A DNA stretch of 64,000 nucleotides from Bacteroidota bacterium (GTDB lineage: Bacteria; Bacteroidota; Bacteroidia; Bacteroidales; JAADJA01): contig JAHLKX010000002.1 in NCBI GenBank assembly GCA_020444515.1, positions 62,001-126,000 of the forward strand. The letters are read 5' to 3'. A model generated the notes under the pieces. The model saw nothing but the letters and a program-made list of their open reading frames with translations. It was not told where the DNA came from and made no database searches. This document shows, one piece after another, positions 1-64,000 of the stretch. The first letter of the stretch is position 1; every line of letters begins with the position of its first letter. The translations under genes were made by a program, and so were the position numbers.

Positions 1-8
1 GGACCATT

Positions 9-764
9 TTGCAGTATGAACTGGATGACCTGATGGCTGCTCATGACAGCATCAAAAGCGAATACGGCACCCTGGCCGATTCATTGCAGGTGAAAGACAG
101 CATTATCCGGGCCAATGCGGAAGAAATTGAGCAATTGCTCAATTACAAATGGGAATACAATAAGGTGAATAAAAAGCTGAACCTCCTGCGCAATATTACA
201 CAGGGTTATGTGCATCAGCTTGATTCTTTGTTTACGGTTAACCGTGAGCTCAAAGAGGAAAACGAAAAAATCCGGCAACAATATGCCCGGGAGCAGGATC
301 GTACACGGGAACTGTCGAAAGATAAGGAAGAACTGATTGAACGGGTGAATGATGCTGCCGTTCTCAATGCTTATAACCTGCAGGTCAGAACCATCCGGTT
401 CACCGGTAGCGGCCGGGAGCGCGATACCGATAAATCCAACAAAGTGGAACGGGTAAAGATCTGCTTTACCCTGGGTGAGAATAAACTCGTTGAATCGGGG
501 ATCAAAACCATTTATGCCCGTATTATCCGTCCTGATGGGGTGGTGGTAACGCAAAAAGTTGGTGGCGATTATTCATTCAATTTCAAAGGAGAACAACTGG
601 AATATACGGTTAAAAAAGAGGTTAATTACGAACAGCAGGACATGGATCTTTGTATGTGGTGGGATAAAAAATCAAAAGAGGAAGCAGCCATGGTCGGTGT
701 CTATAACGTAGCTGTTTATTACGAAGACTTTGAAATCGGTAAATCGAGTTTTGAACTGAAATAA
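9..764 (+). CDS. Coiled-coil hypothetical protein, probably truncated by the left window edge
   Basis: Open reading frame reaching the window edge (TTG at 9 is probably not the real start); heptad-like charged N-terminal region then a beta-rich C-terminal domain. Confidence 0.7.
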   Translation: MQYELDDLMAAHDSIKSEYGTLADSLQVKDSIIRANAEEIEQLLNYKWEYNKVNKKLNLLRNITQGYVHQLDSLFTVNRELKEENEKIRQQYAREQDRTRELSKDKEELIERVNDAAVLNAYNLQVRTIRFTGSGRERDTDKSNKVERVKICFTLGENKLVESGIKTIYARIIRPDGVVVTQKVGGDYSFNFKGEQLEYTVKKEVNYEQQDMDLCMWWDKKSKEEAAMVGVYNVAVYYEDFEIGKSSFELK

Positions 765-778
765 AAACACGAGATCAT

Positions 779-815
779 AAAAAAGCCTGGTATTGATAAA
801 TATCAGGCTTTTTTA
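779..815. terminator. Bidirectional intrinsic terminator between convergent genes
   Basis: AAAAAAGCCTGGTAT-tgataa-ATATCAGGCTTTTTT hairpin flanked by A and T tracts, between the 9..764 (+) and pgi (-) stop codons. Confidence 0.85.
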
Positions 816-836
816 CTTTTACCCGGGCTTGTTTGC

Positions 837-2186
837 CTAGGATCCGATGCGTTTTCGGATGTGTTCCGTTTCTTTTTCAAAGCCCGGTTTTCCAAGGAGC
901 GCGAACATATTCTTTTTATAGGCTTCCACACCGGGTTGGTCAAACGGGTTGACCTCGAGGGTATAACCGCTCAGGGCGCAGGCCATTTCAAAAAAGTAGA
1001 TGAGTTGTCCGAGATAATATTCATTGATGGCCGGCACGTTCAAGTGAATATTCGGAACACCGCCATCGGTATGGGCCAGCATGGTGCCCAGTTCAGCCAT
1101 TTTATTCACTTCATCGATCCGTTTTCCGGCGATATAATTGAGTCCATCGAGGTTTTGTTCTTCCTCAGGGATAACAAGCTTTGTATGGGGCTGATCAACA
1201 GAGAGCACTGTTTCGAAAAGCATTCTTTCACCCTCCTGGATGTACTGGCCCATGGAGTGAAGGTCGGTGGTGAAATTGACACCGGCCGGAAAAATCCCTT
1301 TCCCTTCTTTTCCTTCACTTTCACCATAAAGTTGTTTCCACCATTCGGTGAGGTAAAAGAGGTTGGGCAGGTAATTCACCAGGATCTCCACCTTTTTCCC
1401 TTGCTGATAAAGGGCATTTCTGGCGGCTGCATAAAGGGCCATGGGATTGTCTCCAAACTGAGATGATTGGCGGTTGAGGGCTTCCATTTCTGCGGCGCCC
1501 CTGATCAACTCCCGGATATTAAATCCAGCTACTGCGATGGGTAACAATCCCACGGGTGTGAGCACCGAATAACGTCCTCCCACATCATCGGGAACCACAT
1601 AGGTTTGATAACCTTCATTGGTGGCAAGGGTTTTTAGGGCCCCTTTTGACTGATCGGTAATGGCAATGATCCTGTCAACAGCCTCCTTTTTACCATATTT
1701 TTTTTCGAGGTGATTTTTGAGTATCCTGAAAGCGATCGCCGGCTCGGTGGTGGTTCCTGATTTGGAAATGACGGTCAGGGCATACTCATGGGCATCCAGG
1801 AGCTCCAGTAACTGATTCATATAGTCTTCACCGATGTTTTGGCCGGCATAAAGGATAAACGGGCCTTTATTATTTCTCTTCAGTTCTGCAAAATTGTCTT
1901 GCAAAGCCTCAATTACGGCCCGGGCACCAAGGTAAGAGCCACCGATTCCAATGACCACGAATATTGTTGCCTTTTCCCGCATGCGCGCAGCAGCAGCCTC
2001 AATGTTCTTCAGAAGGGATTCATCTGTTTGCGAGGGGAGGTCGACCCAGCCCAGGAAATCATTGCCCTGGCCGGTTTTATCCAAAACTGCACGATGATTT
2101 TTTTCGAGGGTGTGCTGAAAAGCGCTGACGGTGTTTGAATCAACAAAAGCGTCGATTTTACTGATATCAATTTTTATTGTTTGCAT
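837..2186 (-). CDS. pgi: Glucose-6-phosphate isomerase
   Basis: 449 aa; typical PGI motifs (FVVIGIGGSYLGARA, SKSGTTTEPA, GGRYSVLTPVGLLP). Confidence 0.95.
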   Translation of the reverse strand: MQTIKIDISKIDAFVDSNTVSAFQHTLEKNHRAVLDKTGQGNDFLGWVDLPSQTDESLLKNIEAAAARMREKATIFVVIGIGGSYLGARAVIEALQDNFAELKRNNKGPFILYAGQNIGEDYMNQLLELLDAHEYALTVISKSGTTTEPAIAFRILKNHLEKKYGKKEAVDRIIAITDQSKGALKTLATNEGYQTYVVPDDVGGRYSVLTPVGLLPIAVAGFNIRELIRGAAEMEALNRQSSQFGDNPMALYAAARNALYQQGKKVEILVNYLPNLFYLTEWWKQLYGESEGKEGKGIFPAGVNFTTDLHSMGQYIQEGERMLFETVLSVDQPHTKLVIPEEEQNLDGLNYIAGKRIDEVNKMAELGTMLAHTDGGVPNIHLNVPAINEYYLGQLIYFFEMACALSGYTLEVNPFDQPGVEAYKKNMFALLGKPGFEKETEHIRKRIGS

Positions 2187-2310
2187 ATGGATTGTCTTGA
2201 TTCGTTATGGCTGTCAAAATTAAGGCTTATCCCCAAGAAAAACAATTCAATCACCCGGACGCTTTCTGCTTTTACGGCCATTGATGCATCAATTTCCCTT
2301 CATTCCGTCC

Positions 2311-2340
2311 TTTGCCGCATCCAAACTTTCATTAAATTTG
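2311..2340 (+). promoter_or_regulatory. Candidate Bacteroidota sigma-ABfr promoter upstream of icmF
   Basis: TTTG (2311-2314), 18 nt spacer, TAAATTTG (2333-2340), 34 nt before the ATG at 2375; spacer slightly shorter than the usual 19-21. Confidence 0.4.
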
Positions 2341-2374
2341 CATACCGCTTATTGTACGATAAATATTTGATACC

Positions 2375-5300
2375 ATGCAGAAGACAGACATATACAAACC
2401 GAAAAATCACATCCGTATCGTAACAGCTGCTTCATTGTTTGACGGTCATGATGCCGCCATCAATATCATGCGGCGGATCATTCAGTCCACCGGTGCGGAG
2501 GTGATTCACCTGGGACATAACCGGTCGGTTCAGGAGATCGTGGATTGCGCTCAGCAGGAAGATGCACAGTCCATAGCCATTACCTCCTACCAGGGTGGGC
2601 ACATCGAGTATTTCAAATACATGTACGACCTTTTGAAAGAAAAAGGATGCGGACATATCAAGATATTCGGCGGTGGTGGAGGTGTGATCCTGCCCGAAGA
2701 ACAGAAAGAACTGCATGATTATGGCATTACCCGCATCTATTCACCGGATGATGGTCGCCAGCTGGGTTTGCAGGGGATGATCAACGACCTGATGAAAGCA
2801 TCCGATTTCCCCACAGGTAACCACATGGAATTTCGCGAAAAAGATGTTCGTTCCAGGAATATCAATACCATTGCCCGTTTGATCTCCGCTTGCGAAAACA
2901 ATCCGGAATCGGTCAGAGATTTTATTGATAAGCTGGATAACAAAACCAGAAAGTCGCCTGTCCTTGGTATTACGGGTACCGGTGGCTCGGGAAAATCATC
3001 GCTGGTGGATGAGATCGTACGACGCTACCTGGATAATTTTCCCGATAAAACCATTGCCATCATATCGGTGGATCCTTCCAAACGGAAAACCGGAGGTGCA
3101 TTGCTGGGAGATCGCATTCGTATGAACTCCATCAACAATGAAAGGGTATTCATGCGCTCCCTGGCAACCCGGCAATCCAACCTGGCCATGTCGCGCTATG
3201 TGAAGGATGCTGAGCGCATTGCACAGGCTGCCGGTTTCGATCTGATCATTCTGGAGACCTCCGGGATCGGGCAATCCGATACCGAGATCATCGATCACAG
3301 TGACCTGTCCCTGTATGTCATGACACCCGAATATGGTGCTGCCACACAGCTTGAAAAGATTGATATGCTTGATTTCGCCGATCTGGTTGCCCTCAATAAG
3401 TTTGACAAACGGGGTGCCCTGGATGCTTTACGGGACGTGAAAAAACAATATCAGCGCAACCATCTTTTCTGGGATAAAAGTGTGGATGAAATGCCGGTAT
3501 TTGGTACCATTGCTTCCCAGTTCAATGACCCGGGGGTCAACAAATTATTCAATGCCCTCATTGCGAAGATCAAGGAAAAAACAGGCGTGGAGTTTGTCTC
3601 CAGGATTGAAGAAACAGAAGAAGAGCCCGAAAAGATCTATATCATCCCGCCCAATCGTACCCGCTATTTGTCGGAGATCAGTGAAACAGTCAGGGGTTAT
3701 AACCAATGGTCGGAAGACCAGGCCCGGGTAGCGCAACGCCTCTATGCCATTCGGGAAACCATTCAATCTCTGCAGGAGGCCGAAAATCCGGATAAACGAC
3801 TGATCAGTTCATTGGAGGAGCAGTATCGACACATTGAACTGGATCTGGATGGTCATAACAAAGAGATCCTGGAAAAATGGGATGAAAAGGTGCAATCGTA
3901 TAAAGCAAAGTTTTTTGTGTTTGAAGTGCGTGACCGTGAATTCAAATTGGCCACCCATACGGAATCATTATCGCATTTGCAAATTCCCAAGATCACCCTT
4001 CCCAGATACCAGGGTTGGGGAGATATCTTAAAATGGAACCTGGTGGAAAATGTTCCGGGGGAATTTCCTTATGCCGGTGGTGTTTTCCCGTTTAAACGCG
4101 AAGGTGAGGATCCAACCCGCATGTTTGCCGGTGAAGGCGGACCGGAACGGACCAATAAACGCTTTCATTATGTCTCGCTGGGCATGCCGGCCAAACGCCT
4201 ATCCACGGCATTTGACTCGGTAACGCTCTATGGGGAAGATCCCGACCGTCGGCCCGATATTTACGGAAAGATCGGGAACTCCGGTGTTTCCATTGCCTGC
4301 CTCGATGATGCCAAAAAACTTTATTCCGGATTTAATCTCGTGGATCCGAAAACCTCGGTTTCGATGACCATCAACGGACCGGCTCCCATGCTCGTGGGCT
4401 ATTTTATGAATGCAGCCATCGACCAGCAATGTGAGCTATATATCCATCAGAATGGGCTGGAAAAAGAGGTAAATAAGAAAATCGATGATCTCTATAAAAA
4501 ACGGGGTACCAAACGCCCCGAGTACCAGGGTAAATTACCCGAAGGACATGATGGGCTGGGACTCATGTTATTGGGTGTTACCGGCGATCAGGTATTGCCT
4601 GCGGATGTGTATGGCAACATCAAATCCGATACCCTCAACCGGGTTCGGGGAACGGTTCAGGCCGATATCCTCAAGGAAGACCAGGCCCAAAATACCTGTA
4701 TCTTTTCCACCGATTTCTCACTGAAACTAATGGGGGATATTCAGCAATATTTCATCGACCACAAAGTCCAGAACTTTTATTCGGTGTCCATCTCAGGATA
4801 TCACATTGCGGAGGCGGGTGCCAATCCCATTTCCCAACTGGCCTTTACCCTGGCCAATGGCTTTACCTATGTTGAATATTATCTGTCACGGGGAATGCAC
4901 ATCGATCAGTTTGCGCCCAATCTTTCCTTTTTCTTCTCCAATGGTATCGATCCTGAGTATTCGGTTTTGGGCCGGGTAGCAAGGCTGATCTGGTCCAAAG
5001 CCATGAAGATCAAATATGGCGGGAATGACCGCTCGCAGAAACTGAAATACCATATCCAGACTTCAGGTCGCTCACTCCATGCCCAGGAAATCGACTTCAA
5101 TGATATCCGGACGACTTTACAGGCGCTCTATGCCATATACGATAACTGTAATTCGTTGCATACAAATGCTTATGATGAAGCCATCACCACACCAACCGAG
5201 GATTCAGTGCGGCGGGCCATGGCCATCCAGATGATCATCAATCATGAACTGGGGCTGGCTAAAAATCAAAATCCATTGCAGGGCTCCTTCATCATCGAAG

Positions 5301-5746
5301 AGTTAACCGATCTGGTGGAAGAGGCTGTACTGTCTGAATTCGACCGCCTGACCGAACGGGGAGGCGTTCTGGGTGCTATGGAAACCATGTATCAGCGCAG
5401 TAAGATCCAGGAAGAATCCATGTACTACGAAGAACTGAAGCATTCAGGTAAACTACCGATCATGGGTGTCAATACATTTCTGTCGTCCAAAGGATCTCCT
5501 ACCACCATTCCGGGAGAGGTCATCCGGGCTACAAAAAATGAAAAGGAATACCAGATCAATATGCTGAAGGAGTTGCACAAAACCTACCATAAGGAAACGG
5601 TAAAAGGCATTGAACAATTAAAGCTCGCTGCAGTCCACAACGAAAACATATTTGAAAGCCTGATGGAGGTCACCAAATTTGCTTCCATCGGACAGATCAC
5701 CAATGCCTTGTTTGAAGTGGGCGGCCAGTACCGGCGCAATATGTAA
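2375..5746 (+). CDS. icmF: Fused acyl-CoA mutase: B12-binding domain, G-protein chaperone and mutase large subunit (isobutyryl-CoA mutase IcmF type)
   Basis: 1123 aa; B12-domain [15 protein letters not shown]-loop [13 protein letters not shown], mutase [14 protein letters not shown] and [13 protein letters not shown] motifs. Confidence 0.92.
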
Positions 5747-5775
5747 GGCATTGAATTAGTTTTGTTAAGTTTAAA

Positions 5776-6870
5776 GTGAAAAAACAAAGGTTTATGATCA
5801 ATAACGATATTCTTGTCATTTATCCCGAAACGGTTTCCACACAAATCGCCCTGTATAAAGGGACCAGTTTGTTGTTTCTGAAAAACATCAGGCATAAGCC
5901 CGAAGATTTGAAGCAATTGAAAGAACCGGATAAAAAGCTGGAATTCAGAACGAATGCTGTTATGCGGGAGTTGAAAGAAAACGATACGGAACTGGATGAC
6001 ATCGAAATAGTAGTGGGACGTGGTGGATTGTTGAAGCCCCTGAATGCCGGTGTTTACGAAGTGAATCAAAAAATGGTGGATGATCTGAAAAAGGGTACCG
6101 AAGGATGGCATCATACCAACCTGGGTGGATTGATTGCCTATGAGGTAGCCCAAAGAATTGGCGTCCGTCCCATCCTGGCTGACCCGGTATCGGTGGATGA
6201 ACTGGATGATATTGCCCGTATCACTGGTCACCCGAAATTTGAACGAAAATCGGTATTTCATTCACTGAACCAAAAGTTTTATGCACGCAAATATGCCAAA
6301 GCCAATCATAAAAATTATGAAGAAGTCAACCTGATCATGGTCACCATAGGTATGGGGGGTATTTCGGTGGCAGCGCACCGTGGAGGCAGGGTCGTGGATG
6401 TGAACAATGCGTATGATGGGGATGGTCCCTTTTCCATCAAAAGGTCCGGGGGACTTCCGGTGGGTGATCTCTTGCGCATGGCCTTCAGTGGAGCATATAC
6501 CTATGAAGAAATGATGCGAATGATCACCAAAGAGGGGGGCTATGCAGCCTATCTCGGCACGTCCAGTATCCATGAAATTGATCAGATGATGGTCGAAGGT
6601 GATGAAAAAGCACTTTTCATTTCGGATGCCTGTGCATATCAGGTATCCAAAGAAGTGGGTGCCATGTATGCTGTCCTGGAAGGTAAGGTGGATGGCATTA
6701 TCCTCACCGGAAATATTTTCCATAGCGAACGTTTCCTTGAAAATGTCAAACGCCGGGTGGGGAAAATAGCTGATTTTGCACTGTATCCCAGTGTAAACGA
6801 TGTAGAAGCCCTGGCTGAGAATGCATTCCTGGTGTTGAAAGGGGAGCTGGAGGTTCAGCAATATGCTTGA
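5776..6870 (+). CDS. buk: Butyrate kinase / branched-chain fatty acid kinase (acetokinase family)
   Basis: 364 aa; IVVGRGGLLKPLNAGVYEVN, HTNLGGLIAYEVA, TIGMGGISVAAHRGGRVVDVNNAYDGDGPFS, IILTGNIFHSERF. Confidence 0.92.
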   Translation: MKKQRFMINNDILVIYPETVSTQIALYKGTSLLFLKNIRHKPEDLKQLKEPDKKLEFRTNAVMRELKENDTELDDIEIVVGRGGLLKPLNAGVYEVNQKMVDDLKKGTEGWHHTNLGGLIAYEVAQRIGVRPILADPVSVDELDDIARITGHPKFERKSVFHSLNQKFYARKYAKANHKNYEEVNLIMVTIGMGGISVAAHRGGRVVDVNNAYDGDGPFSIKRSGGLPVGDLLRMAFSGAYTYEEMMRMITKEGGYAAYLGTSSIHEIDQMMVEGDEKALFISDACAYQVSKEVGAMYAVLEGKVDGIILTGNIFHSERFLENVKRRVGKIADFALYPSVNDVEALAENAFLVLKGELEVQQYA

Positions 6871-7017
6871 CGCATCTATTTTTTCCGAAAAAAATACCAA
6901 TCCATTAGCTCTATCAACAATCCATTGTTGATTTTTGAGTTAATAAACATGACTTTCACAAGTCACGAATTGTAATTTTGAAGAAAATAACCCCGGTTTT
7001 AAAGAATAAACAAGCGT

Positions 7018-8226
7018 GTGAATAAAAAAGGACTATTGATCATATCAGCCATTGTCATTGTCATTTTTATCGTTTTTATTTCCGGTAAAAAAAGCACGAC
7101 ATCGGGTACGACCTTTAAGCCGGTTTACATTGCGGGCCAGGAGGTCGTTCACCGGGTAGATGAGATCTACCAGGCGCAATATGCGGAAGAATTGTCTGAA
7201 CGTTTCAAAAGACTGAATAAAAGGGGTGTATTCAATGGAACGGTTTTGTATGGCGAAAATGACCAAATTGTTTTTGAAGGTGCTTATGGTTATCGCGATT
7301 TTAAAAAGCGGGATACCATGACGATCCAGTCCAAATTTCAGCTGGCCTCTGTATCAAAAATGTTTACGGCAGCCGCCATCATGGTGCTGAAAGAAGAAGG
7401 GAAGCTGGAATACGATGATACCATTACCCGCTTTATTCCCGAATTTCCATACGGAACGGTCACCATTCGCCATTTGCTGAACCATCGTTCCGGTTTATCG
7501 CGATACATGTCACTGGCAGATAAGCACTGGAATATTTCTACGCCCATTGACAATGAGGATGTGATTGACCTTTTTGTTAAATATAAACCTGCGCCCTATT
7601 TCAAACCGGATCATGGTTTTCATTATTGCAATACCAATTATGCATTGCTGGCTTCGGTTGTGGAGCGGATCACCGGACTCTATTTTGATGAATTTATGAA
7701 GCTCAGGATCTTTGATCCCCTGGGTATGGACAGTTCCTTTGTGTATCATTTGAGAAATGATTCCTTAATTGGATATTCTGTTCCGGTGGGGGTTCCGGGT
7801 TACCGTTACCGGGGCTGGAGACCAGTGAAAGTGGGCGATTATTATCTCAATGGAGTGATGGGCGACAAAGGGGTTTATTCAACAGTGGAAGATTTGTTTA
7901 AGTTTAGTTGTGCCCTGGATGATGGATCTTTGATTTCTTTGCAGGAACTGGAAGAAGCCTTTAAACCCGGTAGCCCGGATTACTACAGGCGCAAAGACAA
8001 TTACGGATTTGGATGGCGATTGAAAGACGATATGGATAGCACAGCCTATCATTTTGGCTGGTGGAAAGGTTTCCGGACTTATTTTGTACGCGATATGCGG
8101 CACCAGCGAACACTCATTGTTTTAACCAATACCCATAAAGGGACCTCCTCCAGTGTTTTTTGGGACATTATCAAGGACGAAGACCGCACCTCCAAATTAA
8201 TGGGAATTTACCAGTCTTTAAATTGA
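7018..8226 (+). CDS. Serine hydrolase, class C beta-lactamase/esterase-like
   Basis: GTG start; N-terminal hydrophobic segment; SVSK (SxxK) and YCNTNY motifs; HLLNHRSGLSRYM. Confidence 0.88.
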   Translation: MNKKGLLIISAIVIVIFIVFISGKKSTTSGTTFKPVYIAGQEVVHRVDEIYQAQYAEELSERFKRLNKRGVFNGTVLYGENDQIVFEGAYGYRDFKKRDTMTIQSKFQLASVSKMFTAAAIMVLKEEGKLEYDDTITRFIPEFPYGTVTIRHLLNHRSGLSRYMSLADKHWNISTPIDNEDVIDLFVKYKPAPYFKPDHGFHYCNTNYALLASVVERITGLYFDEFMKLRIFDPLGMDSSFVYHLRNDSLIGYSVPVGVPGYRYRGWRPVKVGDYYLNGVMGDKGVYSTVEDLFKFSCALDDGSLISLQELEEAFKPGSPDYYRRKDNYGFGWRLKDDMDSTAYHFGWWKGFRTYFVRDMRHQRTLIVLTNTHKGTSSSVFWDIIKDEDRTSKLMGIYQSLN

Positions 8227-8291
8227 AAGATTGTATATTTGGACCCTTGAAAACAAGTATTCATCAATCACATGGAATTTTAATAAATATT

Positions 8292-10835
8292 ATGAAAACG
8301 TTTACACTTCGATCAAATTTGCTTTTTATCGCTGTTCTTTTATTGATTAATCTCCAGGCACAGGAAAGCCTTACAACATCCTTGCAATACGTATCGCCGG
8401 CACCGGGAGCCCTTTATGCCACACCTGAGCATTCAATAGCCATGCGCCAGGGCGATGTTTTGGATGTCAATTCATTAACACCGGATCTGGTAAGTGTTAT
8501 GGGTTCTGAAAGTGGAATTCACAATGGCGAACTGAAATTGTCCGCTGATTCCAGAACACTCATTTTTACACCCCATGATCCGTTCAATTACGATGAAGAG
8601 ATTACAGTGGCTTTAAATGAGGGGCTTTTAACTGCATCCGGAATGGAAGTCGAATCCATGACCTATTCCTTCCGAACCATGGTAGAAGACAATACCCTGA
8701 TCAGAGATCAATTCATCCAGTGGATGAATGGGGAGTATATGAAAACAGCTGTAGAACATAGTGCACTTCCGGTTCAAAAAGGGGGTGGATTAAAATCTAC
8801 AATGGCCCTGCCGGATGATTATCCGACTTATGAAGTAACGCTCAAAAACAATCCAGGCCCGGGTTATTGGTTTGTAACGCCTCATAATTTATTTCACCCA
8901 CTCAATCAACCGGCTTATTCTGTTATCATGGATCACTATGGTACGCCTGTTTTTTATAAAAGAAATGAGTCTCATGCACTGGATTTAAAAATTCAGGAAA
9001 CGGGTGAAATCAGTCAGTTTATTGCCTCATCAGCGGCTGGTCTTGGTATTGCGTACGGTACATTTTATACCTATGATAACAGTTTTAATCCAGTGGATAC
9101 TTTTCAAATGGGCAATGGCTATGAAGCGGAAGAACACGATTTCCAACTGTTTAATGATGGCAGTTACCTGTTATTCACCTATGATCCGCAAATTATTGAC
9201 ATGAGTGAGATTGTTGAAGATGGTGATCCTGAAGCAACGGTTATGGGCCTTGTATTGCAGGAACTGGATGCTGATGATAATGTTGTATTTGAATGGAGTA
9301 GTTGGGATCATATTGCCATTACCGACGCAACTCCTGATGTTGATCTGACCGGCGTATTTATTGATTACTGCCATGGCAATGCAATGGAGCGGGATGATGA
9401 TGGAAATATCCTGGTGTCTTTCAGAAATACCGACGAGATCATAAAAATTGATCGCAATACTGGTGATCTGCTGTGGCGCCTCAATGGAAACAGAGAAGAT
9501 TTGAATGACTTTACCTTTGTAAACGATACCATTAAATTTTCACATCAGCATGATATTCGCAAGCAGGATGATGGAACCATTACACTGTTTGATAATGGGA
9601 ATCTCCACTACGTACCATACACCAGGTTATTAAAATATGAATTGGATGAAACCAATATGACTGCAGAACTGGTTTGGGTTTACCCGCCGGAGCCGGGTGA
9701 AGATCATCATTTCGCCTTTGCTACCGGTAACGCCCATTGGCAGCCCAATGGTAATGTTGCCGTAGGATGGGGTCTCGTATTTCCCATTGTTCCTTCTCAG
9801 TTAATTTTTGGCGAAGTTACACCCGATTATCAAACTACTTTTCAGGTTATCGGATTGGATTCGAATACGACTTACAGGGCTCATAAATATGAATGGGAAA
9901 CCGACCTTTTTAATTTGTCGAAAGATACGATCAACTGGGGCCAGTTTACCGGCTACACTCCGCAACCCTATATTATCCAGGTGACCAATAATTCTGATGA
10001 AGCCATTACGATTTCTGGGACGCACAACCATACGCAAGAATTTTATGCGGCAACCGCATTTCCATTGAATATCGATCCGGGAGCCACAGGCAATATTACC
10101 ATTAACTTCTTCCCGGCGACGGATGGCTATTTTCAGGATGTGATGACCATCATGTGCTCCCTGGGCGAATATGAAATGATGGGTAAACAGGTCGTCTTGA
10201 AAGGATATACGCTGGATGAGGCTGCTCCATCCGTGACTTTTGACCCGGAAGATGAAAGCGAAGGTATCATTCGAATGCCTACACTGAAAATGACATTTGA
10301 TGAAATGATCTATAAATCCAATGGTAACATGATCACCAATAATGATCTGCAGGATTTTATATACCTGGAACAAGCGGGTGATCAGGTTCCGGTGAAAACC
10401 TGGATAAACTGGTATGACAATCAGAAAACAGAGATCATGATCCAACCCTTTGATTATTTGGAAAGCAATACGGAATATACCTGGGGTGTGCACGGTGATA
10501 TGATCCAGGACTGGGCAGGCAATGCCCTTGCAGATAATGTTGATGCCACATTCATAACTGGAGAGGAACTGGGTATGGATGATATACTGGTCAATGATTT
10601 TGCACGGGTATATCCCAATCCGACCAGTGGATTGATCCAGCTTGAGTTTGTCAATAGGGATGAAAAGGCACTACAGATTTACAATGTAGCCGGCGTGGAG
10701 GTTCTGAACGCCGATCATCTGAGCGGATTATCGTATACCTTTAACCTCAGTGATCAACCGGAAGGATTGTATATTGTGAGGGTTATCAATAAAAAAACCA
10801 ATGCCTCTGTTGAATTAAAACTGATCAAGAAATAA
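8292..10835 (+). CDS. Arylsulfotransferase (ASST)-like beta-propeller protein with Big_5-like domains and T9SS sorting tail
   Basis: ATG at 8292 (MKTFTLRSNLLFIAVLLLINLQAQ signal peptide) preferred over the longer ORF start at 8160; CHGNAMERDDDGNILVSFRNTDEIIKIDRNTG...FSHQHDIRKQDDGTITLFDNG; C-terminal VYPNPTSGLIQLE. Confidence 0.82.
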   Translation: MKTFTLRSNLLFIAVLLLINLQAQESLTTSLQYVSPAPGALYATPEHSIAMRQGDVLDVNSLTPDLVSVMGSESGIHNGELKLSADSRTLIFTPHDPFNYDEEITVALNEGLLTASGMEVESMTYSFRTMVEDNTLIRDQFIQWMNGEYMKTAVEHSALPVQKGGGLKSTMALPDDYPTYEVTLKNNPGPGYWFVTPHNLFHPLNQPAYSVIMDHYGTPVFYKRNESHALDLKIQETGEISQFIASSAAGLGIAYGTFYTYDNSFNPVDTFQMGNGYEAEEHDFQLFNDGSYLLFTYDPQIIDMSEIVEDGDPEATVMGLVLQELDADDNVVFEWSSWDHIAITDATPDVDLTGVFIDYCHGNAMERDDDGNILVSFRNTDEIIKIDRNTGDLLWRLNGNREDLNDFTFVNDTIKFSHQHDIRKQDDGTITLFDNGNLHYVPYTRLLKYELDETNMTAELVWVYPPEPGEDHHFAFATGNAHWQPNGNVAVGWGLVFPIVPSQLIFGEVTPDYQTTFQVIGLDSNTTYRAHKYEWETDLFNLSKDTINWGQFTGYTPQPYIIQVTNNSDEAITISGTHNHTQEFYAATAFPLNIDPGATGNITINFFPATDGYFQDVMTIMCSLGEYEMMGKQVVLKGYTLDEAAPSVTFDPEDESEGIIRMPTLKMTFDEMIYKSNGNMITNNDLQDFIYLEQAGDQVPVKTWINWYDNQKTEIMIQPFDYLESNTEYTWGVHGDMIQDWAGNALADNVDATFITGEELGMDDILVNDFARVYPNPTSGLIQLEFVNRDEKALQIYNVAGVEVLNADHLSGLSYTFNLSDQPEGLYIVRVINKKTNASVELKLIKK

Positions 10836-10860
10836 TCAAATTACGGAGGTTTATATAAAT

Positions 10861-10893
10861 AAAAGCTAAACCTCATCAGGTTTAGCTTTTTTT
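10861..10893 (+). terminator. Intrinsic terminator between ASST-like paralogs 1 and 2
   Basis: AAAAGCTAAACCT-catc-AGGTTTAGCTTTT hairpin with T tract. Confidence 0.85.
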
Positions 10894-10906
10894 AAACGTA
10901 TCAGAG

Positions 10907-13060
10907 ATGAAAGAATTCAGATCGAACTGGAGAAAGGGCTCCCTCTTTTTACTTTTGTGCATAGCCATGCTTTCAATACAGGCGCAGCCTGTTGAAAAGA
11001 AAGACTTTAAATACATTTCACCACTTCCCGGATCATCCTGTATTTTACCCGGAAACAACATTGCATTGCGCCATGGTGATATATTGAATGCATCTTCGGT
11101 TAAAAATTTTAAAATTGAAGTAAGAGGAAGTAAGCGGGGTAACATTCCGGGAAAAACCCTTCTTTCCGATGATCAAAAAACCATCCTTTTCCTCCCCGGT
11201 GAGCCCTTTGAGTGGGGTGAAAGGATTTTTGTCACAACAGGAAATGAAATAAAAACGGAAAAAGGTGTTGAGATCAACCCTGTTTCATTTTGGTTTGATA
11301 TTTCCAAATCCTTACCTGATCTTGCTGAGGATCACTCCATGATGGATGAATTTCAAATGATCGAGCTGTTGCAAAAGCCTCATCCCCTGCCAAGGACGAT
11401 CACATTGAAAGACAATAACCTGCCTGAAGATTTTCCGGAACTTACGGTCGATTATACGAATAATCCCTGTGAATCGGAATATTATTTTGTGGCGCCCTTT
11501 GGATATTGGGGCTGGTTTCCGGATAACGTACCCTACCTCATTATTTTTGATTACAGGGGTGTCCCCCTGTTTTATCAAAAAATGGAGGGCCATCCTTATG
11601 ATTTTAAGGTGCAGCCCAATGGAAATTTGTCGCTGTACTACAATTTATGGCCTACACCAGCACACATTGAACTCGACAGCTCTTACCAGCAAATTGATAC
11701 CTATACCATGGGCAATGGTTATGGCGGAACCGATTTCCATGAGCTGTTGCTATTGCCCAACGGTCATGCCATTGTGATGACCTATGATCCGCAGTTTGTG
11801 GATATGAGCCAGATAGTGCCGGGTGGGCACCCCAACGCCATTGTGAAAGGTTGGATCATTCAGGAATTGGATGCTGATAAGAATGTGGTGTTCCAGTGGC
11901 GGAGCTGGGATCATTATGACATTACCGATGCTGATGAATATGTAAACCTTACCGATTCACTGATCGATCCCATTCATGGCAACTCCATCGAGCTGGTAGG
12001 TGAGGATGCGATGTTATTGTCACCCCGGAATTTTAATGAGATAACCAAAATCGACCGCAATACCGGTGAAATTATCTGGCGCCTGGGTGGAGAAAACAAT
12101 ATGTTCGATTTTGTCAATGACACCCTTCGTTTTTCCCGGGCTCATGATGTTAGACTGCTTCAAAATGGCCATATTTCACTCTTTGATAATGGAACTTACC
12201 ATCCCGAACCCCAGTATTCCAGTGTGATCGAATACGATGTGGATGAAGAGAATTTTGAAGTCAGTCTGGTCCGAAGATTGCGTTCTGATCCTGATATCCT
12301 GGGTGTGATCATGGGCAATGCACAGCAAACCAGCAATGGCGATTTTATTGCGGGCTGGGGAAGTGGAGTGCCGGGTTTGACGGAATTTAACCCGAACAAC
12401 GAAATTGCCCTGGAAGTCTATTTTGCCGGTATCAATTACCGGGCTTTTCGTTTTCCATGGTCGACCAATTATTTCACCTGCCAATCCGATTCACTTCATT
12501 TTGGATATATGTGGTATGAGGAAACCAGGACCAAAACAGTGGAGGTGATCAACCCCCGGGATGAACCTCTGATCCTCACCAGTTACCATACCGGAGGACC
12601 GGCCTATTCCGTTGAAGATGATTTTCCGGTCACGGTCCCTCCCCATGAAAGTATTGGTTTAACCGTTACCCTTTCACCGGATGAACCGGGAACCTATAAG
12701 GATGTCCTGACCCTGAATGCTGATTTCAATACGGAAGAACTGACCAGGCGTATTGCCCGGCAGGTGAAATTGATCGGTTATGCCACCCAGAATCAGTCGG
12801 TAGAAGATAATCGTTATGCTGGTATCCGTATTTTCCCCAATCCGGTTACAGGATCATTGACGGTAACCCTTGAAGAACCAACAGAAACTGCGCAACTGGT
12901 CGTTTATGATAATCAGGGTAGGCGGGTCAAATTCATTTCTCTTTCCGACCAGGTTCATAATTCTGTTGATCTTTCCGATCTTCAACCGGGTTTATACAAC
13001 CTGCAATTTCTTTCTGCTGGCGGCAGGGTAGTTTATAGTTCAAAGATCATCAAACAATAA
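10907..13060 (+). CDS. ASST-like protein with T9SS sorting tail (paralog 2)
   Basis: Shares IHGNSIE...NEITKIDRNTGEIIWRLGG...FSRAHDVRLLQNGHISLFDNGTYHP with its neighbours; IFPNPVTGSLTV tail. Confidence 0.82.
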   Translation: MKEFRSNWRKGSLFLLLCIAMLSIQAQPVEKKDFKYISPLPGSSCILPGNNIALRHGDILNASSVKNFKIEVRGSKRGNIPGKTLLSDDQKTILFLPGEPFEWGERIFVTTGNEIKTEKGVEINPVSFWFDISKSLPDLAEDHSMMDEFQMIELLQKPHPLPRTITLKDNNLPEDFPELTVDYTNNPCESEYYFVAPFGYWGWFPDNVPYLIIFDYRGVPLFYQKMEGHPYDFKVQPNGNLSLYYNLWPTPAHIELDSSYQQIDTYTMGNGYGGTDFHELLLLPNGHAIVMTYDPQFVDMSQIVPGGHPNAIVKGWIIQELDADKNVVFQWRSWDHYDITDADEYVNLTDSLIDPIHGNSIELVGEDAMLLSPRNFNEITKIDRNTGEIIWRLGGENNMFDFVNDTLRFSRAHDVRLLQNGHISLFDNGTYHPEPQYSSVIEYDVDEENFEVSLVRRLRSDPDILGVIMGNAQQTSNGDFIAGWGSGVPGLTEFNPNNEIALEVYFAGINYRAFRFPWSTNYFTCQSDSLHFGYMWYEETRTKTVEVINPRDEPLILTSYHTGGPAYSVEDDFPVTVPPHESIGLTVTLSPDEPGTYKDVLTLNADFNTEELTRRIARQVKLIGYATQNQSVEDNRYAGIRIFPNPVTGSLTVTLEEPTETAQLVVYDNQGRRVKFISLSDQVHNSVDLSDLQPGLYNLQFLSAGGRVVYSSKIIKQ

Positions 13061-13070
13061 GTCTTTTCTT

Positions 13071-15221
13071 ATGAAAAATCATAATCCTATTGATTCTATG
13101 TTGGTCGTATTGGTGTTATTGATTGCCACCTCTGTAGTCCGGGCACAGGATGATCCATATGTGGAATTGAAATATGTATCTCCGGTTCCGGGTTCAAAAT
13201 ATGTTATGCCCATGAATAACATTGCCTTGCGTCAGGGGGAAGCGCTGGATGCCGGATCGCTTCGCAGTCATTTGCTAACGGTTAAAAGCAATAAGGGTGA
13301 TAAATTTGCGGGCCGGCTAATATTATCCGACGACAACCGGACCCTTCTTTTCCTGCCGGAAGAACCTTATCCATTGGGGCAGGTAGTTTACGTGGAACTT
13401 CAGGATGGATTGAAAACCCGGTCGGGAAAGAAAATTAAACCATTGAATTTTCAGTTTGAGACCACGCAAAAAATAATAAAAGTTGACCGGGATTTCATGA
13501 AAAAATACATCCTGGACAAACCCATCAACTTGCACAAGCCGGTTAATAAGACGGTAGAGAATTCAACCACGCCATTGGATAATAATTATCCGGAAGGGTA
13601 TGCTTTTGCCCAGGTGCTGGTCGACAATTCACCGCCGGATGGGTATTATTTTTATACCCCTTACAATGAATGGGCCCTGTTTCCGGATACAGACCCCTAT
13701 ATCAGCATCATAGATAAATACGGGGTACCGGTTTACTACCGAAAGTTGCAACAGGCGGCTTATGACCTGAAGATACAACCCAATGGATTGCTTTCCTTCT
13801 ATTCATTTCACCCTTACTGGGGCAATATTGTGATGGATAGCTCCTTTCGGTTTTTGGATAAGTTTCAGATGGGAAATGGATATAGTTACACCGATTTCCA
13901 TGAATTTCAAATGCTGGAGAACGGCCACGCTTTCGTCATGACCTATGATGCCCAGTTGATCGATATGAGCCAGATAGTGCCGGGTGGTGATACGGCTGCC
14001 ATTGTTTCGGGTTTTGTATTCCAGGAGCTTGATTCAGATCATAATGTTGTTTTTCAATGGCGAAGCTGGGATCATTACGAAATTACAGAGACCGGTCCTG
14101 AGGTAGACTTACTTGACGAGCAAATCGATTATGTGCATGGCAATACCATTGAGGTTGAATCCAATACCTCCCTGCTGATCTCCAGCCGCAATTTTCATGA
14201 GATTACGAAGATCGACCGGAACACAGGTGAAATCATCTGGCGGCTGGGAGGGAGTCAGAATCAGTTCGATTTCGGAACCGACACCCTTCGCTTTTCGAGG
14301 CAGCATGATTCCCGGAGGATCTATAACGGACATGTGACTGCCTTTGATAACGGAACCTTTCACCCGGATCCAAAATTCTCAAGCGCAGTAGAATATGCCA
14401 TCAATACCGATAGCATGACAGCAACCCTGGTCAATCGTTACCGTCACGATCCCGATTACCTGGGTACGGCTATGGGCAATGCATTCTGGACACCGGATGA
14501 ATCAATAGTGATCGGCTGGGGCACCACTTTAATTGGTATTTCGGAAATGGATCTTCAGGGTAATTTGCTGTGGGAAACGAAGTTTGAGGGGATGAGTTAT
14601 CGTGCTTACCGGTTTCCCTGGAAGACCAACTATTTTTCAACGGAAAAGGATACCCTCAACTTCAGTTATGTTTGGTACCAGGATTCCACTCAAAAATCAT
14701 TGGAAATATACAATCCGCAACCGTTTGATATAGATATTACCAGCACCTATAACATGACGGGCCATTTTAAATCCCTGGATACATATCCGGTCACCGTTCC
14801 GGCCGGAGGATTGGCAACACTTTCCTTCCGGTTCATCCCCGATTCCGTTGGAACTTTTCAGGATATCCTGACCATCAACTCAGATATCCAAAATGACACC
14901 CTCGTCCAGCGTATTGCTCAGCAGGTTCAACTGGTGGGTTATTCCACGGAGGGTCAGGGCATAGCGGATAAAACAGGATGGAATGTGGCATGTTATCCCA
15001 ATCCGGTAAAGGATGTGCTAAAAGTTGAATTCGACGGCTTTGCTCCAAAGGTTTTTATTGAAGTCAAAGGTTTAGCAGGAAATATATTATTGAGAAAAGA
15101 AACAGACCATACCTCAGCCACTTCCATCGATTGCTCTCAATTGAGTCATGGCGTATTTCTTATCACCATCATTTCGGTTGAATCGGGTGAGCAGCATAGT
15201 TTTAAAATCATTAAAATGTAA
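13071..15221 (+). CDS. ASST-like protein with T9SS sorting tail (paralog 3)
   Basis: VHGNTIE...HEITKIDRNTGEIIWRLGG...FSRQHDSRRIYNGHVTAFDNGTFHP; CYPNPVKDVLKVEF tail. Confidence 0.82.
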   Translation: MKNHNPIDSMLVVLVLLIATSVVRAQDDPYVELKYVSPVPGSKYVMPMNNIALRQGEALDAGSLRSHLLTVKSNKGDKFAGRLILSDDNRTLLFLPEEPYPLGQVVYVELQDGLKTRSGKKIKPLNFQFETTQKIIKVDRDFMKKYILDKPINLHKPVNKTVENSTTPLDNNYPEGYAFAQVLVDNSPPDGYYFYTPYNEWALFPDTDPYISIIDKYGVPVYYRKLQQAAYDLKIQPNGLLSFYSFHPYWGNIVMDSSFRFLDKFQMGNGYSYTDFHEFQMLENGHAFVMTYDAQLIDMSQIVPGGDTAAIVSGFVFQELDSDHNVVFQWRSWDHYEITETGPEVDLLDEQIDYVHGNTIEVESNTSLLISSRNFHEITKIDRNTGEIIWRLGGSQNQFDFGTDTLRFSRQHDSRRIYNGHVTAFDNGTFHPDPKFSSAVEYAINTDSMTATLVNRYRHDPDYLGTAMGNAFWTPDESIVIGWGTTLIGISEMDLQGNLLWETKFEGMSYRAYRFPWKTNYFSTEKDTLNFSYVWYQDSTQKSLEIYNPQPFDIDITSTYNMTGHFKSLDTYPVTVPAGGLATLSFRFIPDSVGTFQDILTINSDIQNDTLVQRIAQQVQLVGYSTEGQGIADKTGWNVACYPNPVKDVLKVEFDGFAPKVFIEVKGLAGNILLRKETDHTSATSIDCSQLSHGVFLITIISVESGEQHSFKIIKM

Positions 15222-15321
15222 TGTTTGGGTAGCAGATTTTTATTAATGGTTTGGATTTAAAACCAGAGATTCACAGCCTTAATTAACTTTTGAATTGGCG
15301 CCAATGGTGAGCAAGTCAGCC

Positions 15322-15352
15322 TTTCTTTTCAACTTAATATTTCCTACCTTTG
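15322..15352 (+). promoter_or_regulatory. Candidate Bacteroidota promoter upstream of the CotH gene
   Basis: TTTC (15322-15325), 19 nt spacer, TACCTTTG (15345-15352), 23 nt before the ATG at 15376. Confidence 0.5.
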
Positions 15353-15375
15353 CCCTATTACTTGAGGTAAAGGTG

Positions 15376-18300
15376 ATGAAAAAAATCTTAGTCATTTTAT
15401 TTTTTTTTCCTGTTTTTGGTCTGTCAGGTCAAAACTTGATGATTAATGAGTTTTGTGCCAAAAACAACAACATCATTACAGATAGTGACTTTAACCAGTT
15501 TTCTGACTGGATTGAAATTATAAACACCTCCAGCCAAAGTATCAACTTGAACGGGTATTATTTATCGGATGATCCCGATAATATTACCAAGTGGAAAATA
15601 CCTCCATCCACCGATCTATCACCAGAACAACCCTTGGTCATCTGGGCTGATGATCAGGACGTGAAACAACAAAATTTACACACCAATTTTAAATTGAGTT
15701 CTGATAATGGTTGGATTGGTATATCTGGCACAGATTCTTTGCTGATTCACGAGGTTGAATATGGAGAACAGTTTGCCGATATTTCATGCGGATTGCAATC
15801 CAATGATTGGGTATATTTTGCAGAGCCCACCCCGGGAATGGAGAACATTACAAATGGATTCCCTTCGTCACAGCGCGAGAACCAGCCGGTATTTTCATTA
15901 CCGGATGGTTTTTATGAATCCGGTGCAATGCTGGAAATAAATGATCCATCAGGTCAGGGTGAGATTCATTTTACATTGGATGGATCGATACCAAACCTGA
16001 CGTCTCCCATTTACAGTCAACCCATTGAACTAAACGAAAACAAGGTTGTTAGGGCCAGAATCTTTGGCTCACTTTTGCCTGGCCAGGAAGCCACAGGAAG
16101 TTATTTTATTGGGATCAGTAAAGATCTGCCAATTATTTCTTTGATCATCAACCCGGATTTTTTGTGGAGCGATAGTATCGGTATTTTTAATGATTCTCTC
16201 ATCAACTTGAGAAAAGATTGGGAGCGGTATTCAATAATTCAATATTTTGAGAATTATGAACTGGCTTTCAAGGCTGAAAATGATATCCGCTTGTTTGGCA
16301 ATACAGCCATTGCCCTTCCTCAAAAATCAATTGCCATCTTTCCTTCAAATAAGATTCAATACCCCATCTTCCGGGATAATGCAGTGCAGGAGTTTGAGTC
16401 GCTTATTCTCAGGAGTTCCAGCGACGACTGGAATCTGACCATGCTCAGGGATGGATTCATACAAACCCTGGTGAAAGAAAAATTACCCCTCGACTATCAG
16501 GGTTATCAACCCGCCGTAATGTATATCAACGGGGAATACTTTGGAATTTTTAATGTAAGGGAAAAGTATAACGAAGATTATATCAAACACCATCATGGTA
16601 TTGATAAGGATGAACTTGATTTATTGGAATTGAATTACTGGGATCTTGAAGTTGGAGTTCTTAGTGGTACGGATGAGACCTATTTCAATATGCTGGACTT
16701 TCTGTATAATAATGATATTACCAATAATTCAGTTTTTGAGGAGGTAAACAATTACCTTGATCTTGACAACTATACCCATTATATTATCACCCAGATATAC
16801 ATAGCAAATTATAGCTATAAACACAATATCAAAACCTGGAGACAAAATACCATTGCTGACGGATTTAAATGGCTGATTTTTGATACCGATCGAGGATACA
16901 TGCACTCGTGGAAGGAAGTTTTTATGGATATTTATGAAAACGACACCGTATTTAAGCGTCTGCTCGATAATATCCAATATCGCAATCATTTTTTACAGCA
17001 AACCTGTTCACATATCAATGCTTCATTCAGAAAGGGTGTCGTGGATCATTTATTGGATAGCCTGAAAAGTCAAATTGAAACGGAGATGCCCCTGCATATA
17101 GAACGTTGGGCTCCTCATGGTGGGGTATCCTCGATGGGTTATTGGGAAGAACAAATTCAGAAAATCCGGGATTTTGCTTTGCAACGGAAGGATACATTGT
17201 TATTGCGGTTGAATACATTTTTTGACCTGGATGGTCAGGTATCAATAGAGCTCAAAAAATCGCACCTACATGGTGGTGATATATATATTGAGAATGTGTT
17301 GATTCCATACAATGATTCACTTCATACTTATTTCAAAAACATCCCGGTAACCCTGGTAGTTAAACCAAATCCTGGCTATGTCTTTGTCGATTGGGAGGGA
17401 ATATCTACCAGTGATAGCATTACGATGACTTTTTCGGAGGATTTAACTTTGCATGCCCGTTTTGAACCTGATTGTGAAGTACCATCGGTCATCAATGAAG
17501 ATTTTGCCTTTGTTGAAAGTTGCTCCCCATATTATATTGATTCAGATATCATGGTTGATACGGGAGCAATTTTATACAGTGAACCGGGAGTGCAGATCCT
17601 GTTTGCTGATCATACAAAATTATTGGTTAAGGGTGAGCTAAATTTATCAGGCTCTTCTGAAAATCCAATTGAAATGGGTGGTCAGAATGAAAATGGTTGG
17701 AAATACATTGAATCTGATGGAGGAACCATCAAAATGGATCAAGTGCATATATATTCCGGTGAAAAGGCGCTTTATGTTCATAATCAAAGCACCCTGAAAA
17801 TATCTAACTGCATATTTACAGAATCAGATCTGGACGTAAATGATTTGATTTCAGCAACAGATTCAGATGTTGAAATTATCGATTGTGTGTTTAACGGTAA
17901 TCCTCAAAACACAAAAAGAGATGGTATCGATTGCGATCAGATCTATTCCGGTATATTTTCGGGAAATACTTTTTATGATATATCTGATGATTGTATAGAT
18001 ATTGGAACCAACTCTACCAATATTGTCATTGATCACAATGAAATGTATCATTGTCAAAGTATGGGTGTATCCATTGGAGAATCATCTGTTGGAACAATTT
18101 TCCGAAACATCATTGTCCATTGCGAAGGAGGTATACAGGTTCATTCCGAAGCTGTTGCACAGGTGATCAACAATACCCTTTTTGCAAACAATGCAGGAGT
18201 CAGGGCTTTTCATTATGATAATACACCCTTATCAGGCGGGACCGCGCATATTGTAAATACCATATTTTCACAATGTGTTTCCGATATAACACTTCAATCG

Positions 18301-18768
18301 AATTCGGAGGTTTCAATAAAATACTCCCTGTCGGATAAACAATTGCATGGAGGTGAAGGAAACCTTTTCCAAGACCCGCGATTTATCAGTCCGGATGAAA
18401 ATAATTTCGAACTTCAGGAAAGCTCTCCATGTATCGATACAGGTGATCCCTTATCTTTGCCTGATCCAGATGGTAGCAGAGCTGATATCGGTGCTATTCC
18501 TTATGGGACCCATAGCTCGGTTTATGAGGAATCCGGTGTCCTTCGCCTATATCCCAATCCAGCGTCAGAATCGTTAACCATTGAATTGTTATCAGGTGAT
18601 AAAATTGATAACTTCCGTATATATAATCTTTCGGGTGATTGTGTTCAGATGAAAGAGAATATTCAGCTCAGAAAAATGAATATCAAGCTTGATCACAAAG
18701 GTATCCTTGTGCTCATTGTTCAGGATCAAAAAGGTATACAATACAATCAGAAAATTTTGTCCAGATGA
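15376..18768 (+). CDS. CotH kinase family protein with lamin-tail domain, beta-helix region and T9SS sorting tail
   Basis: Start moved to 15376 (MKKILVILFFFPVFGLSGQ signal peptide). LTD-like LMINEFCAKNNN...DWIEIINTSS; CotH-like WLIFDTDRGYMHSW; parallel beta-helix-like region (DCIDIGTNSTNIVIDHNEMYHCQSMGV); LYPNPASESLTIE. Confidence 0.85.
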   Translation: MKKILVILFFFPVFGLSGQNLMINEFCAKNNNIITDSDFNQFSDWIEIINTSSQSINLNGYYLSDDPDNITKWKIPPSTDLSPEQPLVIWADDQDVKQQNLHTNFKLSSDNGWIGISGTDSLLIHEVEYGEQFADISCGLQSNDWVYFAEPTPGMENITNGFPSSQRENQPVFSLPDGFYESGAMLEINDPSGQGEIHFTLDGSIPNLTSPIYSQPIELNENKVVRARIFGSLLPGQEATGSYFIGISKDLPIISLIINPDFLWSDSIGIFNDSLINLRKDWERYSIIQYFENYELAFKAENDIRLFGNTAIALPQKSIAIFPSNKIQYPIFRDNAVQEFESLILRSSSDDWNLTMLRDGFIQTLVKEKLPLDYQGYQPAVMYINGEYFGIFNVREKYNEDYIKHHHGIDKDELDLLELNYWDLEVGVLSGTDETYFNMLDFLYNNDITNNSVFEEVNNYLDLDNYTHYIITQIYIANYSYKHNIKTWRQNTIADGFKWLIFDTDRGYMHSWKEVFMDIYENDTVFKRLLDNIQYRNHFLQQTCSHINASFRKGVVDHLLDSLKSQIETEMPLHIERWAPHGGVSSMGYWEEQIQKIRDFALQRKDTLLLRLNTFFDLDGQVSIELKKSHLHGGDIYIENVLIPYNDSLHTYFKNIPVTLVVKPNPGYVFVDWEGISTSDSITMTFSEDLTLHARFEPDCEVPSVINEDFAFVESCSPYYIDSDIMVDTGAILYSEPGVQILFADHTKLLVKGELNLSGSSENPIEMGGQNENGWKYIESDGGTIKMDQVHIYSGEKALYVHNQSTLKISNCIFTESDLDVNDLISATDSDVEIIDCVFNGNPQNTKRDGIDCDQIYSGIFSGNTFYDISDDCIDIGTNSTNIVIDHNEMYHCQSMGVSIGESSVGTIFRNIIVHCEGGIQVHSEAVAQVINNTLFANNAGVRAFHYDNTPLSGGTAHIVNTIFSQCVSDITLQSNSEVSIKYSLSDKQLHGGEGNLFQDPRFISPDENNFELQESSPCIDTGDPLSLPDPDGSRADIGAIPYGTHSSVYEESGVLRLYPNPASESLTIELLSGDKIDNFRIYNLSGDCVQMKENIQLRKMNIKLDHKGILVLIVQDQKGIQYNQKILSR

Positions 18769-21083
18769 TTGTAAAAACATATTTTATACTGTTTCTGGTT
18801 TTTATTTATTATTCCGGTGTTTCACAGGAGGTTGTTATCAATGAAATAGTATCCTTGAATTCAACTACAATTCAAGATGATTTTGGGGACCCTTCAGACT
18901 GGATTGAAATTTATAATGCATCCACTTACCCTGTAATAATGAATAACTGGCATCTGACTGATGATTTACAAGACTTGCAAAAATGGACTTTTCCGGACAC
19001 TACCCTTGCTCCCGGGCAATTCGTATTGATATTTTGCAGTGATCGCGATACGGTGTCATCATACTTCCATACCAATTTTAAATTGAAATCATCGGGTGAA
19101 GCAATTTTTTTGTCTGATTCTCAGATGGCGATTATTGACTCTGTAACGAGTATTGTGTTGGAAAATGACGTTTCTTATGGGAATGTAAATGATGAACCGG
19201 ATGAAAAAGCCTTATTTTATAAGACCAGTCCCGGGTATTCAAATGCCAATAACATTCGGCTCAACAGGGTTTCCTTTTCGCATGATGCGGGTTTTTATGA
19301 AACGAATATTATGCTTGCCCTGGAACCATCGGATACTACCGGGCAGATTTTTTACACCATCAATGGAAATGAACCATTACCAGGTAGCAGTTATACTTTC
19401 TTTTACAATGGTCCGATTTCAATATCTGAAATACAACAAAAGCAATGTAAATATGCTTTTATTCCTACTACGCCCGATTCCAATTATTATTATTTTACAT
19501 GGACACCACCTGCATCACCCGTAGAGAAATATGCTGTTATTCGGACCAGGATTTTTGCCGTGGATCAGCCCCTCTGTAATATCCAAGCAAATACCTATTT
19601 TGTTGGGGATGATATGCACAATAGGTTCACAATGCCTGTTTTATCTATCATTACAGATAGTATATCTTTATTTGACTGGGATACCGGAATTTATATACCA
19701 GGCAAGTATCATATTCCGGGAATATTGAAGTCAGGAAATTACTGGAAAAGGGGTGATGCCTGGGAGAGATCAGCCACTATTGAATATTTCAAACAGGATG
19801 GTGAACTTCAATTTGAAAAAAAACTGGGCATCCGGATTTATGGAAACATCACAAGAACTGCTCCTAACAAGTCTTTGCAACTCATTGCCCGTGAAGAATA
19901 TGATGGAGAGGATGAAATGAATTTCCCCTTTTTTGAGGCCTATTCTTTGGCGGATTATCATAAGGTTATTTTAAGATCCTCTTTTGCCGGCCATCGGCAA
20001 ACCATTGTGCGGGATGAGATCATGCAGGAAATCGCGTTAAATTTAGATGTATACCATCAGGAGTGGCAACCTGTTATTGTTTATTTGAATGGAGAATACT
20101 GGGGAGTTCAGTTTTTAAGAGAAAAACAGGATGATAATTACCTTGAACAACATTTCGATATTGATCATGATAGTGTGGATATTGTTAGCGCATACGGAAT
20201 CGTTGAAAATGGTGATTTAGCCGAACACGAAAATCTTATTGACTTCGTTGAAAACCATGACCTTTCCCTGGATGTCAATTACCAAATCATTCAGGAAATG
20301 ATTGATATTCCTGCTTATATCGACTACTATATCACTGAAATTTTCGTGGCAAACAGAGATTGGCCAGGTAATAATTATACAAAATGGCGTGAAAAGGGTG
20401 AAGGAAACAAATGGAGGTGGTTTTTATATGACCTTGATAATGGCGGTGTATTGTTGTATTTGAATAATATGGGAAGAGCGACCGGTGAAGTCCTTGACGA
20501 AATCAATCCTGAATGGTCAACAAAAATGTTTAAAAAAATTACGGAAAATGAAACATTTAAACAGCAATTCCTGACTCGGTTCGAGGAATTGTTGAATACA
20601 GAATTCTGTCCATCTAAAACCAAGGCCATTGTGAATAAATGGGAAGAGATTATAAAATATGAAGCTGAAAACACAATTTTAAGGTGGAATTTACTCGACT
20701 CATTTGATGAATGGCAAGAAAGAATGGAGGAGTTGCGATTCTTTTTTGATGCTCGGCCAGGGATTGTCAAGGCTCACCTGGAAGACTATTTTGGAATTGA
20801 CTCACTCGAAATAAACTGCGAAGAACTGAATTACAATGAAGAAGAGTCCTTTAAAATCAGGATATATCCAAACCCTTCATCAAATACTTTATTCGTTATT
20901 CATCCGGTTGAGCAGGTTGAAAAGATGGAACTCTATACTTTATCCGGTCAGTGTATTTTAAAAAAACAAACGGCAAAACTGCCTCCTTATACCCTGGATA
21001 TTTCAAACCTTCAGAAAGGCCTATATATTTTAAAAGTCAGCACGCGACTGGAAACTTACCAGTTAAAGGTGGTTAAAAATTGA
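18765..21083 (+). CDS. CotH kinase family protein with lamin-tail domain and T9SS sorting tail
   Basis: VVINEIVSLNSTT...DWIEIYNAST; WRWFLYDLDNGG; IYPNPSSNTLFVI; ATGA overlap with the preceding gene. Confidence 0.85.
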   Translation: MIVKTYFILFLVFIYYSGVSQEVVINEIVSLNSTTIQDDFGDPSDWIEIYNASTYPVIMNNWHLTDDLQDLQKWTFPDTTLAPGQFVLIFCSDRDTVSSYFHTNFKLKSSGEAIFLSDSQMAIIDSVTSIVLENDVSYGNVNDEPDEKALFYKTSPGYSNANNIRLNRVSFSHDAGFYETNIMLALEPSDTTGQIFYTINGNEPLPGSSYTFFYNGPISISEIQQKQCKYAFIPTTPDSNYYYFTWTPPASPVEKYAVIRTRIFAVDQPLCNIQANTYFVGDDMHNRFTMPVLSIITDSISLFDWDTGIYIPGKYHIPGILKSGNYWKRGDAWERSATIEYFKQDGELQFEKKLGIRIYGNITRTAPNKSLQLIAREEYDGEDEMNFPFFEAYSLADYHKVILRSSFAGHRQTIVRDEIMQEIALNLDVYHQEWQPVIVYLNGEYWGVQFLREKQDDNYLEQHFDIDHDSVDIVSAYGIVENGDLAEHENLIDFVENHDLSLDVNYQIIQEMIDIPAYIDYYITEIFVANRDWPGNNYTKWREKGEGNKWRWFLYDLDNGGVLLYLNNMGRATGEVLDEINPEWSTKMFKKITENETFKQQFLTRFEELLNTEFCPSKTKAIVNKWEEIIKYEAENTILRWNLLDSFDEWQERMEELRFFFDARPGIVKAHLEDYFGIDSLEINCEELNYNEEESFKIRIYPNPSSNTLFVIHPVEQVEKMELYTLSGQCILKKQTAKLPPYTLDISNLQKGLYILKVSTRLETYQLKVVKN

Positions 21084-21095
21084 TAACCGGTTTAT

Positions 21096-21797
21096 TTAAA
21101 CATTCACCACCATCTTAAATCCCACGCCATGCACATTGATCAGTTCGATGTTGGGATCGGCTTTTAGGTATTTCCGCAGTTTGGTAACGTATACATCCAT
21201 GCTGCGGGCATTGAAGTAGCTGTCGTCATTCCAGATCTTTTTGAGGGCCATGCTGCGGTCGAGGACCTGGTTCACGTTGTCGCACAACATTTTCAACAAT
21301 TCCGACTCTTTCGATGTAAGTTTTTGCTCTTCCTCCGGTGTTTTGAGTATCTGCCGGTTGTAATCAAAATGTAGCTTTCCGATCTCATAAATATTCCGGC
21401 TGGTTTCCATGGTCCGGCTTTCAGTGGTCCGGCGGATGATGGCTTTCATGCGGACCAGCAATTCCTCCATGCTGAAAGGCTTGGTAATATAATCATCGGC
21501 ACCCAGGGCAAACCCTTTCAGCTTATCCTCTTGCATCGATTTGGCCGTGAGAAACAAGATGGGTGTTTTTTTATCGATCTCCCGGATTTCTTTGGCCAGG
21601 GTGAAGCCGTCTTTAACCGGCATCATTACATCAACGATACAAAAATCGTAGGTGTCGTTTTTAAATCGGTCATAGGCCTCCTGACCGTTACCGCAAAGCG
21701 TTGTCGGATAACCTTTGGCCTCAAGATAGGAGGTCAGTACCGATCCCAGGTTTTTATCATCTTCGGCCAGTAAAACCCGTGTTTTATAACTTTCCAT
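21096..21797 (-). CDS. rprY: OmpR-family response regulator, RprY-like
   Basis: Receiver domain (LLAEDDKNLGSVL, DFCIVDVMMPVKDGF, LFLTAKS) plus winged-helix output domain (RSMDVYVTKLRKYL). Confidence 0.85.
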   Translation of the reverse strand: MESYKTRVLLAEDDKNLGSVLTSYLEAKGYPTTLCGNGQEAYDRFKNDTYDFCIVDVMMPVKDGFTLAKEIREIDKKTPILFLTAKSMQEDKLKGFALGADDYITKPFSMEELLVRMKAIIRRTTESRTMETSRNIYEIGKLHFDYNRQILKTPEEEQKLTSKESELLKMLCDNVNQVLDRSMALKKIWNDDSYFNARSMDVYVTKLRKYLKADPNIELINVHGVGFKMVVNV

Positions 21798-21799
21798 AT

Positions 21800-23224
21800 T
21801 TAGTCATTGGTTTTATTCACAGGTAAATATACAATAAATTTTGTTCCTTTATTCAATTCACTTTCCAGGGAAATCTTCCCGTCATGTTGCTCAACAATAT
21901 TTTTTACGTAACTCAAACCAAGCCCAAACCCCTTTACGTTATGTATGTTACCGGTTGGAACACGATACAGTTTGTCGAATATTTTTTTCTGGTTTGATTT
22001 ACTGATACCGGGTCCATTGTCTTTTACCGAAATCAAAATTCCACTGAAAGAGTCTTCTGTTCTGACGATGATTTCCGGAACACCCTGGGTGTATTTATTG
22101 GCATTGTCGAGAAGGTTGAACAATACATTGGTGATGTGCATTTTATCAGCTTCCAGGAGATGGTTCTCCGCTTTCAGTTGGATGATGATCCGCCCCCCTT
22201 TATTTTCTACTTGAAGTTTTATGTTATGAATGGCTTCATGGATAATGTCATGTATATCCACCATCTCTTTTTTAAGGATGATCTGACCTTTTTCCAGGGA
22301 AGCGGATTGCAGGATCCGTTCAGCCAGGTTCCCCAGCCTTCTGTTCTCTTCATTGATCACATGGATATAATTATCATACAACACTTCGGATTTGATGATG
22401 TCTTTATCACTCAATGCTTCGCAGGCCAGGGATATGGTCGAAATCGGTGTTTTGATTTCATGGGTCATGTTATTGATGAAGTCATTTTTCATTTCCGAAA
22501 CCTTTTTCTGCCTTACAATGGTCATCACCGTATAGGCGAATGAAAAGATAATGAGCAATACAAAAATAAATGAAATGATCAGTGTTTGTGAAAGCTGGGT
22601 AAGCAAGAACCTTTTTTCATTGGGAAAATAGATCATGAGGTAATCGGGTCGTGCCATCATGTCGCTGGGAAAAAGTGCAAAAGGGAATCCTTCATTCAAT
22701 AATTCATCCGGGTATTTACCTGTTTTTTGAACCGGCATGGTATTGCGCAAGGGGCTGAAGATCCCATATTCAAAATTGGTTTGAATGCCCCGGTTGCGCA
22801 GTTCATGGGATATCAATGAGTCCAGCACGTTCACATCAATTCTTTTCTCAATGGGCAAATTCCGTTCATTGATCATGTTTTCGAGCACATCCTGGGCAAT
22901 GATAGACTTTTGCATGAACCGGTTGAAATCGATGGGATTCAGGTTTTGTGCCCGGTTCTCGAAAAGATATTGATTGATTGAATCCATGGATTGGATCCAT
23001 TTCTGCCGCTGCTGTAAATAATCCATTTGCCGGTTAAACTGATTGGCCGCCTCAAACCGCTCCAGCTTGTATACAACGGCTGACATGGCTTCATTGACGC
23101 TTCTTGCAAAACCCGCCTCTTTTACCGTAATGGTATTCCTGATCCAATATGATTGGATCACCATTAACCCGATCAGGGCCAGGGTCATAATAATGATAAT
23201 AAAAATGAATACCTTTCGGTTCAT
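21800..23224 (-). CDS. rprX: Sensor histidine kinase, RprX-like
   Basis: Two TM segments; FINNMTHEIKTPISTI H-box; NLLDNANKY N-box; DNGPGISKSNQKKIFDKLYR; GFGLGLSYVKNIVEQH. Start 3 nt from the end of rprY. Confidence 0.87.
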   Translation of the reverse strand: MNRKVFIFIIIIMTLALIGLMVIQSYWIRNTITVKEAGFARSVNEAMSAVVYKLERFEAANQFNRQMDYLQQRQKWIQSMDSINQYLFENRAQNLNPIDFNRFMQKSIIAQDVLENMINERNLPIEKRIDVNVLDSLISHELRNRGIQTNFEYGIFSPLRNTMPVQKTGKYPDELLNEGFPFALFPSDMMARPDYLMIYFPNEKRFLLTQLSQTLIISFIFVLLIIFSFAYTVMTIVRQKKVSEMKNDFINNMTHEIKTPISTISLACEALSDKDIIKSEVLYDNYIHVINEENRRLGNLAERILQSASLEKGQIILKKEMVDIHDIIHEAIHNIKLQVENKGGRIIIQLKAENHLLEADKMHITNVLFNLLDNANKYTQGVPEIIVRTEDSFSGILISVKDNGPGISKSNQKKIFDKLYRVPTGNIHNVKGFGLGLSYVKNIVEQHDGKISLESELNKGTKFIVYLPVNKTND

Positions 23225-23423
23225 GCCTACAAAAGTACGCTGAGCCTTTGGCGCTTATTTTGTTTTTAACGTTTCTTAACTTAAATCTTCAACTGGCATG
23301 ATTTATGAAATTACCATTGAAAAGCTTTTGTTTTTATATAAACAAATGGACGTTTAGGTTAACGGTAAGCTTTTTTTTACAAAGATTTTACACTCTAATA
23401 TTTGGTTTTTGGTTTTTGGTTTG

Positions 23424-23454
23424 AAAGGTGTGGTTTTCGCCACACCTTTTTTTA
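23424..23454 (+). terminator. Strong intrinsic terminator in a divergent intergenic region
   Basis: AAAGGTGTGG-ttttcg-CCACACCTTT followed by TTTT, preceded by a (GGTTTTT)n-type short repeat. Confidence 0.75.
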
Positions 23455-23665
23455 TGCTGCTTTCAGCGGTTTTGCCATTTTTGAGCTATAAAATTGCCAT
23501 GCATTCTCCCCATTTATTTTTTTTACTGGCGGATTTTGTTTCATTCCAAAATTTGGAACATTTGTTTGGATTTGGGATTTTGAATGCTGCCAGGTTTAAT
23601 CCGTAATTTATTTTAATTCTTTATTTTTATATGCTTAACATTGTAATGTATTAAATCCATCAACA

Positions 23666-25747
23666 ATGACAAAACAGATACTTTTTCTAATTTCATTACT
23701 GATCACCCTTGGGGTTTTTTCATGGACCATTCACCGTTTATACGGTTTTATAAAACAAACCAAACCCTTTCCAATATCCGATTACGGTAAAAGATTCAAC
23801 ATGATGATGAAGGTCGCCATCGGACAAACGAAGATCCTTCGTTTTCCTTTTACCGGAATATTGCACGCCCTTGTTTTCTGGGGTTTCCTGGTGATCCTGG
23901 TCGGGAGCATTGAAATGGTGATCGACGGAATTTTTGGAACAGAACGGGCATTGAGCAGTCTTGGTATTGTATACGATATCATTACTGCTTCCGGAGATGT
24001 ATTTGCCCTCATCATTGCCATAGCCATCCTCATTTTCCTTGCCCGGCGATTGTTTATGAATATCCGCCGTTTTTCAGGAATTGAAATGGAACATAAATCC
24101 CATCTGGATGCCAATATTGCACTTTCACTCATTTTATTGCTCATGGTTTCCCTGCTTGGAATGAATGTATACTATTTTGTTTTGAATCCCGATAGTCCCG
24201 AAGGTTATTTCCCGGTGAGTATGTTCATCGTTCAACAATTCATACCCCTGCACTCCCTCGATTTTCATACGGCCCATGTGATGCATGAAATTTACTGGTG
24301 GTCGCACATTTTGCTGATTTTTATCTTTGCCAATGTCCTGCCTTATTCCAAACACTTTCATGTTTTCATGTCGGTGCCCAATGTATTCCTGTCAAGATTG
24401 GAACCGTTGGGAAAGTTATATAACATGCCCGAGATCACCAAAGAGGTGAAGTTGATGATGAATCCCGATACCGCTTTTGCAGCACCAGCTGAAGGAGAAG
24501 AAGCTCCTCCGTCACGTTTTGGGGTGAAAGACGTGGAAGATGTTACCTGGAAAAATTACCTGGATTCATTAACCTGTACCGAATGCGGTCGGTGTACATC
24601 GGTTTGCCCGGCTAATATTACCGGCAAGAAACTATCACCCCGAAAAATCATCATGGATGTAAGGGCAAGAATGAAAGAGAAGGGTCCCGGCATGGTAAAG
24701 AAGGGCAGGGACTTTGACGATCAAAAAGCACTCATCCGCGATTATATTTCACCCGAAGAATTATGGGCCTGTACTACCTGCAATGCCTGTGCCCAGGAGT
24801 GCCCGGTCAATATCAACCATCCTTCCATCATTGTGGACATGCGGCGCTATTTGGTGATGGAAGAATCAGCTGCTCCGGGTGAACTGAACGGCATGTTTAC
24901 CAACATTGAAAACAATGGTGCGCCATGGCAGTTTTCACCGGAAGATAGAATGTTGTGGGCTGAAGGACTGGAAGTGCCAACCATGGCTGATAAAATGGCC
25001 AAAGGTGAAAAACCGGAATACCTTTTCTGGGTGGGATCGGCCGGCGCTTTTGATGACCGGTATAAAAAAGTGACCCGTGAATTTGTCAAGATCCTCAATC
25101 ATTTGAATATTGATTATGCCGTGTTGGGAACCGAAGAAACAGATAGCGGGGATATTGCCCGGCGCGGAGGCAATGAAATGTTGTTCCAGATGCAGGCCAT
25201 GATGAACATTGAAATAATGAATGCCTATGAGGTGAAAAAGATTATCACCTGCTGCCCGCACGATTTCAATACCCTTAAAAATGAATATCCTGATTATGAA
25301 GGAAGCTACGAGGTAATGCACCATTCACAATTCCTGCAAAAACTGATTGAAAGCGGAAAAGTCAACATCACCGACGGGCAATTCAAGGATAAGAAGATTA
25401 CCTTCCATGATCCCTGTTATTTGGGTCGTGGCAATGGCGAATACGAAGCCCCGCGCGATGTGCTGAAAGCCATACCCGGTGAAAAGGTGGAAATGAAAAG
25501 AAACAAAAGCTTTGGTCTCTGTTGTGGTGCCGGTGGCGGACAAATGTTTAAAGAGGCTGAAAAAGGGGATAAGGAAGTTTTTATTGAACGGACTGAGGAG
25601 GCCATTGAAACGGGTGCCGACATTATCTGCACGGCCTGCCCTTTCTGTATGGTGATGATGACCGATGGCATCAAATACAAAAACCAGGAAGAGAAGATGA
25701 AAAATTATGACATAGCGGAGATGGTGTCGATGTCGTTGGGGTTATAA
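23666..25747 (+). CDS. Membrane-bound FeS oxidoreductase with cytochrome b-like N-terminus, HdrD/CCG domains (EMO-type EtfBA:menaquinone oxidoreductase)
   Basis: N-terminal TM helices; two 4Fe-4S motifs (CTECGRCTSVCP, CTTCNACAQECP); two CCG-type motifs (TCCPHDF/CYLGR, CCGAGGG/CTACPFC); located next to etf genes. Confidence 0.85.
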   Translation: MTKQILFLISLLITLGVFSWTIHRLYGFIKQTKPFPISDYGKRFNMMMKVAIGQTKILRFPFTGILHALVFWGFLVILVGSIEMVIDGIFGTERALSSLGIVYDIITASGDVFALIIAIAILIFLARRLFMNIRRFSGIEMEHKSHLDANIALSLILLLMVSLLGMNVYYFVLNPDSPEGYFPVSMFIVQQFIPLHSLDFHTAHVMHEIYWWSHILLIFIFANVLPYSKHFHVFMSVPNVFLSRLEPLGKLYNMPEITKEVKLMMNPDTAFAAPAEGEEAPPSRFGVKDVEDVTWKNYLDSLTCTECGRCTSVCPANITGKKLSPRKIIMDVRARMKEKGPGMVKKGRDFDDQKALIRDYISPEELWACTTCNACAQECPVNINHPSIIVDMRRYLVMEESAAPGELNGMFTNIENNGAPWQFSPEDRMLWAEGLEVPTMADKMAKGEKPEYLFWVGSAGAFDDRYKKVTREFVKILNHLNIDYAVLGTEETDSGDIARRGGNEMLFQMQAMMNIEIMNAYEVKKIITCCPHDFNTLKNEYPDYEGSYEVMHHSQFLQKLIESGKVNITDGQFKDKKITFHDPCYLGRGNGEYEAPRDVLKAIPGEKVEMKRNKSFGLCCGAGGGQMFKEAEKGDKEVFIERTEEAIETGADIICTACPFCMVMMTDGIKYKNQEEKMKNYDIAEMVSMSLGL

Positions 25748-25754
25748 ATATAAA

Positions 25755-25780
25755 AAGGCGGCCATCGACCGCCTTCAATT
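25755..25780. terminator. Terminator between convergent EMO-like and etfA genes
   Basis: AAGGCGG-ccatcga-CCGCCTT hairpin in a 50 nt convergent gap. Confidence 0.75.
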
Positions 25781-25798
25781 TTATGAATTAATAATGTT

Positions 25799-26773
25799 TT
25801 AATTTTCTGATTTAAAGCTTTTGACAGCATCAATCAACGCCGGAAGCACCTGCATTACATCACCGATCACACCATAATCAGCAGCTTCAAAAATGGGTGC
25901 TTCATTGTCTTTATTAATGGCCACAATGCATTTGGAGGAACTGATCCCCGCTACGTGCTGAATGGCACCAGAAATTCCGGCAGCAATGTAAAGGTTGGGT
26001 GCAATGATCTTTCCCGTTTGGCCGGTGTGCTCTTCATGGGGGCGCCAGCCTTCATCCGAAACGGGGCGCGAACAAGCAGTAGCTGCTCCCAACAAACCAG
26101 CAAGTTCTTCAATGGGTCCCCAGTTTTCAGGGCCTTTCATGCCACGACCACCGGAAACAACGATCTCGGCATCGGTCAGCAATACTTTGCCGGTTACCTT
26201 GTGAACATCCTTTACTTCTGTTTTGAAATCTGCATCATTCAATGAAGGTGAAAAAGCCTCAACAGATGCACTTCCTCCTGATTCTTTCACACCAAAAGAA
26301 TTTTGGTTCAGGGTTAGGATCTTTTTATCTGATTTCACCTTTACGTTGGCAAATGCTTTTCCTGTAAATGCTTTTTTCTTGATGATAAAAGGATTGGCTG
26401 AAGACGGCAGGGCATTCACACCGGCTACCAGGCCGGCTTTTAGCTTAACTGAAACACGCGGAGCCAATGCTTTGCCGGTGTTGTTGTTGCTCAGGATCAC
26501 AACGGAGGATCCTTCCTTTTCGGCCACCTGGCTGATGATGGAACTATAGGCTCCGTTAATGAGGTGATTCAACCGATCATCTTTTACCTCAACAATTTTT
26601 GAAGCTCCATAATTACCCAGTTTATTCAATTCCTCAGCATCCACATTGCCAATGCTGAGGGCGGTAACGGAAGTTCCGGTCATTTCAGCTATTCCTTTGG
26701 CAAAACTGACCAGTTCGAAACTTAATTTTTTAAATTTACCATCCCAGTTTTCTGTATATACGAGTACGCTCAT
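25799..26773 (-). CDS. etfA: Electron transfer flavoprotein subunit alpha
   Basis: VVSGGRGMKGPENW, SRPVSDEGWRPHEEHTGQTGKIIAPNLYIAAGISGAIQHVAGI. Confidence 0.95.
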   Translation of the reverse strand: MSVLVYTENWDGKFKKLSFELVSFAKGIAEMTGTSVTALSIGNVDAEELNKLGNYGASKIVEVKDDRLNHLINGAYSSIISQVAEKEGSSVVILSNNNTGKALAPRVSVKLKAGLVAGVNALPSSANPFIIKKKAFTGKAFANVKVKSDKKILTLNQNSFGVKESGGSASVEAFSPSLNDADFKTEVKDVHKVTGKVLLTDAEIVVSGGRGMKGPENWGPIEELAGLLGAATACSRPVSDEGWRPHEEHTGQTGKIIAPNLYIAAGISGAIQHVAGISSSKCIVAINKDNEAPIFEAADYGVIGDVMQVLPALIDAVKSFKSEN

Positions 26774-26797
26774 AATTTCAATTTTAAAGGTTAATGA

Positions 26798-27547
26798 TTA
26801 GAGAACTTTTGCTTCGGTATGGAGCAGGTTTACCAGTTCTTTCATATTTTCCGGGTCGACCATCTTACAGGCGGCCTTTGCCGGAGGCAATTCATAATCT
26901 ACAAATTCGGTCAGATTATCAGTCGCAGAACTTTCAACGACTTTGAGTGGTTTTGTTCTTGCTTGCATAATTCCGCGCATGGAAGGAATTCTTGGTACGA
27001 TGGCAACACCTTTTTGAATAATTGCAACAAAGGGAGTTTGTGCAGCGACCATTTCCGATCCACCATCAATTTCACGTTTTACCTGGAATCCGCCACTTTC
27101 AAAATTGATGCCTGAAACCGAACTTACCGATGCTATTCCCAGGAATTCGGCCAGCATGCCACCCACTGCAGCCCCATTATAATCAGACGATTCAATTCCT
27201 GAGATGATCAGGTCATATCCTTCATCTTTAATTGCTTCAGCCAGTTGCTGAGCAACAGCAAAGGCATCCTTTGGCTCGGCATTTACCCTAATGGCATCAT
27301 CTGCTCCAATGGCCAGGGCTTTTCTCAAAGTGGGTTCTGATGATTGCGGTCCGACTGAGATCACGCTCACCTTTTCGATGGCTCCGCTTGAGCCTTCTTT
27401 TAACTCCAGTGCCCTTGTCAGTGCCAGTTCATCCCATGGATTGATGATCCACTGAACGCCATTGGTATCAAAGGCGGTATTGTCGTTCACAAACCTGATC
27501 TTGGTTGTAGTGTCAGGTACGTTACTGATACAAATCAATATCTTCAT
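26798..27547 (-). CDS. etfB: Electron transfer flavoprotein subunit beta
   Basis: NPWDELALTRALELKE, SGIESSDYNGAAVGGMLAEFLGI; 24 nt upstream of etfA. Confidence 0.95.
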   Translation of the reverse strand: MKILICISNVPDTTTKIRFVNDNTAFDTNGVQWIINPWDELALTRALELKEGSSGAIEKVSVISVGPQSSEPTLRKALAIGADDAIRVNAEPKDAFAVAQQLAEAIKDEGYDLIISGIESSDYNGAAVGGMLAEFLGIASVSSVSGINFESGGFQVKREIDGGSEMVAAQTPFVAIIQKGVAIVPRIPSMRGIMQARTKPLKVVESSATDNLTEFVDYELPPAKAACKMVDPENMKELVNLLHTEAKVL

Positions 27548-27583
27548 AATAACATCTATTTATAATTTAATCAATATCTTCAG

Positions 27584-27591
27584 CAAAAATA
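27584..27591 (-). promoter_or_regulatory. Possible -7 element upstream of etfB
   Basis: TATTTTTG on the minus strand with a weak TTTC 17 nt upstream; low information content in AT-rich DNA. Confidence 0.25.
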
Positions 27592-27639
27592 AAAAACTCT
27601 TTGTCATTGAAATTTGATAGTCAATGTTTATCAACAAAA

Positions 27640-28782
27640 TCAATCGCGCAATAAATTTCTTGAAATTACGATCTTCTGGATTTCCGAGGTTCCTTCGTAA
27701 ATTTGAGTGAGTTTGGCTTCTCGCATGAGGCGTTCCACGTGGTATTCTTTCACATATCCATAACCTCCGTGAATTTGAACAGCCTCAGTAGTAACTTCCA
27801 TAGCTATGTCGGCACAATATTGCTTGGCCATTGAACTGGCTATGGCGAAGGGCTTACCCTGGTCTTTCAACCAGGCTGCTTTCAAGCATAGATTCCTGGC
27901 GTTTTCAACTTTAACCGCCATATCGGCGATTTTAAAAGCAATGGCCTGATGATTGGCAATTTCAGTCCCAAATGCTTTCCGTTCTTTGGCGTATTGAATG
28001 GAGCGCTCCAATGCTCCCGATGCAAGTCCAAGTGCTTGTGCTGCAATGCCTATGCGGCCAGCTTCCAGCGTCTTCATGGCAAATTTAAATCCAAATCCAT
28101 CCTCACCAATCCGATTTTCTTTGGGCACCTTCACATCAGTAAACATCACAGAGTGCGTATCCGAACTGCGCATCCCCATTTTGTCTTCATGCGGTCCGAG
28201 GCTGATACCGGGTGTATCTTTATCAACGATAAAAACATTGATCCCATGGTGTTTTTTTTCAGGATGTGTTTGGGCTATCACCAGGTATACGGAGGCTGAA
28301 TTGGCATTGGTGATCCAGTTTTTGGTTCCATTCAGAACATAGTGATCGCCTTTATCGTCAGCCATGGTTCGCTGCATGGTGGCATCCGACCCGGCTTCCG
28401 GCTCCGATAACAAGAAAGCTCCTATTTTTCTTCCGGTTGCCAGATCAGGCAGGTATTTTTGCTTTTGTTCTTCGGTTCCGTATTTCTGGATACCATAACA
28501 AACCAGCGAATTATTGACCGACATGATCACACTCACCGAAGCATCTACTTTGGATATTTCCTCCATTGCCAATATGTAGGAAACGGTGTCCATTCCTCCC
28601 CCTTCATATTTTGGATCAACCATCATTCCCATAAATCCGAGAGCCGAAAGCTCCACTATATGCTTTGTAGGGTATGCAGCCTTATAATCTCTTTCAATTA
28701 CATCTGAAATCAGATCGCGCTGTGCAAAATCTCTGGCAGCATCCCGGATCATCTTTTGTTCTTCCGTCAATTCGAAATTCAT
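27640..28782 (-). CDS. bcd: Acyl-CoA dehydrogenase, short-chain/butyryl-CoA type
   Basis: 380 aa; MNFELTEEQKMIRDAARDFAQ, LSEPEAGSDA, IHGGYGYVKEY, IYEGTSEIQKIVISR. Confidence 0.92.
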   Translation of the reverse strand: MNFELTEEQKMIRDAARDFAQRDLISDVIERDYKAAYPTKHIVELSALGFMGMMVDPKYEGGGMDTVSYILAMEEISKVDASVSVIMSVNNSLVCYGIQKYGTEEQKQKYLPDLATGRKIGAFLLSEPEAGSDATMQRTMADDKGDHYVLNGTKNWITNANSASVYLVIAQTHPEKKHHGINVFIVDKDTPGISLGPHEDKMGMRSSDTHSVMFTDVKVPKENRIGEDGFGFKFAMKTLEAGRIGIAAQALGLASGALERSIQYAKERKAFGTEIANHQAIAFKIADMAVKVENARNLCLKAAWLKDQGKPFAIASSMAKQYCADIAMEVTTEAVQIHGGYGYVKEYHVERLMREAKLTQIYEGTSEIQKIVISRNLLRD

Positions 28783-28895
28783 ATTGTTTTGGATATTTAT
28801 TTAATCGTGGTGAAAAGATATAAAAAATTTATCATGCAAATATAATCAGACTCTGTAAATTAATAAATTTTGACCCTTACAAAGTATATTATTAC

Positions 28896-29840
28896 CTAAA
28901 ATGAGAGCTGACAAACCTCCTTCTTTGCGATATTAAATTCTTCCATAATTTCTTTTAAAATCAGAGCTGCAGGTTTGACTTCATGGATCAATCCTGAGAC
29001 CTGTCCGATCTCCAATTCACCTTCCTCCAAATCCCCTTCGAACATCCCCTTTTTTGCCCTTGCTCTTCCCAGAAGCTCCATTAACTCTTCCCGGCTTGCA
29101 CCTTTATCTTCTGCTTCTTTTACCTTTTCGTAAAATTTGTTTCTGATCAAACGTACCGGAACCAGTTTTTTCAGAACCAACCGTGTACTTCCTTCGGAGG
29201 CTTCAATGATGGCTTTTTTGAAATGATCATGCCCGGATGATTCTGATGAAGCAGCAAAACGGCTTCCGATCTGTACGCCATCTGCACCCAAAGCCATCGC
29301 TGCCAGCATGGCTCTGCCTGTTCCTATTCCTCCAGCGGCAATCAGCGGTATATCAATGGCTTTCCTCACTTGCGGGATTAAAACCATGGTGGTGGTTTCG
29401 TCGGCTCCGTTGTGTCCACCTGCCTCAAAACCTTCAGCTACAATGGCATCTACCCCGGCTTCCTGGGCTTTCAAGGCAAACTTAACACCGGCCACTACAT
29501 GCACCACCTTGATGCCGTGTTCTTTCAAATAAGAAGTGTATTTTTTGGGGTTACCGGCTGAAGAAAAAACAATTTTTACACCTTCGTCAATAATGACTTT
29601 TATATGATCATCAATCTGTGGATAGATCAAAGGTACATTCACTCCAAAAGGTTTATCCGTAGCGGCTTTGCATTTTTGAATGTGGGTCCTCAGTACATCC
29701 GGATACATGGACCCCGAACCGATCAGACCAAGCCCACCAGCATTGCTCACTGCCGATGCCAGTTCCCACCCACTGCACCAGATCATCCCGGCCTGGATGA
29801 TGGGATAGGGGATGTTGAATAATTGTGTGATTGTATTCAT
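28896..29840 (-). CDS. Nitronate monooxygenase / FabK-like FMN oxidoreductase
   Basis: NIPYPIIQAGMIWCSG, AEGFEAGGHNG, IPLIAAGGIGTGRAMLAAMALGADGVQIGSRF. Confidence 0.88.
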   Translation of the reverse strand: MNTITQLFNIPYPIIQAGMIWCSGWELASAVSNAGGLGLIGSGSMYPDVLRTHIQKCKAATDKPFGVNVPLIYPQIDDHIKVIIDEGVKIVFSSAGNPKKYTSYLKEHGIKVVHVVAGVKFALKAQEAGVDAIVAEGFEAGGHNGADETTTMVLIPQVRKAIDIPLIAAGGIGTGRAMLAAMALGADGVQIGSRFAASSESSGHDHFKKAIIEASEGSTRLVLKKLVPVRLIRNKFYEKVKEAEDKGASREELMELLGRARAKKGMFEGDLEEGELEIGQVSGLIHEVKPAALILKEIMEEFNIAKKEVCQLSF

Positions 29841-30056
29841 TTATGGATACCTCTTTTTAAGATATTGGTTGTTAATGACAAAAATAGTTGAATTGGTCTA
29901 TCCTTCGACAAAGTCAGGTCAACAATTGATCGAATTGGTATTATCTGCATATCATTGTTTTGCAAATCAAAATCGAACACTAAACTATCTGCAGCTTAAA
30001 TTGTTAATTATGTGCCTGTATAGTTATCAGGTTGAAATTATACATAACAAGAGTTT

Positions 30057-30896
30057 ATGAACCTTTATAAAATTGAAACCGGAAATTTGAAATTAGACGG
30101 TGGTGCTATGTTTGGCGTTGTGCCAAAAACAATTTGGCAAAAATCTTATCCTGCCGATGAAAATAACCTGTGTAACTGGTCGATGCGCTGCCTTCTGGTG
30201 GTGGATGGCGATCGAAAAATTTTGATTGACAATGGCATTGGTGATAAACAGGATGAAAAATTCCTGAAACATTATCATCTCAATGGTGACGACTCACTTG
30301 ATAAATCCCTTGCCGCTGTTGGTTATTCCCGTGACGACATTACCGATATGGTACTTACCCATCTTCATTTTGATCATTGTGGCGGAAGCATCGTGAAAAC
30401 CGGCGATGATCAATTTGAAACCGCCTTTAAAAATGCTACTTACTGGATCAGCAAAGATCAGTGGGAATGGGCCACCCATCCCAATCGGCGGGAGCGAGCC
30501 TCCTTTCTTAAAGAAAATATTTTACCCATCAAAGAAAGCGGACAATTAAAGCTGGTGGAAAATGAAGGAGCTCTTTTTCCGGGAATCGATGTGAAATTTT
30601 ACAGTGGCCACACCGACGGACAAATGATCCCGTTTATCAAATACAACGGCAAAACCATTGTCTTTACTTCCGATTTACTACCTTCCACTGCGCATGTACC
30701 CATCCCTTATGTGATGGCCTTTGATACGCAGCCATTACTTACTTTGAAGGAGAAAGCGTCTTTCTTTGCAGAAGCCCTTGAAAACGATTATATTATCTTT
30801 TTGGAGCATGATCTCTACCATGAATGCTGCACCCTGGAAAATACGGAGAAAGGACCACGGGTAAAAGCAACATTCACATTAGAAGAAATCCTTTAA
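30057..30896 (+). CDS. MBL-fold metallo-hydrolase
   Basis: VLTHLHFDHCGG, SGHTDGQM, FTSDLLPS. Confidence 0.88.
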   Translation: MNLYKIETGNLKLDGGAMFGVVPKTIWQKSYPADENNLCNWSMRCLLVVDGDRKILIDNGIGDKQDEKFLKHYHLNGDDSLDKSLAAVGYSRDDITDMVLTHLHFDHCGGSIVKTGDDQFETAFKNATYWISKDQWEWATHPNRRERASFLKENILPIKESGQLKLVENEGALFPGIDVKFYSGHTDGQMIPFIKYNGKTIVFTSDLLPSTAHVPIPYVMAFDTQPLLTLKEKASFFAEALENDYIIFLEHDLYHECCTLENTEKGPRVKATFTLEEIL

Positions 30897-30899
30897 TGA

Positions 30900-31640
30900 T
30901 CAGTCTTTGTTGTTTGAATTGGCTGTTGAAGCATATTTCCCAACCAACATGGCTATAATTACAGCAATATAAATTTGTCCTGCTGTGCTAATGAACGTAG
31001 CCATGGCACGTGAGAAAGGTAATTGGGGTATCACATCACCATATCCCAATGTTGTCATGGTAACAAATGTAAAATAAGTATAGTCCTGGGCAATCGGATT
31101 TTCAGCAGGAAATGAAAAGGCCGTGGGCTCCAGGATCATAGCTATGGCAACCCAGGTTGTAAACAAAAGTCCCAGCATTAAATAACCATTGATCGACTCA
31201 AAAATGACACTTGAATCTGCTTTTTTACTTTCGGCAATTTGAATAATTATTTTGATAACAATAAGCTGAAAGAAAATAATATTAATAAGCGTGGAAAAGA
31301 GATTGAGCCATTCAATACTTATTGCATAAGCTACCCATTCGGTAATGACAGCAATGATGGCAATGGAAAAAATGGTCTTTCTCCAGGAATTAAGGGCAAA
31401 TACACTGATCAAAAATATGAGAGAAAAGGTGATGGCATTCAGAATTTTGTGGATTTCAATGGGAAAGAAAGGGATCAGAAAAATAAAGAAGATATTCAAA
31501 AACAATAGTAAGCCATTACTTATCTCTGGAATATGTTCGTCAAGCTTCTCAAACAGGCTCATAAGCTGAATTTTATTCAGACCAAATTTACGCATTATTC
31601 TGTTTTCCAATCCAGCCAAGATGCGTATGCTTGAAATCAT
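30900..31640 (-). CDS. Two-pore-domain-like/voltage-gated-like potassium channel family protein
   Basis: Selectivity filter TMTTLGYGDVIPQ with flanking TM helices; start may be at 31640, 31595 or 31562. Confidence 0.82.
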   Translation of the reverse strand: MISSIRILAGLENRIMRKFGLNKIQLMSLFEKLDEHIPEISNGLLLFLNIFFIFLIPFFPIEIHKILNAITFSLIFLISVFALNSWRKTIFSIAIIAVITEWVAYAISIEWLNLFSTLINIIFFQLIVIKIIIQIAESKKADSSVIFESINGYLMLGLLFTTWVAIAMILEPTAFSFPAENPIAQDYTYFTFVTMTTLGYGDVIPQLPFSRAMATFISTAGQIYIAVIIAMLVGKYASTANSNNKD

Positions 31641-31956
31641 CGGAATATTTTAAACCGTATCCAAATACGCGATCAAGAGCACTGTGTGCCAGTAATATAA
31701 GACCAGCAAAAAGCAAAGGTCTGATTGACAGGTAATAGCCAGCCAGGCCAATCAAAATAGCCAAACCCTGATGATGAACAAGATTATAGAGAAGGGCCCC
31801 CAGTTTTGTATTTACAGAGTAACCGATCATACTGAGGTCGGGTACCAGAAAAAATAACAAAAAGATCCACCAGGCATATCCAAGTTCAAGGTTAATCATG
31901 AAACAAAGAATCAGAATTCCTGCATTTTCAAGTTTGATGAGTTTGTTCATATGCAA
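31588..31956 (-). CDS. DUF4260-like small membrane protein
   Basis: LVPDLSMIGYSVNTKLGALLYNLVHHQGLAI and AHSALDRVFGYGLKYSDDFKHTHLGWIG, as in DUF4260 proteins. Confidence 0.75.
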   Translation of the reverse strand: MHMNKLIKLENAGILILCFMINLELGYAWWIFLLFFLVPDLSMIGYSVNTKLGALLYNLVHHQGLAILIGLAGYYLSIRPLLFAGLILLAHSALDRVFGYGLKYSDDFKHTHLGWIGKQNNA

Positions 31957-32159
31957 TGATGTTTACCATATAATATACCAAGTCAAAATGGGCAAATTTG
32001 TTTATTAAAGATCCACATTTTCCATAAGAAATCGGTATTTTCGACACAGTTTCTGAAATTTCCGGAACCATCCTTGTCAACAGATAAATTTTACATAAAT
32101 TTACTTGCGCTTAATAAGAGCAACATTTTCAAATTGTATTTTATATAAAACCAGACATT

Positions 32160-33767
32160 TTGTACAGAATAGAATCAAAAATTGACGTGCATTCCCGGGA
32201 GTTTAAAAAAAACAGGGAGGCATTTTTAAAAATTTTGGAGCAATACAAAGCCAACCTCGAAAAAGTTAAAGTCAGGGATGACGAGAGTTCAGTGATTCGA
32301 CATAAAAAGCGGGGCAAGCTTTTGGCTCGTGAACGCATCGACTTATTGATCGATCCCAATACTCCTTTTCTGGAACTAAGCCAATTGGCGGCTTTTGGTG
32401 CTCACGGTAATCAATTTCCATCGGCAGGGATCATTACAGGAATCGGCATTGTTCATGGTAAAGAAACCTTGATTGTAGCCAATGATGCAACGGTAAAAGG
32501 TGGTACTTACGTTGAAGAGACCATCAAAAAACATGTCCGTGCCCAGCAAATTGCTATCGAGAATCGCCTGCCATGTGTCTATATGGTCGATTCAGGGGGG
32601 ATTTTCCTGCCCGAGCAAGCCAAAGTATTTGCCGATCGTTTTAATTTCGGGCGTTTTTTTTACAACCAGGCCCAACTATCGGCCATGGGCATACCGCAGA
32701 TCGCCATTGTCATGGGATCGTGCACCGCCGGAGGGGCTTATGTGCCTGCCATGAGCGATGAGACGATCATTGTGAAGAAACAGGGAACCATCTTTATTGG
32801 CGGACCTCCATTGGTCAAAGCGGCGACGGGTGAAGTGGTAACACCCGAAGAGTTGGGTGGTGCTGATGTACACACTTCCATCTCTGGTGTTGCCGACCAC
32901 TATGCTGAAAACGATCAGCATGCCATTCAGATCTGCAGGAATATTTTCCAGACCCTTGAAATGAGTGACAGGCAACCGCTTGACATCTCACCTGCAGAAG
33001 ATCCTTATTATGATCCTGAAGAACTATATGGCCTGGCTCCCATCGATTTCCGGAAACCGATAGATTCCAAAGAGATCATTGCCCGCATGGTAGATGGAAG
33101 CCGGTTTCATGAATTTAAATCACGCTATGCTCCGACGCTGGTTACCGGATTCGCCAATATCATGGGCTACCCGGTTGGGATCATTGCCAACAATGGTGTC
33201 TTGTTTTCAGAATCATCGCTTAAAGGCGCCCATTTTGTGGAACTTTGCCAGGTTAGAAAAATTCCCCTGCTGTTCATGCAAAATATAACCGGGTTTATTG
33301 TTGGTAAGCAATATGAACATGGAGGCATAGCAAAAGATGGCGCCAAGTTTGTCCATGCGGTAGCCAATGCCAATGTTCCAAAGTTCACAGTGGTTTTTGG
33401 AGGTTCATTTGGTGCCGGTAATTATGCCATGGCCGGCAGGGCTTATGATCCACGCCTGTTATTTATGTGGCCCAATGCACGGATCTCCGTGATGGGAGGT
33501 GAACAGGCTTCCGGTGTGCTCATCCAGGTAAAGGAGGAACAACTGGCCAAAGCCGGCAAGGAACTCGATCCCAAAGCAAGGGAAAAGCTGAGGGCCGAGA
33601 TTCTGAAAAAATACGATGAGGAAGGATCACCCTATTATAGTACTTCCCGCCTCTGGGACGACGGGATCATTGATCCGGTGGATACCCGTAAGGTAGTGGC
33701 TATGGGTATTGCTGCTTCACTCAATCAAAAATTTCCTGAAATGAAAAATGGTGTCTTCAGAATGTAA
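32160..33767 (+). CDS. mccB: Methylcrotonyl-CoA carboxylase carboxyltransferase (beta) subunit
   Basis: [71 protein letters not shown] start predicted. Confidence 0.9.
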
Positions 33768-33773
33768 GGATCC

Positions 33774-34562
33774 ATGATGAAAGAATTTCAAACCATAAAA
33801 TTTGAATGTAGTGCATCCATTGGTATTATCTGGCTCAATCGACCAGATATACACAATGCATTCAACGATGTGATGATCGCCGAGCTGACCGATTGTTTCC
33901 TCGAAATTGAAAAAATGAAAGATATCCGTTTGGTGATTTTGCGCGGGAATGGTAAATCATTTTGTGCCGGTGCCGATCTCAATTACATGAAAGGTATTGC
34001 GAAGTTTGGATACAAGGAAAATTATGAAGACGGTAAAAAACTGGCAAGGCTCTTTACAACGGTATACAACTGCTCATGTCCCACACTGGCAGTTGTGCAT
34101 GGCGCTTGTTTTGGTGGAGCCAATGGATTGATAGCTGCGTGTGATATCGTTATCGCTGAAGAAAATACCAAATTTGCCTTCAGTGAAGTGAAATTGGGAA
34201 TAGCTCCAGCCACCATCGGACCCTTTGTTTTAAAAAGGACCGGAGAATTCAAGGGGAAAGAGCTGATGATGACCGGAAGAAGATTTACGGGAAAGGAAGC
34301 TGAAAAGGCGGGTTTGGTAAATCGCATGGTTACTGAAAATGAACTGGAAGATGTTGTGACAGGTTATATCAAAGAGTTCAAATCTGCAGCACCGGGAGCG
34401 GTTAAAGCAACAAAAGAAATGATTGTAAAGGTGATGAATGAAGGCGGGTCCGGAATCACCGAATACACCGCCGATCTGATTGCCGGACTCCGCGCCTCGG
34501 ATGAAGGTCAGGAAGGGATGGCGGCGTTTTTGGAAAAAAGAAAGGCGGATTGGAATCGTTAG
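33774..34562 (+). CDS. liuC: Enoyl-CoA hydratase family, probable methylglutaconyl-CoA hydratase
   Basis: GKSFCAGADLNYMKGIA, VHGACFGGANGLIAACDIVIA; position between mccB and mccA. Confidence 0.85.
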   Translation: MMKEFQTIKFECSASIGIIWLNRPDIHNAFNDVMIAELTDCFLEIEKMKDIRLVILRGNGKSFCAGADLNYMKGIAKFGYKENYEDGKKLARLFTTVYNCSCPTLAVVHGACFGGANGLIAACDIVIAEENTKFAFSEVKLGIAPATIGPFVLKRTGEFKGKELMMTGRRFTGKEAEKAGLVNRMVTENELEDVVTGYIKEFKSAAPGAVKATKEMIVKVMNEGGSGITEYTADLIAGLRASDEGQEGMAAFLEKRKADWNR

Positions 34563-34645
34563 GAGGTGAGATTGTTAATTGTTAAATTGTATTATTGAAA
34601 TTGAATCTTTTATAATCTAATATTTTTTTAACCAAAATTTGTAAA

Positions 34646-35020
34646 ATGGAAAAGTATTTAAAGCTTGAAGATATTTCATCTTACAATATTTCATTTGATC
34701 TCAGTAATTATGTTTGGGATATTGTAATAAAATGGGACAGTTTTGCAAAATATTCCATAGGAAAACAATTTGTTGATGCAGCCGATTCCATATCTGCAAA
34801 TATTGCTGAAGGCTTTGGAAGATATTTTAAAAAGGATAAAATTAACTTTTACAGATATGGTAAAGGTTCTGCAGTTGAAAGTGTCGACTGGAATAATAAA
34901 GCAATTAAAAGAGGATTGATCTCGCATGAACAATTTACATACATTGATAAAATACTTAATGAACTACCACTGGAAATCAACAACCTGATAAAGTATACAA
35001 ACGATAAACTCAAATATTAA
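34646..35020 (+). CDS. Four-helix-bundle protein (23S rRNA intervening sequence protein-like, TIGR02436 type)
   Basis: 124 aa; FVDAADSISANIAEGFGRYFKKDKINFYRYGKGSAVE signature. Confidence 0.85.
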   Translation: MEKYLKLEDISSYNISFDLSNYVWDIVIKWDSFAKYSIGKQFVDAADSISANIAEGFGRYFKKDKINFYRYGKGSAVESVDWNNKAIKRGLISHEQFTYIDKILNELPLEINNLIKYTNDKLKY

Positions 35021-35113
35021 ATGAAATCGATTATTTATCAATTAACAATTTAACCGTTTAACAATTTAACCATTCATTTTGGTTTAAAGAGATAAAAAAC
35101 TCAAATTATACAA

Positions 35114-37120
35114 ATGAAGCTTTTCAAAAAAATACTCATCGCAAACAGAGGCGAAATTGCCGTTAGGATTATTTATTCGGCCCATGATCTTGGAATAGAA
35201 ACAGTAGCCATTTATTCATCTGCTGATGAGGAGGGTCTCCATGTGGAAATGGCTGACGAAGCCTATAGTCTCGGTGGTAGTATCGAACTAAGTGAAACCT
35301 ATCTCAATATTGACAAAATTATCAATATTGCCAAAAAATCAGGTGCTGAAGCCATTCACCCTGGTTATGGTTTCCTGGCCGAGAACCCGGCATTTGTTGC
35401 AGCCTGTGAAAAAGCCGGAATTATTTTCATCGGGCCCAATACCAAATCCATCCAGTTGATGGGGAATAAGATCGAGTCAAGGGCTTTTGTGAAAAAGATC
35501 GGCATTCCAATGACCGAAGGCATTACTGGTGACGTGAAGACATTGCAAAAAAAAGCCGGAACGATTCCTTTGCCGATTTTGGTGAAAGCTGCTGCAGGAG
35601 GCGGTGGAAAAGGGATGCGGATTGTAAAAGATTTGAAAGATTTACCGGATATCCTTGAAAGTACCAGTCGCGAAGCCAAGTCCTATTTTGGAGATGCATC
35701 CATTTTCATTGAAAAGTATGTGGTGGAACCCCGTCACATTGAGATACAGGTGATTGGCGATAATCACGGAAATGCTGTGCATCTTTACGAGCGGGAATGT
35801 TCCATCCAGCGCCGTTACCAGAAGATCATCGAGGAGTCTCCATCACCGACATTAACACAGGAGGTTCGTGAAAAAATGGGGGCCGCTGCCGTGAAAATTG
35901 CCAAAGAGATCGGATACAACAATGCCGGAACGGTGGAATTCCTGGTAGATAAAGATTTGAACTTTTATTTCCTCGAGATGAATACCCGTGTGCAAGTGGA
36001 ACATCCGGTAACTGAAATGGTTACAGGCATTGACATTGTTCGGGAACAAATCCTTATTGCAGCCGGCAATCCCCTTGGTTTTGAACAGGAAGAGGTGACT
36101 CAGTTTGGACATGCCATTGAATGCCGGATCTATGCTGAAGACCCTGCCAATAATTTCCTACCATCACCGGGTGATATGTCGCTGTACCTTGAACCCGAAG
36201 ATGATGAGATCCGCATTGATACCGGAATTGAGGAAGCAACAACCATTCATAGTTTTTATGATCCTATGATCAGCAAAATGATCATTTGGGGCGAGGATCG
36301 AGAAATGGCCCGGGAAAAAATGATCCATGCCTTGCGGGAATATACGGTCCATGGGATCAAAACAAATATTGCATTTTTGACACAGGTATTGCAGAACAGA
36401 GCCTATATCGACAATAAGATCTCCACCAAATACTGCGATGAACACACCGATGATCTGATCAATCTGATTGAAAAAGAAAAAGCAACGATTGATCCCAATC
36501 TGCCAGCTTTGGCTTATCTCGTCTATGGTTTTCACGAAGACCTGATTTACCCGGATGAAGAGGTCTATAATGTTTGGAAGGAGATCGGTTACTGGCGCGA
36601 CCTGATGGATATCAAAATGAATGTTGATGACAAGATCCTTTCTGTCAGAATTTTAAAAGAGGGACACGGAATCATCCGGTTTAATATTGCGGGTAAAACC
36701 TATGGATGTGAGTTACGATCCATGCAGGAGAATATTTTAGAACTCATTGTTGACGGCCATCTGATGATATTTTATATCTCACGGGATAAATTGGGTCGTG
36801 GTTTTGTGAGCCTGAACGGACATATCTTCACGGTGATGCGTTTTGATGTGCTTCCCTCGGAAGATTTTTTCGGGGCACTTGAAATTGGTGGAAAAGATGG
36901 TGCTGAAATCGTATCACCCATGCCGGGAAAGGTGATTAAGATCAATGTCAAAAACGGAGTTAAGGTGAAGAAAGGCGATATCCTGATGGTAGTGGAAGCC
37001 ATGAAGATGGAGAACAACATCCTCAGCCCGAAAGACGGCAAAGTGGAAAAGATAAACGTAAAAACCGGGGATATGGTGGATGGTAGCAGGGAGTTGGTAT
37101 CACTTGTAAGTGAAAATTAA
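35114..37120 (+). CDS. mccA: Biotin carboxylase/BCCP subunit of methylcrotonyl-CoA carboxylase
   Basis: KILIANRGEIAVRII, KAAAGGGGKGMRIV, EMNTRVQVEHPVTEMVTGID, C-terminal biotinyl site VVEAMKMENNI. Confidence 0.9.
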   Translation: MKLFKKILIANRGEIAVRIIYSAHDLGIETVAIYSSADEEGLHVEMADEAYSLGGSIELSETYLNIDKIINIAKKSGAEAIHPGYGFLAENPAFVAACEKAGIIFIGPNTKSIQLMGNKIESRAFVKKIGIPMTEGITGDVKTLQKKAGTIPLPILVKAAAGGGGKGMRIVKDLKDLPDILESTSREAKSYFGDASIFIEKYVVEPRHIEIQVIGDNHGNAVHLYERECSIQRRYQKIIEESPSPTLTQEVREKMGAAAVKIAKEIGYNNAGTVEFLVDKDLNFYFLEMNTRVQVEHPVTEMVTGIDIVREQILIAAGNPLGFEQEEVTQFGHAIECRIYAEDPANNFLPSPGDMSLYLEPEDDEIRIDTGIEEATTIHSFYDPMISKMIIWGEDREMAREKMIHALREYTVHGIKTNIAFLTQVLQNRAYIDNKISTKYCDEHTDDLINLIEKEKATIDPNLPALAYLVYGFHEDLIYPDEEVYNVWKEIGYWRDLMDIKMNVDDKILSVRILKEGHGIIRFNIAGKTYGCELRSMQENILELIVDGHLMIFYISRDKLGRGFVSLNGHIFTVMRFDVLPSEDFFGALEIGGKDGAEIVSPMPGKVIKINVKNGVKVKKGDILMVVEAMKMENNILSPKDGKVEKINVKTGDMVDGSRELVSLVSEN

Positions 37121-37620
37121 GATTTTACAATCGGAACCTCTTCACCAACTGTCTCTTCCAGGAACATTCTCAAAGCTTCCATATGATCCTTGGCCTTGTA
37201 TTGACCGTATTGAGCGGCACCATAAGCAAAGGCCATTCCTAAGATTCCCAGCGGGATACTCCATAAAAATGGGGCATCCATCCCCAGAAAAAACTGGATG
37301 ATACCGTATGCACTTCCCAAAAAAGCGGAAGTGAGGATACCGGTATAAATGAACATGAACATGGTCCAGATTTTAGGCTTTGGTCCAATCACACCATAAA
37401 TGATGGTTTCACCATCTTCTTCCCTTGCCCATACATGCAGTTCCGGTGACCAGTAATGCTGCATTGAATCAGGAAAACGGATGAAAGCATGCTCCTGTAC
37501 GACCTGACCTTCAAGTACATCATTGTTTTCCTGGATTTGCTGACGGAGCTTATTCAGAATGTCGCTGGAGGATTCTTTAGATACGATCCGGCACCGGGGC
37601 CTGAGTCGGGTAGTAGCCAT
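37117..37620 (-). CDS. Hypothetical membrane protein
   Basis: 167 aa with two TM-like segments; stop overlaps the mccA stop by 4 nt on the opposite strand. Confidence 0.7.
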   Translation of the reverse strand: MATTRLRPRCRIVSKESSSDILNKLRQQIQENNDVLEGQVVQEHAFIRFPDSMQHYWSPELHVWAREEDGETIIYGVIGPKPKIWTMFMFIYTGILTSAFLGSAYGIIQFFLGMDAPFLWSIPLGILGMAFAYGAAQYGQYKAKDHMEALRMFLEETVGEEVPIVKS

Positions 37621-37837
37621 AAGTAATGGGTAATGATTTGATTAGCAAAAATAAATCATTTGCGGCAATAAACATTGATAAATGTATATTTGTTCATAAT
37701 ATACAATTTCATGGTGTTTTCGTGATAAATGTTTCTGGCACCGATGAAAAAATGCAAAAATTGCCATGCTGAACGCTTGTGTTTTCAGTCTTTTTCCTAA
37801 TTTAGAGGGTTTTTATTCCTAACCTTAAAATATAACA

Positions 37838-38986
37838 ATGGATTTTGATTTAACCGAAGAGCAACGCATGATCCGCGACACCGTCAGGGATTTTGCCGAA
37901 CGAGAAATTAAACCAGTAGCTCATGACCTGGATGAAAAAGGGGAGTTTTCCTATGACCTCACACGAAAAATGGGTGAGTTGGGGCTGTTTGGAATGTATT
38001 TGCCTGAAAAATACGGGGGACAGGGTCTTGACACCCTTTCTTACATTATTGCTGTCGAAGAAATTGCACGCATTGACGGATCCCAGGCCGCTACCCTGGC
38101 TGCCCATAATTCACTGGGAATTGGCCCGTTATATGAATATGGCAACGAAGAACAAAAAATGAAGTACCTGCCAAAGCTTTGCACCGGTGAAGCGCTTTGG
38201 GGTTTTGGTTTAACTGAGCCCAATGCCGGATCCGATTCAAGAGGTACCAAAACAACCGCTGTGCTCGAAAACGGGGAATGGGTGATCAATGGATCAAAGA
38301 TATTTATTACCAATGGTTCCTGTGATATTTCTATTGGTTCAACGGTGCAGGCTGTGACAAAAACTCACACCGATGGCAAAAAGGAATTTACAACCATTAT
38401 TGTTGAACGCGATACACCCGGTTTCAAGCAGGTGACCATGCATGGCAAAATGATGTGGCGTGCATCAGATACGGCTGAACTTTATTTCGATGACTGCCGC
38501 GTTCCGGAGGGGAATCTGCTTGGTAAAGTGGGTGAAGGTTCCCACATTATGTTACATACGCTTGATAGCGGACGCCTTTCCATTGCTGCTATGGGACTCG
38601 GATGTGCTCAGGGGGCCTTTGAACTTGCCCTCCAATACGCTAATGAAAGAAAACAATTTGGTAAACCCATTTCAAAATTCCAGATCAATGCTTTTAAACT
38701 GGCAGATATGGCGACCAAGATCGAACTGGCCCGCAATCTTCTTTATAAGGCTTGCTGGCTCAAAGATGCCGGGAAACCTTATGGTAAAGAAGCCGCTATG
38801 TCGAAATTATATTGTTCTGAAATAGCAAAAGAAGTAGCGGATGAAGCAGTTCAGATCCATGGCGGTTACGGCCTGATGAAGGATTATGATGTTGAACGTT
38901 TTTATCGTGATCAGCGTTTATTGCAGATAGGAGAGGGAACTTCGGAAATCCAGCGATTGGTCATCTCAAGATACATTGGCTGCTAA
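37838..38986 (+). CDS. Acyl-CoA dehydrogenase of the leucine cluster
   Basis: MDFDLTEEQRMIRDTVRDFAE, LTEPNAGSDSRG, IHGGYGLMKDYDVERFYRD, IGEGTSEIQRLVISR. Confidence 0.92.
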   Translation: MDFDLTEEQRMIRDTVRDFAEREIKPVAHDLDEKGEFSYDLTRKMGELGLFGMYLPEKYGGQGLDTLSYIIAVEEIARIDGSQAATLAAHNSLGIGPLYEYGNEEQKMKYLPKLCTGEALWGFGLTEPNAGSDSRGTKTTAVLENGEWVINGSKIFITNGSCDISIGSTVQAVTKTHTDGKKEFTTIIVERDTPGFKQVTMHGKMMWRASDTAELYFDDCRVPEGNLLGKVGEGSHIMLHTLDSGRLSIAAMGLGCAQGAFELALQYANERKQFGKPISKFQINAFKLADMATKIELARNLLYKACWLKDAGKPYGKEAAMSKLYCSEIAKEVADEAVQIHGGYGLMKDYDVERFYRDQRLLQIGEGTSEIQRLVISRYIGC

Positions 38987-39840
38987 TGGAAAAAATCAAA
39001 ATAGTTGAATCCCCGCGCGATGCCATGCAAGGCCTTACCCGTTTTATCCCCACGGAGGATAAGGTGCGATACATCAATGCCTTATTGCGGGTTGGATTTG
39101 ATGTGATTGATTTTGGAAGTTTCGTATCGCCCAAAGCCATTCCACAGCTTGCGGATACGAATGAAGTAGTGAAAAAACTTGACCTGTCCTCGACCAATAC
39201 CAGGTTGCTGGCCATCATTGCCAATAGCCGCGGTGGAGCCGATGCAGCAGCGTTTGACGAGATCACTTACCTGGGTTTTCCTTTTTCGATTTCTCCTACA
39301 TTTCTGAAACGGAATATCAATTCGACAGTTGAGAAATCAGTTCAAACCGTGGATGAACTAATGGAGATCTGTGTTAAAAAGAACAAAGAGTTGGTGGTCT
39401 ACATTTCAATGGCTTTTGGCAATCCTTATGGTGATGAATGGAATCCCGAGCTGGTTGCTGACTGGGTGCAACGACTTTATAACATGGGTGTTCGGACCAT
39501 TCCTTTATCGGATACGGTAGGAATTTCCAGCAAGAAAAACATTAACACCTTGTTTTCAATGCTCATCCCTGCATTTCCCGATATTGAATTTGGATTTCAC
39601 CTGCATACCACCATACGTCACTGGTATAAAAAAGTTAATGCTGCATTTGTGAATGGTTGCAGATCATACGATACCGTGATCAATGGTTTGGGGGGTTGTC
39701 CGATGGCCGAAAACCGGATGGTGGGAAATTTGAGAACAAGCAACCTTCTGGAATATCTCGAAATCAATAACTTCCCTGTTTCGATCGATGATGATGCTTT
39801 TAACAAAGCTTATGAACTTGCATTGGAAATTTTTCCATAA
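38986..39840 (+). CDS. liuE: Hydroxymethylglutaryl-CoA lyase
   Basis: ESPRDAMQGL, PLSDTVGISS, FGFHLHTT, NGLGGCPMAENRMVGN; 1 nt TAATG overlap with the upstream gene. Confidence 0.87.
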   Translation: MEKIKIVESPRDAMQGLTRFIPTEDKVRYINALLRVGFDVIDFGSFVSPKAIPQLADTNEVVKKLDLSSTNTRLLAIIANSRGGADAAAFDEITYLGFPFSISPTFLKRNINSTVEKSVQTVDELMEICVKKNKELVVYISMAFGNPYGDEWNPELVADWVQRLYNMGVRTIPLSDTVGISSKKNINTLFSMLIPAFPDIEFGFHLHTTIRHWYKKVNAAFVNGCRSYDTVINGLGGCPMAENRMVGNLRTSNLLEYLEINNFPVSIDDDAFNKAYELALEIFP

Positions 39841-39853
39841 ATAATACTTTTGA

Positions 39854-41794
39854 ATGACGGATACGATTCTTTGGAGACCAACGGAAACTTATAAAACCAG
39901 CTCGGCAATGTACCGGTTTTTAAATCACATTGCTGATAAATACCATTTGCGTGATAATCAATACCAAACTGTTCACCGTTGGAGTGTTGAGAACATTGAA
40001 AATTTCTGGGCTGAAATCTGGGATTATACAAACATCATTGCGTCTGAACCTTACCGGGAAGTTGTGGATAATGTAAATAAAATGCCCGGTGCCCGGTGGT
40101 TTGGTGGTTCAAGATTGAATTTTGCAGAAAACCTGCTTCGCCGGAGAGATGATCATACAGCCATTATTTTCAGAGGAGAAGATTCTGTAAAAAGAAAAAT
40201 TTCCTATGCTGAACTCTATAACGAGGTGAGACGTGTAGCGGCAGGACTCAAAAAGTTGGGCGTAAAAAAGGATGATCGCGTTGCGGCTTTTATGCCCAAT
40301 ATGCCCGAAACCGTCATCGGAATGTTGGCAACGGCTTCCATTGGAGCAATCTGGTCATCCACCTCACCCGATTTCGGCACAAAAGGGGTTCTGGATCGAT
40401 TCTCACAAATCAATCCCAAAGTGATCTTTGCAGCCGATGGTTATTTTTATAAAGGTAAAGCCTTTGACTCGCAGGAAAAACTTAAAGAAATTCTAAAAGG
40501 ACTTCCGTCCCTTGAGGCAGTGGTGATGACCGATTATACCGGTCATTTGAATGTGGATTCAATCCCCAATGCCATGCCCTGGGAATCGCTGGCAGTGCCG
40601 ATCGATGAAGAACTGACTTTCGAGCAACTCCCCTTTGATCATCCGCTGTATATCATGTATTCGAGTGGGACAACCGGATTACCAAAGAGCATTGTTCACT
40701 CAGCCGGAGGAACCTTGATCCAACATTTAAAAGAGCTGATCCTTCATTCCAATATCAACACCAGTCAAACTATATTCTATTACACTACCTGCGGTTGGAT
40801 GATGTGGAACTGGTTTGTGAGTGCCCTGGCAACTGGAGCCACTTTGGTATTGTACGACGGCAACCCATTTTACCCCGGTCCGGATACCCTGCTAAAAATG
40901 GCGGATGAGTTGGGAATAACATTTTTCGGGACCAGTGCCAAGTATATTGCTTCACTGGAAAGTGAAGGGGTAATCCCAAAAGAAATTTCAGACTTTCCCG
41001 AATTGAAGGTCATTGCATCCACCGGTTCACCGCTGATCGAGGCCAGTTATCATTATGTCTACAAACATTGGAAAAAGGATGTTCAGCTATCCTCCATTGC
41101 AGGTGGGACAGATATCGTTTCCTGTTTTATGCTTGGGAATCCCACGTTGCCCGTTCATTTGGGTGAGATACAATGTAAGGGTTTGGGTATGGCGGTAGAT
41201 TGTTTTGATGAAGAGGGCCTTTCACTGGTAAATGAGCAGGGTGAGCTGGTCTGTAAAAAACCGTTTCCTTCCATGCCTTTATTTTTCCTGAATGATAAAG
41301 GGGGAAAAAGATATCATGATGCTTATTTTGATGTTTATCCCGGAATTTGGAGGCATGGAGATAATGTTGTCATTTCAGGACATGGCGGCATCACCATGTA
41401 CGGTCGATCCGATGCAACATTGAATCCGCAGGGGGTTCGCATTGGCACTGCTGAAATTTATAGTGTTGTTGAAACCATGGAAGAAATTGAAGATTCGGTA
41501 GTGGTGGGGAAAAAGCAGGACGGCGATGAGATCGTGGTGCTTTTTGTAATTTTAAATGCGGGTTTTCAATTGGATGAATCACTGATAAAAAAGATCAAAA
41601 CAAAAATCCGGAATAATTGCAGCCCCAGGCATGTACCCTCTATTATTAAAGAAGTCCCTGAGATACCCTATACCATCAATGGGAAAAAAGTAGAGATTGC
41701 AGTCAAGCAAATCATCCATGGTAAAAAGGTTAAAAACAGGGATGCGTTAGCCAATCCTGAAAGTCTTGAGTTTTATTACGATGTATTAAATTGA
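39854..41794 (+). CDS. aacS: Acetoacetyl-CoA synthetase (acetoacetate-CoA ligase)
   Basis: MYSSGTTGLPKSIVHSAGG, GARWFGGSRLNFAENLLRR, YTTCGWMMWNWFVSAL; 646 aa. Confidence 0.92.
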   Translation: MTDTILWRPTETYKTSSAMYRFLNHIADKYHLRDNQYQTVHRWSVENIENFWAEIWDYTNIIASEPYREVVDNVNKMPGARWFGGSRLNFAENLLRRRDDHTAIIFRGEDSVKRKISYAELYNEVRRVAAGLKKLGVKKDDRVAAFMPNMPETVIGMLATASIGAIWSSTSPDFGTKGVLDRFSQINPKVIFAADGYFYKGKAFDSQEKLKEILKGLPSLEAVVMTDYTGHLNVDSIPNAMPWESLAVPIDEELTFEQLPFDHPLYIMYSSGTTGLPKSIVHSAGGTLIQHLKELILHSNINTSQTIFYYTTCGWMMWNWFVSALATGATLVLYDGNPFYPGPDTLLKMADELGITFFGTSAKYIASLESEGVIPKEISDFPELKVIASTGSPLIEASYHYVYKHWKKDVQLSSIAGGTDIVSCFMLGNPTLPVHLGEIQCKGLGMAVDCFDEEGLSLVNEQGELVCKKPFPSMPLFFLNDKGGKRYHDAYFDVYPGIWRHGDNVVISGHGGITMYGRSDATLNPQGVRIGTAEIYSVVETMEEIEDSVVVGKKQDGDEIVVLFVILNAGFQLDESLIKKIKTKIRNNCSPRHVPSIIKEVPEIPYTINGKKVEIAVKQIIHGKKVKNRDALANPESLEFYYDVLN

Positions 41795-41816
41795 ATATGA
41801 ATCAAATTAAAATAAT

Positions 41817-42821
41817 ATGAACTATCCTAAAAAAGTAGTTATTGGCGACATTACCGTTCGCGACGGTTTTCAGCACGAAGAAAAATTTATCCCGACTGAA
41901 GCCAAATTATGGTTATCAGAACAATTGATCCTGGCGGGATTCAAACACATTGAAATTACCAATTTTGGCAATCCCAAAGGAATGCCCCAGTTTAAAGATG
42001 CAGATGACCTTTTTAAAAGGATCAGGAACAGTAAAAAATTAAAAGGTAAACTGGATGATGTAATGCTCACAGCAATCACCATTCGGGAGCGTGCAGTTGA
42101 AAGGGCCATTCAGGCAAAAAAAGACGGATACGGGCCCGATCGCATTCTTTTAATGGTTTCTACCAGTGAATCACACCAGAAGAAAAATTCCGGTCTTACC
42201 CTTGATGAATACTGGAAAATGAGTGAAGAGTGGGTGAAAAAAGCCCGTGATGCCGGATTAAAAGTAAACGGCACGGTTAGTACCATTTGGGGCTGTCCTA
42301 TCGAAGGGCCCACTGATCCTAAGAAAGCCATTGAATTTACCAAGCGCTGGTTTGATATTGGTGCAACTGATGTGGAACATGCTGATCACGATGGCTCCGC
42401 TTCACCCGACCGGGTTTATGATTATTTCTCTATGCTACTCGACAACGTGGACAATCCGGAAAAACAAATTGCGCACTTCCATACAACCCGTGGTTGGGGT
42501 CTGGCCAATGTTCTGGCAGCGCTTCAGGCAGGGATGACGAATTATGAGTCGACCATGGGTGGTCTGGGCGGACAGCCGGCCAATTTTGTGGATGGTGTTC
42601 CCGTTCCCGGAACCGGTGAGTATTATTACAAAGATCCTAATGATGTAGGCCTTGTCTCAACGGAAGACATGGTAGTAATGATGGATGAAATGGGCATTGA
42701 TACCGGCGTAGATGTTGATAGAGTCTTGGAAATTGGCCAGATGGTTGAACGGATTGTGGGAAGAAAATTGCGTTCGGAATCAATACGCAATGGAAGGATA
42801 CCCAAACATTTAAAAGGCTAA
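41817..42821 (+). CDS. HMG-CoA lyase-like DRE-TIM metallolyase family protein (divergent)
   Basis: GDITVRDGFQHEEKFIPTEAK, AHFHTTRGWGLANVLAALQAG, MGGLGGQPANF. Confidence 0.8.
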   Translation: MNYPKKVVIGDITVRDGFQHEEKFIPTEAKLWLSEQLILAGFKHIEITNFGNPKGMPQFKDADDLFKRIRNSKKLKGKLDDVMLTAITIRERAVERAIQAKKDGYGPDRILLMVSTSESHQKKNSGLTLDEYWKMSEEWVKKARDAGLKVNGTVSTIWGCPIEGPTDPKKAIEFTKRWFDIGATDVEHADHDGSASPDRVYDYFSMLLDNVDNPEKQIAHFHTTRGWGLANVLAALQAGMTNYESTMGGLGGQPANFVDGVPVPGTGEYYYKDPNDVGLVSTEDMVVMMDEMGIDTGVDVDRVLEIGQMVERIVGRKLRSESIRNGRIPKHLKG

Positions 42822-42843
42822 AATAAATACACTCAATTTAAAG

Positions 42844-42870
42844 GCCCGGAACTTTTTTCCGGGCTTTTTT
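42844..42870 (+). terminator. Intrinsic terminator ending the leucine cluster
   Basis: GCCCGGAA-ctttt-TTCCGGGC followed by TTTTTT. Confidence 0.88.
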
Positions 42871-42922
42871 GTTATCTTTATATTCCTGTTTTTTCAAAAC
42901 TATAATTAAACTAAACTGCGCT

Positions 42923-44155
42923 ATGAAAATAACTGACTTTACACAGCACCCTGAAATTGTATCGATCATTTCAGGATTAAAAAATGATAATGTTCATGAA
43001 CACCAATTTTCAGATGTGCTCGACAGCAAAAACAACCAGTATGTGGAACTGGTTCAGGAGGGTGGTGGTGTTTTAGGGGTTGCCTTAGTTGGATACACCT
43101 ATGTACTGGAGCAAATGGGATTGCGGTTTTTCAGCCTGGCCGGTACTTCTGCAGGATCCATTAATGCTATGATGCTGGCCGGAATGGGCAAAGCCTCACT
43201 GGCCAAATCCGAGAAGATCATCGATGCCCTGGTGAATAAAAACCTGTATGATTTTGTGGACGGAAATAAAGATTCCAGGGATTTTATCGAAGCCCTTGTT
43301 GAAAAAGCCAGGCGTATCAAACTGATATGGAAAGGCTGGCAGGTGATTGATGAGATTTATGATGACCTGGGTCTCAATCCGGGTGATGACTTCCGCAACT
43401 GGCTGACAGGGATCCTTAATAAAAATGGTGTAAAAACCATGGCAGACCTGGAGAAACATTTCGGAACCCGACCTGCCGATTTAAAGATCAGGGATGGTGT
43501 AGATAAAACGGTTGATGGACTCGATCCAAGACTGGCCATCATTACCGCCGATCTTACTACAGAAACCAAGGTGGAATTCCCGCGCATGTCGCCATTGTAT
43601 TTTGCCGACCCCAATGCAGTAAATCCCGCACTATTTGTCAGGGCTTCCATGTCGATCCCCTACTTTTTCAGTCCGTTAACAATAAAAAATCTTCCTACCG
43701 GTCCGCAAGCTAAAACAAATTGGGACAACCTGGCCGGTTTCAAGGGGGCAGTTCCCAATGAAATAAAATTTGTGGATGGCGGTATCATGTCGAACTTCCC
43801 CATCGATGTTTTTCATAAGAAAAATTCGATACCACGTCTGCCGACATTTGGTGTGAGGTTGGGTATCGACAGGAACAAAGCCAATACCGTGGATAATCCG
43901 CTGAACCTTTTTGGGGCAATGTTCAACTCCTTGCGGCACCTGCACGATTACGACTTTATATTAAGAAATCCAGATTATAAATTACTGATCCAGAAAATCG
44001 ATATAGGCGAGCATGACTGGCTCAATTTTGCCATTTCGGATGAGGCAAAAAAAGATCTTTTTGTCAGGGGAGCGCAGGCTGCTGCTGAGTTTTTGAGGAA
44101 GTTTGACTGGATCGCTTATAAACAAGTCAGGTCACAAATTAAAACGATTGCCTAA
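42923..44155 (+). CDS. Patatin-like phospholipase
   Basis: Start moved to 42923 (MKITDFTQ). LAGTSAGSINAMMLAG (GxSxG) and FVDGGIMSNFPID (DGG). Confidence 0.85.
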   Translation: MKITDFTQHPEIVSIISGLKNDNVHEHQFSDVLDSKNNQYVELVQEGGGVLGVALVGYTYVLEQMGLRFFSLAGTSAGSINAMMLAGMGKASLAKSEKIIDALVNKNLYDFVDGNKDSRDFIEALVEKARRIKLIWKGWQVIDEIYDDLGLNPGDDFRNWLTGILNKNGVKTMADLEKHFGTRPADLKIRDGVDKTVDGLDPRLAIITADLTTETKVEFPRMSPLYFADPNAVNPALFVRASMSIPYFFSPLTIKNLPTGPQAKTNWDNLAGFKGAVPNEIKFVDGGIMSNFPIDVFHKKNSIPRLPTFGVRLGIDRNKANTVDNPLNLFGAMFNSLRHLHDYDFILRNPDYKLLIQKIDIGEHDWLNFAISDEAKKDLFVRGAQAAAEFLRKFDWIAYKQVRSQIKTIA

Positions 44156-44179
44156 ATTTGTGAACCAAAACAGGTTTAC

Positions 44180-45337
44180 ATGATACTATTTCAAAATTGT
44201 GATGTTTATGCACCTGAACACCTGGGGATAAAGGATATCCTGGTAGGTGAACAGAAGATACTGGCAATAAACGATAAAATTGAGATACCTTCCGGTGTTA
44301 ACCTGGAGGTTGTCGATGCCAAAGGATTAAAAGTTGCACCGGGCCTGATCGATGCCCATGTTCATATTGCCGGTGCCGGTGGCGAAGGTGGGCCTGCTAC
44401 CCGAACTCCCGAATTGAAATTATCTCAAATGCTTATTGGCGGTGTAACTTCCGTTGTGGGCTGTCTTGGAACAGATGGGTTGACCCGGAGTGTTGAATCT
44501 GTCTTGATGAAGGTAAAGAGCCTTCGTCAGCAGGGCGTATCCGCATGGATGTACACCGGCGCTTACCAGGTGCCAACACCAACACTGTTGGGTGATGTTG
44601 GAAAAGACATTGCCATGATTGATGAAGTGATCGGAGCAGGTGAAATCGCCCTTTCCGATCATCGATCATCCCATCCCACTCCTGATGAACTGATCCGGTT
44701 GGTGGCACAGGCACGGGTTGGTGGCATGCTGGGCGGGAAAGCGGGCATCGTTAATATCCACATGGGTGACGCCAAAAATCCTTTCCGGCCTATTTACGAT
44801 GCTGTCGAAAACAGTGAACTGAGTCTGAAACAGTTTTTTCCGACCCACTGCAACCGGAATGACTACATTTTTGAAGATGCCAAAACCTATGGGAAAAAAG
44901 GATATATCGATCTTACCAGCAGTTCTTATCCTTATTTCCCGGAATATGAGGTAAAACCGTCGAAAGCGATCAAAGAATGGTTAGCGGCCGGTGTTCCGCT
45001 CGCCCATATCACCATGACCTCAGATGCCTGTGGTTCCCTGCCTCATTTTGATGAGAACGGAGAACTGGTGAAACTTGAAATGGGCTATCCCGATTCATTG
45101 CTGAGGGAAGTCAGGGATGCCGTTCTGACCGAACAATTGCCCCTTGAAGAGGTGATCCGGGTGGTTACTTCCAATGTGGCTGATATTCTGAAATTAACTA
45201 CCAAAGGAAGGATCACTACCGGGCGGGACGCTGATTTGATTTTCCTAAACGATGAGTTGCAACTGGTCCATCTTTTTGCCTTGGGAAAACAAATGGTAAA
45301 AGAAGGTAAGGTAATTCAGCCGGGATACTATGAGTGA
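44180..45337 (+). CDS. iadA: Isoaspartyl (beta-aspartyl) dipeptidase
   Basis: GLIDAHVHIAGAGGEGGPATRTPE, SDHRSSHPT, GIVNIHMGD, FPTHCNRN, MTSDACGS; no signal peptide apparent. Confidence 0.9.
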   Translation: MILFQNCDVYAPEHLGIKDILVGEQKILAINDKIEIPSGVNLEVVDAKGLKVAPGLIDAHVHIAGAGGEGGPATRTPELKLSQMLIGGVTSVVGCLGTDGLTRSVESVLMKVKSLRQQGVSAWMYTGAYQVPTPTLLGDVGKDIAMIDEVIGAGEIALSDHRSSHPTPDELIRLVAQARVGGMLGGKAGIVNIHMGDAKNPFRPIYDAVENSELSLKQFFPTHCNRNDYIFEDAKTYGKKGYIDLTSSSYPYFPEYEVKPSKAIKEWLAAGVPLAHITMTSDACGSLPHFDENGELVKLEMGYPDSLLREVRDAVLTEQLPLEEVIRVVTSNVADILKLTTKGRITTGRDADLIFLNDELQLVHLFALGKQMVKEGKVIQPGYYE

Positions 45338-45377
45338 TTCAATCGGGGTGAGCACCCTTTGAAACCGAATTTCTTGT

Positions 45378-45385
45378 TATTTTTG
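45378..45385 (+). promoter_or_regulatory. Possible -7 element upstream of the ECF sigma gene
   Basis: TATTTTTG; TTTG at 45358-45361 with a 16 nt spacer (shorter than canonical). Confidence 0.3.
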
Positions 45386-45428
45386 TTTGAGCAGATTGCA
45401 TGAGGAATGCAGTTGAATCATTTGTAGA

Positions 45429-45977
45429 ATGGGAGACCCGGAAATTCATCAACTTCTTTTACACGATCCTGAAAAAGCTTTCAGGTATACTTTTGAGCGG
45501 TATTATGCCGGCCTGACTGTTGTTGCCCGTTTTTATCTGGATCAGGCCGATGAGGCCGAAGATGTTGTGCAGCAACTGTTTATGAATATTTGGGAACGGC
45601 AACACCTTGAAAAGGTGGAAGGATCGATCAGAAACTACCTTTTATCGGCCGTCCGCAATGCATGTATCAATTATATTCAAAAAAAACAGGTTAGCGAAAA
45701 AAGACTCCATCCGCTACCTGATCAGGATGAAATGGAAAGGGCATTCGATTTTCTGATCAATGAAGAAGAAAAACAAATTTTCTCCAGCGCTTTACAATCC
45801 CTGCCCGAACAAAGCCGGAAAAGTATCGAACTGGTTTATTTCTCAGGACATTCATATAAAAAGGCTGCCGTCCAGCTCAATCTATCCGTCAATACCTTGA
45901 AGACCCATCTAAAAAATGGTTTGCAAAAGTTAAGGGCAAACGAAACCATTCGCCGATATTTTTCAGAAAAAAAATAA
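45429..45977 (+). CDS. ECF sigma-70 family RNA polymerase sigma factor
   Basis: DEAEDVVQQLFMNIWERQ region 2 and LPEQSRKSIELVYFSGHSYKKAAVQLNLSVNTLKTHLKNGLQKLR region 4. Confidence 0.92.
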   Translation: MGDPEIHQLLLHDPEKAFRYTFERYYAGLTVVARFYLDQADEAEDVVQQLFMNIWERQHLEKVEGSIRNYLLSAVRNACINYIQKKQVSEKRLHPLPDQDEMERAFDFLINEEEKQIFSSALQSLPEQSRKSIELVYFSGHSYKKAAVQLNLSVNTLKTHLKNGLQKLRANETIRRYFSEKK

Positions 45978-46019
45978 AAACAGACTCACCCGGTTTTTCA
46001 ATTTTCCTGTCATCTTAAT

Positions 46020-47201
46020 ATGAACATGAAGACCAATCCGGGAGAGATCCCTGACCATATACTCGATTTGCTGGCCCTCAGTGGCACCGGGAAAATTGGC
46101 CCAGATCAAGCCAGTCAGCTTGATGAGTGGATCAAGGCTCATCCGGAAACGGAACAGGAATACAAGCTTTTTATTGAACAGATGCAAAAACATTATTGGG
46201 CCCATTTATCGAACGAGGTTGAACTGAAGAGTGCCTGGCAAAAAATTACCGATCGTAAAGAAACAAAAACCCATAAACCGGCCATATTCCGGTGGATCGC
46301 AGCCGCAGCGATTTTTATTTTACTGATTGCAGCAGCCTGGTACCTGGTACTGACGTTTGAGCAAAAAGAACAAACAAACCTTGCTGATCAACCAGCTCTG
46401 AACAGAAGTAACCAGGCTGTATTGGTGCTTTCGGACGGCAGAGAACATGTTTTGGGATCGGAGAAAGCAACGGAACTTCACGAACAAGGTGGAGTTCATA
46501 TCACCGACAATCCCGGTGAAATCCTCGCCTATAATACGGAGGAGCATGATGGTATTGAACCGGTCATGAACCGGTTAAAAATCCCTGCAGGAGCCAGGTA
46601 TCAGCTGCAATTATCAGATGGCACCCATGTATGGCTGAATGCCGTTACAGAAATCGAATATCCTGTCGCATTTGGAAATGATGAACGCAGGATCAGGCTT
46701 TCAGGAGAAGCTTATTTTGATGTGCATACTGATCCTTCAAAACCCTTTATCATCGAAGCGAATGGCTACGAAATACGGGTTACCGGCACTTCTTTCAATG
46801 TCTCTTCCTATCAGAATGATCCGTTTATGCAAACAACGCTGGTAGTAGGTCAGGTGGAAGTAACCGACCGGAACGGGACCAAAATATCACTGGCTCCCGG
46901 CCAGATGGTTACGGTAGATAACAAAGGACAATCGCATACGGTGAAAAAAGTGGATACACGGTTTTATACCTCCTGGAAAGAAGGTATCCTTTATTTCAAC
47001 AAGGTCACTTTGTATGACCTTTCGGTGAAACTGGGAAGGTGGTATGATGCCGATTTTCAGTTTGCTGATCCGCAAAAAAGGAACCTTGTTTATAGTGGTG
47101 CCATGGAGAATAGCAGGGATATCAGGTTTTTGCTTAACCTGATCGAGCAAACAGCCGATGTGAAGTTTAGTGTAGACGGTCATACCGTAACGGTACAATA
47201 A
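46020..47201 (+). CDS. FecR-family anti-sigma factor
   Basis: Single TM; PAGARYQLQLSDGTHVWLNAVTEIEYPVAFGNDERRIRLSGEAYFDV; follows the ECF sigma gene. Confidence 0.92.
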   Translation: MNMKTNPGEIPDHILDLLALSGTGKIGPDQASQLDEWIKAHPETEQEYKLFIEQMQKHYWAHLSNEVELKSAWQKITDRKETKTHKPAIFRWIAAAAIFILLIAAAWYLVLTFEQKEQTNLADQPALNRSNQAVLVLSDGREHVLGSEKATELHEQGGVHITDNPGEILAYNTEEHDGIEPVMNRLKIPAGARYQLQLSDGTHVWLNAVTEIEYPVAFGNDERRIRLSGEAYFDVHTDPSKPFIIEANGYEIRVTGTSFNVSSYQNDPFMQTTLVVGQVEVTDRNGTKISLAPGQMVTVDNKGQSHTVKKVDTRFYTSWKEGILYFNKVTLYDLSVKLGRWYDADFQFADPQKRNLVYSGAMENSRDIRFLLNLIEQTADVKFSVDGHTVTVQ

Positions 47202-47208
47202 AAAAATA

Positions 47209-47234
47209 CCGGAAAATGCGGCAACATTTTCCGG
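47209..47234 (+). promoter_or_regulatory. Perfect 10 bp hairpin between fecR and susC
   Basis: CCGGAAAATG-cggcaa-CATTTTCCGG with no following T tract. Confidence 0.6.
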
Positions 47235-47304
47235 CTGAGTTATCAGGGGATGCCTTGCGTCTGAATCACAAAGGCTCCCGGTTTAATAACCAATATACAA
47301 ATGT

Positions 47305-50300
47305 ATGAATAATTCTGTACGCAAGAAGCTTAGGACCACCAGGCCTGTTTCTTATGGTTATTTGATCGCTATGAAGATTTTTATTTTACTGACTTTCATT
47401 GGTGTGGTGCATGCATCGGCGGCCATTTTCCCGCAGGGAGCCCGGGTTAGTGTGAACCTGGAGGATGTTACTGTTTTTGAGGCAGTGAATGAAATTGCCC
47501 GCCAGACAGGGCACCTGTTCATCATGAACGAAAGCGATGTGAATACCGACCGGCGAGTAAATGTCAAATTGAACAACGCCACCCTTGATGAAGCCATGGA
47601 GAAAGTGCTGGTCAATCAACAACTGGAATATTCCGTCGTGGAGAATTATATTTTGCTGGCCCCGAAAGAAGAAAACCCGAAGAAGATGACGGCAAGCCCT
47701 CCCCAGGAAAAAAGGAAAATTCATGGAACGGTGACATATAAGAAGGACCAGACACCACTTCCAGGGGTGAATGTTTATGTCAAAGGCACTACTATCGGAG
47801 TGTCTACCGATGCCAATGGTTATTATGAGTTAAATATTCCCGATGATGCCAAGATACTTGTCTTTTCGCTGGTTGGAATGAAAAAGGTTGAAGTGCCGGT
47901 TGATGCGAAAACCGAGATCAACGTAGAAATGGAGGATGAGCAGATAGGTCTGGAAGAACTGGTGGTGGTCGGTTATGGAACGGAGAGTAAGAAATTGTTG
48001 ACCGGCTCGGTAGGATCCATCAAAACCGATAATATAAAAGAGATGCCGGTTCAAACCATCGATGCCGCCATGGCGGGTAAAACGACAGGGGTTTATGTTT
48101 ACCAGAACTCAGGAACACCAGGTGGTGGTATTTCAGTGCGGATCAGGGGCAACAGCTCCATCACTGCCGGCAACCAACCTTTGTATGTCATCGACGGTGT
48201 GCCCCTGGTAACAGGAGACTATGGTCAGATCGGTTTTAGTGGCCAGGGGATCAATGCCATTGCCGACCTGAACCCCAACGATATCGAATCCATTTCGATC
48301 CTGAAGGATGCTTCGGCTACCGCCATTTACGGGGCCAGGGCTACCAATGGAGTTGTGCTGATCACTACCAAGAAGGGAAAATCAGAAAAAACAGCCATTA
48401 ATTTCAATTCTTATTACGGTTTCCAGCAGCCTGAAAAATTGCTGGAAATGATGAATGCCCGGGAGTGGAAGATCTATCGGAATGAATTGAAAACAAATGA
48501 GGGTGGATTACCCATCTTCAGTGAAGAAAACATTGCCAAAAATGAAATAGATACCGACTGGCTTGATGAGGTGTTCAGGACATCTTCCATCGCCAGTGTT
48601 GATCTGTCGGCCAGCGGTGGAAATGAAAAAACAAGGTTTTACATTGCAGGTACCTATTCCTACGACGAAGGGATTTTGATCGGCACAGATTATCAAAGAA
48701 TAAACGGTCGCGTGAATGTGGACCACTGGGTGAATGACTGGTTGGAGATCGGGACTTCCCTTGGGATCAGCAACTCCATCAATAACAGGGTGGAGGGTGA
48801 TCAATCGCTGAATGGTCCTTTGCCCAATGCTATTACCCTGCCATCCATATATCCCGTTTTCAATCCGGATGGTACATTCAATGAAGACGGCCCGTATGCC
48901 AACCCGGTCTCCATCGCCGAACAGTCGACCAACCGGGCCAATTCATTCCGCAATGTCGGCAATATTTATGCTGATATCCGGCTGGCTAAAGGCCTTACCT
49001 TCAAATCAAAAGTGGGCCTTGATTACCTCGACCTGAATGAACACAGTTATGATCCCATTACCACCCGCCAGGGTGAAAGATACAACGGCATAGGCATTTC
49101 AGCAGGAAACCGCGTTTCGAACCTGATGACCAATAACCTGGTCAATTATATCACTTCCATCAATAATACTCACAATATTGATGCGATGATCGGGCATAGC
49201 TATGAAAAGTTTATTGAGCGGTCGAGTTATATCCGCGGAACCGATTTCCCCAATGAAAATTTCGAGTACCTGATTTCTGCCGCTAATATTACCGATGCCT
49301 ACAACCGCTATTTTGAAAAGAGGACCAATTCTTACTTCGGCCGGATCAAATATAACTACGACAACCGCTACCTGATGGCTTTTACAGCACGTTATGACGG
49401 TTCATCCAAATTCGGGCCCAATAACAAATACGGTTTTTTCCCGGCCATATCGGTAGCATGGCGTTTATCTGAAGAAGCATTTTTTGATGTGAATGCAATA
49501 TCCGATTTTAAGATCAGGGCCAGTTACGGTTTAACCGGTAATGATGGAATTCCAGCCTTTTCTTTCCTTGGCCTGTATACTGCCGGTGCCAATTATAACA
49601 ACGAACCCGGAATCCGCCCCAGCCAGCTTCCCAATCCCGACCTCAAATGGGAAACCACTTCCCAGCTCAACTTCGGATTGGATTTGGGGTTTCTTAAGGA
49701 CCGGATCACTTTCAATGCCGATGTTTATGCCAAAAAAACCACCGACTTGCTGCTTGACCGGCCCATTTCTGCAACATCCGGTTACACCTTTATAACTGCT
49801 AACATCGGTGAACTCCAAAATATGGGTGTCGAGATCGGGATCACAACTGAAAATATCAAGCGCGACCGGTTCAACTGGCAAACAGTGCTGAATTACAGCA
49901 TGAACAAAAACAAGGTGACCAAACTTTATAACGGCCAACCATTGCTCGATATCGGAAGAGGAAATAACTCGGTGATCGAAGGTGAGCCACTGGGTGTTTT
50001 TTATGGATATGTATCGCAGGGTGTGGATCCATCAACCGGGGATATCGTTTTTGAAGACCTGGATGGTGATGGCGAAATTACATCTGCTGACCGAACCGTG
50101 ATCGGTGATCCCAATCCCGATTTTATCGGCGGCTTGAATAACATTGTAAATTACCGGCAATTTTCGCTCACTTTCTTTTTGCAGTTCTCCTATGGCAATG
50201 ATATATTCAACGGTTCACGAATTTATATTGAATCACTCAAAGGCGAGGATAACCAACTTAAAATTGTTGAAGAACGCTGGCAAAAACCGGGTGACCGAAC

Positions 50301-50616
50301 ATCCATTCCGCGGGCGACATTAACGGATCCCAATAATAACAACCGTGAATCCTCCCGGTTTGTGGAAGATGGTACCTACCTCCGTTTCAAGGAAGTTTCG
50401 CTGAGTTATTCTTTCGATAAAGAGTTGGTGGACCGCTTGCACCTGCGCAATTTAAAGGTGTATGTTACTGCGCGAAACCTGCTCACTTTTACGGGATACA
50501 GCGGCATGGACCCGGAAGTGAATTATGCAGGTGACGATATCCTGAGGCTGGGAACCGACTTTTTCACTTATCCCCAGGCCAGGTCAGTCATTTTTGGAAT
50601 CAGTTTAGGAATTTAA
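47305..50616 (+). CDS. SusC/RagA-family TonB-dependent transporter with N-terminal STN domain
   Basis: STN domain, carboxypeptidase-like domain (GTVTYKKDQTPLPGVNVYVKGT), plug (VRIRGNSSITAGNQPLYVIDGVPL), DASATAIYGARATNGVVLITTKKGK. Confidence 0.95.
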   Translation: MNNSVRKKLRTTRPVSYGYLIAMKIFILLTFIGVVHASAAIFPQGARVSVNLEDVTVFEAVNEIARQTGHLFIMNESDVNTDRRVNVKLNNATLDEAMEKVLVNQQLEYSVVENYILLAPKEENPKKMTASPPQEKRKIHGTVTYKKDQTPLPGVNVYVKGTTIGVSTDANGYYELNIPDDAKILVFSLVGMKKVEVPVDAKTEINVEMEDEQIGLEELVVVGYGTESKKLLTGSVGSIKTDNIKEMPVQTIDAAMAGKTTGVYVYQNSGTPGGGISVRIRGNSSITAGNQPLYVIDGVPLVTGDYGQIGFSGQGINAIADLNPNDIESISILKDASATAIYGARATNGVVLITTKKGKSEKTAINFNSYYGFQQPEKLLEMMNAREWKIYRNELKTNEGGLPIFSEENIAKNEIDTDWLDEVFRTSSIASVDLSASGGNEKTRFYIAGTYSYDEGILIGTDYQRINGRVNVDHWVNDWLEIGTSLGISNSINNRVEGDQSLNGPLPNAITLPSIYPVFNPDGTFNEDGPYANPVSIAEQSTNRANSFRNVGNIYADIRLAKGLTFKSKVGLDYLDLNEHSYDPITTRQGERYNGIGISAGNRVSNLMTNNLVNYITSINNTHNIDAMIGHSYEKFIERSSYIRGTDFPNENFEYLISAANITDAYNRYFEKRTNSYFGRIKYNYDNRYLMAFTARYDGSSKFGPNNKYGFFPAISVAWRLSEEAFFDVNAISDFKIRASYGLTGNDGIPAFSFLGLYTAGANYNNEPGIRPSQLPNPDLKWETTSQLNFGLDLGFLKDRITFNADVYAKKTTDLLLDRPISATSGYTFITANIGELQNMGVEIGITTENIKRDRFNWQTVLNYSMNKNKVTKLYNGQPLLDIGRGNNSVIEGEPLGVFYGYVSQGVDPSTGDIVFEDLDGDGEITSADRTVIGDPNPDFIGGLNNIVNYRQFSLTFFLQFSYGNDIFNGSRIYIESLKGEDNQLKIVEERWQKPGDRTSIPRATLTDPNNNNRESSRFVEDGTYLRFKEVSLSYSFDKELVDRLHLRNLKVYVTARNLLTFTGYSGMDPEVNYAGDDILRLGTDFFTYPQARSVIFGISLGI

Positions 50617-50628
50617 ATCAGAACGGAC

Positions 50629-51954
50629 ATGAAAAAATCAACCTATATACTCGTATTCATCTTGATGACCATCTTGTTTATTTCATGTGAAAAAGTACTG
50701 GATGTAGAGCCTACCGAATCGTTGTCAACCGATCAGGCCATTCAAAACAGGAATGATGTGTTGCGCGCTCTTACCGGTTGTTATGATGCATTACAACAAA
50801 CCGGCCTGTATAGCCTGGATATGGTGGCGATCCCCGACCTGCTTGCTGATAACCTGGATCATTCCGGGACACGGCAGGAATACGGGCAGATCGACAACAA
50901 TTCAATTCTTGCAGAAAATTTTCTGATTGAAGGGATCTGGAACGACAGTTATGACGCCCTGAACCGGATCAATTCTCTGCTCGATAAATTGCCCGAAATT
51001 AATGATCTCACCGCTGAAGAACGGAACAATGTTACAGGCCAGCTCTACTTTCTGCGGTCGCTGATCCATTTTAACCTGGTCAACTTTTTTGGACCGATCC
51101 CCATCAAAACCACACCCACTTATGGGATAGATGATAATCTGGATGTTCCGCGCGATACAAAGGATGCTGTTTATACACAGGTGTTGACAGATCTTAACAA
51201 TGCACTCGGCAAAATCAGCAACCAGGAGCCCATCAAAGCTTCAGATGCTGCGGTTAAAGGGTTGCTGGCCAGGGTTCATCTCTATCTTGAAAATTGGAAT
51301 GAAGCGAAAACCTATGCCTCCGAACTGATCAGCAATACGGCCTTTATGATTGATCCCGACTACAACAACCTTTTTACGGGGGCAAATTCACCCGAATTTA
51401 TTTTCCAGGTTGAGTACAATACCCAGGATCAAAATACGCTGGCTTATTATTTCTTCCCAACCAGTGAAGAGGGCCGTAATGAATTTACGCCCAGTGAAAC
51501 AATGGAGGATGCCTATGAAACTGCAGATACCATCAGGAAAAACGCTTCCCTTGCCGATCAGGGCTATGTTTATAAATACCGCGATATCACAACGGGTACT
51601 GACAATGTCACCGTTTTCAGGCTGGCCGAAATGTACCTCATCCGTGCTGAAGCCGAAGCTAAACTCAATGGTGACCTCGAAGCGATCAAAAGTGATATCA
51701 ATGTCATAAGAAACAGGGCAGGACTTGAAAACACCACAGCGGTCACTTATGGAGAACTCCTTGATGCAATAGAACAGGAACGGCGGGTTGAGTTTGCTTT
51801 TGAAGGACATCGTTGGTTTGATCTTATCAGGACCGGAAGAGCTATGGAGGTTTTGGAAAACATCAGTAGTCCGAATCAACTATTGATGCCCATTCCTTTG
51901 AGTGAAATCACATCCAATAACAATCCGGGAATGTATCAAAATCCCGGCTATTAA
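50629..51954 (+). CDS. RagB/SusD-family nutrient uptake outer membrane lipoprotein
   Basis: Lipobox LFISC; EQERRVEFAFEGHRWFDLIRTGRA; LMPIPLSEITSNNNPGMYQNPGY. Confidence 0.95.
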   Translation: MKKSTYILVFILMTILFISCEKVLDVEPTESLSTDQAIQNRNDVLRALTGCYDALQQTGLYSLDMVAIPDLLADNLDHSGTRQEYGQIDNNSILAENFLIEGIWNDSYDALNRINSLLDKLPEINDLTAEERNNVTGQLYFLRSLIHFNLVNFFGPIPIKTTPTYGIDDNLDVPRDTKDAVYTQVLTDLNNALGKISNQEPIKASDAAVKGLLARVHLYLENWNEAKTYASELISNTAFMIDPDYNNLFTGANSPEFIFQVEYNTQDQNTLAYYFFPTSEEGRNEFTPSETMEDAYETADTIRKNASLADQGYVYKYRDITTGTDNVTVFRLAEMYLIRAEAEAKLNGDLEAIKSDINVIRNRAGLENTTAVTYGELLDAIEQERRVEFAFEGHRWFDLIRTGRAMEVLENISSPNQLLMPIPLSEITSNNNPGMYQNPGY

Positions 51955-51979
51955 TTTGCTAACAATAAAACAGATAATT

Positions 51980-53122
51980 ATGAAATCAGGAATCATTCAA
52001 ATCAGTGTTTTATCAGCCTTTCTGGCCCTGGTATTGATCGTGGGGTGCAAAAAAGATGAAGAAGAAATTCCACCCGCAAGTACGGTGGCCAATTTTGACT
52101 ATACATCCGACAATGATTTTTTTGCACCGACCACCATTTCCTTTGCCAATTCATCCATTGAGGCAACAACATATGCCTGGGATTTTGGTAACGGACAAAC
52201 CTCCACAGAAAAGGATCCGTCGGTATTGTATGAAGATCCGGGCGTTTACACGATATCACTGACAGCAACCGGTAACACCACCAATACCAAAACAGAAGAT
52301 ATCGTGATCAAAGATCCCAATGCGGGCAAATCGCGTACACTTTATTATTCTGATCGCAATACCGGTAAGATCCATTATATCAAGCTGGATGGTGAAGCCC
52401 CGGTGGTACAGGAATTTTCGTGGGGCGGATTGTATAAACCCTATGGTATTGCCATTGATTATGATAATGAAAAAATGTATGTCTCCGATGTTGACGGGAT
52501 TATCTACAAGTGCGACCTGGATGGTGAAAACCCGGAGATCATCCTCAATGTGAATGACAACCCTGAGGTTGATTTTCCCTACGGGATTGTAGTAGTGGAC
52601 GGCAAGATCTACTGGGGCATTGAAGGTGGACTGATGAAAGCCAACACGGATGGCAGCAATATAGAATGGGCGATCCAGATGGCGGCAACCCCGGAAATGC
52701 CCATCGGGCTGGCTTATGATTTTGACAGTGGTAAGCTCTACTTCACCAATGATAAATATGATTATTCAGGCGGTGTGTACCGCTGCAACCTGGATGGCTC
52801 TGAAATGGAATTGCTGGTCCCGGATATCGACGCAGGAGGTATTGCCATTGATACGGAACACGGTAAAATGTATTTCTCCGACTGGTTTGACGGATTGTAC
52901 ATGGCCGACCTGGATGGTTCGAACCTGACCGTGATCAACGGGGATCTCGGTGGTGAAACCACCTTCGTTTGGGGAATGGCCCTCGATGAGGATGCCGGAT
53001 ATCTTTATGTAAGCGATAAAATTTCCGAAGTGATCCTGCGCAGCAACCTCGACGGCAGCAGTTCGGAAAGCTGGATAACCGGAATTTATCCGCATGCCAT
53101 GGCCATTGATACCTATCGTTAG
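51980..53122 (+). CDS. Lipoprotein with PKD domain and YWTD/LDLR-class-B-like beta-propeller
   Basis: Start at 51980 (MKSGIIQISVLSAFLALVLIVGC lipobox); PKD YAWDFGNGQTSTEKDPSVLYEDPGVYTISLTATG; repeated KMYVSDVDGIIYKCDLDG-type blades. Confidence 0.82.
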   Translation: MKSGIIQISVLSAFLALVLIVGCKKDEEEIPPASTVANFDYTSDNDFFAPTTISFANSSIEATTYAWDFGNGQTSTEKDPSVLYEDPGVYTISLTATGNTTNTKTEDIVIKDPNAGKSRTLYYSDRNTGKIHYIKLDGEAPVVQEFSWGGLYKPYGIAIDYDNEKMYVSDVDGIIYKCDLDGENPEIILNVNDNPEVDFPYGIVVVDGKIYWGIEGGLMKANTDGSNIEWAIQMAATPEMPIGLAYDFDSGKLYFTNDKYDYSGGVYRCNLDGSEMELLVPDIDAGGIAIDTEHGKMYFSDWFDGLYMADLDGSNLTVINGDLGGETTFVWGMALDEDAGYLYVSDKISEVILRSNLDGSSSESWITGIYPHAMAIDTYR

Positions 53123-53158
53123 AAATTCACTTTAATATTCAATTAAAAAATAATTACC

Positions 53159-53959
53159 ATGAGAAAACATCTATTTTTATTCGTTGTGCTGGTTTTAACG
53201 GCATTCACCATGAATGCGCAGGTACCGGAATACTGGTATCTTGATGAGGTCAATCCGGGAATGGATATTGCCCTTTATCCTGATGGCACAAATCCACAGG
53301 ACGGTTTGTTTGCCTGCCAGATGACTTTACTTCAACCGGAAATACCTTACCTTATTTCCGACAATTTCGCTGTAACAGAAGGCAGTGAGTATACCTTTAC
53401 CATTTGGTATTATGATAATGATAGCCGTGCTTCACTTAAATTTTATGCCGATTTTTATGATTCCGAAGGAAATGATATTTACGGTGAAGATCCTGTTTAT
53501 TCAGAAGATGGCGATATGTGGCAATCGGTGAGCTGGTCGTCAACAGTGCCTGCCGGAGCTGTGGAAGGTTACATCCTGATCAAGCTTTATGATGATGAAG
53601 GTTATGTTGATGAAGCCATCGTTTGGGTGGATAACGTTAGTTTTATGGTGGGATCGGAGAATCTGGTACTCAACGGAAGTTATGAAAGCTGGCCTGGTGT
53701 AGGTGTTGAAGAGCCGACAGCTCAACCGGATATGCAGGTATTTCCCAATCCTGTATACAATGAAGTTAATATCAGTAACCTTCAGGGAGTCGACCGGATT
53801 GAAATCGCCGATGCAACGGGATCGGCCATCAGGGTTATTGAGGATGTGAAAGGGGAAACATTGAAGTTTCAGGTTGAGGAGCTTTCAACCGGATTGTATT
53901 TTATGTCGTTTTACAACCGGGATGGTTGGGTAGCAACCAAAAAAATATTGAAGCGGTAG
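53159..53959 (+). CDS. Secreted protein with carbohydrate-binding-module-like domain and T9SS sorting tail
   Basis: Signal peptide MRKHLFLFVVLVLTAFTMNAQ; beta-sandwich-like region; VFPNPVYNEVNISNLQG tail. Confidence 0.72.
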   Translation: MRKHLFLFVVLVLTAFTMNAQVPEYWYLDEVNPGMDIALYPDGTNPQDGLFACQMTLLQPEIPYLISDNFAVTEGSEYTFTIWYYDNDSRASLKFYADFYDSEGNDIYGEDPVYSEDGDMWQSVSWSSTVPAGAVEGYILIKLYDDEGYVDEAIVWVDNVSFMVGSENLVLNGSYESWPGVGVEEPTAQPDMQVFPNPVYNEVNISNLQGVDRIEIADATGSAIRVIEDVKGETLKFQVEELSTGLYFMSFYNRDGWVATKKILKR

Positions 53960-53983
53960 AAAAGTTTCATCTTTTTTACATTG

Positions 53984-54012
53984 AGCCTGGATCAGCAGAT
54001 CCGGGCTTTCTT
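53984..54012 (+). terminator. Intrinsic terminator ending the SusCD operon
   Basis: AGCCTGGATC-agca-GATCCGGGCT followed by TTCTTATTTT. Confidence 0.8.
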
Positions 54013-54877
54013 ATTTTACACTAAAAACATCTCCTGGAAGATAAACACTCAATTCCATATTTTCAGCACCCAGCAGTCCATTCTCCTTATTTACAGTGAG
54101 GTTGTCATTGAAGATGACGATCACTTGTGATACCCCGGTTACACGGCATGAATCACCGTTGACAACAATGGCGGTCGATTCATCAATCCCGATACAGGCA
54201 TAACCGGGATTTTCAATAGCTACGGTAATCAGCCGGTTCATCCGCATCCTTTTGATAAAATGCTGATCGATGATGGCATTCTCCATTAAACCCAACCCCT
54301 CTTTGATCTCCATATTCTCCGCTTCAATGGTGCGAAAATCACCGGTATATTCGGGGTGCTTGAACTCGTTGCCCGTGATCATTTTTTTACTCATGACCGC
54401 TGCTCCGGCACTGGTGCCGCCAATTACGGAGCCGTTTTGATAAGCTGTTTTGATGGCTTCATGCAAAGGGGTATTCACCACCACATTCATGAACTTGGTT
54501 TGTGCGCCCCCCGGAATGTAGATCATTGCCGCATTTTTAACGGAATCGAGCCGGGCTTGCGAAACCACTACACCTGAATCGACCTGGAAATTTAAAACCC
54601 GGAGTGCACCGTTTTCAATGAATTGCTTTTTGGCATAGTAAAATGAAGTATCGGGTTCGACACTGGACATGGGCATAACGACAATATACCCTGTGGTGTC
54701 AGTACCTGATAACTGGATCATCTCTTTCACCATTTCGGCCGGGCGTTTGCCACCGCCGATGATGAAGAGTTTGCCTTTGGGTAATGTTGTTAAAGCGTCT
54801 TTTGCCTGTTTTGGCGACTCACAAGCCTGAATAAGCAGGAGGCTTATGACTAAAAAATAGATAGATAGATTTTTCAT
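54011..54877 (-). CDS. Cyanophycinase (peptidase family S51), lipoprotein
   Basis: Lipobox LIQAC; GGAQTKF, GGTSAGAAVMS nucleophile motif, DQHFIKRMRMNRL, GIDESTAIVV. Confidence 0.88.
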   Translation of the reverse strand: MKNLSIYFLVISLLLIQACESPKQAKDALTTLPKGKLFIIGGGKRPAEMVKEMIQLSGTDTTGYIVVMPMSSVEPDTSFYYAKKQFIENGALRVLNFQVDSGVVVSQARLDSVKNAAMIYIPGGAQTKFMNVVVNTPLHEAIKTAYQNGSVIGGTSAGAAVMSKKMITGNEFKHPEYTGDFRTIEAENMEIKEGLGLMENAIIDQHFIKRMRMNRLITVAIENPGYACIGIDESTAIVVNGDSCRVTGVSQVIVIFNDNLTVNKENGLLGAENMELSVYLPGDVFSVK

Positions 54878-54881
54878 GTAA

Positions 54882-56855
54882 TTAACGAATAATAACCTTT
54901 GTGGAAAATTGATGCTTTGTTTTCTTATCTTTTAAGCAAACGATGTAAACGCCAGGTTTAATGGATGATATATCCAGCATGCCGTTTGAGGGCAATTTGC
55001 TTTTAAATATTTTGGAACCTTCCTGATTATAAATACTGATCTCCCCGTTTATATATCCCTTTATTTTCAACCAGTCATCAGCAGGATTAGGAAAGATATG
55101 CAAGTCAATACTTTCAGTCAGGTTAATGGCTGAAACCCGGTCGTATTGCCTTACAACTGTGCTATCGAGCAATGCCAGGGTAAATGAATCAAATCCTGCG
55201 ACATCTCTTGGTTCGCCGGAGCTAACGGCAGACTGATCGGAAAATCCGCAATAGCTGCCATTGTTCTCAATCCAAATCATGGGGAAATTTCCATAAGACG
55301 TAACAGAAGCTTCATTTTCGTGGGGATTGTAATGCATAAAACAATCATCAAAGAGCCATATCCCGAAACGAAGGTTGTTCAGAACCATACCGTAAGGTAC
55401 CCCGGCTGCGGCATTTTCATTATCGATGGTACCTGAAAAGGTATTGGGCATGATAATGGCATTCCGTAAAAGGTCTAAACCTTGCTCAAATTCAAGCAAC
55501 CCATCGTAAGAGGCATACTCCTGTTCGTAATTTACCAGTACCGTATGTCCTGCAAATCTGCTATTCCCTCCGACAAATGCCACAAAATTACCCACTTCAC
55601 TGATTTTCATTTTTAGAAGGCTGCCGTTAGCAGTATTTATTAAAAAGTCCATCAATGACTGGTATTCGTTTCCAACAAAAAGGTAATGGTTAAACGTTGT
55701 AATCCGTTGTTCCCAGAGCGGATCATCTGCATTTCCTTGAATAGCCTGTAATACCATTGCCTGTTTTCCCAGGTCATCTGTGAGATAATCTTTGAAAAAT
55801 CCTGCCAGTGATGTGCTTGTACCTGTAATAATCAAAATGCTGTCATCTATTGATGCACTTTCGGTGAATTTTTCGAGCATCAGGGTATTATCATAAATTT
55901 GATCACTTCCACTCAGCCATAAAGGGTTGCGATAATTGAAACTGGCATGCTCGGGTTCAACCCATGTTTGCAGGCCGTTTACTTCAAAAGAGTTTAAATT
56001 GATCGAGCATTCGTTGAGCAGTTGAATAACATTCATGGAGTTGGCCAGAAGTTTCTCCCCACTCAGCCTGAAATTGTTGCCTTCGTTGGCCAGGTAAATA
56101 TTTACAGCACCTGTTCCAAATGCATATCCGGTATAATCAGAATCGATGCAAAATGCGGTTTTATCGTCAACTCCAATTCCTGTAAGTGTTTCATTGTTGC
56201 CAATTAACCTGTTTCCAAGAAATCCTAGCAATCGGCCAAAGCGTGCCCTTTCCACAAAATGGCTGTCGAAAATATAACCCGGAAACAGGTTCAGAAAATC
56301 ATCCTTCAGGGTCATGTATGGTTTAAAGGGATTTTCCAGTGCTTCCTCGGGGTAAACGGTTCCGTTTTCGGCTGTAAATATTACACCCGACAAAATGGCC
56401 AGCCCGGCGGAAGTCCCTCCAATCACACCGCCATTCAGATAAACTTCTTCCAATGCTTGATGCAGCAGGGTGTTTTTGTAATAATCATAATACTTCCATT
56501 GATCCCCGCCTTTGAAAAAAATCACATCATAGGTAACCAGGCTATCATAAGTTTCCTGCAAATTGGCTATACTTTGATCCGGAATGATAAAATTTTTAGC
56601 CTCAACCGCACCCAGGTTTAAAAAATAATTGGGAAGCCATGAGGAAACTTCAGGGTCGTAAGTGATGATGGCCACCCGCTTGTTGTCGGATTGATCCACT
56701 GCCCAAGCATAAGGAGCATCGCTCCACCCATTGATTTTTTCACTGCCTCCGCCAACCAGTAAAAGTTTACCCGGCAAAAATTGTGCATTCAATATTGAAA
56801 CCGGGGAAAAAATGATCAGAAAAATGATTAATTTTAGGTGTTTCATAAGTACCAT
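54882..56855 (-). CDS. Cyanophycinase-like S51 peptidase with additional domain and T9SS sorting tail
   Basis: GGDQWKYYDYY, GGTSAGLAILSG, DSHFVERARFGRL, GVDDKTAFCID; C-terminal IFPNPADDWLKIKGYINGEISIYNQ. Confidence 0.85.
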   Translation of the reverse strand: MVLMKHLKLIIFLIIFSPVSILNAQFLPGKLLLVGGGSEKINGWSDAPYAWAVDQSDNKRVAIITYDPEVSSWLPNYFLNLGAVEAKNFIIPDQSIANLQETYDSLVTYDVIFFKGGDQWKYYDYYKNTLLHQALEEVYLNGGVIGGTSAGLAILSGVIFTAENGTVYPEEALENPFKPYMTLKDDFLNLFPGYIFDSHFVERARFGRLLGFLGNRLIGNNETLTGIGVDDKTAFCIDSDYTGYAFGTGAVNIYLANEGNNFRLSGEKLLANSMNVIQLLNECSINLNSFEVNGLQTWVEPEHASFNYRNPLWLSGSDQIYDNTLMLEKFTESASIDDSILIITGTSTSLAGFFKDYLTDDLGKQAMVLQAIQGNADDPLWEQRITTFNHYLFVGNEYQSLMDFLINTANGSLLKMKISEVGNFVAFVGGNSRFAGHTVLVNYEQEYASYDGLLEFEQGLDLLRNAIIMPNTFSGTIDNENAAAGVPYGMVLNNLRFGIWLFDDCFMHYNPHENEASVTSYGNFPMIWIENNGSYCGFSDQSAVSSGEPRDVAGFDSFTLALLDSTVVRQYDRVSAINLTESIDLHIFPNPADDWLKIKGYINGEISIYNQEGSKIFKSKLPSNGMLDISSIKPGVYIVCLKDKKTKHQFSTKVIIR

Positions 56856-56959
56856 TTTGTGTTCATAAAAATAGCAAACTATCCTCTAAAACCCTTGATT
56901 TAAAAAGGATTTTTTTAAAATAAAACAGGATGGTTAAACCCATCATAAATTCCATTTTC

Positions 56960-57874
56960 ATGAAAAAAATTACACGCCGTCATTTTGTTAAGAACTCCAT
57001 CGCTCTGAGTGGAACGGCATTCATTTCCCTGCAACTGCCTGGGATCCTGAAAGCAGCCGGTCCACTTGCTATTCCGGATATTGTGACCATTGGCGCCGAC
57101 GACCCAATGATGCAAATACCTCAGTTGCTTGAACCGCTGGGCGGAATTGAAGCTTTTGTTAAAAAAGGAGACGTAGTCGGTATACTTATTAACTCTCCGT
57201 GGGTCAATCCCGGTACATATACGCATCCTGATGTCGCCTTAAGCGTTGCAAAATTGTGTAAGGATGCCGGTGCAAAAAATATTGTCTGTTTTAAACCGGT
57301 TCGTGAAGGATATTGGGAAGAGAGCAGGTATTATGAAAGCTTGAAGCCCTTGATTGATGAAATAATTTATGGAGATGATAGGGTAGAGGTTGAGATTCCT
57401 AAAGGAATTGAATTGAATAAAGCTGAAATCTTCAAAGCTTTTCTGGACGTAGATGTTTACATCAGCATTCCGGTCGCCAAACATCATTCCGGAACCAATT
57501 TTTCAGGCAACCTGAAAGGACTGATGGGTGTTTCCACCTCTGCCACGAACCGACATATGCATTCACCTGATGGTGAATATACCTATGAAAAACATGAATA
57601 CCTTTCACAATGCATTGCCGATCTTAACCTGATCCGTCAACCTGATCTTTGTATTGTGGATGCGATAGAATGTATATTGAACAATGGTCCGCGGGGTCCG
57701 GGAGAAACTGTAAAACCCAATCTGATCCTTGCAGGTATTGACCCGGTGGCCCTGGATGCATGGTCGGTAAATCTGCTTGACTTTGATGTGTATGATGTTC
57801 CCACCATAGAAAAGGCTGCCATACACGGACTGGGTCAGTTCGATTTGTCGAAGCTGAATGTGTTGCAACTTTAA
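56960..57874 (+). CDS. DUF362 domain-containing protein with Tat-like signal
   Basis: Start at 56960 (MKKITRRHFVKNSIALSGTAF, Tat-like); SIPVAKHHSGTNFSGNLKGLMG, LCIVDAIECILNNGPRGPGETVKPNLILAGIDPVALDAWS. Confidence 0.82.
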   Translation: MKKITRRHFVKNSIALSGTAFISLQLPGILKAAGPLAIPDIVTIGADDPMMQIPQLLEPLGGIEAFVKKGDVVGILINSPWVNPGTYTHPDVALSVAKLCKDAGAKNIVCFKPVREGYWEESRYYESLKPLIDEIIYGDDRVEVEIPKGIELNKAEIFKAFLDVDVYISIPVAKHHSGTNFSGNLKGLMGVSTSATNRHMHSPDGEYTYEKHEYLSQCIADLNLIRQPDLCIVDAIECILNNGPRGPGETVKPNLILAGIDPVALDAWSVNLLDFDVYDVPTIEKAAIHGLGQFDLSKLNVLQL

Positions 57875-57875
57875 G

Positions 57876-59066
57876 CTATTGTTTGATCAATTTTTGATGA
57901 AACTCGGCATTTGAATTGTCAGTGTTACCCTTGATCAAATATATCCCAGGTGGGCATTCGGGCTGCACCCTGATCTTTGATTTTGCTGGTATACGGGAAT
58001 TCAGGATAACTTTTCCGGACATATTATACATGGTAATTTCTACCGGATTATCCCACCGATTATTGAACTCCAGGTTATTCACAAAAGGATTGGGTGAAAT
58101 ATCCATAGGAAGATATTCGTCCTCGTTTCCTGAAATGCTGGTTGTAGAATTCAGATATTCAGCAAAATACATGCACGATGCCAGAGATGCTTTGGTTAGT
58201 TCAAATACATATTCCGGATCCATGTTTGAAAGGCTGTCATGGATGGAATGCGGGTAAGGCGATTCATTATATTCATAGTAACCGGTTACTACATACCCGT
58301 TTTCCATAAAAGGGACGTAATCGGATCCGTACGCATAGCTGATATGTGTATTCAAACTCGAATAAATTTCTGTGAGACTGGCCAAAGTATCGGTGAATGC
58401 TGCGGATGCTTCATTGTTACTGGTAGGCGACCATTCATCGCGCTCGCAGGTAATGGTATTGTTAACCATCCCTGCCACACCACCTACTTCATCAATATTA
58501 AAAACCAGTCGGATATCCATATTCTGCGGTATCACCGTATTTTCGACATAATGTGTGCTGCCAACTAGTCCGAGTTCCTCAACCGTAAAATGGATAAATT
58601 TAATGCTATAGGCTGTTTCCACATCAGCCATCATGCGTGCAACTTCCAGTACAATGGCTGTTCCACTGCCGTTATCGTTTACTCCGGGTCCGTTATAGGT
58701 ATCGTAATGCCCATCGATGATGAGGTATGTATCAGGATATAATGTACCTGTTTTGGTCACAATAATATTATAAACCAAATTTGATCCTACATAAAATGAA
58801 TCGAGTTCAATATCAGTGTATCCAAATTGTTGATGCTGCTGGATTATCCAGTTGGCAGTTTCTTCAAGTGCAGCAGTTCCCGCTTGTTTCATCCCCAAAT
58901 CCTCAAAATCCTGTAATCTCTGCAGTACCGAATCATATGCAATTTCATTCACTTTATTTTGGATATAAGGATCATATTCTTGTGCGGCAATAATTTGAGA
59001 GGCAACCACTAAAACAACAAATAGCATTGATCTCATGGATTTGTATAGGATTGATGTTATCTTCAT
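57876..59066 (-). CDS. M28-family metallopeptidase with T9SS sorting tail
   Basis: IDGHYDTYNGPGVNDNGSGTAIVLEVAR, HFTVEELGLVGSTHY; ISPNPFVNNLEFNN tail. Confidence 0.87.
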   Translation of the reverse strand: MKITSILYKSMRSMLFVVLVVASQIIAAQEYDPYIQNKVNEIAYDSVLQRLQDFEDLGMKQAGTAALEETANWIIQQHQQFGYTDIELDSFYVGSNLVYNIIVTKTGTLYPDTYLIIDGHYDTYNGPGVNDNGSGTAIVLEVARMMADVETAYSIKFIHFTVEELGLVGSTHYVENTVIPQNMDIRLVFNIDEVGGVAGMVNNTITCERDEWSPTSNNEASAAFTDTLASLTEIYSSLNTHISYAYGSDYVPFMENGYVVTGYYEYNESPYPHSIHDSLSNMDPEYVFELTKASLASCMYFAEYLNSTTSISGNEDEYLPMDISPNPFVNNLEFNNRWDNPVEITMYNMSGKVILNSRIPAKSKIRVQPECPPGIYLIKGNTDNSNAEFHQKLIKQ

Positions 59067-59085
59067 TCTAAAAACGTATAAAAGG

Positions 59086-60726
59086 TTATTTAAAATCCTG
59101 ATGACAGGGAACCGTTTTAAGATTGGTGTATTCGATCAGTTTATAAACGGGATAAGGGTAAAACCTGCCTCCCCATTGTGGTGCCAAATATTTGTCAAAA
59201 TAGTTCCATTTAAGCAGCCCATCATCTGATTGGGGCTCCAGCAGATAGGCAGCCAAATTGCCCAGTTCCTGGGCTGTCTTGATCACCAAAGTACCGGAGG
59301 GGAAGGACTTCTTTACTTTTTCAAATGACCCATCTACCTGATTGATATAGTGTCCCTGATTGAGGCGTTTGGAAGGTGTTAGGGACTCAAAATTGAATTG
59401 TTCCACTTCAAATGCAGCGGTATCTTCCAGCATTTCGATGAGAATACCATGCATCCTCAGGTTCCTGATCACTTCTTTATCTTTTATGTTTAGGAGGTAA
59501 GCATAAGGCATCGCAACGCTCCTGGTGGGGATATAATCGGCGATATAATCGACTGTAACGGTTCGCTGGCGATCACTTTTTTTATAACGCCAATACCCAT
59601 TAACACCCGGAATGGTATCAGCTTCAAAAGCTTGAATGGTAATTTTTTCAGGAGTAGGAACGCCTTTGTATTCAATGGCAAATGAATCAGCAACACCCGG
59701 TCCATAAAATTTTTCGAACATGGCGGAATCGGCATCCGCAATGGCCTGTTTCATTTCATCCTTATGATCTATGGTGTAATCAAGAATCGATTTTAGCAGG
59801 GAGTAACAACCGTCGACTCGCGTTTTGAAATCAGCATAAACGTAATTTTCATTCAGTAGCGCAAATCGGTTTCTGACGCCAACGTAATTCACCAGGTATC
59901 TTGGTTCCGATGCATAAGATATCCACCCTTTATCAATGTTAAGGCGGTCGATGAACTCACCATAAAACACATTTTCAACATTGTATTGATCCCATAAAAT
60001 TCTTTGAACAGATGGTGAAAATTCATCCCGCATATAATTGATCAGGTTTCGGTTACCGTTGGGATTCATCATCCATACAAAAGTAACCGGTTCTTTATGG
60101 TAAGAGCCGTTGGTGGTATGGCAGTCTACTGATAAGGCCGGATCCCAGCGGTTGAAAACCTGCGTTACCAATCCTCGTACTTCAGGCGTTTCTAACTTCA
60201 TTCCATCTCGGTTAAGGTCAAGATTCTGGCCATTGTATCGAACCCCTACTCCGTTGACCGGTCCCACCTGGTTGGTGCGGTTTTCTTTACTTATCTTATC
60301 ATTACCATCAGCATTGAAAATCGGACAAACCAACAATACTACCTTACTGAATAATAGAGAGTCGTGTTCCTTCAGCAAGTCGCGCATTAACATCTGAGTC
60401 GCTTCTTTACCCTCCACTTCACCGGCATGAATATTTGCCTGAAAATATATGACGATTCGATCATCACCTTTTAAATCTTCGGGTGAATTTGGCATTGGAT
60501 CAGCCAGGATAAAAAGTGGAATTTCCTTTCCTTCAGAGCTGTTAGCTATCACTTCCTTTCGGATAAGTTTAGATTGATTTAGCAAGCTATCAGTAAACGC
60601 CATCACCTCAGCATAGGTGGAAGTGGAGGTGTAATTTGTTTTTTCAGGTGTTGTCAGCAATTGGGATTGCGCTTGGCAATTCAGATTTATAAGAAAGATA
60701 ATCGACAGACCCAGGATTGTTTTCAT
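59086..60726 (-). CDS. M14-family zinc carboxypeptidase, secreted
   Basis: Signal peptide; FQANIHAGEVEGKEATQML zinc motif; NLDLNRDGMKLETPEVRG; SVDCHTTNGSYH. Confidence 0.87.
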   Translation of the reverse strand: MKTILGLSIIFLINLNCQAQSQLLTTPEKTNYTSTSTYAEVMAFTDSLLNQSKLIRKEVIANSSEGKEIPLFILADPMPNSPEDLKGDDRIVIYFQANIHAGEVEGKEATQMLMRDLLKEHDSLLFSKVVLLVCPIFNADGNDKISKENRTNQVGPVNGVGVRYNGQNLDLNRDGMKLETPEVRGLVTQVFNRWDPALSVDCHTTNGSYHKEPVTFVWMMNPNGNRNLINYMRDEFSPSVQRILWDQYNVENVFYGEFIDRLNIDKGWISYASEPRYLVNYVGVRNRFALLNENYVYADFKTRVDGCYSLLKSILDYTIDHKDEMKQAIADADSAMFEKFYGPGVADSFAIEYKGVPTPEKITIQAFEADTIPGVNGYWRYKKSDRQRTVTVDYIADYIPTRSVAMPYAYLLNIKDKEVIRNLRMHGILIEMLEDTAAFEVEQFNFESLTPSKRLNQGHYINQVDGSFEKVKKSFPSGTLVIKTAQELGNLAAYLLEPQSDDGLLKWNYFDKYLAPQWGGRFYPYPVYKLIEYTNLKTVPCHQDFK

Positions 60727-60799
60727 ATGATGCCAGTATTAGAACCGGTCAAATTTATAAACTTAATCCGGGTATTTTATGTCCCAGCCTTTCTTTTTT

Positions 60800-61372
60800 T
60801 TATTTTTCTACCGCTAAGATCAGGTGCCAGATGATAGAACCCAATTCACTTTGAGCTTGCACTACAGATCCTTCATTGTTGAAGATTGCATCATCCATAT
60901 TGAAGTTCAGATCAGAGTTTGGGGTCCCTGAAAAGGGGATTTCAGCCACCAGTTGCCACTGTCCCTGATTATTTTTAGCATATACTTTCTGATTATCGTA
61001 ATTGATGGTAATATGAGCATCGACTTTTACATAATTCACTCCCCCCTCTGTCATCAATATTCCGGTAGGATCCATGGTCCATTGTCCACTCCTTTCAATT
61101 TTGGAATCATCACTTACCAGCGTTTCACCGTAATAATCAAGGGTTCCCGAATTTATAGTAACCAATCCAAATGTATTGATTTCTACTGCCATAGTTTCTT
61201 CAACTGAGAATTCTGGAATCTGATTGGAGAAATTAATCGATAAAAAACCAACGTAATTATGGTCGAAAACTTCATCGACAACAGGAATGTCATTTTCTTC
61301 CTGTTTATCTTTTTTACAGCATATCAATGCAGTACAAAGGAATACCAATAGGCATATTTTGAAAGCTTTCAT
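60800..61372 (-). CDS. Hypothetical lipoprotein
   Basis: MKAFKICLLVFLCTALICCKKDKQ lipobox; start moved inward from 61393. Confidence 0.65.
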   Translation of the reverse strand: MKAFKICLLVFLCTALICCKKDKQEENDIPVVDEVFDHNYVGFLSINFSNQIPEFSVEETMAVEINTFGLVTINSGTLDYYGETLVSDDSKIERSGQWTMDPTGILMTEGGVNYVKVDAHITINYDNQKVYAKNNQGQWQLVAEIPFSGTPNSDLNFNMDDAIFNNEGSVVQAQSELGSIIWHLILAVEK

Positions 61373-61422
61373 TATTGTAAATTGATGTGTCATTGATTTA
61401 AATTTTTTTGTTTGAAAATTAA

Positions 61423-62010
61423 TTAATGCTCAGGCATCATGGTTTCCTGGTCCATGATCATATACCCATCAGGAATGCTAAACATTGCATCATCGGGCGT
61501 CCATTTCTTGATGTCCCTCATTTCCATGCTGGTGTTTCCGGTTACATCCATGTGACTGATCATTTTGATCGGAAAGTCATATTCATCCGAATACCACATG
61601 GTATAAAGGAGTTGATCGCTTTCGCCATACAACTCTTTTTTTGTGCATTTGTAGCCATTGATTGTTTCGGTACCAATGGTTTTTTCCTGACCACCTTCTT
61701 TTACCTGGTATTCATATAATTTTACCGGATCGTTGGCCATGCTCATCTGGCTGGTTGCTTTGGTTTTGATGGCCATTTTTTGCTGAGGCATCAGAATAAT
61801 TACTTCCCCTGGCTCATTGAGAACAATGACGACCCCTTCCTGTCCATCCTCATTGAATTCGTAGCGGTATCTATTTTCATCACTAAAAACTTTAAAGTCC
61901 TTCTCAATCCCTGAAAGGATAAAATGCATATTGGCCTGAAATTGACTTGAAGCTTTGAATGAAATCGCAGTCAGCAAACAAGCAATGATTATTATATTCT
62001 TTATTTTCAT
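61423..62010 (-). CDS. DUF4412-like secreted protein
   Basis: Signal peptide; MHFILSGIEKDFKVFSDENRYRYEF...IGTETINGYKCTKKELYG...MWYSDEYDFPIKM. Confidence 0.7.
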   Translation of the reverse strand: MKIKNIIIIACLLTAISFKASSQFQANMHFILSGIEKDFKVFSDENRYRYEFNEDGQEGVVIVLNEPGEVIILMPQQKMAIKTKATSQMSMANDPVKLYEYQVKEGGQEKTIGTETINGYKCTKKELYGESDQLLYTMWYSDEYDFPIKMISHMDVTGNTSMEMRDIKKWTPDDAMFSIPDGYMIMDQETMMPEH

Positions 62011-62057
62011 GGTATATTGTTTTAGATGATTATTTATTAAGCTATCCTAATATGCAG

Positions 62058-62771
62058 CTATTTTGCGCCATTGGCTTTTAAAAGGTTGATCATTTCGGTG
62101 TGTTTAGCATTTTCAGCAACAGATAGAGGTGTTTGATCATAAATGTTTTTAGCATTGACGTTCGCACCATGTTCTATTAATAGTTTTGCTATTTCAAGCT
62201 TATTATCTCTGGCAGCATAGATCAATGGCGTAAATCCTTCCAGTTCGCCCGAGACCGGGGCCTCGTCAACATTAACATTGCCGGCAAGCAGAAAATCAAT
62301 CATTTTCATATGCTCATCAGTGAATTCGCGTCCATAGTTTATCATGGTGGCCAGGCAGTTGTAAAAAACACCGGTACCATCCGCTTTTTTCACATTGATA
62401 TCAGCGCCTTTATCTACAAGCAAGTTGAAGATTTCCGGTGAATTTTCGGCTGCTTCAATAATTGCAGCACTGCCATCATTTGACTTGATATTAATATCTG
62501 CTCCTTCTGAAATTAAAACTTTTGCGGCTTCTTTGTAAGCTTCCCGGGAGCTGTAAGAACAGGCCCAGATCAGGGCTGTGTAGCCATGTTCATCTTTTTG
62601 GTTTATATCAGCTCCGCTGGTAATGAGCTGTTTTATTTCAGCTATATCAGCCTTAAAAACAGCTTTGATGATGGGTGGAGTTTCTGTGGCATTTTGAGCA
62701 ATCAAAGCTGGTTGAATCTGGATTATGAATAGTATCATTATCAGAATTGAGGTTTTCATTTGTTTTTTCAT
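62058..62771 (-). CDS. Ankyrin-repeat protein, secreted
   Basis: Repeats such as GADINQKDEHGYTALIWAC and GANVNAKNIYDQTPLSVAE; N-terminal signal peptide. Confidence 0.85.
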   Translation of the reverse strand: MKKQMKTSILIMILFIIQIQPALIAQNATETPPIIKAVFKADIAEIKQLITSGADINQKDEHGYTALIWACSYSSREAYKEAAKVLISEGADINIKSNDGSAAIIEAAENSPEIFNLLVDKGADINVKKADGTGVFYNCLATMINYGREFTDEHMKMIDFLLAGNVNVDEAPVSGELEGFTPLIYAARDNKLEIAKLLIEHGANVNAKNIYDQTPLSVAENAKHTEMINLLKANGAK

Positions 62772-62789
62772 TCAAGGGTGTTTTTAACA

Positions 62790-63986
62790 TTACATCTTCA
62801 CAAACTCAACCCTACGGTTTTCTGCTTTGCCTTCCGGTGTAGCATTTGTATTTATCGGCATGGATTCACCAAAACCTTTAGATGTTAATCTGCTGGCTGG
62901 TATTCCCATCGATATCAGTTTTTTCATAACAGTTTCAGCCCTATCCTCCGATAGCTTCTGATTAAGATCAGTATCACCATCACTGTCTGTATGCCCTTCT
63001 ATACTGAATTTAAGTTCTGGGTGTTCTTGCATTAATTCTGTTATTTTATTTATTATACCCATCGATTCTGGCTTAAGTGTTGCTTTGCCAACATCGAAAC
63101 GTATACCGTTGGCAACGATTTTTCCATTCTGCATCAAACGATCGTAATATTTTACACCACCTTCAGCTATACGAACATTTTTTACGTAGTACAAATTATC
63201 GTTTTTCGCATGGTAAGTATATAAAGTAAGTCCTTTTGGGTCGAAATCAAGCCTTGGGATATTCAACAAACGTGTTTCGTCCATATAAGCTTTTAGCTTT
63301 CCATGAGTGTAGGCAATGGCAATGTGCATCCAGCGCGATTTTGCTACATTTTTATCGGGCAGGGTGCTGCTTGTTTGCCCTATACTCAGCTGGTTGTATC
63401 GTATTTCTATGTCAGTATAACCGGTAGAACTTCCTGATTTTTGGTTCTTTCGGTCGTATAAATAAGTTTCGAACCACCCGCCACCAGGATAATACAAATC
63501 AAATTCTATGGTAAATACATCGGGCAAATAGTCTTCTTTTGGGTTTTTCATATAGGGTATTATTGAAGGCGCTCCATCGCGGAACATAATTACATTTTCG
63601 CCCCCAAATTTGGCAATTTCAACATTTCCACGCACCAAATCCCATCGCGAGGGGAATTCACCATTTTCTTCCCCAATTAAATTGTCTTCAAAAATTATTT
63701 TATCACCCGGTACAAAGTCATATTTTGCCCAGTTGAGGACTGGTTTATTCGAAACCGGTTCATCTGATATTTTTGAATCTTTTTCCAAGGATTTTTCTTT
63801 TTCTTCAGAAGCGTCTGTCGCTTTTTCTGTTTTTTCTTTTTTCTTTTTATTCTTCTTTTTAAACAGGCTGCCCACTCCTTCTTCAATCTTATCGAACCCT
63901 TTGTCAATCCCTTTATCGATGTTTTTATTGGTGCGGTTTTCACCTTCCTTTTCAGCTTTTTTTCCGGGGTCGTCAATTTGCGCCAC
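62790..63986 (-). CDS. OmpA-family protein with LamG-like domain; 5' end probably beyond the window
   Basis: C-terminal OmpA domain FSIEGHTDSDGDTDLNQKLSEDRAETVMKKLISMGIPASRLTSKGFGE; LamG-like middle; lysine/glutamate-rich linker; no signal peptide inside the window. Confidence 0.85.
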   Translation of the reverse strand: MAQIDDPGKKAEKEGENRTNKNIDKGIDKGFDKIEEGVGSLFKKKNKKKKEKTEKATDASEEKEKSLEKDSKISDEPVSNKPVLNWAKYDFVPGDKIIFEDNLIGEENGEFPSRWDLVRGNVEIAKFGGENVIMFRDGAPSIIPYMKNPKEDYLPDVFTIEFDLYYPGGGWFETYLYDRKNQKSGSSTGYTDIEIRYNQLSIGQTSSTLPDKNVAKSRWMHIAIAYTHGKLKAYMDETRLLNIPRLDFDPKGLTLYTYHAKNDNLYYVKNVRIAEGGVKYYDRLMQNGKIVANGIRFDVGKATLKPESMGIINKITELMQEHPELKFSIEGHTDSDGDTDLNQKLSEDRAETVMKKLISMGIPASRLTSKGFGESMPINTNATPEGKAENRRVEFVKM

Positions 63987-64000
63987 GATTGGCCCAGCAA

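Follow-up and report, generated by a model that had tools for sequence, protein, structure and literature searches.

We analysed two genes of the HMGL family in a leucine catabolic operon of an uncultured Bacteroidota bacterium of the order Bacteroidales. The window is the whole 64,000-nucleotide stretch of DNA that was examined, and its relevant features are collected in Table 1. The upstream gene encodes an HMG-CoA lyase with the G-loop cysteine (HMGL-C), and the downstream gene encodes a protein with glutamine in its place (HMGL-Q). HMGL-Q is the last gene of an operon whose products cover the whole leucine pathway, down to acetyl-CoA, with substrates assigned from the combination of genes. 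It starts 22 bp past the stop codon of the acetoacetate-CoA ligase, is followed by a predicted terminator, and apparently shares a transcript with the leucine catabolic genes. A four-helix protein of the 23S_rRNA_IVP family (PF05635) is encoded within the operon, between the hydratase and the biotin carboxylase. Between the biotin carboxylase and the acyl-CoA dehydrogenase, on the opposite strand, lies a 167-aa ORF with no Pfam match, judged by eye to be probably a membrane protein. Upstream of the operon is a gene for a metallo-beta-lactamase-fold protein (PF00753), whose cluster has members in 13 HMGL-Q loci among the best 80 of 507.

Table 1. Features of the window discussed in the text.
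Feature	Coordinates	Strand	Basis
Metallo-beta-lactamase-fold protein (PF00753)	30057..30896		Family match
Carboxyl transferase (methylcrotonyl-CoA carboxylase beta)	32160..33767	+	Family match; substrate presumed
Enoyl-CoA hydratase (methylglutaconyl-CoA hydratase candidate)	33774..34562	+	Family match; substrate presumed
23S_rRNA_IVP protein (PF05635)	34646..35020		Family match
Biotin carboxylase and biotin carrier (methylcrotonyl-CoA carboxylase alpha)	35114..37120	+	Family match; substrate presumed
167-aa ORF	37117..37620	-	
Acyl-CoA dehydrogenase (isovaleryl-CoA dehydrogenase by position)	37838..38986	+	Family match; substrate presumed from neighbours
HMGL-C, Bacteroidota-type Cys HMG-CoA lyase, GLGGCP	38986..39840	+	Sequence and family search
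Acetoacetate-CoA ligase (acetoacetyl-CoA synthetase)	39854..41794	+	940.7 bits, cut-off 639
HMGL-Q (PF00682; Gln253 where human HMGCL has Cys266)	41817..42821	+	ATG start, 334 aa
His191 codon, invariant (Thr205 of human HMGCL)	42387..42389	+	Column comparison and sequence
Gln253 codon (CAG) within GGLGGQPANF	42573..42575	+	Sequence
Family-specific insertion 3' of the G-loop, about residues 257-275, FVDGVPVPGTGEYYYKDPN	42585..42641	+	Alignments; low confidence in AlphaFold model
Predicted intrinsic terminator, 12 bp stem then T run	42840..42868	+	Sequence

The initial annotation had described the HMGL-Q reading frame by a Gln in the G-loop together with HFHTT and RDG motifs, and all of these are present in the translation (VRDGFQ, HFHTT, and GGLGGQPANF). 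The GLGGCP that it reported for the first paralog also agrees with the sequence, and the metal-site motif of that paralog is RDAMQG rather than RDG. HMGL-C and HMGL-Q share a Pfam family and an operon, but they are 24% identical, and HMGL-C keeps the Asn of the metal site, is shorter, evolves faster, and belongs to a separate clade. HMGL-Q matches PF00682 with 124.7 bits, and its top PDB sequence matches are HMG-CoA lyases. Against the NCBIfam model for HMG-CoA lyase (PRK05692) it scores 205.9 bits, below the cut-off of 246, as does HMGL-C with 193.1. In a fold comparison of the AlphaFold model (pLDDT 88.9, pTM 0.88) with the PDB, the 14 best matches are all HMG-CoA lyases (TM 0.77-0.83, by query length), and homocitrate and isopropylmalate synthases rank behind them. 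HMGL-Q has the domain and fold of the TIM-barrel HMG-CoA lyases (HMGCL, EC 4.1.3.4; PDB 2CW6, 3MP5, 1YDO, and 6NDS), to which it is about 25-31% identical in structural alignments. It also carries the marks of a DRE-TIM metallolyase, with R15 and D16 on strand 1 and the HxH pair H220 and H222 on strand 7 of the barrel, all four invariant. The polypeptide stops soon after the barrel.

We used HMMER alignments with solved HMG-CoA lyases to assign HMGL-Q residues to positions of human HMGCL. The critical catalytic residues of HMG-CoA lyase are Arg41, Glu72, Tyr167, and Cys266, and its metal ligands are Asp42, Asn275, His233, and His235 (PMC6941031). HMGL-Q keeps Arg41, Asp42, Glu72, His233, and His235 (as Arg15, Asp16, Glu46, His220, and His222), and with them three of the four metal ligands. 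Gln253 aligns with Cys266 and Leu279 with Asn275, with 15-17 extra residues between the two. Tyr167 corresponds to Thr153, which is little informative by itself because the A. baumannii lyase 6NDS has Thr there too. Column comparison showed that Gln253, Leu279, His191 (Thr205), His188 (Leu202), and Arg90 (Asn109) are invariant in HMGL-Q, as are Pro262, Gly265, Thr266, Gly267, Tyr269, and Tyr270 of the insertion. The replacements Cys266 to Gln, Asn275 to Leu, Thr205 to His, and Leu202 to His each occur in 100% of the family and in none of ten canonical sequences, all or most of which have the classical residue at the HMGL-Q-specific columns. Several active-site positions and a loop have changed together, that is, by coordinated replacement. 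The initial annotation was right about the exchange of Cys for Gln but understated the extent of the change, which also takes in Asn275, Thr205, Tyr167, and the insertion. Metal binding could survive the loss of Asn275, because in the crystal structure of plant MAMS Asp, two His, water, and substrate hold the metal, with no Asn (PMC11532901). We considered Asn256 as a substitute metal ligand for Asn275, by analogy with isopropylmalate synthase; the case was weakened by the same structure and by the poor modelling of the inserted loop (pLDDT about 55).

The catalytic cysteine of HMG-CoA lyase is replaced by Gln in all 15 genus- or order-level homologues of HMGL-Q and in 81 of 81 rows from the best 80 of 507 loci (GTDB species). 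Since it is present in every homologue examined, Gln253 is not a sequencing quirk. NCBI labels nearly all of these best 80 loci as Bacteroidota MAGs, with a few Chlorobiota or Ignavibacteriota labels, and identity among homologues is 67-92%. About a quarter of the genomes in an order-level sample (96 of 393) have an HMGL-Q match, and all of these matches lie beyond 1e-185 save genes truncated at contig ends, so that the family has no blurred edge. A search of viral contigs returned no relative. Compared with close relatives, HMGL-Q has a dN/dS of 0.02-0.04, where synonymous sites are nearly saturated, and it evolves more slowly than HMGL-C (about 80% identity versus mostly 41-59%). Given these values and the retained Arg, Asp, Glu, His, and His, HMGL-Q is probably a functioning metalloenzyme and not a decaying copy. 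A pseudoenzyme would combine metal-site or catalytic loss with relaxed constraint; here Asp-His-His and Arg are kept and constraint is strong, and the low dN/dS and invariant metal residues led us to reject decay. Our literature search of open-licence papers found no account of a Cys-free HMG-CoA lyase family. The fold and general chemistry of HMGL-Q are known, whereas its set of active-site residues and its pairing with a Cys lyase are not described in that literature; HMGL-Q is apparently a widespread, strongly conserved, and previously uncharacterised enzyme subfamily.

We built trees of 42 and 39 proteins, one with an outgroup and one without, a check that the initial annotation had named. 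HMGL-Q forms a single clade with full support (100/100) and a long stem in both, separate from the Cys paralog as well as from verified HMG-CoA lyases. A group of verified lyases carrying Gln would have spoken against the initial annotation, and none turned up. A single clade of HMGL-Q and the Bacteroidota Cys lyases was rejected (AU p 0.0034), and this rules out HMGL-Q as a recent duplicate of its Cys paralog. Together with the tree placement, it indicates that two separate PF00682 branches were brought together in one operon. The nearest branch to HMGL-Q holds plasmid-borne, Cys-free proteins with a G[VI]GGHPA loop, with support of 97/92 with the outgroup and 94/91 without, which is not decisive. 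These proteobacterial proteins (L124, L125, L153, and L158) resemble HMGL-Q in having no Cys in the G-loop, where they have His, and Ala after the Pro. A Rhodococcus protein with GGVGGEPA (L123), also close to HMGL-Q in the trees, carries a Glu form of the Cys-free loop. Unlike HMGL-Q, the plasmid Cys-free proteins keep Asn275 and Thr205 and are without most of the insertion. The annotated ones adjoin genes for CoA-transferase, enoyl-CoA hydratase, and AMP-ligase, and not biotin carboxylase genes. We note that several of these five proteins are annotated as hydroxymethylglutaryl-CoA lyase though His or Glu replaces the Cys, a possible misannotation.

Gene neighbourhoods were compared across the best 80 of the 507 HMGL-Q loci. 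Leucine-pathway genes lie within 10 kb in 61 of the 79 loci with a called HMGL-Q ORF; where both flanks extend for at least 3 kb, they do so in 32 of 38. At the loci without leucine genes, which include the other 6 of these 38, the neighbours look like unrelated housekeeping genes, and no other pathway emerged. Upstream of HMGL-Q, the most frequent neighbour is a divergent carboxylase/hydratase gene (22 of 75), followed by SCOT subunit B (17 of 75) and acetoacetate-CoA ligase (8 of 75). A large B12-dependent mutase-like gene (IcmF-like) and a butyrate-kinase-like gene, both named by eye, adjoin HMGL-Q on the opposite strand at L026, L030, L036, and L041. At six leucine clusters (L041, L056, L080, L083, L086, and L100), a protein of about 727 aa stands in the place of the biotin carboxylase (methylcrotonyl-CoA carboxylase alpha). 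The protein at L100 combines HMGL-like, PYC_OADA, and biotin domains and resembles transcarboxylase 5S or oxaloacetate decarboxylase alpha, and methylcrotonyl-CoA might conceivably be carboxylated by transcarboxylation at these loci.

Within the order of the window's genome, HMGL-Q is strongly linked to leucine catabolism, and it and the Cys lyase go together. Among the 393 genomes, 87 have both lyases, 9 have HMGL-Q alone, 8 have the Cys lyase alone, and 289 have neither (Fisher p 1.5e-66, a value that overstates independence as the genomes are related). A general replacement of the Cys lyase by HMGL-Q was rejected, since 41 of 50 and 87 of 96 HMGL-Q carriers have both. A phylum-wide sample included 71 genomes of this class that carry the Cys lyase. 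Of these, only the window's genome has HMGL-Q as well, and the other 70, with the Cys lyase alone, indicate that the leucine pathway can run without HMGL-Q. We observed two departures from the usual gene content and sequence: five genomes (G026, G028, G030, G032, and G036) have a close methylcrotonyl-CoA carboxylase beta but neither type of HMG-CoA lyase was found in them, and in the HMGL-C genes of L056, L058, L065, and L073 Arg-Glu replaces Arg-Asp at the first metal ligand.

The best reading is that HMGL-Q is a metal-dependent 3-hydroxyacyl-CoA carbon-carbon lyase adapted to HMG-CoA or to a compound close to it, and it probably performs a different or differently specific cleavage from that of the ordinary lyase. 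A lyase for a 3-hydroxyacyl-CoA close to HMG-CoA is the explanation we favour over its rivals, with somewhat less than even confidence. Counting against it are the class genomes with the Cys lyase alone, the 6 well-covered loci that lack leucine neighbours, genus g202, in which HMGL-Q occurs with no close methylcrotonyl-CoA carboxylase beta, the poorly modelled loop, and the HMGL-Q-only genomes described below. The favoured protein would be an active divalent-metal-dependent enzyme within the DRE-TIM superfamily, on the branch of the HMG-CoA lyases. By homology, a metal bound by Asp16, His220, and His222, along with substrate and water, would act with Arg15 to hold the 3-hydroxyacyl-CoA, and retro-aldol/Claisen cleavage would yield an acyl-CoA and a 3-oxo acid. 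Another group would take over the proton transfers for which human HMGCL uses Cys266, and invariant His191 seems the best and most economical candidate for it. From residue spacing, His191 would stand at the oxo-acid-binding Thr position of the DRE-TIM synthases. In MAMS, Thr257 touches the oxo acid (PMC11532901); lying 31 residues before His288, it corresponds by spacing to the Thr of the DT motif, and the isopropylmalate synthase of L106 has the same spacing. His188 may help His191, and Gln253 would only orient substrate or water. The substrate is most likely a close relative of (S)-HMG-CoA, such as a longer or otherwise different 3-methyl-3-hydroxyglutaryl-type thioester, and not (S)-HMG-CoA itself, since genomes with HMGL-Q usually have the ordinary Cys lyase too. 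A narrower proposal, which we hold more tentatively, is that HMGL-Q supplies an undescribed step in the catabolism of leucine or related branched acyl-CoAs in uncultured, mostly sediment Bacteroidota, in which His191/Gln253 would stand in for the cysteine and the 3-hydroxyacyl-CoA cleaved would differ from (S)-HMG-CoA. The function of HMGL-Q would reveal either HMG-CoA lyase chemistry without cysteine or a missing step of branched-chain amino-acid breakdown in uncultured sediment bacteria. Automatic annotation would probably label it an HMG-CoA lyase, though a residue thought essential to that chemistry is gone; with His-, Glu-, and Gln-type loops all occurring among PF00682 proteins, this family alone is an unsafe basis for assigning lyase function.

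The strongest rival, which we regard as unlikely but worth serious consideration, is that HMGL-Q is a second, Cys-independent lyase for (S)-HMG-CoA, the cysteine having become dispensable once the surrounding site was rebuilt. HMGL-Q closes the leucine operon, and at L051, L077, L078, and L103 it holds the place of the lyase, beside carboxylase, hydratase, dehydrogenase, and CoA-transferase genes and with no Cys lyase nearby. Seven HMGL-Q-only genomes have a close methylcrotonyl-CoA carboxylase beta (72-80% identity), and in G430, G532, G557, and G608 the search found, alongside it, no PF00682 protein other than HMGL-Q. For G430, G532, and G557 (99%, 97%, and 94% complete, respectively) this combination favours ordinary HMG-CoA cleavage. 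G430 and G532, two members of a single genus, give the same result. Most of these assemblies are in many pieces, with as many as about 1000 contigs, so that the absence of the Cys lyase from them is suggestive. Against the rival, both genes are retained in 87 of the 104 genomes that have either, an unusual pattern for isoenzymes, and four active-site residues and a loop are altered together. The suggestion in the initial annotation of a different reaction or acyl-CoA is partly supported: it fits the same joint replacement, the separate clade, and the retention of both lyases by most carriers in the order, and it is tempered by the HMGL-Q-only genomes with carboxylase, which leave room for a plain HMG-CoA lyase.

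The remaining explanations fare less well. HMGL-Q could act on (R)-HMG-CoA and so clear or use the second stereoisomer that an unselective hydratase would make. This would explain the two lyases side by side, and an (R)-specific leucine route is known in Mycobacterium tuberculosis. That route runs through an unrelated CitE-like lyase (PMC6689899) without sequence similarity to TIM-barrel HMG-CoA lyases, however, and the HMGL-Q sequence gives no readout of stereochemistry, and we consider this rival improbable. A condensation of acyl-CoA and oxo acid, as in isopropylmalate and citramalate synthases, is very improbable. These enzymes and the methylthioalkylmalate and homocitrate synthases share with HMGL-Q the DRE-TIM barrel, the Asp-His-His metal site, and a similar spacing from G-loop to Asn; GLGGQPAN aligns without gaps with GLGERAGN, profile alignments with isopropylmalate synthases mostly stop exactly at Asn256, and the Asn275 of lyases is lost. 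HMGL-Q is nevertheless much nearer to the lyases in sequence and fold, has GG and not ER in its loop (GGLGGQPAN, against GxGERxG), and is without the C-terminal region that gives MAMS its catalytic His. Just as improbable is that HMGL-Q has no activity of its own and serves the Cys lyase as a partner or regulator: the catalytic Cys and one metal ligand are lost, and the Cys lyase is directly downstream at 23 of 72 loci among the best 80 of 507, but Arg, Asp, His, and His are invariant, HMGL-Q evolves more slowly than the Cys lyase, and some genomes have it without that lyase.

We also observed one tandem duplication of the HMGL-Q gene, at L089 (positions 2024-4080, a Salinivirgaceae MAG), where no Cys lyase was found. 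Both the Gln and Asn256 are retained in the second copy, which shares 67% identity with the window protein.
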